From Fidelibacterota bacterium (GTDB lineage: Bacteria > Fidelibacterota > Marinisomatia > Marinisomatales > Marinisomataceae): a stretch of DNA of 37,078 nt. The DNA lies in assembly GCA_002701645.1 (NCBI GenBank), contig NZWP01000021.1:1-37078 (forward strand), given 5' to 3'. Shown piece by piece: positions 1 to 37,078 of this stretch. Each line of letters begins with the position of its first letter. Position 1 is the first letter of the stretch. The notes under the pieces are model-generated. The model had not been told where the DNA came from and searched no databases. It saw only the letters and a program-made list of their open reading frames with translations. A program made the translations under genes and the position numbers.

Positions 1-277
1 TATTTTCGATATAAGATTTCATTAAACCTATATCATCTAAAGTTTCACTGATATTGTCTATAATCTCTTGTTGTTGCTCAATCTTTTTATTAATAGCAGT
101 AATCTTAAAATACTCTTTTACAATAGGTACAGAAAGCAGAATCAAGAATAAAGACGCAATAAAAGAAAAAGTAATTAAAGATACTCCTACTATAAGAGTA
201 GGTCGATTAAATTCAGATTGCCACGTTTTATCATTGAAAGGGGAAAGAAATAATATTTTATATTTTTTAAATTTCAT
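1..277 (-). CDS. N-terminal part of a single-TM, coiled-coil-like membrane protein truncated by the window edge (possible M23 peptidase-type envelope protein)
   Basis: Reverse complement from ATG at 277 is open for 92 codons to the edge: MKFKKYKILFLSPFNDKTWQSEFNRPTLIVGVSLITFSFIASLFLILLSVPIVKEYFKITAINKKIEQQQEIIDNISETLDDIGLMKSYIEN. One TM helix followed by an EQQQEI-type heptad region. Absent from the ORF track because it has no stop in the window. The M23 guess comes from neighbourhood only. Confidence 0.75.
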   Translation of the reverse strand, partial: MKFKKYKILFLSPFNDKTWQSEFNRPTLIVGVSLITFSFIASLFLILLSVPIVKEYFKITAINKKIEQQQEIIDNISETLDDIGLMKSYIEN

Positions 278-305
278 CAATGCCTTTATTCCTTAAATCA
301 ACATA

Positions 306-1142
306 CTATTCAAAATCTGACTTTATGCTTTTAAGCTTATCAATCACACGATTCCACGTTTTTGAATCAAAATGGATTTTTACAAATCCTTTTTTTGTTT
401 TTTTATTATTATTGATAGTTACTTTGGTTCCAATAATTCTTGCGATTTTACTCTCAATTTGATTGATCTGTTGATTCCATTTCGTATTATTTGAAGCTGC
501 TGCTTCTACTTTTCTTACAGACATTTTTTCTTTTAGTAACCGTCTCCAAAGAAGAATCATACCTTGTGTGGTCTTTTTTTGTAATATTGCTCTTGCTTGA
601 CCCGCATTAATTTCATTCTTTAAAATGCTGTCTTGAATTTCTGTAGGTAAATTTAATAGTCTTAATGAATTAGAAACTGCTGGACGTGATTTACCGACTG
701 TTTTTGCAATCTCAGTAATGGAACTAGCTAGATTATCTTTCAAATATTGATATGCTTTTGCTTGCTCTATTGCATTTAAGTCTTCTCTTTGTATATTTTC
801 AATTAATGCCATATACATTATATCTTTATTAGAATCTGCATCTATTATATATGCTAATATTCTTTTTCTTTTTAATAATTGATGGGCCCTCAATCTTCTT
901 TCTCCGGCAACAATAATATATTTATTATTTGACTCTTTAACTGTTATAGGACTGATTAAACCTTTTTCATCAATCGACTGAGCTAATTGCTTTAATGCTT
1001 TTTCATCAAAAACTTTTCTAGGCTGATTTGGATTAGGAGTAATTCTACTTATCAATATATTGTTCTGAGCTACATTGTCAGAAGATTTATTTGGTGTAAG
1101 CAATGCACCAATTCCTTTCCCTATTTGATTATTTTTTTTCAT
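306..1142 (-). CDS. parB: Chromosome partitioning protein ParB
   Basis: N-terminal [18 protein letters not shown] and [14 protein letters not shown] ParB/Spo0J motifs, HTH ([22 protein letters not shown]); follows parA. Confidence 0.95.
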
Positions 1143-1893
1143 TTAAAATTTCTAATGCTAACTCCATATAGTTTTTTGCTCCAGCACAATCAACATCATA
1201 CATAATAGCTGGCTTTCCATCGTCTGGAGCTTCAGCCAATCTAATATTTCTGCTAATTTTTGTCTTAAGCAACTTATTTTTAAAATTTGCTTTCAATAGA
1301 TTTATTACTTTTTTTGCTAAACGCAATCTCTTTGTATGCATAGTAACAAGTATTCCAAGTATCTTTAAATCCTTATTGATATTATCTTGAACTAATCTAA
1401 TAGTTTCTTGTAAGTTTTTTAGCCCTTCTAGGGCAAAAAATTCACTTTGAATAGGAATAAGAACATTATTCGATGCTACTAGAACATTTAATGTCAATAA
1501 TCCCAACGATGGAGGGCAATCTATTAAAATAAAGTCATAATCTTTTTTCACTTTATTAATCAATCGTAATAATTGTTTCTCTCTGTTTTGAACTCCAACT
1601 AATTCTACTTCACACCCCACCAAGTTATTATCTGATCTAATAAAGTCTAGGTACTCTAGATTTGTGCTGGAAATAACATTGCTCATGGTTTGATTACCGC
1701 TTAACGCATCGTAAATAGAATGACTGCTATCAATTCCAAAGTCTGACAACCCAGTTGTTGCATTTGCTTGAGGATCAAAATCAATTAGCAAAGTTTTCTT
1801 TTCTAAGATAGCTAAGCTGGCAGCTAAATTAATGGCTGTGGTAGTTTTACCAACACCACCTTTTTGATTAATAATTGCGATAGTCTTTTTCAT
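1129..1893 (-). CDS. parA: ParA/Soj family ATPase
   Basis: Deviant Walker [44 protein letters not shown]. Confidence 0.96.
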
Positions 1894-1972
1894 TTGAGCA
1901 AAAAAATTTAATTGGTATTCACCCTTAATACAAAGTTTTTAAAAAATCATCACAATTGAGTTAATTTACAAT

Positions 1973-2950
1973 GTGGATAATGCAATTTTAATTACGGGAT
2001 TCAATGGTGAGATAGGTAGGCAAACACTCTTGTCTTTATCTAAAAAAGAAATTCCTATTATTGCTTTAGATATTAATGAGTCTGATATAAAGTATAATAA
2101 TGTTGTATATATCAAAGACAGTATTCTTAATCAAAGTGTTATAACCTCTATCTTTAACGATTATAATATTATTGAAGTGTATCATTTCGCTGCCTTGTTA
2201 AGTCAATCTGCCAATAATAATCCGGAATTAGCTCATGAAGTAAATGAGGAAGGCTCACAATTAATAATCAACTCCGCTATGAGCCATGGCATAAAAAATG
2301 AATCATTTATCAAAATTTTTTTTCCTAGTTCGATTGCAGTATATGGACCAAGAAAATTAAAAAATGCAAAAGAACTAGATATTATAAAACCTCAAACAAT
2401 ATATGGATGTAATAAACTCGCTATAGAACAATTTGGTACTCAAAGACATGAAGAAAGTATTGAACTGGGATTCGGCATTGATTTTAGATGTTTGCGATTT
2501 CCTGGAATTATTAGTCCATATACTATACCATCTGGAGGTACAACCGATTTTGCTCCACAAATGCTACATGCAGCATACAATAATGAAAGATATACCTGTA
2601 AAGTAGATTCAGCAACAACGCTTCCTTTTCTAGGGATTAAGAATGCAGTTGAGGCTATTTTACAAATTATGGTTATTCCAAATATTGACTCAAAACTCAG
2701 AGCATTTAATGTGCAAGAAACGAACTTGAACCCCAAAGAAATTATTGCAGAACTACAAAAGGAATTTCCAAAATTTATTGTAGATTATGATATAGATTCT
2801 AAATTCCAATCTATTGCAGATACGTGGCCTGAAAACTTAAATTGTGATGAGGCCACAAAAAAATGGAATTTTGTAAATAATCAAAATAAAAATATAATTT
2901 TTGAAGAATATCTAATACCAGAAATCAAAAAGCATTATGGCAAACATTAA
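1973..2950 (+). CDS. NAD-dependent epimerase/SDR-type L-threonine 3-dehydrogenase (GTG start)
   Basis: ITGFNGEIG Rossmann motif, YGCNK catalytic motif, LRFPGIISPYTIPSGGTTDFA typical of SDR-type TDH; overlaps kbl by 14 nt. Confidence 0.85.
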   Translation: MDNAILITGFNGEIGRQTLLSLSKKEIPIIALDINESDIKYNNVVYIKDSILNQSVITSIFNDYNIIEVYHFAALLSQSANNNPELAHEVNEEGSQLIINSAMSHGIKNESFIKIFFPSSIAVYGPRKLKNAKELDIIKPQTIYGCNKLAIEQFGTQRHEESIELGFGIDFRCLRFPGIISPYTIPSGGTTDFAPQMLHAAYNNERYTCKVDSATTLPFLGIKNAVEAILQIMVIPNIDSKLRAFNVQETNLNPKEIIAELQKEFPKFIVDYDIDSKFQSIADTWPENLNCDEATKKWNFVNNQNKNIIFEEYLIPEIKKHYGKH

Positions 2951-4115
2951 AAATATTCTAGGAAGTCAGCTTGAAAAAATGAAGCAAGATGGTACGTTTA
3001 AAAGCGAACGTATAATTCAAACCCCGCAAGAAACAGCAATAGATGTACTTGGAGAAACAGTTATTAATTTTTGTGCCAATAATTATTTAGGACTATCTAA
3101 TAATATTGATATAAAAAAAGCAGCTATTCAAGCAATTGATGAATGGGGATTTGGACTAAGCTCTGTTAGATTTATTTGCGGTACTCAAACAATCCATAAA
3201 GAGTTAGAAAACATGGTCAGTAAATTTCATGAAAAAGAAGATTCTATCCTCTACTCTTCGTGCTTTGATGCTAATGGAGGATTATTTGAAACTATTTTAT
3301 CGAAAGAAGATGCTGTATTCTCCGATGAATTAAATCATGCATCTATCATAGATGGCATAAGACTATGTAAGGCAGAAAAAAATCGATACAGACATGCAGA
3401 TATGGATCACTTAGAAAAGCTACTGAAAAATTCGAATGCTAGATTAAAATTAATTGCAACAGATGGTGTATTTAGTATGGATGGAGTTGTAGCTCCATTA
3501 AAAGATATTGTTGTATTAGCAAAGAAATATGATGCTATGATAATGATTGATGACTGTCACGCAACAGGCTTCTTAGGCAATGAAGGTAAAGGTAGTGCAG
3601 ATTATCATAATGTCTTAAATGATATTGATATTATTACATCAACATTTGGAAAAGCATTAGGTGGAGCTTCTGGAGGATTTGTATGTGCTTCAAAAGAAAT
3701 TATTGAAACTCTAAGACAAAAATCTAGACCTTATTTATTTTCAAATAGCCTTGCTCCCCCTTTAGTCGCAGCATGTATTAAAGTATTCGATATTATTCAA
3801 AATGATTATAGCTATAAAAAAAGATTAGAAAAAAATACACTGTATTTTCGAGAAAAAATTAAAGAGCATGGTTTTGACATAAAAGGATTTGATCATCCTA
3901 TTATACCTATTATGATTTATGATGAAAAGAAGGCTGTTAAAATGTCTGAAGATTTACTGAAAAAAAATATATATGTGATAGCATTCTCATCTCCAGTGGT
4001 AGCCAAAGGTGAAGCAAGAATTAGGGTTCAGATTTCTGCAAATCATACTCAAGAACAGCTTGACTATGCATTGCATGCTTTTCATAGTGTTGGAACAGAG
4101 TTAAATATAATTTAA
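2937..4115 (+). CDS. kbl: Glycine C-acetyltransferase (2-amino-3-ketobutyrate CoA ligase)
   Basis: NFCANNYLGLSNN, IDDCHATGFLG, TFGKALGGASGG PLP-enzyme motifs; full-length. Confidence 0.93.
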   Translation: MANIKNILGSQLEKMKQDGTFKSERIIQTPQETAIDVLGETVINFCANNYLGLSNNIDIKKAAIQAIDEWGFGLSSVRFICGTQTIHKELENMVSKFHEKEDSILYSSCFDANGGLFETILSKEDAVFSDELNHASIIDGIRLCKAEKNRYRHADMDHLEKLLKNSNARLKLIATDGVFSMDGVVAPLKDIVVLAKKYDAMIMIDDCHATGFLGNEGKGSADYHNVLNDIDIITSTFGKALGGASGGFVCASKEIIETLRQKSRPYLFSNSLAPPLVAACIKVFDIIQNDYSYKKRLEKNTLYFREKIKEHGFDIKGFDHPIIPIMIYDEKKAVKMSEDLLKKNIYVIAFSSPVVAKGEARIRVQISANHTQEQLDYALHAFHSVGTELNII

Positions 4116-4175
4116 AAAAATAGTGAAAAAGTATTTGAAAGTATTAAATTCTTTTCACTTTAAAGTAAAGAAGCT

Positions 4176-5969
4176 ATGAACAATACATTAAGAACACGAT
4201 TACTATCAATTCTATTTATTTTTGGGTTAGGGATTTATGCCCTTTTACCATCGATTAGATATCAATTGTTAAGTGATGACGCAAAAAATAACTTATCAAA
4301 AGATGAGTTAGCATACTTTGAGTCAAAAAGTATCAAACAAGGTCTTGATTTAAAAGGTGGTATATATATTGTTCTCGAAGTAGACCTACCTCAGCTTGTT
4401 AATACTCTCGCTAAAAATAAAGATAAAAATTTTGATAAATTTTTAGATGAATTAAGTGAGGAATATAAAAATAGTAGTACTGACTTTTTTACCTTATTTG
4501 AGGAAAAAGCTTTAGAAAAAGATTTAAAATTACCTAGATATTTCATTAGCTATGGTAAGACAAAAGATCAAATCATTGAGCAATTGAATCTTCAATCAGC
4601 AGATTCAATTAATCGAATTATTGAAATTATTCAAAATCGTGTGGATCAATTCGGTGTATCAGAACCTACAATTCAAAAACAAGGTAATAATAGGGTAATT
4701 GTTGAGCTTGCAGGTGTGCAAGACGCTGAAAGAGCCAGAGATTTACTGCAAAGCACTGCTTTGCTCGAACTTATGATTGTAAAAGATGTAGAGAGCACTA
4801 ATACAATTGTAAGACAAATCGATAATCTGACCTCAATGGATGTCGAAAAAACTAATGATGATGTCGATCAATTATTCGATACAAACAATTCTGACAAAAA
4901 TAGCTTAGGATTTTCTTCATTATTGATATCTGTTGGTAGTGATCTAGCTATATCTACAAGTAATTTATCTAAGCTACAAAATATTTTAAATCAAGATAAT
5001 GTTAAGCAAGTATTAGATGCAACTGGTAGTCTATTTCTTACTAGTAATTCTGCTGCAACCTTAATAAACGATTTTGGTGAAGAAGAAGAAGTCTACTTGC
5101 TCTATCATTTAGTAGATAATGCAGAGCTAACAGGTGGTGTAATAGAAGATGCACAAATGAGATTGAGCCAGTCTGGTGTTAGCGCTGGACAAGCTACAGT
5201 GCAAGTGGAAATGAACAATGAAGGGTCAAGAGAGTGGGCAAGAATTACTGGGTCTAACATCAATAAAAGAATTGCAATTGTATTAGATAAAAAAGTACAC
5301 ATGGCTCCAGTGATTAGAAGTCAAATTTTTGGTGGGGGCACCGTTATTGAAGGTTTAGATTCTATTCAAGAGGCAGAAGATATTGCGATTGTATTACGCG
5401 CAGGATCTTTACCTGTTCCAGTTACAATCCAAGAAGAAAGAACTGTGGGGGCATCACTTGGTGCAGACTCTGTCAGCAGTGGAGCATACTCTATGTTAAT
5501 AGGATTATTGATTGTAATATTATTTATCATATTCTATTATAGACTGTCGGGTCTTATTGCGAGTTTTGCAGTTATATGGACATTAATCTTATTACTAGGC
5601 ATCCTAGCATTGCTGGGAGCAACATTGACTCTACCGGGAATTGCTGGGTTAATTTTAACGGTAGGTATGTCTGTAGATGCTAATGTAATTATTTTTGAAA
5701 GAATTAAAGAAGAATTAAGAAATGGAAGGTCTGTACGATCTGCTATTGATGCAGGTTATCAAAGAGCAATTACTACTATTGTTGATGCTAACCTAACCAC
5801 CGGTATAGCTGCAGCAGTATTATATCAATATGGAAGTGGTCCAATCAAAGGATTTGCAACTGTATTGTTCTGGGGTATTATTGTCAGTATGTTTACAGCA
5901 ATCATTGTAACACGATTTATTTTTGATTATGTGATTTCAAAGAGAAATATAGAAGAATTGAGTATATAA
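4176..5969 (+). CDS. secD: Protein translocase subunit SecD
   Basis: GLDLKGGIYIVLEVD, GMSVDANVIIFERIKEELRNGRS, paired with secF. Confidence 0.96.
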   Translation: MNNTLRTRLLSILFIFGLGIYALLPSIRYQLLSDDAKNNLSKDELAYFESKSIKQGLDLKGGIYIVLEVDLPQLVNTLAKNKDKNFDKFLDELSEEYKNSSTDFFTLFEEKALEKDLKLPRYFISYGKTKDQIIEQLNLQSADSINRIIEIIQNRVDQFGVSEPTIQKQGNNRVIVELAGVQDAERARDLLQSTALLELMIVKDVESTNTIVRQIDNLTSMDVEKTNDDVDQLFDTNNSDKNSLGFSSLLISVGSDLAISTSNLSKLQNILNQDNVKQVLDATGSLFLTSNSAATLINDFGEEEEVYLLYHLVDNAELTGGVIEDAQMRLSQSGVSAGQATVQVEMNNEGSREWARITGSNINKRIAIVLDKKVHMAPVIRSQIFGGGTVIEGLDSIQEAEDIAIVLRAGSLPVPVTIQEERTVGASLGADSVSSGAYSMLIGLLIVILFIIFYYRLSGLIASFAVIWTLILLLGILALLGATLTLPGIAGLILTVGMSVDANVIIFERIKEELRNGRSVRSAIDAGYQRAITTIVDANLTTGIAAAVLYQYGSGPIKGFATVLFWGIIVSMFTAIIVTRFIFDYVISKRNIEELSI

Positions 5970-5971
5970 TT

Positions 5972-6892
5972 ATGAAATTTATAGAAAATACAAAAATTAA
6001 GTTTATGTCCTTCAAGAAAGCAGGTTTTGCACTATCGGCTACTCTTGGAGCTGGATCGCTCTTCTTATTAATGCTTGGACTTAATCTCGGGATTGATTTC
6101 AAAGGAGGGACTGCTATTGGATTAAGCTTTACTGAAGAAGTAAGTATTCAAGAAATAAGAACTGTTATGCAATCTGTATCTGTTCAAGATCAAGAATTTG
6201 ATCTTAGTAAAGAAGAAATAAAATATTTCGGTAGCAATAAAGATGTGATGATTAAGATTAACAGTCAGGATAATACACCTGAAAATTTTGGCCAAGGTAT
6301 TGTAAATCATATCTATGAATCTATGCCAACCAAAGTTCCACAAGATAAAAATATGTTTGTACTTTCTCTTGGAGCTGTTAGCCCAAAAGTAGGGTCAGAA
6401 TTAAGTGGTAAAGCATTTTGGTCTATTATTTCTGCTCTTGTTCTTATTCTTTTTTATATCTCTATTAGATTTGAATTCAAATTTGCAATTGGCGCAATAC
6501 TTGCTCTTGTTCATGATATTATTATCACTCTTGGAATATTCTCTCTAACTGGATATGAAATTACACTAAGTACTGTAGCTGCATTCTTAACGATTGTTGG
6601 TTATTCACTAAATGATACTATCGTTATTCTTGACAGAGTGAGAGAAAATATGAAATCATCAGGAACTGTATTGTTTGAATCAACTATCAATAAAAGTATT
6701 AATCAATCACTAAGTAGAACTTTGATTACTTCATTAACAACATTATTTGTTATTGTAGTGCTGTTAATATACGGCGGTGAAGTGATACGTCCTTTTGCAT
6801 TTACAATGTTTGTAGGTGTCATTATAGGTACATATTCAAGTATATATATTGCAAGTGCCTTGCTTGCCACTATTTATAAGTCATCTAATTAA
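5972..6892 (+). CDS. secF: Protein translocase subunit SecF
   Basis: GIDFKGGTAIGL, GYSLNDTIVILDRVREN; 2 nt after secD. Confidence 0.96.
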   Translation: MKFIENTKIKFMSFKKAGFALSATLGAGSLFLLMLGLNLGIDFKGGTAIGLSFTEEVSIQEIRTVMQSVSVQDQEFDLSKEEIKYFGSNKDVMIKINSQDNTPENFGQGIVNHIYESMPTKVPQDKNMFVLSLGAVSPKVGSELSGKAFWSIISALVLILFYISIRFEFKFAIGAILALVHDIIITLGIFSLTGYEITLSTVAAFLTIVGYSLNDTIVILDRVRENMKSSGTVLFESTINKSINQSLSRTLITSLTTLFVIVVLLIYGGEVIRPFAFTMFVGVIIGTYSSIYIASALLATIYKSSN

Positions 6893-7773
6893 TGAATAAT
6901 AAACTTCTTTTCCCTTTTATCGCATTATGTTTGATTTGGGGATCTACATGGTATTTTATCAAAATTTCTTTAAATGCTGGAGTTCCTCCTTTTTTTGGAG
7001 TAGGATTTAGATTTTTTATATCTGGCCTTTTATTTTTCTTAATTATCTTTTTCAAAAAAGAATCAATTCCTTTTAATAAACAAGCGATCAAGCTCTATTT
7101 ATCGTTTGGATTATTAAATTTTGCTCTTTCATATGGGATTACTTATTGGGCAACACAGTATGTTTACTCGAGCATTTCATCTATTTTATGGGGCTTGTTC
7201 CCCTTGTTTACTAGCATCATGGCTCATTTTATGATTCCAGAAGATAAAAATGAAAAGTTGACTACGAATAAACTACTTGCATTATTTGTAGGGCTTATAG
7301 GAATGATTTTTATTGGATCTAGTCAAGTAATTGATTTAGAGTCACAGTCATTGCTTCCTATTATGGTACTGGTAGGAGCTATTATAATCGCAGCCTGGCC
7401 CAGCGTACTATATAAAAAACATAACGATGTGGTTGGTCCATATCAAATGAATGCTGTCTGCCAAGTGCTAACAGGTGTTATCATGCTTTCATTGTCCTAT
7501 TTGTTTAAAGAAGATCTTTCTCCCATAGTTTGGGATAATCAATTAATATTAGCAAGTCTATATCTGATAGTTTTTGGAGGAGTGATATCTTGGGGAATCT
7601 ATTTTTGGCTTTATCAATATTTGAGCGTAACCCAAGTAACTTATGTCGCTATCTTTCCTCCAATTGTTGCTATTACTTTAGGATGGATATTTCTCAATGA
7701 AGTACTAAGCGCAAAAGAGATTATTGGTACAATGTTTATTTTGGGTAGTTCTGTACTTATATATAGGAAGTAA
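6892..7773 (+). CDS. EamA/DMT superfamily permease
   Basis: Ten-TM-like hydrophobicity, CLIWGSTWYFIK start, GWIFLNEVLSAKEIIGTMFILGSSVLIY end; TAATG overlap with secF stop. Confidence 0.85.
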   Translation: MNNKLLFPFIALCLIWGSTWYFIKISLNAGVPPFFGVGFRFFISGLLFFLIIFFKKESIPFNKQAIKLYLSFGLLNFALSYGITYWATQYVYSSISSILWGLFPLFTSIMAHFMIPEDKNEKLTTNKLLALFVGLIGMIFIGSSQVIDLESQSLLPIMVLVGAIIIAAWPSVLYKKHNDVVGPYQMNAVCQVLTGVIMLSLSYLFKEDLSPIVWDNQLILASLYLIVFGGVISWGIYFWLYQYLSVTQVTYVAIFPPIVAITLGWIFLNEVLSAKEIIGTMFILGSSVLIYRK

Positions 7774-7802
7774 ATTAGAATTTTACATAAATTGATATAG
7801 AT

Positions 7803-8423
7803 ATGGGAAATAAAATAAAAAATTCATTTTTAGCTGGTTTAGCAACTATTGTTCCGGTCGCATTGACAGTTTACGTGCTCCAGGTTATCTTAAAGATAAC
7901 AATCACATTAGGTGGAAAAGTATCAGAACCTCTAAAACAATTTGTAGATGTTACATTTCCTGGATTTAATCTATTAAGCTCAATTATTGGTTTAATTTTT
8001 GTCATAATCGCTTTAATTCTTGTTGGTGCATTGGCAAGAAATGTATTAGGCAAAAGAGTGGTTAAATGGTTAGAAAGTATGTTCAAGAACATTCCATTAA
8101 TTGGCATGATCTATACCACTACCAAACAAATTATGGAGTCTATATCTGGTGGAGGTGCTCATTCTTTTGAAAAAGTGGTCTACATTCAATATCCAAGAAA
8201 AAATATATGGACACTAGGATTTGTAACAAGCGAGTCTACTAATCAATTAAACGAAGAATTCTATCATTTATTCGTACCTACAACCCCAAATCCTACCTCT
8301 GGAGTTTTCTTAATTATTCCTAAAGAAGATACATCAGATGCTGGAGTAAATGTAGAAGAAGGATTTAGAATGATTGTGTCTAGTGGGATTGTTTCGAATA
8401 ATAAAAATTCAATTATTAAGTAA
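7803..8423 (+). CDS. DUF502 family membrane protein
   Basis: FLAGLATIVPVALTVYVL, PLIGMIYTTTKQIMESI, GFVTSES, FVPTTPNPTSGVFLIIPKED motifs. Confidence 0.88.
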   Translation: MGNKIKNSFLAGLATIVPVALTVYVLQVILKITITLGGKVSEPLKQFVDVTFPGFNLLSSIIGLIFVIIALILVGALARNVLGKRVVKWLESMFKNIPLIGMIYTTTKQIMESISGGGAHSFEKVVYIQYPRKNIWTLGFVTSESTNQLNEEFYHLFVPTTPNPTSGVFLIIPKEDTSDAGVNVEEGFRMIVSSGIVSNNKNSIIK

Positions 8424-8450
8424 AAAAGGAGCAATAAATGCTCCTTTTTT
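8422..8450. terminator. Bidirectional Rho-independent terminator
   Basis: Perfect 12-bp inverted repeat aaaaaaggagca-ataaa-tgctcctttttt with A/T tracts on both sides, between convergent genes ending at 8423 (+) and 8482 (-). Confidence 0.88.
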
Positions 8451-8481
8451 ACTTTAAATATCTAAAAGATAAATGTTAAGA

Positions 8482-8709
8482 TTAACCTCTACCTCTAGCC
8501 ATAGGTGCGCGAGATACATCTCCTTGTTTATCGATGAAGTATAAAAATCCGCTTTCACGTGTAACGCCCGCATCAGCAACTTTTTCTGCATTTCCGCCAC
8601 CAGATCCGCCTCGTGACATACCTGATCTCCATACATTACCGTCCTTACCTAAATAGTATAAGTAACCACTTTCTTTACTAACGCCTGTTGTTTTTACTTT
8701 TTCAGCCAT
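8482..8709 (-). CDS. 75-aa small protein made of two tandem ~34-aa repeats
   Basis: AEKVKTTGVSKESGYLYYLGKDGNVWRSGMSRGG followed by AEKVADAGVTRESGFLYFIDKQGDVSRAPMARG; strong SD (AAGGAG) upstream of ATG; own promoter candidate and terminator. Confidence 0.85.
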   Translation of the reverse strand: MAEKVKTTGVSKESGYLYYLGKDGNVWRSGMSRGGSGGGNAEKVADAGVTRESGFLYFIDKQGDVSRAPMARGRG

Positions 8710-8763
8710 GATTTTCTCCTTGAAAATTTAATTGAAAATATCTTTTTTATTGTAATCTCCTCT

Positions 8764-8792
8764 ATACTACAGCTAAACATGAATTATTGCAA
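8764..8792 (-). promoter_or_regulatory. Candidate sigma70-type promoter for the 75-aa gene
   Basis: On minus strand TTGCAA - 17 nt - TAGTAT, about 55 nt upstream of the ATG; only partial consensus match. Confidence 0.4.
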
Positions 8793-8876
8793 GAAATTTC
8801 TCCCTCGGGACCTCGTCTATAAATAAATAGAAAAAAGGTCTTTAAATATTTTTTTAATTAACTAAATTCTCTCCAT

Positions 8877-8950
8877 GCCCCGGTAGCTCAGCTGGATAGA
8901 GCAACGGATTTCTAATCCGTAGGTCACAGGTTCAAATCCTGTCCGGGGTA
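8877..8950 (+). tRNA. tRNA-Arg (anticodon UCU)
   Basis: GCCCCGG...CCGGGGT acceptor stem, D-arm GCTCAGCTGGATAGAGC, anticodon stem ACGGA/TCCGT with loop TTTCTAA, T-arm ACAGGTTCAAATCCTGT, discriminator A, CCA not encoded. Confidence 0.95.
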
Positions 8951-9817
8951 CTCTCCCATACCAATAAATTCTTTCATCGATTGCTGTAACATTGCTCCAG
9001 CTTTTTCATTTAAGTGAATATGATCACACAATAATTTTAATTTATATTTTCTGCCAATACGACTCCAACTCCACCCAAAGACATAATGCAAGATAACAGC
9101 TCTTAATCCTCTTAACCTTCTCCATTCGCTAGTAGTGTATGGTACACTATTATTAATATCGATTATTTCATCGAACTGTTTAAATAAGTCTATAAGGGTT
9201 AACTCATATTTATCAGATAATGTTCTTATGATATTATTGTGCAATTTTACAACGCTTATGATTTCAGCCTTAGGTTGCTCGCCTAGCCAAGGTAATGTAC
9301 TAATTGCAATTTTAGCATTTGTTTTACTTTTAATCTCTATAATGAATTTTTCTAGTTCTGATGCATACCAATCAATATGAGGTAATTGTGGCAATCCTTT
9401 AGTAGATACATAGTAATCTTGAATATGTTTAATATTTTGGCTACCTATGGCATCATTTGTCCCAATTAAGATAGTAATATAGTCGGGATTATGTTTAATA
9501 ATATCATCTACACGTTGATTCAAGTTCCATGTTAAATCTGCATTGATTCCTGCATTAATATATATCTTTGATTTATCTTCCTTTCTTAGAGTGCTCACCC
9601 AATCATATCCAATGTGTCCATGAGTGATACTGTCACCACAGCATACAACAACTGGCTTATCATTATCAGGTTCAAGATCAAATGTGTCTGCGGCCATAGC
9701 TGGTAATTGCCATGACTTTCTAATCAATGGAAGCTTATAAATATTGAGTATAATACTATTCCTGATAATGTAGAGTATAAGAATAAGTAAAAGCATGGCT
9801 ATAGAAACATATAACAT
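8924..9817 (-). CDS. SGNH/GDSL-family hydrolase with N-terminal TM anchor
   Basis: VVCCGDSITHGHIG (block I GDS), ILIGTNDA (block III GxND), LLCDHIHLNEKAG (DxxH). The last codons are antisense to the tRNA-Arg 3' end. Confidence 0.85.
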   Translation of the reverse strand: MLYVSIAMLLLILILYIIRNSIILNIYKLPLIRKSWQLPAMAADTFDLEPDNDKPVVVCCGDSITHGHIGYDWVSTLRKEDKSKIYINAGINADLTWNLNQRVDDIIKHNPDYITILIGTNDAIGSQNIKHIQDYYVSTKGLPQLPHIDWYASELEKFIIEIKSKTNAKIAISTLPWLGEQPKAEIISVVKLHNNIIRTLSDKYELTLIDLFKQFDEIIDINNSVPYTTSEWRRLRGLRAVILHYVFGWSWSRIGRKYKLKLLCDHIHLNEKAGAMLQQSMKEFIGMGEYPGQDLNL

Positions 9818-9925
9818 ATCACGAACGATTTAATGCGTCCAATGTCTCTTGATGCATAAACTTTGTTATGTTTGTCATTGGATGAGCCATAATCCAATAA
9901 ATCTAGATGAAATTATGACGAAACA

Positions 9926-10888
9926 CTAGTTGATTTCTGGTAATTGAAATGCTGCAACTCGACGATCATTGTCAACTGCATATAAATACCAATGTCCATG
10001 CATATAAGCCGTGGTAATCCCATCAGTATTAGACACACCTTCTAAATATAGCGTGTTTAAATATTCAAATGATTCTCTATCAAATAAATGAAACTTATTA
10101 TCAGTCTTGCTTTGTTCGGTAGCAATCCAATAACCAGAGGTTTTGGATGTTTTCACCAGTGCTATCCCTTCAGGATCTGTTATAAATATAAAGTCTTGGA
10201 GCTTTGCACCTATGTTTTCACCGCTATTTAAATCAAGAACAGCAATTTTATAATGTTCTTTATTTTCATCTGCTACTAATAATGTATTATTAGAAGGGTC
10301 AACCATGATACTTTCTACTTGATATAGCGTCTCCTCTCCAAATGTTGTAAAAGAGATTATAGAAAATGAATCCTCTTTATAAAATAGTTCAAAAGAGACA
10401 ATTCTATCATTTTTTGGTGTATCATATTCGTAACTATCTGTGATAAAAATTTTATACACACCATCTGATTTCTTATAGCTTGTAATTCCATATGGCTGAC
10501 GCAAAATATCAGTTCCAAAAGTACCAAGAAATTCCATTGAAGTATTAAAAACAGATACCTGATGCGTATCCCTTTCAGTAATCAAGACTAATGCATCATT
10601 AATCACATTGACACCATTAGGATATGCATCAGGTCTTTCAATTGTTTGTTTTAATTCTCCATTCATTGCATTGTATACATACAATTGATTAGCATCTTTG
10701 CCTGTTACCACTATGACATGTTTTCTCATAAGAAATCCTATACTATCAATACCAGTATTTGGCATTGGATCAGTATAGAATAATGCATCAGACAATATCA
10801 TTTTATCATTATACTGACAACTATATGTCAATAGCATTGCTATCGATAGAAGAAACATATTTATCGTTTTTTTAAGGCTATATATCAT
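9926..10888 (-). CDS. Beta-propeller phytase-like lipoprotein
   Basis: Lipobox LLTYSC; phytase-like blocks QPYGITSYKK, VESIMVDPSNNTLLVADE, DPEGIALVKTSKTSGYWIATEQSKTDNKFHLFDRE, SNTDGITTAY. Confidence 0.65.
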   Translation of the reverse strand: MIYSLKKTINMFLLSIAMLLTYSCQYNDKMILSDALFYTDPMPNTGIDSIGFLMRKHVIVVTGKDANQLYVYNAMNGELKQTIERPDAYPNGVNVINDALVLITERDTHQVSVFNTSMEFLGTFGTDILRQPYGITSYKKSDGVYKIFITDSYEYDTPKNDRIVSFELFYKEDSFSIISFTTFGEETLYQVESIMVDPSNNTLLVADENKEHYKIAVLDLNSGENIGAKLQDFIFITDPEGIALVKTSKTSGYWIATEQSKTDNKFHLFDRESFEYLNTLYLEGVSNTDGITTAYMHGHWYLYAVDNDRRVAAFQLPEIN

Positions 10889-10926
10889 ATTAGAATTGGA
10901 AAGCTAATATTAGAAACATGTTAGAA

Positions 10927-11679
10927 TTATTGACTAATATCTAATAATTCCATCTCAAAAATAAGAGTGGAAGAAGGTGGAATAACATATTCTCCCAACT
11001 TTGAACCTTTAATTCCTTGTTCTCCATAAGCTAGATTATAAGGCACATAAACTTCCCATTTTGATCCAACAGGCATCATAAGCAATGCTTCCTGCCAGCC
11101 TGGAATAAAACCATCGACTCGAAGCGTTATTGGTTTGCCTTTATCATAGCTACTATCAAATTTATGTCCATCAACCAAGTATCCATTATAATGTATAGTA
11201 ATTTCATCGTCATAGTCTGGGACTTTACCAAAACCTTCTTCGATGATCTTATATTGTAATCCACTACGTTGACGAACGAGTACACCTTTTTTTGTTTTAT
11301 TTTGCTCTAAAAATTCTTGTCCTATTATTTTATTTGTTCTAGATAATTCTCTGGCATCTTCTGAGGCTGATTGCATTTGATCTCTTTCTATTGCTGAATT
11401 TCTTACATTGAACTCTCGTAATATTGTTTGCCTGTCTGCATTATTTAATCTTGGTTCTTTTTTATTCCAATAATCATCTAATCCTTCCTTCATAAGATCT
11501 TTATTAAATTGTGCGTCAGGTAAATTTTTTCCGATGTTAACACCTAGAGAATAACTTAATGAATCCTCAAAAGTTACTATGAGTAATTTTTCATCTTGTG
11601 TTGTATTAGACGAATTATCACAATTTGTGAAAAGCACTAAACTGCATATGATAATTAATATTTTTATCGCATTATTCAT
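10927..11679 (-). CDS. FKBP-type peptidyl-prolyl isomerase lipoprotein (Mip/FkpA-like)
   Basis: Lipobox LVLFTNC; SYSLGVNIGKNL N-terminal region; DDEITIHYNGYLVDGHKFDSSYDKGKPITLRVDGFIPGWQEALLMMPVGSKWEVYVPYNLAYG. Confidence 0.92.
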   Translation of the reverse strand: MNNAIKILIIICSLVLFTNCDNSSNTTQDEKLLIVTFEDSLSYSLGVNIGKNLPDAQFNKDLMKEGLDDYWNKKEPRLNNADRQTILREFNVRNSAIERDQMQSASEDARELSRTNKIIGQEFLEQNKTKKGVLVRQRSGLQYKIIEEGFGKVPDYDDEITIHYNGYLVDGHKFDSSYDKGKPITLRVDGFIPGWQEALLMMPVGSKWEVYVPYNLAYGEQGIKGSKLGEYVIPPSSTLIFEMELLDISQ

Positions 11680-11723
11680 GAGCTTATTCTAATTATTATG
11701 GATACTCATAGTAAAGAAAAAAA

Positions 11724-12557
11724 TTAACGGCCATCCTTATAGCCTGTATATTCATCCATCATACTATTTAATCCATATAAATTCCCAAACTTCACTAATA
11801 AAGAACTTGGGAGCAGGGCTCTTAATAATACAGATTGATTCATAATCCATGGGATTTTAGGTGAATGGAATCCAAAACGAATCGCTCTATTGATGATAAC
11901 TTTTGCAACAGCATCATGAGATTTAACACCTGGCGCAAATATTGTACCTAGAATATTTAGTTTTGTTCCTTCAAATAAACCTTTCTTCAAAAAGTTGGGG
12001 TGAATAGAAGAGAATCTTACTCCCTTTTTACCCATCTTAATTGCTTCCAGTCTTAAAGATTCTGTTAAGCCCATTACAGCCCATTTTGTTGCAGCGTATA
12101 TTGCTAATTTAGGAGCACCAATCAATGAAGATGCAGATGATATATTAATAATATGTCCTTTATTTTTTTCTAACATCGCAGGCATAAAAGATCTAATAGT
12201 ATAAATCATCGATGTAAAATTAACATTAATCATATTTTCTAATTCTTCATCTGAACGATCTAGCATATACCCCGTATATACTGTTCCAGCATTATTAATT
12301 AGAATATCAACATCGCCGATATCTTTTTTAATGATTGCTGCATTGCGATAGACTTGTTCTTTATTGGTAACATCACAGACTTGAGAAAATACATCATGTC
12401 CTTCATTTTTTAGAGATTGAACAGCATCATCTAAATCATTTGGCTGAAAATCCCACAGAATAACTTTGGCATTCTTTTTGAGTAGTCGTTTAACAGTGGC
12501 AAGCCCAATACCTTTGGCAGCTCCAGTCACTAACACAATTTTATTTTTAAGATTCAT
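11724..12557 (-). CDS. Short-chain dehydrogenase/reductase
   Basis: VTGAAKGIGLATVKRLL, ILINNAG, ISSASS...YAATKWAVMGLTESLR. Confidence 0.9.
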   Translation of the reverse strand: MNLKNKIVLVTGAAKGIGLATVKRLLKKNAKVILWDFQPNDLDDAVQSLKNEGHDVFSQVCDVTNKEQVYRNAAIIKKDIGDVDILINNAGTVYTGYMLDRSDEELENMINVNFTSMIYTIRSFMPAMLEKNKGHIINISSASSLIGAPKLAIYAATKWAVMGLTESLRLEAIKMGKKGVRFSSIHPNFLKKGLFEGTKLNILGTIFAPGVKSHDAVAKVIINRAIRFGFHSPKIPWIMNQSVLLRALLPSSLLVKFGNLYGLNSMMDEYTGYKDGR

Positions 12558-12608
12558 ATCTATAATAATATCATCAATAGTGGCGAGGGCTGCAATACAT
12601 CATTTTAT

Positions 12609-13583
12609 TTAAAGTGCACTATACCATTGTATACTATATGCAAGGGAGACACTAATCATCAATCCTAACATCAATCTAAGGAAATCTTTATATAGCATTG
12701 GGAAGATAGCTTTTTTGTGTCGACTGGTATATGTTAATTCCCCATAACCAAGAGACATCCAAATTCCAAGCTCTCTACCGGCCAACATTCCCATAAAAAC
12801 AAATGTAGTACTCATAGGTATGTTGTTCACTTCTTTAAAATAGTACAATACAAAACAATACACTAAGTCAATCAGCGTAGCAGATCGGACATATCTTGTA
12901 TTGGTTTTTGATAAGACAATTTCCTGTATCTTTCCACCGCGCTCATAAAACATGAATGCTAATCCTAAAAGCATCGTACCAACAACAAAGAATTGAAAAT
13001 TAGTGTTTTCAACAGAAGAATATCTTGGTAAAAATACCATAATATTTGCCAAATCATGTTTCAGCCATGTTGCCCATAACCAACCAGTAGTCACCCATTG
13101 GCCTACTCTCCAATAGTTATTATATTTATTTTTACCTTTTTCCCCTTCATTTAAAAAATACTTACTAATGAGATACCAAGATCCCCAAGCAAAAACAAAA
13201 GAGACTGCATAACCTAAAAAACTTTTTAGCAACATTTTTTCCATTACAACCGATGATGCAAATACTGATAAGACTAAAAACGTAGTTGATACGGGTATTT
13301 TTAATCGCGTCAATGCCACTAGAGCTAATGGAGCTACTGCATGATACCATTGTATATCGATTTCTGGAAACTTATCTAATCTGCCAAAAGTTGGATCACC
13401 AGCATTAAAACCTTGTAGCATAGTTATTAAAAAAATAGATCCCATATATGCAAACATCCAATACCATTTGACATCATTATTGGATGAAATATAAGTTCCT
13501 AATGTTTGAATACTATCGTTAGCTGTAACTGCATAGACAGCAAAAAGAAATCCAAGTAAAGACCAAAGTGTAAGAAAATCCAT
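12609..13583 (-). CDS. Divergent PiT-family (PHO4-like) inorganic anion transporter
   Basis: Two-half motif arrangement: TANDSIQTLGTYISS ... LKIPVSTTFLVLS and WLKHDLANIMVFLPR ... NNIPMSTTFVFMGMLAG, multi-TM. Confidence 0.6.
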   Translation of the reverse strand: MDFLTLWSLLGFLFAVYAVTANDSIQTLGTYISSNNDVKWYWMFAYMGSIFLITMLQGFNAGDPTFGRLDKFPEIDIQWYHAVAPLALVALTRLKIPVSTTFLVLSVFASSVVMEKMLLKSFLGYAVSFVFAWGSWYLISKYFLNEGEKGKNKYNNYWRVGQWVTTGWLWATWLKHDLANIMVFLPRYSSVENTNFQFFVVGTMLLGLAFMFYERGGKIQEIVLSKTNTRYVRSATLIDLVYCFVLYYFKEVNNIPMSTTFVFMGMLAGRELGIWMSLGYGELTYTSRHKKAIFPMLYKDFLRLMLGLMISVSLAYSIQWYSAL

Positions 13584-13692
13584 CTTATTTCCTGTTAATT
13601 AAGTTGAACTAATATAATAAATTTATTAAACATTATTTTTTTGTCAACCAAAATAACGCTAATATTTTTATTTTTTGACTCATTTTACTTTG

Positions 13693-13765
13693 CTCCGGAG
13701 GAGAGACTCGAACTCCCGACCTGGTGATTAACAGTCACTCGCTCTACCAACTGAGCTACTCCGGA
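13693..13765 (-). tRNA. tRNA-Asn (anticodon GUU)
   Basis: Minus-strand TCCGGAG...CTCCGGA acceptor stem, D-arm GCTCAGTTGGTAGAGC, anticodon loop CTGTTAA, T-arm GGGAGTTCGAGTCTCTC, discriminator G, CCA not encoded. Confidence 0.95.
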
Positions 13766-13811
13766 ATATGATTTGGAATTTTTAATATTATTATCGAAAA
13801 AACAAGGAATA

Positions 13812-15668
13812 TTACACCTCAAGCTCAATAATTAAATCTTTCGATAAATTAAATTGTGCATGCTTATATACATCTTTTGATATAATGACTCCATCAAACT
13901 TAGTTACTGATCCAAGATTAGCATGTGTAGATTTTAATCCACCTAAGTACCAACGCTTATCACTAATATAGATAAGATCTCCTGGGTTCCCTTTAATTTC
14001 ATCCATATATCTTTTCGGTAAGCACACTTTATTATTTTTATCTTCAGACACTCTAATCTCACTTCCAGGAACTGTAATAGTAATTCCAGCATTTGGATTT
14101 ACTTTAGAACCTTTAAAATATTCAGCTCCATCTTTAATCGTCCAAAGAGTTAATCCCTTAATATCGTCATAATTTTTTGGTGGCTTTGTGAATAAGGTCA
14201 CAATCACTCCAATAGACACACATGCTACAAGATTGTATAATGCTCTGATATAAGAATATGGTTTTTCTTCGACAAATTCAATCCCATGTGCAAAGGGGCT
14301 AATTAGTTCAAAAGGATATATCAATCCTAGAACAATAAATACAGAGCCTATTACAAAACTTAAAACAGCTGCTTGCGAAGAAAAACGTGGCCAGAATATT
14401 CCTAAAAATATAATTGTCACCATTGGTGGAGTTACCACACTATGGAACGCTCCATGCGCTTCATAAATGGTACCATATTGTGCGAATAAAAATGCGGCTC
14501 CAATTCCTACAACTGTTACTATTGCAGATGTTAACATGGACACTCTCAAACGAGTTTTTTCTGAAGGATTTTTTGCTCGAGGTGTATATATATCATTTAC
14601 TACAACTGCAGCTGATGCATTAATCTGAGAATCAAGACTAGACATTAAGGCTGCTACAACTGCAGCTACTAAAAATGCAAACACCGCTTCTGAAGATGCT
14701 ACAATTCCTGCTACTACGGTAAAAATAGTATTTGGATTTGTCGTTTCTGCAATCACCCCAGTTGACGTATTTGTAATTGCTCTTGCTACCCAACCAGCAT
14801 TAGATACAGCAACAGTACCAATCGGTAAAAACACTAATACGTTCATCATAGTTGCTCGACGAGCATGCACCACAGAACGCGAAGATAGAAAACGCATAAT
14901 AACTGCTTGATTCATAAAAGCAAATCCAACAGATCCGACTATTCCATCTTGCCAGAATACACCAACAAAATTAAAATCAGGTGGAGAATTAAAATCAGCT
15001 AACGGCAATTTATTGGTTGTAGAGAGTGCATTCCAGAATATATCAAATCCTCCTAGATAAGCAATCCCAAGTCCAAAAATTAGGAGTCCAGCAAATAACA
15101 ATACTACTCCTTGTATAAAGTCAGTAAATATAATTGCTGTCTGACCACCTAAAGAAACATAGATACCAGCAATCAATGCAATCACAATAATAATCGTTTC
15201 GATCTCCCATCCTAGAATAGGTTGCAATAATGACCCTAATGCTAATAAACCAATTCCAATATAACCTATTAAGTATAATATCATTGTAAAGGTTGATAAA
15301 TTTCTTACCGTAGAATTAAAACGTCGTTCAAAATATTCTGGAATAGAGTTTACTTTCATATAATAAATAATGGGAATCCAGCCAAAGAGAAGTAAGGGCA
15401 TAAAAAACCAATCATTCATATAGGTCATGGTTGAAGAAAAGCCATATTCAAATCCTTTTGATGCGTACTTTGCAAAACTATGCGATCCAACTCCCGTAGC
15501 CAACATAGACATTCCAATTAACCACCATGAGAATCGTCTTCCACCAAAGAAAAAGTCTTCTGTAGACTGATTATTACGCGCAAAAAATAATCCTGCACCT
15601 AATACAAATGCTACATAGAATATTAAGATACCCCAAAAAAGTGGACTTGTAGCAATTTCAGGAGTCAT
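13812..15668 (-). CDS. Sodium:solute symporter (SSS family) with soluble C-terminal extension
   Basis: ENNQSTEDFFFGGRRFSWWLIGMSMLATGVGSHSF-like N-terminus, GIYVSLGGQTAIIFTDFIQGVVL, ALMSSLDSQINASAAVVVNDIY. Confidence 0.92.
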   Translation of the reverse strand: MTPEIATSPLFWGILIFYVAFVLGAGLFFARNNQSTEDFFFGGRRFSWWLIGMSMLATGVGSHSFAKYASKGFEYGFSSTMTYMNDWFFMPLLLFGWIPIIYYMKVNSIPEYFERRFNSTVRNLSTFTMILYLIGYIGIGLLALGSLLQPILGWEIETIIIVIALIAGIYVSLGGQTAIIFTDFIQGVVLLFAGLLIFGLGIAYLGGFDIFWNALSTTNKLPLADFNSPPDFNFVGVFWQDGIVGSVGFAFMNQAVIMRFLSSRSVVHARRATMMNVLVFLPIGTVAVSNAGWVARAITNTSTGVIAETTNPNTIFTVVAGIVASSEAVFAFLVAAVVAALMSSLDSQINASAAVVVNDIYTPRAKNPSEKTRLRVSMLTSAIVTVVGIGAAFLFAQYGTIYEAHGAFHSVVTPPMVTIIFLGIFWPRFSSQAAVLSFVIGSVFIVLGLIYPFELISPFAHGIEFVEEKPYSYIRALYNLVACVSIGVIVTLFTKPPKNYDDIKGLTLWTIKDGAEYFKGSKVNPNAGITITVPGSEIRVSEDKNNKVCLPKRYMDEIKGNPGDLIYISDKRWYLGGLKSTHANLGSVTKFDGVIISKDVYKHAQFNLSKDLIIELEV

Positions 15669-15949
15669 CGAACATACCTACTTAAAATTAATGTTGTTAA
15701 AAGATATCCAGACAGAATAACTAGATAGAGTTGTGGGGTATTATTTAATGCAGCAATTGTCATCAGTAGATGAATAGAAGATACATAAATGAATCCCCAA
15801 ATTAATACTAGCACCCATGTTTTATATTCAGCCCAAAACTTTTGAGATCCATAAGCTATAAAAATTGCAAAAAGACCTCCACCAAAAATTAATAGTCCAA
15901 AACTATACTGGTAAATAAAAGGGAGCCATGAATGCGAAAATAAATCCAC
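15665..15949 (-). CDS. Small multi-TM membrane protein (GTG start)
   Basis: Three hydrophobic segments; start shares 1 nt with the HIT gene stop (TAGTG) and its 3' end overlaps the SSS start by 4 nt. Confidence 0.65.
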   Translation of the reverse strand: MDLFSHSWLPFIYQYSFGLLIFGGGLFAIFIAYGSQKFWAEYKTWVLVLIWGFIYVSSIHLLMTIAALNNTPQLYLVILSGYLLTTLILSRYVR

Positions 15950-16443
15950 TATCCTAGTTCCTCAAAAAATGGTTTTAGTAAATCATAAGTATCATGCAAG
16001 CCTTGTGCTACAACTTTAGTTGATCCTACTACCGGCATAAAACTTGTATCTGAAGACCATCGTGGTACAATATGAAAATGTAAGTGGCTTTCAATAGATG
16101 CACCTGATCCCTTGCCTATATTAGCTCCAAAATTAAACCCTTCACAGTGTAAATGAGTTCTTAAGATAGCCATTGTTTTTTTTGTTACTTGCATAACGTC
16201 TGATAAAGTATCATCTTCTAAATCTTCTATGGCATTTTTTTCTTCATATGGAACCACCATAAGATGCCCGTTATTATATGGATAATAATTCATAATTACA
16301 TAGCATGTTTTCCCGCGATACAGAATAAAATTCTCTCTATCATTACCTTCATTGGGTTTATCAGAAAATATTTTCTGGGATCCATCTTTATTTTTGATGT
16401 ATTCCATTTTCCAAGGAGCCCATAAATGTTTTTTATGCGACAT
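15949..16443 (-). CDS. HIT-family hydrolase/AP4A phosphorylase-like protein
   Basis: LWAPWKMEYIKN, NGHLMVVPY, histidine triad ESHLHFHIVPRW. Start moved to MSHKKHLWAPW; the ORF track start at 16470 is likely over-extended. Confidence 0.9.
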   Translation of the reverse strand: MSHKKHLWAPWKMEYIKNKDGSQKIFSDKPNEGNDRENFILYRGKTCYVIMNYYPYNNGHLMVVPYEEKNAIEDLEDDTLSDVMQVTKKTMAILRTHLHCEGFNFGANIGKGSGASIESHLHFHIVPRWSSDTSFMPVVGSTKVVAQGLHDTYDLLKPFFEELG

Positions 16444-16744
16444 ATTCATTATCCAATTCAATATTATCAATTAAATCTCTTAATACTGGTTTAATATATA
16501 GGTTGTCCAGATTCATCTTGCTAAAACATTTTGCTAATATATGCAACCGTTGTTCTAGCGGTTTATGTTTATTAATTACCACAATATTATCAGAAAATAA
16601 CATACAACTATCTCCATTAAAATTACCTTTATCTTGAATAATTTTAATATCAAATTTATGACTTAATTCAATAAAATCATCAAGAAGCTGTTGGTATTTT
16701 TTATTTTTTTTCTTATACGTCACACTTGATTCCTGTAATTGCAC
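16433..16744 (-). CDS. Conserved-looking small protein of unknown function
   Basis: 103-aa ORF in a tight co-directional cluster; GTG at 16723 is an alternative start that reduces overlap. Confidence 0.6.
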   Translation of the reverse strand: MQLQESSVTYKKKNKKYQQLLDDFIELSHKFDIKIIQDKGNFNGDSCMLFSDNIVVINKHKPLEQRLHILAKCFSKMNLDNLYIKPVLRDLIDNIELDNEYVA

Positions 16745-17120
16745 TACTGCTTCTAATTTTCTCGCCTAAACCGTCTACCATTTCAATATTATATTTTTTC
16801 ATCACAACTGTCTCAGGAACTTCTTCAAGACTTCTATCACCGCCATTAGCAAAGATATCTGGCTGTATATATTCTAAACTTTTACAAACACTCTTATCTT
16901 TGTCAATACTCAAAAAAACTTCATCAACGCAGCGTAATGCACCAACAATTTCTAATCGATCCTGCTCTGGCATAAATGATTTACCTTTTTTCAATCCTGC
17001 TTGATAATCGCTATTCACAATCACAACTAATTTATCTCCTAAGCTTTTAGCCATTTTTAGATACTCTAAATGTCCTACATGGATTGGATCAAAATATCCG
17101 CTAACTGCTACAACTTTCAC
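16713..17120 (-). CDS. Cytidylyltransferase-like nucleotidyltransferase (RfaE2/TagD type)
   Basis: VVAVSGYFDPIHVGHLEYL (HxGH), RSSSAITGIK. GTG at 17120 forms a GTGA overlap with the upstream stop, so the ORF track start at 17180 is probably wrong. Confidence 0.85.
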   Translation of the reverse strand: MKVVAVSGYFDPIHVGHLEYLKMAKSLGDKLVVIVNSDYQAGLKKGKSFMPEQDRLEIVGALRCVDEVFLSIDKDKSVCKSLEYIQPDIFANGGDRSLEEVPETVVMKKYNIEMVDGLGEKIRSSSAITGIKCDV

Positions 17121-18214
17121 TGCGTAGTCTCCTTTTGATAGTTCCAAGAAGGTAATTCTAGCTCCCAATTTGCTCGACAAGATAGAGAGTCAGGATAAAC
17201 ATAAAATTCTTCTGATTGTTCTTTCTCTACAAAAGAGCCCGTATCTAATCTATTGCTATTATTTCTATCTTCATATATTAACAATTGATATTTACCTCCT
17301 ATCACATCATTAATAACATAGGAGCCATCTAGATTGACGGCCTCAACATAAGAATATAAACTATTTTGTAATAACATCTTGATAGGATGTAGAAATTTTC
17401 CTGTCACTGTTCCTGATATGTCAGCTGTTTTTACCATATCACTATTACTGTCTGGAGCTACATCCAAGCTATCTGTATCTAATTCCTCTGATTCAGAAGC
17501 TTTATGTATAAAGAAATCAATATTTTTTAGATTAGCCTTTTTAGTTGATAATAAACTTTCATGATAAAGTGCATACTGCCCTTTTGAATAATCAATATTT
17601 GATCCATACTGCTCTACCGCAAGAATAGAAAAATCATCTGCTGGTAAATAATTAAAAATATATTCAGAGTCGCTTGTTGTATTTGCAATGTAGTCTGGAT
17701 CTGTACTCCGCATATCGTCATGATTGAGCAATCCTCTCCACAATAAAAGAGTTGACTGATCACTATCACCATACACATTGCCTTCTATTGTGGAAGAAGT
17801 AAATATGGAATCCATAGAAAATGGAATGCTAATATCTTTCTCAATTGTTACTCCATGCTCATCAGAAAAACTGGTATCTAAAACAATCATATATGTAGTA
17901 TCATTCTGAAGGTTGTTTGGCAGCCATACATCAATTTTATCTCCTTTAAATTCATATTTGACCTTATCTGTATGCATTGGATAAACATTAATAGCACTTT
18001 TAATTGAACTTTCTTTTAAATATTCACTGAAACGAATAGTAATTTTTTGTTCAGGTTTAATATTGTTTAATACTGCTGGTTTGGTTCCTAAAAGTGTTGG
18101 AGGAATTTCATCTAAAGACCCTCCCTCTGGGCTTCTAACAGATGCACAATTATTTAATATAATGATTGCTATAATAAATAAAAATTTAGTCATTGAATGA
18201 TGTTTATTTTTCAT
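17117..18214 (-). CDS. Ig-like (Big_5-type) lipoprotein
   Basis: Signal peptide with lipobox IILNNC; ASVRSPEGGSLDEIPPTLLGTKPA...ITIRFSEYLKESSI typical of Big_5-type lipoproteins. Confidence 0.75.
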   Translation of the reverse strand: MKNKHHSMTKFLFIIAIIILNNCASVRSPEGGSLDEIPPTLLGTKPAVLNNIKPEQKITIRFSEYLKESSIKSAINVYPMHTDKVKYEFKGDKIDVWLPNNLQNDTTYMIVLDTSFSDEHGVTIEKDISIPFSMDSIFTSSTIEGNVYGDSDQSTLLLWRGLLNHDDMRSTDPDYIANTTSDSEYIFNYLPADDFSILAVEQYGSNIDYSKGQYALYHESLLSTKKANLKNIDFFIHKASESEELDTDSLDVAPDSNSDMVKTADISGTVTGKFLHPIKMLLQNSLYSYVEAVNLDGSYVINDVIGGKYQLLIYEDRNNSNRLDTGSFVEKEQSEEFYVYPDSLSCRANWELELPSWNYQKETTQ

Positions 18215-19325
18215 ATCTCTTTAAATAATCTTCAGACCATTTTACAAAACTATTATTGTTAATTTCAAATTTAATTTCAGTAATTAAGTCAAAGTAATAT
18301 GCAATATTCATTAATGTCGCAATACGGATACCAAACATTTCGTTTACTTTAAATAAATGTCTCAAATAAGATTTAGAATGTTCTTGAGCAAATACAATAC
18401 TACTTTTTTTATCAATAGGAGATGTGTCATCTTTATATTTACTATTTAAAATATTAATTGATCCTTCATGAGTAAAAATTTGTCCATTCCTGGCATTGCG
18501 AGTTGGTAATACACAATCGAACATATCTATCCCAGACAAAATTGATTTTACGATATCTACAGGCTTACCCACTCCCATCAAATAACGAGGCTGATCTTTT
18601 GGCATATGTGTTCCTAACATATTTACGATATCAAACATAGGATCTTTTTTTTCTCCTACAGATAGTCCGCCAATAGCTAAACCGCATGTAGAAAATGGAA
18701 GCATCTGATCTAAACATTTTACGCGCTCTTCTTTATCAATTCCTCCTTGAATAATTGGGAATAATGTTTGGCTATGGCCATATAAAGGCAATTGATCATT
18801 TAGATATTCATACGCTCTCTTTGTCCAATCTTCTGTTAATCTAGAAGCGCGTTTTAATTCTTTCTTTGAACAATCTGCGGCAGGGCAATAATCAAAAGCC
18901 ATAATGATGTCAGATCCTAACTTTCTTTGTACTTCCATCGAAGTTTCTGGTGTAAAAAAATGCATACTTCCATCTAGATGCGACTTAAAGTTTACTCCAT
19001 TATCTGTAATTTCATTCATATTACTCAATGAGAAAACTTGATATCCTCCACTGTCAGTTAGAATACTATTTGACCAGTTCATAAATTTATGTAGCCCTCC
19101 ATTCTTCTCTATAATATCTGTGCCAGGCCTTAAATAGAGATGGTAGGTATTAGACAGCATAATTTGAGTGTTAATATCATATAATTCATTTGGAGATATT
19201 GATTTAACTACCCCATGAGTACCAACTGGCATAAAGACAGGGGTCTCTATTGTAGAATGATTAGTTTCTATTTTACCTACCCTCGCTAATGAATGTTTAT
19301 CTTCAGATTGAATTGTAAACTTCAA
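18204..19325 (-). CDS. tgt: Queuine tRNA-ribosyltransferase
   Basis: TPVFMPVGTHGVVKSI, LTDSGGYQVFSLS, FPIIQGGIDKEER, GGLSVGEKK, YLMGVGKPVDIV. Confidence 0.96.
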   Translation of the reverse strand: MKFTIQSEDKHSLARVGKIETNHSTIETPVFMPVGTHGVVKSISPNELYDINTQIMLSNTYHLYLRPGTDIIEKNGGLHKFMNWSNSILTDSGGYQVFSLSNMNEITDNGVNFKSHLDGSMHFFTPETSMEVQRKLGSDIIMAFDYCPAADCSKKELKRASRLTEDWTKRAYEYLNDQLPLYGHSQTLFPIIQGGIDKEERVKCLDQMLPFSTCGLAIGGLSVGEKKDPMFDIVNMLGTHMPKDQPRYLMGVGKPVDIVKSILSGIDMFDCVLPTRNARNGQIFTHEGSINILNSKYKDDTSPIDKKSSIVFAQEHSKSYLRHLFKVNEMFGIRIATLMNIAYYFDLITEIKFEINNNSFVKWSEDYLKRYEK

Positions 19326-19329
19326 AAAA

Positions 19330-22300
19330 TTACCAATCGTACCCTATAGATAAAATATATTGGGGTTTTGAATAATCGCCATTTGGATAGCGATCCCATG
19401 CAGTATCAATCCTTATCAAAGCCCAAGGAGTAAACATCTTCATTCCAATACCAAATGTAGAAATAATGGGAGAAGCCTCTGGATCAGATAAGCCATATTT
19501 TGCTCTTACTAAAGCGCTATCATCAAATTCTTCACTTGAATCCCATGCAGCACCAACATCAACAAATATGTGCCCAAAAATATTTCCAAATCTAATTCTT
19601 GCAGGGAAGCTTACATCTACATAATTAATAAAAGGGAATCTAAACTCAAAATTTGCAACTGCGACATTTTCTCCAGTACGTTCTCTGTATCTTGCACCTC
19701 TTATCGGGAAAACATATTCACTAAAATACACATCCTGCAATATAGAAGAATTATCATATTCTAGAACTCTTTCCGCATAAAAACCTGAATCATCTCGCCC
19801 TTCTGTTTGAGTGTCTGATATAATGGTCATTTGAGAATTGCCGCCTAAAAAGAATCTTTGTGGATTATCTCCTATGCTCTTTCCTAACATTAATCGTGTT
19901 GCTATGCTATAGTTTCTATTAATTTTAAAATACTTTCTAATATCAAATTTGATAGTCTGAAAAGGAATAGAATCTTCTCCGAGATCAGGGCTAAATTGAA
20001 CAGTAAGATACTGCTTCAATCCGTCGTTTGGCCCTGTATATGTATTTGTAGTATTATCAAAAATCCAACTCACCATTGGCATCATTGCTGTGAGATTCTC
20101 TGTATATATAGAATCATAAGTCAGATTGTATATATCAAATTCTTTAACCTCATAATTGACTGATCTAAAAGTCCCTCCAAAATCAATACGACTAAACTTG
20201 GAAAAAGGATATTGTGCAAAAAATCCTATACCATAATCTCTCAATTTTCCTATATAGTCAGAAGTAAGACTGTAGCCTAATGAAAAGGTGTTGGCTTGCT
20301 GAAATAATGTACCATAATAGTTCATCCTATTTTTCAAATAAGCATAACTAATTATTACATCACTATTCTCTAAATCCAATACTAGGTTTGTGCCCATCAT
20401 AATTTGATGATCGCCCATAACATCGCTCCAAGCAAGATTTGCCAGTGCCCGAGTGCCAAAAAGATTATCAATAGAAGCTCTTGTGGCTATATAGTCTATA
20501 GAAAAATCTGTTTTATATGGCTTAGATGTATATCCATCAGCAAAACGCAATGAATCTATTTCTGTATCTTGATCATCAGTCTCTTTATCAGTATCATTAA
20601 ATCTTCTATAATTCCTAGCAAAGATATATTGTGAATAGTCTTGAGACTCTTCACTAGGGATTGCAGTTTTGACAAAACGTAAGTCTTCAAAAGTATCTAC
20701 TTGATTTCTTTCGCTATAAAATTTGGTCTCCGGGATTATCTTCTCTTCTCTGTTCTGAGGTTGATTCATTACAAATAAATCCCATCCTCTTTCAGAGTAG
20801 CCAGAAAAAATTAATTTATTCCCAATAGTATCAACATCTATTTGCTGAATGCCTGCTATGGCATTGGTAATAGGAGAAAAAATTTCACTACCTATTTTAT
20901 GTCTAAAAATATTATATACGCCATTATAATCTGCAGTATAAAACAATACATTATCTTTAGTTAATACCGGATAATTCTCATTGTAAGAGGTATCTGTAAT
21001 TTGTATAATTTTTTCATTGGAGAAATCATACATGAATAAATCTGTTTGAGAAAAATCTATATCAAACATGTTAGGAGAACCTTTGCTGGCTCCTCTATCG
21101 GAACTAAATATGATTTGATCTCCGCTTGATGACCATGCTGGAGAAAAGTCTGAAAAAGTATCATTTGTTAAATTTGTTAATTCTTGTGTATCTATATTTA
21201 TTACATATAAATCACTTGCATCATCTTTATGACCTATAAATACAATTTTATTGTAAGTAGGATGCCATGCAGTAGTAAAAACTCCATCTAATGGAATAGA
21301 TATTTTTTTATAGTCTCCATTTTTAACATCAACAATAATAATAGAGTCTTCTTTCCCACTCTTAGAAGCAAAGGCAATATGCTTTCCATCTGGAGACCAA
21401 GACAATCCTGGCTGCAACCATTTTAATTCTTCAAAATCTGGGCTAGTATTCCCTCGAATGAGTCGCTTTTTTTGCTTACCCGAATCAAGATTGTAGAGTA
21501 TTAAATCCATATACCCAGCCTGATCTGTAAAGTAAGCTACCGTATTGCCGTCGGGAGAAAATGAAGGGCTAACATTATAAAAGTTTTTCGTTTTTGATCT
21601 ATCAGTAATTTTTTCTGCAAAGTCAGTAATTTTTTCTCTCTCATTAATATCAGACCAATATTCTTTTTTTAAATAGTCATGCCAATCATCAGTTAGCTGT
21701 TCAAAATCTACGCCCAGTGCATTTTTAAATCCTTTTTCTGCATTTTGAGTTCGTTTCATTTGCTGAAATATTTCACCTACTTTTTCTCTGCCATATTTTT
21801 TGGTAATATATTGCCATACGGATTGTCCGCCTTTATACGCTAATATAGAATAGTTTAATTCTTCAATTTTTGGCAATCTTTCTTCAATAGCTAAATCACG
21901 TAAAACCATATCTGAATTAGTATCCCAATCAACCGATAAAAATTCTGCTAATCCTTCATTAGCCCATAGCGGTACTTGTAAAAGTATCCTTCCGCTGATT
22001 AACCCTTGAGCATTTCCTCCATAAACCATATCATTAATTGAAGCATGCACTAACTCATGATGAATCACATGCTTAAACTGCTCATAAGATCCTTCGAATG
22101 GAATGACAATTCGATTCTTATATAATTCAGTTACTCCACCAACACCCTCAGGCATATATGTATTTACAATATTGGTTTGTTGAAAGTCGTTATGCGATGT
22201 ATAAACAATAATCTTTACTGGCTTCTTGCTTCTCCATCTTAAATGTTTACCGATTTGATCTAATGACTCCTCTGCAACTTTAGAGGTAAAAATAGCCAAG

Positions 22301-22446
22301 TCATGATTGTCTCCATAATAGTAGACATTGAAATTAGGACTCACAATATATTCCCAATCAAAAGTGTCATATTGAACTTTATTTTGACCAAAATTTTGAC
22401 CAAAAACTACTTGACTACATAAAAGATATATTATGATGAATTTCAT
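19330..22446 (-). CDS. HExxH metallopeptidase-like + TolB/PD40 beta-propeller + Omp85/BamA-like C-terminal barrel protein
   Basis: HHELVHASIND then WANEGLAEFLS; repeated SFSPDGNTVAYFTDQAG / LSWSPDGKHIAFASKSG / PAWSSSGDQIIFSSDRG; C-terminal FFLGGNSQM, PIRGARYRERTGENVAVANFEFRFPF, terminal SIGYDW. Start set to MKFIIIYLLC signal peptide. Confidence 0.85.
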   Translation of the reverse strand: MKFIIIYLLCSQVVFGQNFGQNKVQYDTFDWEYIVSPNFNVYYYGDNHDLAIFTSKVAEESLDQIGKHLRWRSKKPVKIIVYTSHNDFQQTNIVNTYMPEGVGGVTELYKNRIVIPFEGSYEQFKHVIHHELVHASINDMVYGGNAQGLISGRILLQVPLWANEGLAEFLSVDWDTNSDMVLRDLAIEERLPKIEELNYSILAYKGGQSVWQYITKKYGREKVGEIFQQMKRTQNAEKGFKNALGVDFEQLTDDWHDYLKKEYWSDINEREKITDFAEKITDRSKTKNFYNVSPSFSPDGNTVAYFTDQAGYMDLILYNLDSGKQKKRLIRGNTSPDFEELKWLQPGLSWSPDGKHIAFASKSGKEDSIIIVDVKNGDYKKISIPLDGVFTTAWHPTYNKIVFIGHKDDASDLYVINIDTQELTNLTNDTFSDFSPAWSSSGDQIIFSSDRGASKGSPNMFDIDFSQTDLFMYDFSNEKIIQITDTSYNENYPVLTKDNVLFYTADYNGVYNIFRHKIGSEIFSPITNAIAGIQQIDVDTIGNKLIFSGYSERGWDLFVMNQPQNREEKIIPETKFYSERNQVDTFEDLRFVKTAIPSEESQDYSQYIFARNYRRFNDTDKETDDQDTEIDSLRFADGYTSKPYKTDFSIDYIATRASIDNLFGTRALANLAWSDVMGDHQIMMGTNLVLDLENSDVIISYAYLKNRMNYYGTLFQQANTFSLGYSLTSDYIGKLRDYGIGFFAQYPFSKFSRIDFGGTFRSVNYEVKEFDIYNLTYDSIYTENLTAMMPMVSWIFDNTTNTYTGPNDGLKQYLTVQFSPDLGEDSIPFQTIKFDIRKYFKINRNYSIATRLMLGKSIGDNPQRFFLGGNSQMTIISDTQTEGRDDSGFYAERVLEYDNSSILQDVYFSEYVFPIRGARYRERTGENVAVANFEFRFPFINYVDVSFPARIRFGNIFGHIFVDVGAAWDSSEEFDDSALVRAKYGLSDPEASPIISTFGIGMKMFTPWALIRIDTAWDRYPNGDYSKPQYILSIGYDW

Positions 22447-22496
22447 ACCAATAATATTAATATTGAACAAGCTTAGTTTAAAGAGTAATTTTTGCG

Positions 22497-23237
22497 ATGC
22501 AGTTACCAATCTATTTCTTTGGAGATACCCATTTCAAGTTCTCAAAGTCAAATCAAGAAAATAAAAAGGTGGAAAAATTTTCACAATTTCTAGATTCTAT
22601 CTCTAAAGATAATACAAAAGGGTCTTTATTTATTATGGGAGATTTTTTTGATTATTATTTTGAATACAAGAATCAAGCCTCTAGCGATTATGAAAAAATA
22701 TTTACTAAAATTGAAGAAATTAAAAATAAAGGCTTTGAAATCTATTTTATAGCTGGTAATCATGATTATTGGATTGGAGATTATTTCAAAAAACATATCA
22801 CTGAAGCTTTCTTAGATGATACAATGGTATCAAACAATAGTAACAATTTATACATCACTCATGGAGATGGGATTTTATCTTGGGATCAATCATATCGACT
22901 CTTAAAAAAAGCACTTCGAAGTAATCTATTTATTAAAATCTATTCTCTCCTTCCAAAGAGTGTTGCACTAAAAATTGCAAATAAAATATCTTATGAAAGA
23001 AAGGATTCACACAATATAAATCAAAAAAAGCTTAATAAAATTCATGATGAACTAGATAGTTTTGCTCAACAAAAAATTAATCAAGGTTTTAAGTATGTGA
23101 TTATGGGTCATTATCATCATTCGTATCAAAAAAAGTTAAATAATGGAGAATTAATTCTTTTAGGTGAATGCAATGAAGAGAATTATAATTATGCTGTTTT
23201 TGATGGTGATAAATTGGAAATAAAGAATTTCTTTTAG
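22497..23237 (+). CDS. lpxH: UDP-2,3-diacylglucosamine hydrolase-like metallophosphoesterase
   Basis: FFGDTHFK, FIMGDFFDYYFEY, FIAGNHDYW, ITHGDGI, VIMGHYHHS. Confidence 0.75.
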   Translation: MQLPIYFFGDTHFKFSKSNQENKKVEKFSQFLDSISKDNTKGSLFIMGDFFDYYFEYKNQASSDYEKIFTKIEEIKNKGFEIYFIAGNHDYWIGDYFKKHITEAFLDDTMVSNNSNNLYITHGDGILSWDQSYRLLKKALRSNLFIKIYSLLPKSVALKIANKISYERKDSHNINQKKLNKIHDELDSFAQQKINQGFKYVIMGHYHHSYQKKLNNGELILLGECNEENYNYAVFDGDKLEIKNFF

Positions 23238-23261
23238 ATAAATGCTTTCATAGTATCGAGA

Positions 23262-23750
23262 TTAGGATAAATCTTTTTTATTTTTATCCAATAGAGATTT
23301 TTTCTCCCAAGTAATTTCGTACATTTCTGTTAACTGGTTTATTGCTCCACAAAGATCCTCTTCTACATCAAAACTATAGTTATCAAAACAATTGCATATT
23401 GCATCGTCAATATGTTCATGTTTGCCAGGTTCGAAATATATGTAGCTGTCATCATATTCGTCGTACTTGTCATATTCACCAATGATAGAAATAGTTTTTG
23501 ATTCATAATCAATCTTTGAAAATCTACTTAAAAACAATACAGGCCCTGAATACATTCCGATCTTATCTTTTTTGAGTTTTCCATCCCTACCTTCCATTAC
23601 TTTCAGCCCATTCATTAGCCAATGATCTATCGAAATACAAACATAAGAATCGTAATCTGAATCATCAAATCTTTCTAGGACAGCTTTATTATCTATTTTA
23701 GAATAAAATAACTTGGTATTTGGAGCTGATATGTATTCAAATTTAATCAT
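23262..23750 (-). CDS. Acidic Tyr/Asp-rich protein of unknown function
   Basis: 162-aa ORF, no recognised motif; rich in D/Y (EYDKYDEYDDSYIYFEPGKHEHIDDAICNCFDNYSFDVEEDL). Confidence 0.65.
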   Translation of the reverse strand: MIKFEYISAPNTKLFYSKIDNKAVLERFDDSDYDSYVCISIDHWLMNGLKVMEGRDGKLKKDKIGMYSGPVLFLSRFSKIDYESKTISIIGEYDKYDEYDDSYIYFEPGKHEHIDDAICNCFDNYSFDVEEDLCGAINQLTEMYEITWEKKSLLDKNKKDLS

Positions 23751-23830
23751 TGTTTACTTCCTTATTTCTTTGTTGTTTCTTTAATATAATTCCATTCTCC
23801 GTTAAATGGTGTTAATAATAAGTTTTGCCA

Positions 23831-24754
23831 TTATAACTCCTTTTTACATAATGTAAGCATAATTGCATTTTGTGTATGCAATCTATTTTCTGCCTGTTCA
23901 AATACGATTGAATTGTCTGAATCAATTACATTGTCAGTAACTTCCCTGCCTCGCTCTGCTGGTAAACAATGCATAAACAAATAATCGTCTTTGGCATTCT
24001 TTACTAACTCTGAATTCACTTGGAATGGAGAAAAGATTTTGATGCGTTCATCAATTTCTTCTTTTTGACCCATGGATGCCCATACATCTGTATAAATCAC
24101 ATCTGCGTTGTGAACAGAATCAAGCGAGTGAGATACAGAGATATTAGAAATGCCAGCATCATTTGCAAATTTAATCGTATCTGCATCAGGAGAATATCCT
24201 TCAGGGCACACACAAATAAATTCAAAAGGAAGTACAGCCGCCAACCTGATCCAAGAATTAACAATATTATTTCCATCACCTAGATAGACTATCTTCAGAT
24301 TATCAAAAGAATCTTTCTTTTGTTCCCATACTGTAAACATGTCCGTTAAAATCTGGCAAGGATGATTATAATCGGTTAATCCATTAATAACAGGAACCGT
24401 AGCATGTTGTTCAAAATCTAACATATCACTATGGCTGAAAACTCTTGCCATAATCATATCATTATATCGACTAAATAATTGGGCTAAATCTGAAGCACTT
24501 TCTCTTTTTCCTAACCCAATATCTTGGGGAGCTAAATAAATTGCATGGCCGCCCATCCAAGAGAATCCTGTTTCAAAAGATACTCTTGTTCTAGCGGAAG
24601 GTTTTGCAAAAATCATTGCCATAGAATGATTTTTAAAAGGTTTAAAATTCTCTTTTGTTCTGTATTTATGCTTTAACTCAGCAGTCAAATGAAATAAATC
24701 AATTATTTCATTTTTTGAAAAATCATCAACTTTAATACAGTGTCTAAGACTCAT
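23831..24754 (-). CDS. argF: Ornithine carbamoyltransferase
   Basis: FAKPSARTRVSFETG, NHPCQILTDM, YLGDGNNIVNSW, MHCLPAERGREVTDNV. Confidence 0.93.
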   Translation of the reverse strand: MSLRHCIKVDDFSKNEIIDLFHLTAELKHKYRTKENFKPFKNHSMAMIFAKPSARTRVSFETGFSWMGGHAIYLAPQDIGLGKRESASDLAQLFSRYNDMIMARVFSHSDMLDFEQHATVPVINGLTDYNHPCQILTDMFTVWEQKKDSFDNLKIVYLGDGNNIVNSWIRLAAVLPFEFICVCPEGYSPDADTIKFANDAGISNISVSHSLDSVHNADVIYTDVWASMGQKEEIDERIKIFSPFQVNSELVKNAKDDYLFMHCLPAERGREVTDNVIDSDNSIVFEQAENRLHTQNAIMLTLCKKEL

Positions 24755-26046
24755 TTTAATTTCCTTTTTTTAGTATTTAGTATATTCATTGACTCTCTAT
24801 ATTTTGCTACAGTTCTTCTTGCAATTGAAAAGTCTTTGGCGTCTAATAATTGTACAATCTCTAAATCAGATAAAGGCTGATTTTTATCTTCTGATTCTAC
24901 AATATTTTTTATAGCAGTTTTTAATTCTTCTGCTCCCACTATTTTACCAGATTTTTTTATTATTTTGCTAGTAAAAAAACTTTTCAAACTTAATATCCCT
25001 AGTGGGCTATCAATATATTTATTTTTTACAGTTCTGCTGATACTTGATATGTCCATATCAATTTTTTTAGCAATATCTTCTAATTTCAAAGGATTTGGAT
25101 GCTGTTGTTTTTCAGACAAATAATCATGCTGTATGTGAATAATCTCATTTACCACTTTTCTTAAGGTATTTGATCGAAATAAGATTGTATCTAATAAATT
25201 CTGTGCGCTACTAATGTGGTCATCAATAAATTTTTTCTCTTCTTTGGGAGTTGCTGCATTCATTGCTGCATTTAAATACTCATTGGATATTTTAAATCTA
25301 TTGAGATGTCTATCATTAATTAGAATAATCCATTCTTCATCTTTCATTTTTAAAATAACATCTGGGTTGATTTGTTGATTTTCCACATTGAGATCTACTA
25401 TAGGTGCAAAATTTTTTGAAGAAATAATACTTAATGCATTATCAAAATCAGTATCTGAGCAAGATAAGGAAGATTTAATATCTAAAAATTTCTGATTAAG
25501 GAATTCGTCAAAATGATTGCTAATAATCTTCAATGCTATCTTTTCTTCTGGATTCATTTGCAATATGAGATATTCCTGTAAATTTTTACAACCTACTCCT
25601 TTCGGATTCAATGTTTTAACAAATTCTAAGATGCTTTCTACGTCCTCCATGCTAGAATCAGTACTATCTGCAATTAACTCTAATTCTGAATCTAAGAAAC
25701 CGCTATTGTCCACATTCAATATAATTTGTTGGGCTATTTCTTTTGATAGCTTATCAAGTTCAGACTGATCAATTTGGCTTATAAGATTATCAATGACATT
25801 CTTATCTTCTGGTAAATTAGATAAAAATAAATCATAATTTTGTTGATTATCAAGACCATAGCTTTCATAATCCTTATCTTTAAAATCTTCTATATTCTTT
25901 TCAATTAAAACGGGATTTTTTTGAATTTCATTCTCTAATTCTTTCTCGATATCATCCAGCCCAAGCTCTAAAAAACTAGATTGGAGTATTTGTTTTGGTA
26001 TTATAGACTGCTTTTGTCTAATCTTGGTAGAAAGCTTATTCATCAA
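24751..26046 (-). CDS. rpoN: RNA polymerase sigma-54 factor
   Basis: N-terminal region I-like sequence, HTH, RpoN box ARRTVAKYRE. Confidence 0.96.
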   Translation of the reverse strand: MMNKLSTKIRQKQSIIPKQILQSSFLELGLDDIEKELENEIQKNPVLIEKNIEDFKDKDYESYGLDNQQNYDLFLSNLPEDKNVIDNLISQIDQSELDKLSKEIAQQIILNVDNSGFLDSELELIADSTDSSMEDVESILEFVKTLNPKGVGCKNLQEYLILQMNPEEKIALKIISNHFDEFLNQKFLDIKSSLSCSDTDFDNALSIISSKNFAPIVDLNVENQQINPDVILKMKDEEWIILINDRHLNRFKISNEYLNAAMNAATPKEEKKFIDDHISSAQNLLDTILFRSNTLRKVVNEIIHIQHDYLSEKQQHPNPLKLEDIAKKIDMDISSISRTVKNKYIDSPLGILSLKSFFTSKIIKKSGKIVGAEELKTAIKNIVESEDKNQPLSDLEIVQLLDAKDFSIARRTVAKYRESMNILNTKKRKLK

Positions 26047-26771
26047 TCTAATCTAAATTTTTTTCCTAGATAAATTCTTCTGACTTCTTCGTCATTTGCA
26101 AGTGTTTCTGCATCTCCAGATTTTAAAATTTCTCCACTATGTAACAAATAGGATCTATCTGTAATAGATAAAGTTTCCCTGACATTATGATCAGTAATTA
26201 ATACACCTATATTTTTCTTTTTTAATGACATAATCATCTGCTGAATATCTTCTACTGCAATTGGATCTACCCCAGCAAATGGCTCATCTAAAAGTACAAA
26301 ATCAGGCTTTAAAGCTAAAGTACGACATATTTCAACGCGCCTTCTTTCTCCACCAGATAAACTTGAACCTAAACTTTTTCTTAGATGATTAATATTGAAT
26401 TGATCTAACAATTCATCAATTAAATTATTTTGCTCAATATCTTTTGGTAAAACTGTTTCTAGAACAATTTTAAGATTATTCTCTACCGTCAACTTTCCAA
26501 AAATAGATGGCTCTTGAGCTAAATATCCAATACCCATTCTTGCACGCTTATACATTGGAAGATTTGTGATGTTCACATTATCTAACAATATAGTACCAGA
26601 TGAAGGTCGAATCATCCCTGTAATCATATAGAAGGTGGTAGTTTTCCCGGCTCCATTAGGACCTAGCAAGCCAACGATTTCTCCTTTTTCTAAATGGATA
26701 TCAATATTGTTTACAACATCCTTTTGAGAATATTTTTTTTTCAAATTTTTTGCGCTTAATATTTTACTCAC
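26043..26771 (-). CDS. lptB: LPS export ABC transporter ATP-binding protein LptB
   Basis: GLLGPNGAGKTTTFYMITG, GIGYLAQEPSIF, SLSGGERRRVEICRTLA, LLDEPFAGVDPIAV, LITDHNVRET. Confidence 0.96.
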   Translation of the reverse strand: MSKILSAKNLKKKYSQKDVVNNIDIHLEKGEIVGLLGPNGAGKTTTFYMITGMIRPSSGTILLDNVNITNLPMYKRARMGIGYLAQEPSIFGKLTVENNLKIVLETVLPKDIEQNNLIDELLDQFNINHLRKSLGSSLSGGERRRVEICRTLALKPDFVLLDEPFAGVDPIAVEDIQQMIMSLKKKNIGVLITDHNVRETLSITDRSYLLHSGEILKSGDAETLANDEEVRRIYLGKKFRLD

Positions 26772-27276
26772 TGTTAATAGAGCCTCTTGGTTTTGTAATT
26801 TTCCAATTTGTTAAATCAATATTAGATTCAAATCCTGTACCGTATAGTGTATCAAAATTTCCAGAGATAAAAGTTAGACTTGCATCGGTAAAAATTTTAT
26901 CCGCTTTATTATCCCAAAGCAATGAATCTGTCCACAGCTGTTGCCCATTATCAGCTGCAACTACCACATCTCCGAATGCATTGATTTTATTCTCTTTTTC
27001 ACTTACAAACGCATAGTTGGAAGTAATAAGTGATGTATGCTGATAGCTATCATCATAAAGATCTACATTAACCTCATCCGTTAATCTTAATTCTAAATTC
27101 TCATTATTACGTTCTAAGAGTTTTGATTTAATAATGGCTTTAATATTGCCTTGTTCAGTTAATGTAATCTCTACATCAACAGAGAGTTGATCGTGTATAT
27201 CATCTAAAGATTCCTCAACCTGATAAGACCTAGAACAACTAATCAAAATAAAAAATAGTATTAAATAATAATTCAT
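26764..27276 (-). CDS. lptC: LPS export periplasmic protein LptC-like
   Basis: Lipobox ILISC; GDVVVAADNGQQLWTDSLLWDNKADKIFTDASLTF LptC-type strand pattern; next to lptB and kdsC. Confidence 0.8.
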   Translation of the reverse strand: MNYYLILFFILISCSRSYQVEESLDDIHDQLSVDVEITLTEQGNIKAIIKSKLLERNNENLELRLTDEVNVDLYDDSYQHTSLITSNYAFVSEKENKINAFGDVVVAADNGQQLWTDSLLWDNKADKIFTDASLTFISGNFDTLYGTGFESNIDLTNWKITKPRGSINSE

Positions 27277-27795
27277 CGCAACTCAGAAAGTAGCTGATCT
27301 AGCAATTGGTCAAAATCTCCTCTTGATGCAATAAGCAAGTCAATTACTTCTCTGACCGCTCCTTTGCCACCAGTTTTTTTGGTTATATAATGTGCGCAGC
27401 TTGCAACATATTCAGGGGCATTTGGAACAGAAACAGCAAAACCAACTTTTTCTAAGATAGGGATATCAATAATATCATCTCCCATAAAACAAATTTCATC
27501 ATCTTCTAGATTATGCTTTTTCTTTAATTCATTATACGAATCAATCTTCCTAATCACTCCATTATACACATCATCAATTTGTAATTCTTCTGCCCTAGAC
27601 TCTGTAGTAGCGGATTCTCTTCCAGTAATCCATGCTGTCTTAATACCAAGATCTAAAAGTCGTAGCATTACAAATCCAACTCCATCTAGAACATTGAAGC
27701 TTTTTGATTCTTCACCTGCAGTATCTTTAATAAATTGTCCATCCGTAAGAATACCGTCTACGTCACAAATAAATAGTTTAATATTTTTCAGATTT

Positions 27796-27803
<8 letters not shown>
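27273..27803 (-). CDS. kdsC: 3-deoxy-D-manno-octulosonate 8-phosphate phosphatase
   Basis: FICDVDGILTDG, AWITGRES, FMGDDIIDIPILEKVGFAVSVPNA. MDKNLK start overlaps kdsA stop by 8 nt. Confidence 0.92.
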
Positions 27804-30916
<3,113 letters not shown>

Positions 30917-30920
<4 letters not shown>

Positions 30921-31228
30921 TTACTTGCCTTTTTCAGGACTAAAGGAACTTCGATATAATCCTTCGATGATTCTGGGCTATTTTCAATCACGGAATCTCT
31001 ATCTAAAGAGTCTTCAAATGCATCCTCTCTTAGTGGACTCTTCATATCATGCACATTCACTAACTCATCTACATCTTCTGTATCTACTTCGTTTAACAGA
31101 TCCATATGGTCCAATATATTGTTCATATCTTCTGTATGCCTTACTAATTCTTCTTGTGAAAGAGAGAGTCGTGAAAGGGATGCTATTTTTTCAACTTCTT
31201 TTTCGGATACTTTTTGTTTTTTCGACAT
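30917..31228 (-). CDS. gatC: Asp-tRNA(Asn)/Glu-tRNA(Gln) amidotransferase subunit C
   Basis: VEKIASLSRLSLSQEELVRHTEDMNNILDHMDLLNEVDTEDV. Confidence 0.9.
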
Positions 31229-31293
31229 AGTAAAATTATTTAAAAGAATTTATAAGATAAGTATCTTTTCATCAAGGAAAAGCAAGATAAAGC

Positions 31294-32559
31294 TTATTCG
31301 TAACGCATTGAATCAATAGGATTTAAATTTGATGCTTTAATAGCAGGATATAATCCAAATATAATCCCCATTGATGCACAAATCTGAATGCTATAGAAAA
31401 CCCAATTGAATGGAATAACTGGGTCTTGGCCTAAAAAGAACGCAATAACATTACCAAATGATAAGCCTAAAATAATGCCAATTATTCCTCCAATAATTGA
31501 TATTAACATTGCTTCAATTAAAAATTGTAAAAATATATCAATCTTCCTTGCTCCAAGAGCTTTACGTACACCAATTTCTTTGATACGTTCTGTGAGCGAG
31601 ACCAACATAATATTTGCAATTCCAATTCCAGCAACTAATAAAGAGATTCCAGCAACTAAGCCAATAAAAATAGTTAGATAACCTGTGAATTCTTCAAAAG
31701 TGCCCATTAATTGCTCATTAGTTGCGATATAAAAATTATTCTCTTCACCTGGAGGTATCTTTCGAATTGCACGAAATACACCAACCGCTTCATCTGTTGC
31801 TGCATCTATAGTATCCATTGATTCAGATTCTAATAATAGCATTATGTCCGCTCTTCTCCAGTGTCGGCCGCCAAAAGATTGTAAAAAAGTAGAAATTGGA
31901 ATACCAATCATCGCATCCATACTTTGACCTAATAGCTCGCCTTTTGGTGCCAATAAACCAATAATTTCAAATGGGAGATTATCAATTTTAATAGTTTGAC
32001 CTACTGGGTCTGAATGAGGAAATAACTCTTCTTTAATATCATATCCAATCATAGCAACGCGTGTACGGTTATCTATATCTTGTTGACTGATATTTCTTCC
32101 ACCAATAATCTCATACTTATTTAATGAGAGAATATCTCCATCTCCACCCCAAAAACTAGTTAGCCTATTTTTTAATTCATTTTTACCGACACTAATTGTG
32201 CGATCACTAGGTTCTTCTGCTACTGTTGCTGATATATGTTTTGTAAGTGTTAAAGAGCGTTTTAATTGCTCATATTCTGACCACGTAATATTTGGTTTAT
32301 TACGAGCATTCCTATCTCCACTACCAAAACTAATCTGAATTGGATTATCTTTTGTGATATAAAAAACATTAGTTTTCATTTCACTAACTAAGCCAGAGTA
32401 AGATTTTTCAAAGGTTGCTAATACAGTCATAATAGCAATGATAGATGATACACCAACTGTAATACCTAAAAGAGTTAATGATGTACGTAATTTAGTTTGG
32501 CCAAAATAAAATAAGACTCCGCCAATAGCATCTCTTAAATAATTGATAATTCTATTCAT
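31294..32559 (-). CDS. MacB/FtsX-family ABC permease (second of tandem pair)
   Basis: LRTSLTLLGITVGVSSIIAIMTV, GIGIANIMLVSLTERIKEIGVRKALGARKIDI, AIKASNLNPIDSMRYE; start at MNRIINYL overlapping the upstream stop by 8 nt. Confidence 0.9.
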   Translation of the reverse strand: MNRIINYLRDAIGGVLFYFGQTKLRTSLTLLGITVGVSSIIAIMTVLATFEKSYSGLVSEMKTNVFYITKDNPIQISFGSGDRNARNKPNITWSEYEQLKRSLTLTKHISATVAEEPSDRTISVGKNELKNRLTSFWGGDGDILSLNKYEIIGGRNISQQDIDNRTRVAMIGYDIKEELFPHSDPVGQTIKIDNLPFEIIGLLAPKGELLGQSMDAMIGIPISTFLQSFGGRHWRRADIMLLLESESMDTIDAATDEAVGVFRAIRKIPPGEENNFYIATNEQLMGTFEEFTGYLTIFIGLVAGISLLVAGIGIANIMLVSLTERIKEIGVRKALGARKIDIFLQFLIEAMLISIIGGIIGIILGLSFGNVIAFFLGQDPVIPFNWVFYSIQICASMGIIFGLYPAIKASNLNPIDSMRYE

Positions 32560-33766
32560 GGCGTAGTGCATCAATTGGGTTCAAATTAGCTGCTGTTCTT
32601 GCTGGAATCATACCAGCTGACACTCCTATAAAAACACAAACCATAAAAGTATAAAAAATTAATAATAGATTAAATTCGACTGGTAGATACGATGATAATG
32701 CCACAGTGATCAATTTTACTAAAATAATTCCAGTACTACCTCCAATGATTGATATAGCAACTGCTTCACTTAAAAATTGTACCAAAATATTATTATTGGT
32801 TGCTCCCATTGCCTTTCTAATTCCAATTTCTCGGGTACGTTCTCTCACAGATACAAACATTACATTCATAATACCAATAGCAGATACGACAAGAGATATT
32901 CCTGTCACTAAAAATCCCATTCCAGCAATAGCAATCTTGATTGCATCAAATTGTGTTTGATAGGCATCGGCAGAGTTGACAGCAAAATTATCGTTTTCAC
33001 CAGGCTTTAGTTTTCTTGCCAATCTCATAATCATTCCCACTTCTTCTTTAGCTTTTGACATATCTTCTGGTTTGGTTTTTAGAACCAATTCAGCAAAACC
33101 CCATCTAGTTAAAATGCGGTTAAAAGTTGAAGAAGGCATAATGACTAAAGTATCTAGAGTTCCGCCAGGCACCATTCCCATTCCTTGCTTTTTTAATTCC
33201 CCTATTATTTCAAATGTTACACCACCCAACCTTATTTTCTTTCCAATAGGGTTTTCTCCATCAAAAAAACCATCTCTGACTGTACCGCCAACAACAATTA
33301 CTCTTCTCTGTAAATCCCATTCATTCTGCGAAAAGAATCTTCCATTTACAATCTTAGTTCCGCTCAGCATTTCAGCATAGCTAGGGTATACCCCATTGAT
33401 TTGCAAAAATGATGATTTATTGCTAAAAGATCCTCTAGTCCATGTACTCTTTTTTATACTTATATCTGTAACATATGTACTATATCGTGTAATGTATTCA
33501 AGAGAGTCTTCGTCAATTTTTGGGCGATTGCGATATTGCCACCAGTCAAAGTCAAATGACCAGGGCCATGTACCAACATAAATCTTATCATTCCCGAAAT
33601 ACTCCATAGATTTATCAAACTCTTTATCGATACTTGATACACCTGCAGTAACAATACTGACAGTAAAAATACCAATAGTTAAGCCTAATGAAGTTAATAT
33701 AACCCTTGTTAGATTGGTTCTAACTGCTGCAAGGCCAATTAAAATATTTTTAAATATACTATTCAT
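32552..33766 (-). CDS. MacB/FtsX-family ABC permease (first of tandem pair)
   Basis: NLTRVILTSLGLTIGIFTVSIVTAG, AIGIMNVMFVSVRERTREIGIRKAMGATNNNI, AANLNPIDALRHE. Confidence 0.9.
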   Translation of the reverse strand: MNSIFKNILIGLAAVRTNLTRVILTSLGLTIGIFTVSIVTAGVSSIDKEFDKSMEYFGNDKIYVGTWPWSFDFDWWQYRNRPKIDEDSLEYITRYSTYVTDISIKKSTWTRGSFSNKSSFLQINGVYPSYAEMLSGTKIVNGRFFSQNEWDLQRRVIVVGGTVRDGFFDGENPIGKKIRLGGVTFEIIGELKKQGMGMVPGGTLDTLVIMPSSTFNRILTRWGFAELVLKTKPEDMSKAKEEVGMIMRLARKLKPGENDNFAVNSADAYQTQFDAIKIAIAGMGFLVTGISLVVSAIGIMNVMFVSVRERTREIGIRKAMGATNNNILVQFLSEAVAISIIGGSTGIILVKLITVALSSYLPVEFNLLLIFYTFMVCVFIGVSAGMIPARTAANLNPIDALRHE

Positions 33767-34448
33767 CTACAACAATTTTGCCGTCAAAAAGCTCTACTCT
33801 TCTTTTTGCTCTTCTTGCTATCGATTCTTCATGAGTAACAATAATTAATGTATTGCCAGCTTTATGCAATTCATCAAAGAAATTTAGAATTTCAATCCCA
33901 CTTTTTGAATCTAAATTTCCTGTAGGTTCATCAGCTAAAATAATAGATGGTTTGTTAACCAATGCACGCGCAATTGCAACACGCTGTCTTTGTCCGCCAG
34001 ATAATTCACTTGGTTTGTGATCCATTCTATCGGATAATCCAACAATGCTAAGTGCTTCTTCTGAGCGCTGAAGCCTCTTTGTTTTACCCAATGAAGAATA
34101 AATCAATGGGACTTCCACATTTTTTAGAGAAGTAAGCTTTGGCAACAAGTTGAATGTCTGAAAAACAAAACCAATTTTTTCATTTCTAATATTTGCAAGC
34201 TGGCTATCATTCATCTCTGATATTAGTTCATTATTGAATTTATATACTCCTTTTGTAGGAACATCCAAACAACCAATCATATTCATTAGTGTCGATTTTC
34301 CAGAACCAGATGGTCCCATAATAGAAATAAAATCATTTTCATAGATACTTATTGAGACATCATCTAATGCTTTTACAACATTATTACCTAGATGATAAAT
34401 CTTAGAGATTGAATCCATAGATATAATTTCTTTTTTTGATTTAGGCAT
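33759..34448 (-). CDS. MacB/LolD-type ABC ATPase
   Basis: [56 protein letters not shown]. Confidence 0.94.
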
Positions 34449-34462
34449 TATACTTTTAAGCT

Positions 34463-35728
34463 TTAATTGCTTGAGTCCGGTCTACCACCACCGCGCTTAT
34501 AGCTTTTTTCAGATTGTTCTTTAATAGTGATGGCTGCTCCATCGTACAGATCTCTACTTATTGCTACAAATCCTCCCGTCACAATCTCTTCTTCTTCTTC
34601 AAGACCGGATAATACTTCATAATCTCTATCTCCAACAATCCCTACTTCTACAAAACGTTGCTCTACAGTATTACCATTAACAACAAATACAACGGTTCTG
34701 TTTTTCTTGCCTCTTTGATTCTTATTTTGATCTTTTTTGTTCAAGCTTGAAGTTGTTTCAGCGCCCACTGTAAGTGATACTTTAGATTCGGGTTTTTTCT
34801 TTGCTGATTCTCTAGGTGTAGTGAGAGATTGAATCGGAATCGCAAGTGCTTGATTACGTTCCTCTGTAACAATTTCAACAGTAGCGCTCATTCCAGGGCG
34901 CATACCATCTACAACTTCTAACATTTGTATCTTCACTTGGAAATTAGTGACTTGCTGTTGAGAGCCGCCACTAGATGTGATAGAAGCATATGCTACTTCT
35001 TTAACTACTCCTTTAAATGTCTGATCTTGATATGCATCTACTTCTACTATTGCAATATCATTAATAGAAATATCTGCAATATCATTTTCGTTTACATTGA
35101 CATAAACTTCCATTTTTGAAAGATCTGATAATTTTAATAATACGCTCGGATTGAACATACCACCTTGAGCTAAATCACCTACTTCTCCATCAATAAATGT
35201 AATCGTTCCATCTTGAGGTGCAATAAGCCTTAACTTCGAAAGAGCGTCTTCATCTTGAATATATCTTGCTCCAGCACTATTAAAAGAACTGAGAGCAGAA
35301 GCATAAGAGGAATTTGTATTTTCCATTTCCTGATCAGAAATCAATCCTTGCTCATATAATTTTTCCTGTCTTATCTGTTGTGATTTTCTTTGTTGAAGTT
35401 GTACTTTTGTCGCTTCAACACCTGCTCTAGATGCCTCTGTTGCAGCTTTTTGCTGACGATCATCTAATGCCATTAAGAAATCACCCTTTTTTACAAAATC
35501 ACCTTCTTTGACAGCAATATCTGTAATATAAGTCGTATTATTTGCACTTAATTTTACTTCTGTTTCTGGCGTTAATACTCCATCAGCAACTACTTTGCTT
35601 TGTAGATATTTTCTTTCAAGCTTCATCGTAGAAACTTCAATTGACCCATCGCTATCTGATGAAGACATAAAATATGCACCTAAGCATAATACTAAAACAC
35701 CCAACCCAGCTTTCATCTTATTATTCAC
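34463..35728 (-). CDS. MacA/HlyD-type periplasmic adaptor
   Basis: N-terminal TM, VKEGDFVKKGDFLMALDDRQ half-lipoyl motif, coiled-coil, IRLIAPQDGTITF-type second half. Confidence 0.9.
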   Translation of the reverse strand: MNNKMKAGLGVLVLCLGAYFMSSSDSDGSIEVSTMKLERKYLQSKVVADGVLTPETEVKLSANNTTYITDIAVKEGDFVKKGDFLMALDDRQQKAATEASRAGVEATKVQLQQRKSQQIRQEKLYEQGLISDQEMENTNSSYASALSSFNSAGARYIQDEDALSKLRLIAPQDGTITFIDGEVGDLAQGGMFNPSVLLKLSDLSKMEVYVNVNENDIADISINDIAIVEVDAYQDQTFKGVVKEVAYASITSSGGSQQQVTNFQVKIQMLEVVDGMRPGMSATVEIVTEERNQALAIPIQSLTTPRESAKKKPESKVSLTVGAETTSSLNKKDQNKNQRGKKNRTVVFVVNGNTVEQRFVEVGIVGDRDYEVLSGLEEEEEIVTGGFVAISRDLYDGAAITIKEQSEKSYKRGGGRPDSSN

Positions 35729-35737
35729 ATTTTCTCC

Positions 35738-37009
35738 TTATTCATATTTTTTATCTAATGTTCCAAGCAAGTCATCCAAATTTGCTACTTGGATTGCTGC
35801 ATCATATTTAGTTCTTACTAAACTTGAACTAGCTTGAATTAATGCTAATTGTGCATCTAAAAGCTCTAAAATACTTGCTGAACCTAATTCATATTTTTGT
35901 TGTGCTAGTCTTAAATCTTCTTCAGCAGAAAGCAAGACTTCTTCTTGTATGGGAATAATTTCTTGATAATTATTTAATGTATTAATCAGTGCATACAAAC
36001 TTACTTTAGCACTACTTCTTCCAGCATTAAACCGTGTCTCTGCTTGATCTAATTGTAATTTTGAGATTTGAATCGAATTTTTATTTCTAAAACCAGAAAA
36101 AATAGGAATGCTTACTGAGATGTTAGCACTCTTAATGTAATTATCGTCAAAATAAGTTCTAGTAATTTGGTCACTGGAAGATGCATTCATACCCACGCTC
36201 ATATTCACGCTAGGCAAACTAGAGCTCCATGCTTTTTTTACGCTAATCTGTGCTCCCGAAATCTGGTTATCTAATATATTTAAATCAGGGCTATTTGCTA
36301 GCATCAAATTATATGCTTCGTCAAAAGTAGGAACAGATGACATAATATCCATTTTTTCTTCAACATTAACTACTATATCGCTATTGAGAAGTCCCATACT
36401 ATGTCGTAAAGATTTCTCAGAATTCTTTTTGCTTAACTCTCTTGATAAGAAGCTAGATTTTGCAGTTCCATAACGGACTGACGCTTTCAAATAATCTGTT
36501 TTACTAACCGCTCCTAAGTTGTATTGTTTTTCAACTAACTCAAGTTGTTTTTCTGATAATTCTAAATCTTTACCAGCTATATCAAATAATTCAGAATTCT
36601 TCAAGTATTGATAATAATAAGTATATACATCTAATATAATACGTGCTTTTGCCTGTCGTTTTTTCTGTTTTGCAGTATTATAATTATTATCGCTTTGCTT
36701 AAGAGTGTTCACCTTGTTTCCAAAATTAAATAAGCTTTGAGATAGGCTTAATCCCCCACTATATCTCTCAGACGATTCAGAAGAGCTATTTCCATAGGTT
36801 GTCTCACTAAACGAGTTGCTTGCATTCACTGATGGCAACATTAAAGCTCCAGTGGACGCACGATTCAATCTTGCAATTGTTACATCTTGATCTGCTCTTT
36901 TAAGTGATGTCTTATTTTCAAGCGCAATACGCACACATTCATCCACAGTTAATGACTGTGCCATAGATGTTGAAATAAATAGTAAAATAATTAATATATA
37001 TCTGTTCAT
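35738..37009 (-). CDS. TolC-family outer membrane efflux protein
   Basis: Signal peptide, LTVDECVRIALENKTSLKRADQDV and repeated coiled-coil halves (AEEDLRLAQQKYELGSASILELLDAQLALIQA). Confidence 0.93.
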   Translation of the reverse strand: MNRYILIILLFISTSMAQSLTVDECVRIALENKTSLKRADQDVTIARLNRASTGALMLPSVNASNSFSETTYGNSSSESSERYSGGLSLSQSLFNFGNKVNTLKQSDNNYNTAKQKKRQAKARIILDVYTYYYQYLKNSELFDIAGKDLELSEKQLELVEKQYNLGAVSKTDYLKASVRYGTAKSSFLSRELSKKNSEKSLRHSMGLLNSDIVVNVEEKMDIMSSVPTFDEAYNLMLANSPDLNILDNQISGAQISVKKAWSSSLPSVNMSVGMNASSSDQITRTYFDDNYIKSANISVSIPIFSGFRNKNSIQISKLQLDQAETRFNAGRSSAKVSLYALINTLNNYQEIIPIQEEVLLSAEEDLRLAQQKYELGSASILELLDAQLALIQASSSLVRTKYDAAIQVANLDDLLGTLDKKYE

Positions 37010-37078
37010 AATACTCCTGCTCTATATTAGACATGAAAGTAACTAAAAAGTTTCATAATAAAAAATAGAATTCATCTT

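Follow-up and report, generated by a model that had tools for sequence, protein, structure and literature searches.

What can an outer-membrane protein do that joins a candidate zinc peptidase, a beta-propeller, and an Omp85-type barrel in a single chain? The question is raised by one gene in the window, by which we mean the whole stretch of 37,078 nucleotides analyzed here, from a 0.72-Mb, 81% complete genome of the phylum Neomarinimicrobiota (SAR406).

Domain plan of the peptidase-propeller-Omp85 protein

The gene is a single open reading frame on the reverse strand (19330..22446; ATG at 22446, stop at 19330-19332), as are all parts of the protein located below. It encodes 1,038 aa, and by eye its N-terminal hydrophobic stretch is a probable Sec signal peptide (residues 1-17; 22396..22446) in which no lipobox was seen, in line with the exported polypeptide of ~1,040 aa described in an earlier note on this DNA. 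Pfam places Peptidase_MA_2 (PF13485) at residues 59-260 (21667..22272) with 55.1 bits against a cut-off of 32.4, within a conserved unit of approximately residues 18-285; a check of the N-terminal region for Peptidase_MA-like families, which the note had proposed, thus gave a match, and the same profile matched nothing in 14 control genomes. The segment HHELVH (residues 129-134) contains the HExxH motif with H130, E131, and H134 (residues 130-134; 22045..22059), and WANEG (residues 161-165), a W-x-x-E-G motif, contains E164 (21955..21957), the putative third zinc ligand. All four residues are invariant in 49 of 49 orthologs compared, and they remain so when paralogs are included. In a 34-sequence alignment that takes in paralogs at 19-22% identity and a Salinibacter homolog, only 11 columns of the peptidase domain are invariant and these residues account for four of them, and catalysis is therefore probably the selected function. 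The HExxH motif, the downstream glutamate, and the above-threshold PF13485 match place the protein by sequence among the gluzincins, as had been claimed from the motifs, and the residue pattern is that predicted for an active metallopeptidase. Y204 (21835..21837), invariant in orthologs, may be a catalytic tyrosine. A PDB search found no solved structure clearly related to the peptidase domain, and AlphaFold, given the window sequence and close relatives as input, returned a mean pLDDT of 35 for the full-length protein and 40 for the peptidase domain.

The peptidase is followed by a PD40/TolB-like beta-propeller (approximately residues 290-560; 20767..21579), for which Pfam lists several PD40 repeats (PF07676), as claimed. 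Its sequence is nearest to TolB, and in the PDB it matches TolB chains best. The TolB profile TIGR02800 matches partially, over the propeller only (108.7 bits against a cut-off of 343), and with the TolB N-terminal domain (TolB_N) not listed in a Pfam scan of the window protein, the protein is not itself a TolB.

The C-terminal barrel (approximately residues 641-1038; 19333..20526) was recognized by three routes. PF01103 matches with 51.5-52.5 bits against a cut-off of 24 in searches restricted to the C-terminal part or run on the genome, and covers the C-terminal 300-400 residues; Omp85 was unlisted in an hmmscan of the full-length protein, presumably as a result of HMMER filtering. The barrel profile is collinear, end to end, with that of the BamA barrel encoded in this genome (hhalign E ~1e-5 for one comparison, with a probability of 63%). 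Among PDB sequences it matches BamA chains (E 3e-5) and a POTRA-domain-containing protein (5e-10). By sequence comparison the barrel is thus assigned to Omp85, and a non-Omp85 barrel, which the earlier note had named as what would speak against its reading, was considered and rejected. The PIRG motif (residues 914-917; 19696..19707) is the counterpart of the Omp85 VRGF motif, with P914, R916, and G917 invariant in 49 orthologs, and the protein ends in YDW; both elements are as first described.

Between propeller and barrel lies a linker of 80 residues (residues 561-640; 20527..20766), the most variable part of the protein by column entropy. The claimed absence of a POTRA domain was borne out at each level searched: none was found by a Pfam scan of the full-length window protein, among the 25 families shown (45 matched) for 27 orthologs, or, with an E threshold of 0.01, in 26 C-terminal regions, and hhalign gave no profile match between the linker and the genome's own BamA POTRAs. 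A POTRA concealed within the linker was considered and rejected. The window protein accordingly falls outside the POTRA-bearing Omp85 class (BamA, TamA, and PlpD), whose members have at least one POTRA.

Distribution and constraint across the Neomarinimicrobiota

The fusion was followed through the phylum, as had been suggested, and a strong orthologous match (E below 1e-100) was present in 145 of 149 genomes sampled across the Neomarinimicrobiota, most matches being full length and some truncated by contig ends; the genomes without one are G033, G115, G118, and G161. Within the window's genus the gene is present in 22 of 24 genomes, and both of those without it are incomplete assemblies (56% and 77%). 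The gene is a core gene of the phylum, and the occurrence of the same three-part protein throughout it is far beyond chance. A chimera arising in a metagenome-assembled genome is rejected because all orthologs carry the identical fusion. Its retention by nearly all sampled genomes of the phylum points to an important function, putatively in outer-membrane quality control. In one genome (G019; L019 / L036) a frame change near residue 972 splits the ortholog, which may be misassembled or a broken gene.

Sequence divergence is unevenly distributed along the protein. In order-level pairs the peptidase is 64-68% identical and the barrel of the same protein 44-48%, and the corresponding values for BamA of the same genomes are 57-60% for its barrel and 42-48% for its periplasmic part. 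In nine genome pairs, with identity taken to the window protein, the peptidase exceeded its own barrel and the BamA POTRA region, and also the BamA barrel, clearly so for the more divergent pairs. For a set of 22 sequences that includes the window protein, mean identity was 58% for the peptidase against 54% for Tgt. The peptidase is the slowest-evolving domain of the protein, slower than the BamA barrel or Tgt. Surface-exposed passengers usually evolve faster than their barrel, and from this reversal we infer that the enzyme domain faces the periplasm. Peptidase distances correlate with those of Tgt and LpxH (r 0.85-0.89 for 22 sequences, with Tgt at about 0.85), as expected for vertical descent, and the gene is apparently inherited vertically.

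Relatives with larger genomes encode further paralogs of the same overall plan, with a weak Omp85 or peptidase profile in some. At least two paralog groups of ~950 and ~985 aa (L084, L079, L080-L083) have the HExxH motif and propeller, with an Omp85-type barrel where detectable, and were not found in the streamlined genus. Outside the phylum, plasmids and viral contigs were searched. No relative was detected in viral contigs, and the only homolog from plasmids was a Salinibacter ruber "basic secretory protein-like protein" (WP_118831798.1), which shares the N-terminal motif, peptidase, and propeller (29% identity) but ends after the propeller without a barrel; the barrel is therefore a separable anchor. 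Two Gemmatirosa plasmid matches were set aside as long propeller proteins, tricorn-like by eye.

Gene neighborhood and envelope inventory

The divergent neighbor of the gene (22497..23237, forward strand) encodes an lpxH-like UDP-2,3-diacylglucosamine diphosphatase, which scores 107.7 bits with NCBIfam PRK05340, below the cut-off of 134. Such a gene adjoins in ~25 of 33 loci and 16 of 22 families, and is absent in the other 6 of 22, the loci being chosen rather than a census and the neighbors called by similarity to the window's genes. Downstream, radA and tgt are found in many families. In many of these (L049-L060) radA lies between the peptidase-Omp85 gene and tgt, and it is missing there in the window's genus (window 19325-19330); no RadA above cut-off was found in the window's 81%-complete genome. 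In at least one family a gene for an MlaE permease stands between the peptidase-Omp85 gene and radA (L068:11076-11909), and several further families have a gene of similar length in that position. A few kilobases upstream, the window's genus has kds, lptC, and lptB genes, which in the window form a compact kdsB-pyrG-kdsA-kdsC-lptC-lptB-rpoN run (24751-30920), with sigma-54 retained in this streamlined genome; kdsA and kdsC were named from DAHP-synthase and HAD family matches together with position. Linkage to Lpt genes was rejected as a general rule because lptB and lptC are close only in the window's genus; lptB is farther off in one locus outside it, and lpxH adjacency is general. An exported probable lipoprotein of ~380 aa with HEAT repeats follows lpxH in many families (L051:11938-13080, L059:6104-7219) and is a possible partner. 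A gene for a Big_5 (Ig-like) probable lipoprotein (window 17117-18214) is also found near the locus in distant classes of the phylum. The bearing of this neighborhood on function is suggestive.

The streamlined genus (0.7-1.0 Mb) encodes, as the only Omp85 proteins detected, BamA and the peptidase-Omp85 protein, which is also its sole Peptidase_MA_2 match. No M48 peptidase was found in the 16 genomes of the genus searched, and no convincing TamB in the genus, only weak matches in frames of 404-473 aa; larger relatives retain an Omp85 of ~620-650 aa beside TamB. DegP-type serine proteases are still present, and the peptidase-Omp85 protein is therefore not the sole envelope protease. PF04453 does not recognize LptD in most of these genomes, so that we draw no inference about its presence; one classical LptD match of 145 bits (L094; G009:C22:1360-2400) occurs in a single member of the genus and is perhaps contamination.

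Proposed function and comparison with known systems

Taking together the domains, motif invariance, retention, and neighborhood observed here, the reading that we tentatively prefer, at a little short of an even chance, is a self-anchored, periplasm-facing outer-membrane protease in the quality control of outer-membrane proteins or the LPS translocon, in which zinc binding, periplasmic orientation, protease activity, and client class are all predicted. The Omp85 barrel would be seated in the outer membrane, and the propeller and N-terminal zinc peptidase would hang into the periplasm. TolB and BamB propellers dock partners or substrates, and the propeller here could do likewise in place of POTRAs. 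At the outer membrane the peptidase would then cleave proteins that are stalled, misassembled, or still in their pro-form, the likeliest being beta-barrels or the LPS translocon during assembly. A single chain would in this way combine the work that in E. coli falls to BepA, a soluble M48 peptidase that works on BAM. Against this reading stand the barrel-less Salinibacter homolog, which shows that the enzyme can do without a membrane anchor, the DegP-type proteases still present, and the 6 of 22 families in which lpxH linkage is absent. A bolder version, which we consider rather unlikely, is a phylum-wide, possibly essential Omp85 whose own zinc peptidase would degrade or mature the outer-membrane clients that the protein handles, and which in the streamlined marine bacteria would do the jobs that elsewhere belong to TamA/TamB and BepA.

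An unlikely alternative is a barrel that transports or inserts one dedicated cargo, with the peptidase trimming this cargo on the periplasmic side to release a pro-peptide or passenger. Omp85 family members are insertases or translocases (PMC4104836), and both the active site and the RG motif of the barrel are invariant here; however, the neighbors conserved across the phylum are lpxH, radA, and tgt rather than anything cargo-like, and the protein has no POTRA to receive cargo. Quite improbably, by analogy with a lipid role of PlpD, the barrel might thin the membrane while the peptidase regulates a lipid-transport partner in outer-membrane lipid or LPS homeostasis. The divergent lpxH in most families, the adjacent MlaE permease gene in some, and the nearby lptB/lptC/kds cluster in the window's genus all fit this, but only single genes, and no complete lipid pathway, show fixed linkage, lipids are not peptidase substrates, and the explanation overlaps with that of a self-anchored protease.

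Envelope quality control and surface presentation were the two functions offered in the earlier note, and the first fits better. A surface-displayed, type Vd-like peptidase for nutrient scavenging or surface remodeling is distinctly unlikely: the order of passenger and Omp85 resembles the original PlpD model and larger genomes encode several paralogs of the same layout, but the PlpD patatin domain was shown in 2024 to be exclusively periplasmic, with passage of a folded domain through the PlpD barrel improbable (PMC11116518). The reading is further weakened because the enzyme here is the most conserved and slowest-evolving part of the protein, and because streamlined genomes keep the gene next to lipid A genes. 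That the peptidase fold is only a structural or pseudo-enzymatic binding module is highly improbable, as the motif residues stay unchanged even between sequences whose domain is otherwise ~20% identical.

Omp85 subfamilies that bear an enzyme are largely uncharacterized, and for one of them the secretion model was overturned by PlpD. The present family joins to a POTRA-less Omp85 a peptidase that is apparently intact. It belongs to the core genes of an entire ocean phylum and persists, along with BamA, where the genome shrinks below 1 Mb. It offers a testable case of outer-membrane proteolysis built into an Omp85 scaffold, and an easy-to-score marker for the outer-membrane biology of uncultured SAR406 bacteria.

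TolB and BamB share with the window protein a periplasmic propeller at the outer membrane but are separate proteins without enzyme or barrel. E. coli BepA shares the HExxH-plus-Glu zinc-peptidase design and a proposed role in quality control of outer-membrane proteins and the LPS translocon, and acts on LptD at BAM; it differs in belonging to another peptidase family (M48), in being soluble, and in having TPRs in place of the propeller and no barrel (PMC8423444), and neither M48 nor TPR was listed by Pfam for the window protein. PlpD and the patatin-Omp85 proteins are likewise single chains in which an enzyme domain precedes an Omp85 barrel, but there it is a patatin lipase with one POTRA (PMC11116518), and lacking the patatin domain and any detectable POTRA, the window protein, with its metallopeptidase and propeller, departs from the plan of a PlpD-like type Vd autotransporter. 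The "Metallo" class (Omp85-metalloproteases) is defined by PF00149, a calcineurin-like phosphoesterase family (PMC4104836), and identity with it is therefore rejected.

Similar in plan is WD40-Omp85, one of ten subfamilies and likened to a BamA-BamB fusion, which has a TolB-like beta-propeller N-terminal to the Omp85 barrel and no POTRA (Heinz & Lithgow 2014, PMC4104836). The window protein has the same propeller directly before its barrel, and by architecture it belongs near this subfamily. Whether the architecture was already characterized, a possibility raised from the start, has a divided answer: the subfamily was named in 2014, but it is listed as not well characterized (PMC11116518), and the 2014 main text mentions no metallopeptidase with it and does not name the Neomarinimicrobiota (PMC4104836). 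In the open-access subset of the literature searched, neither Peptidase MA nor PD40 was linked to Omp85 in any paper found. The WD40-Omp85 plan was already known, and what is apparently new is the addition of an apparently intact peptidase to a POTRA-less Omp85.
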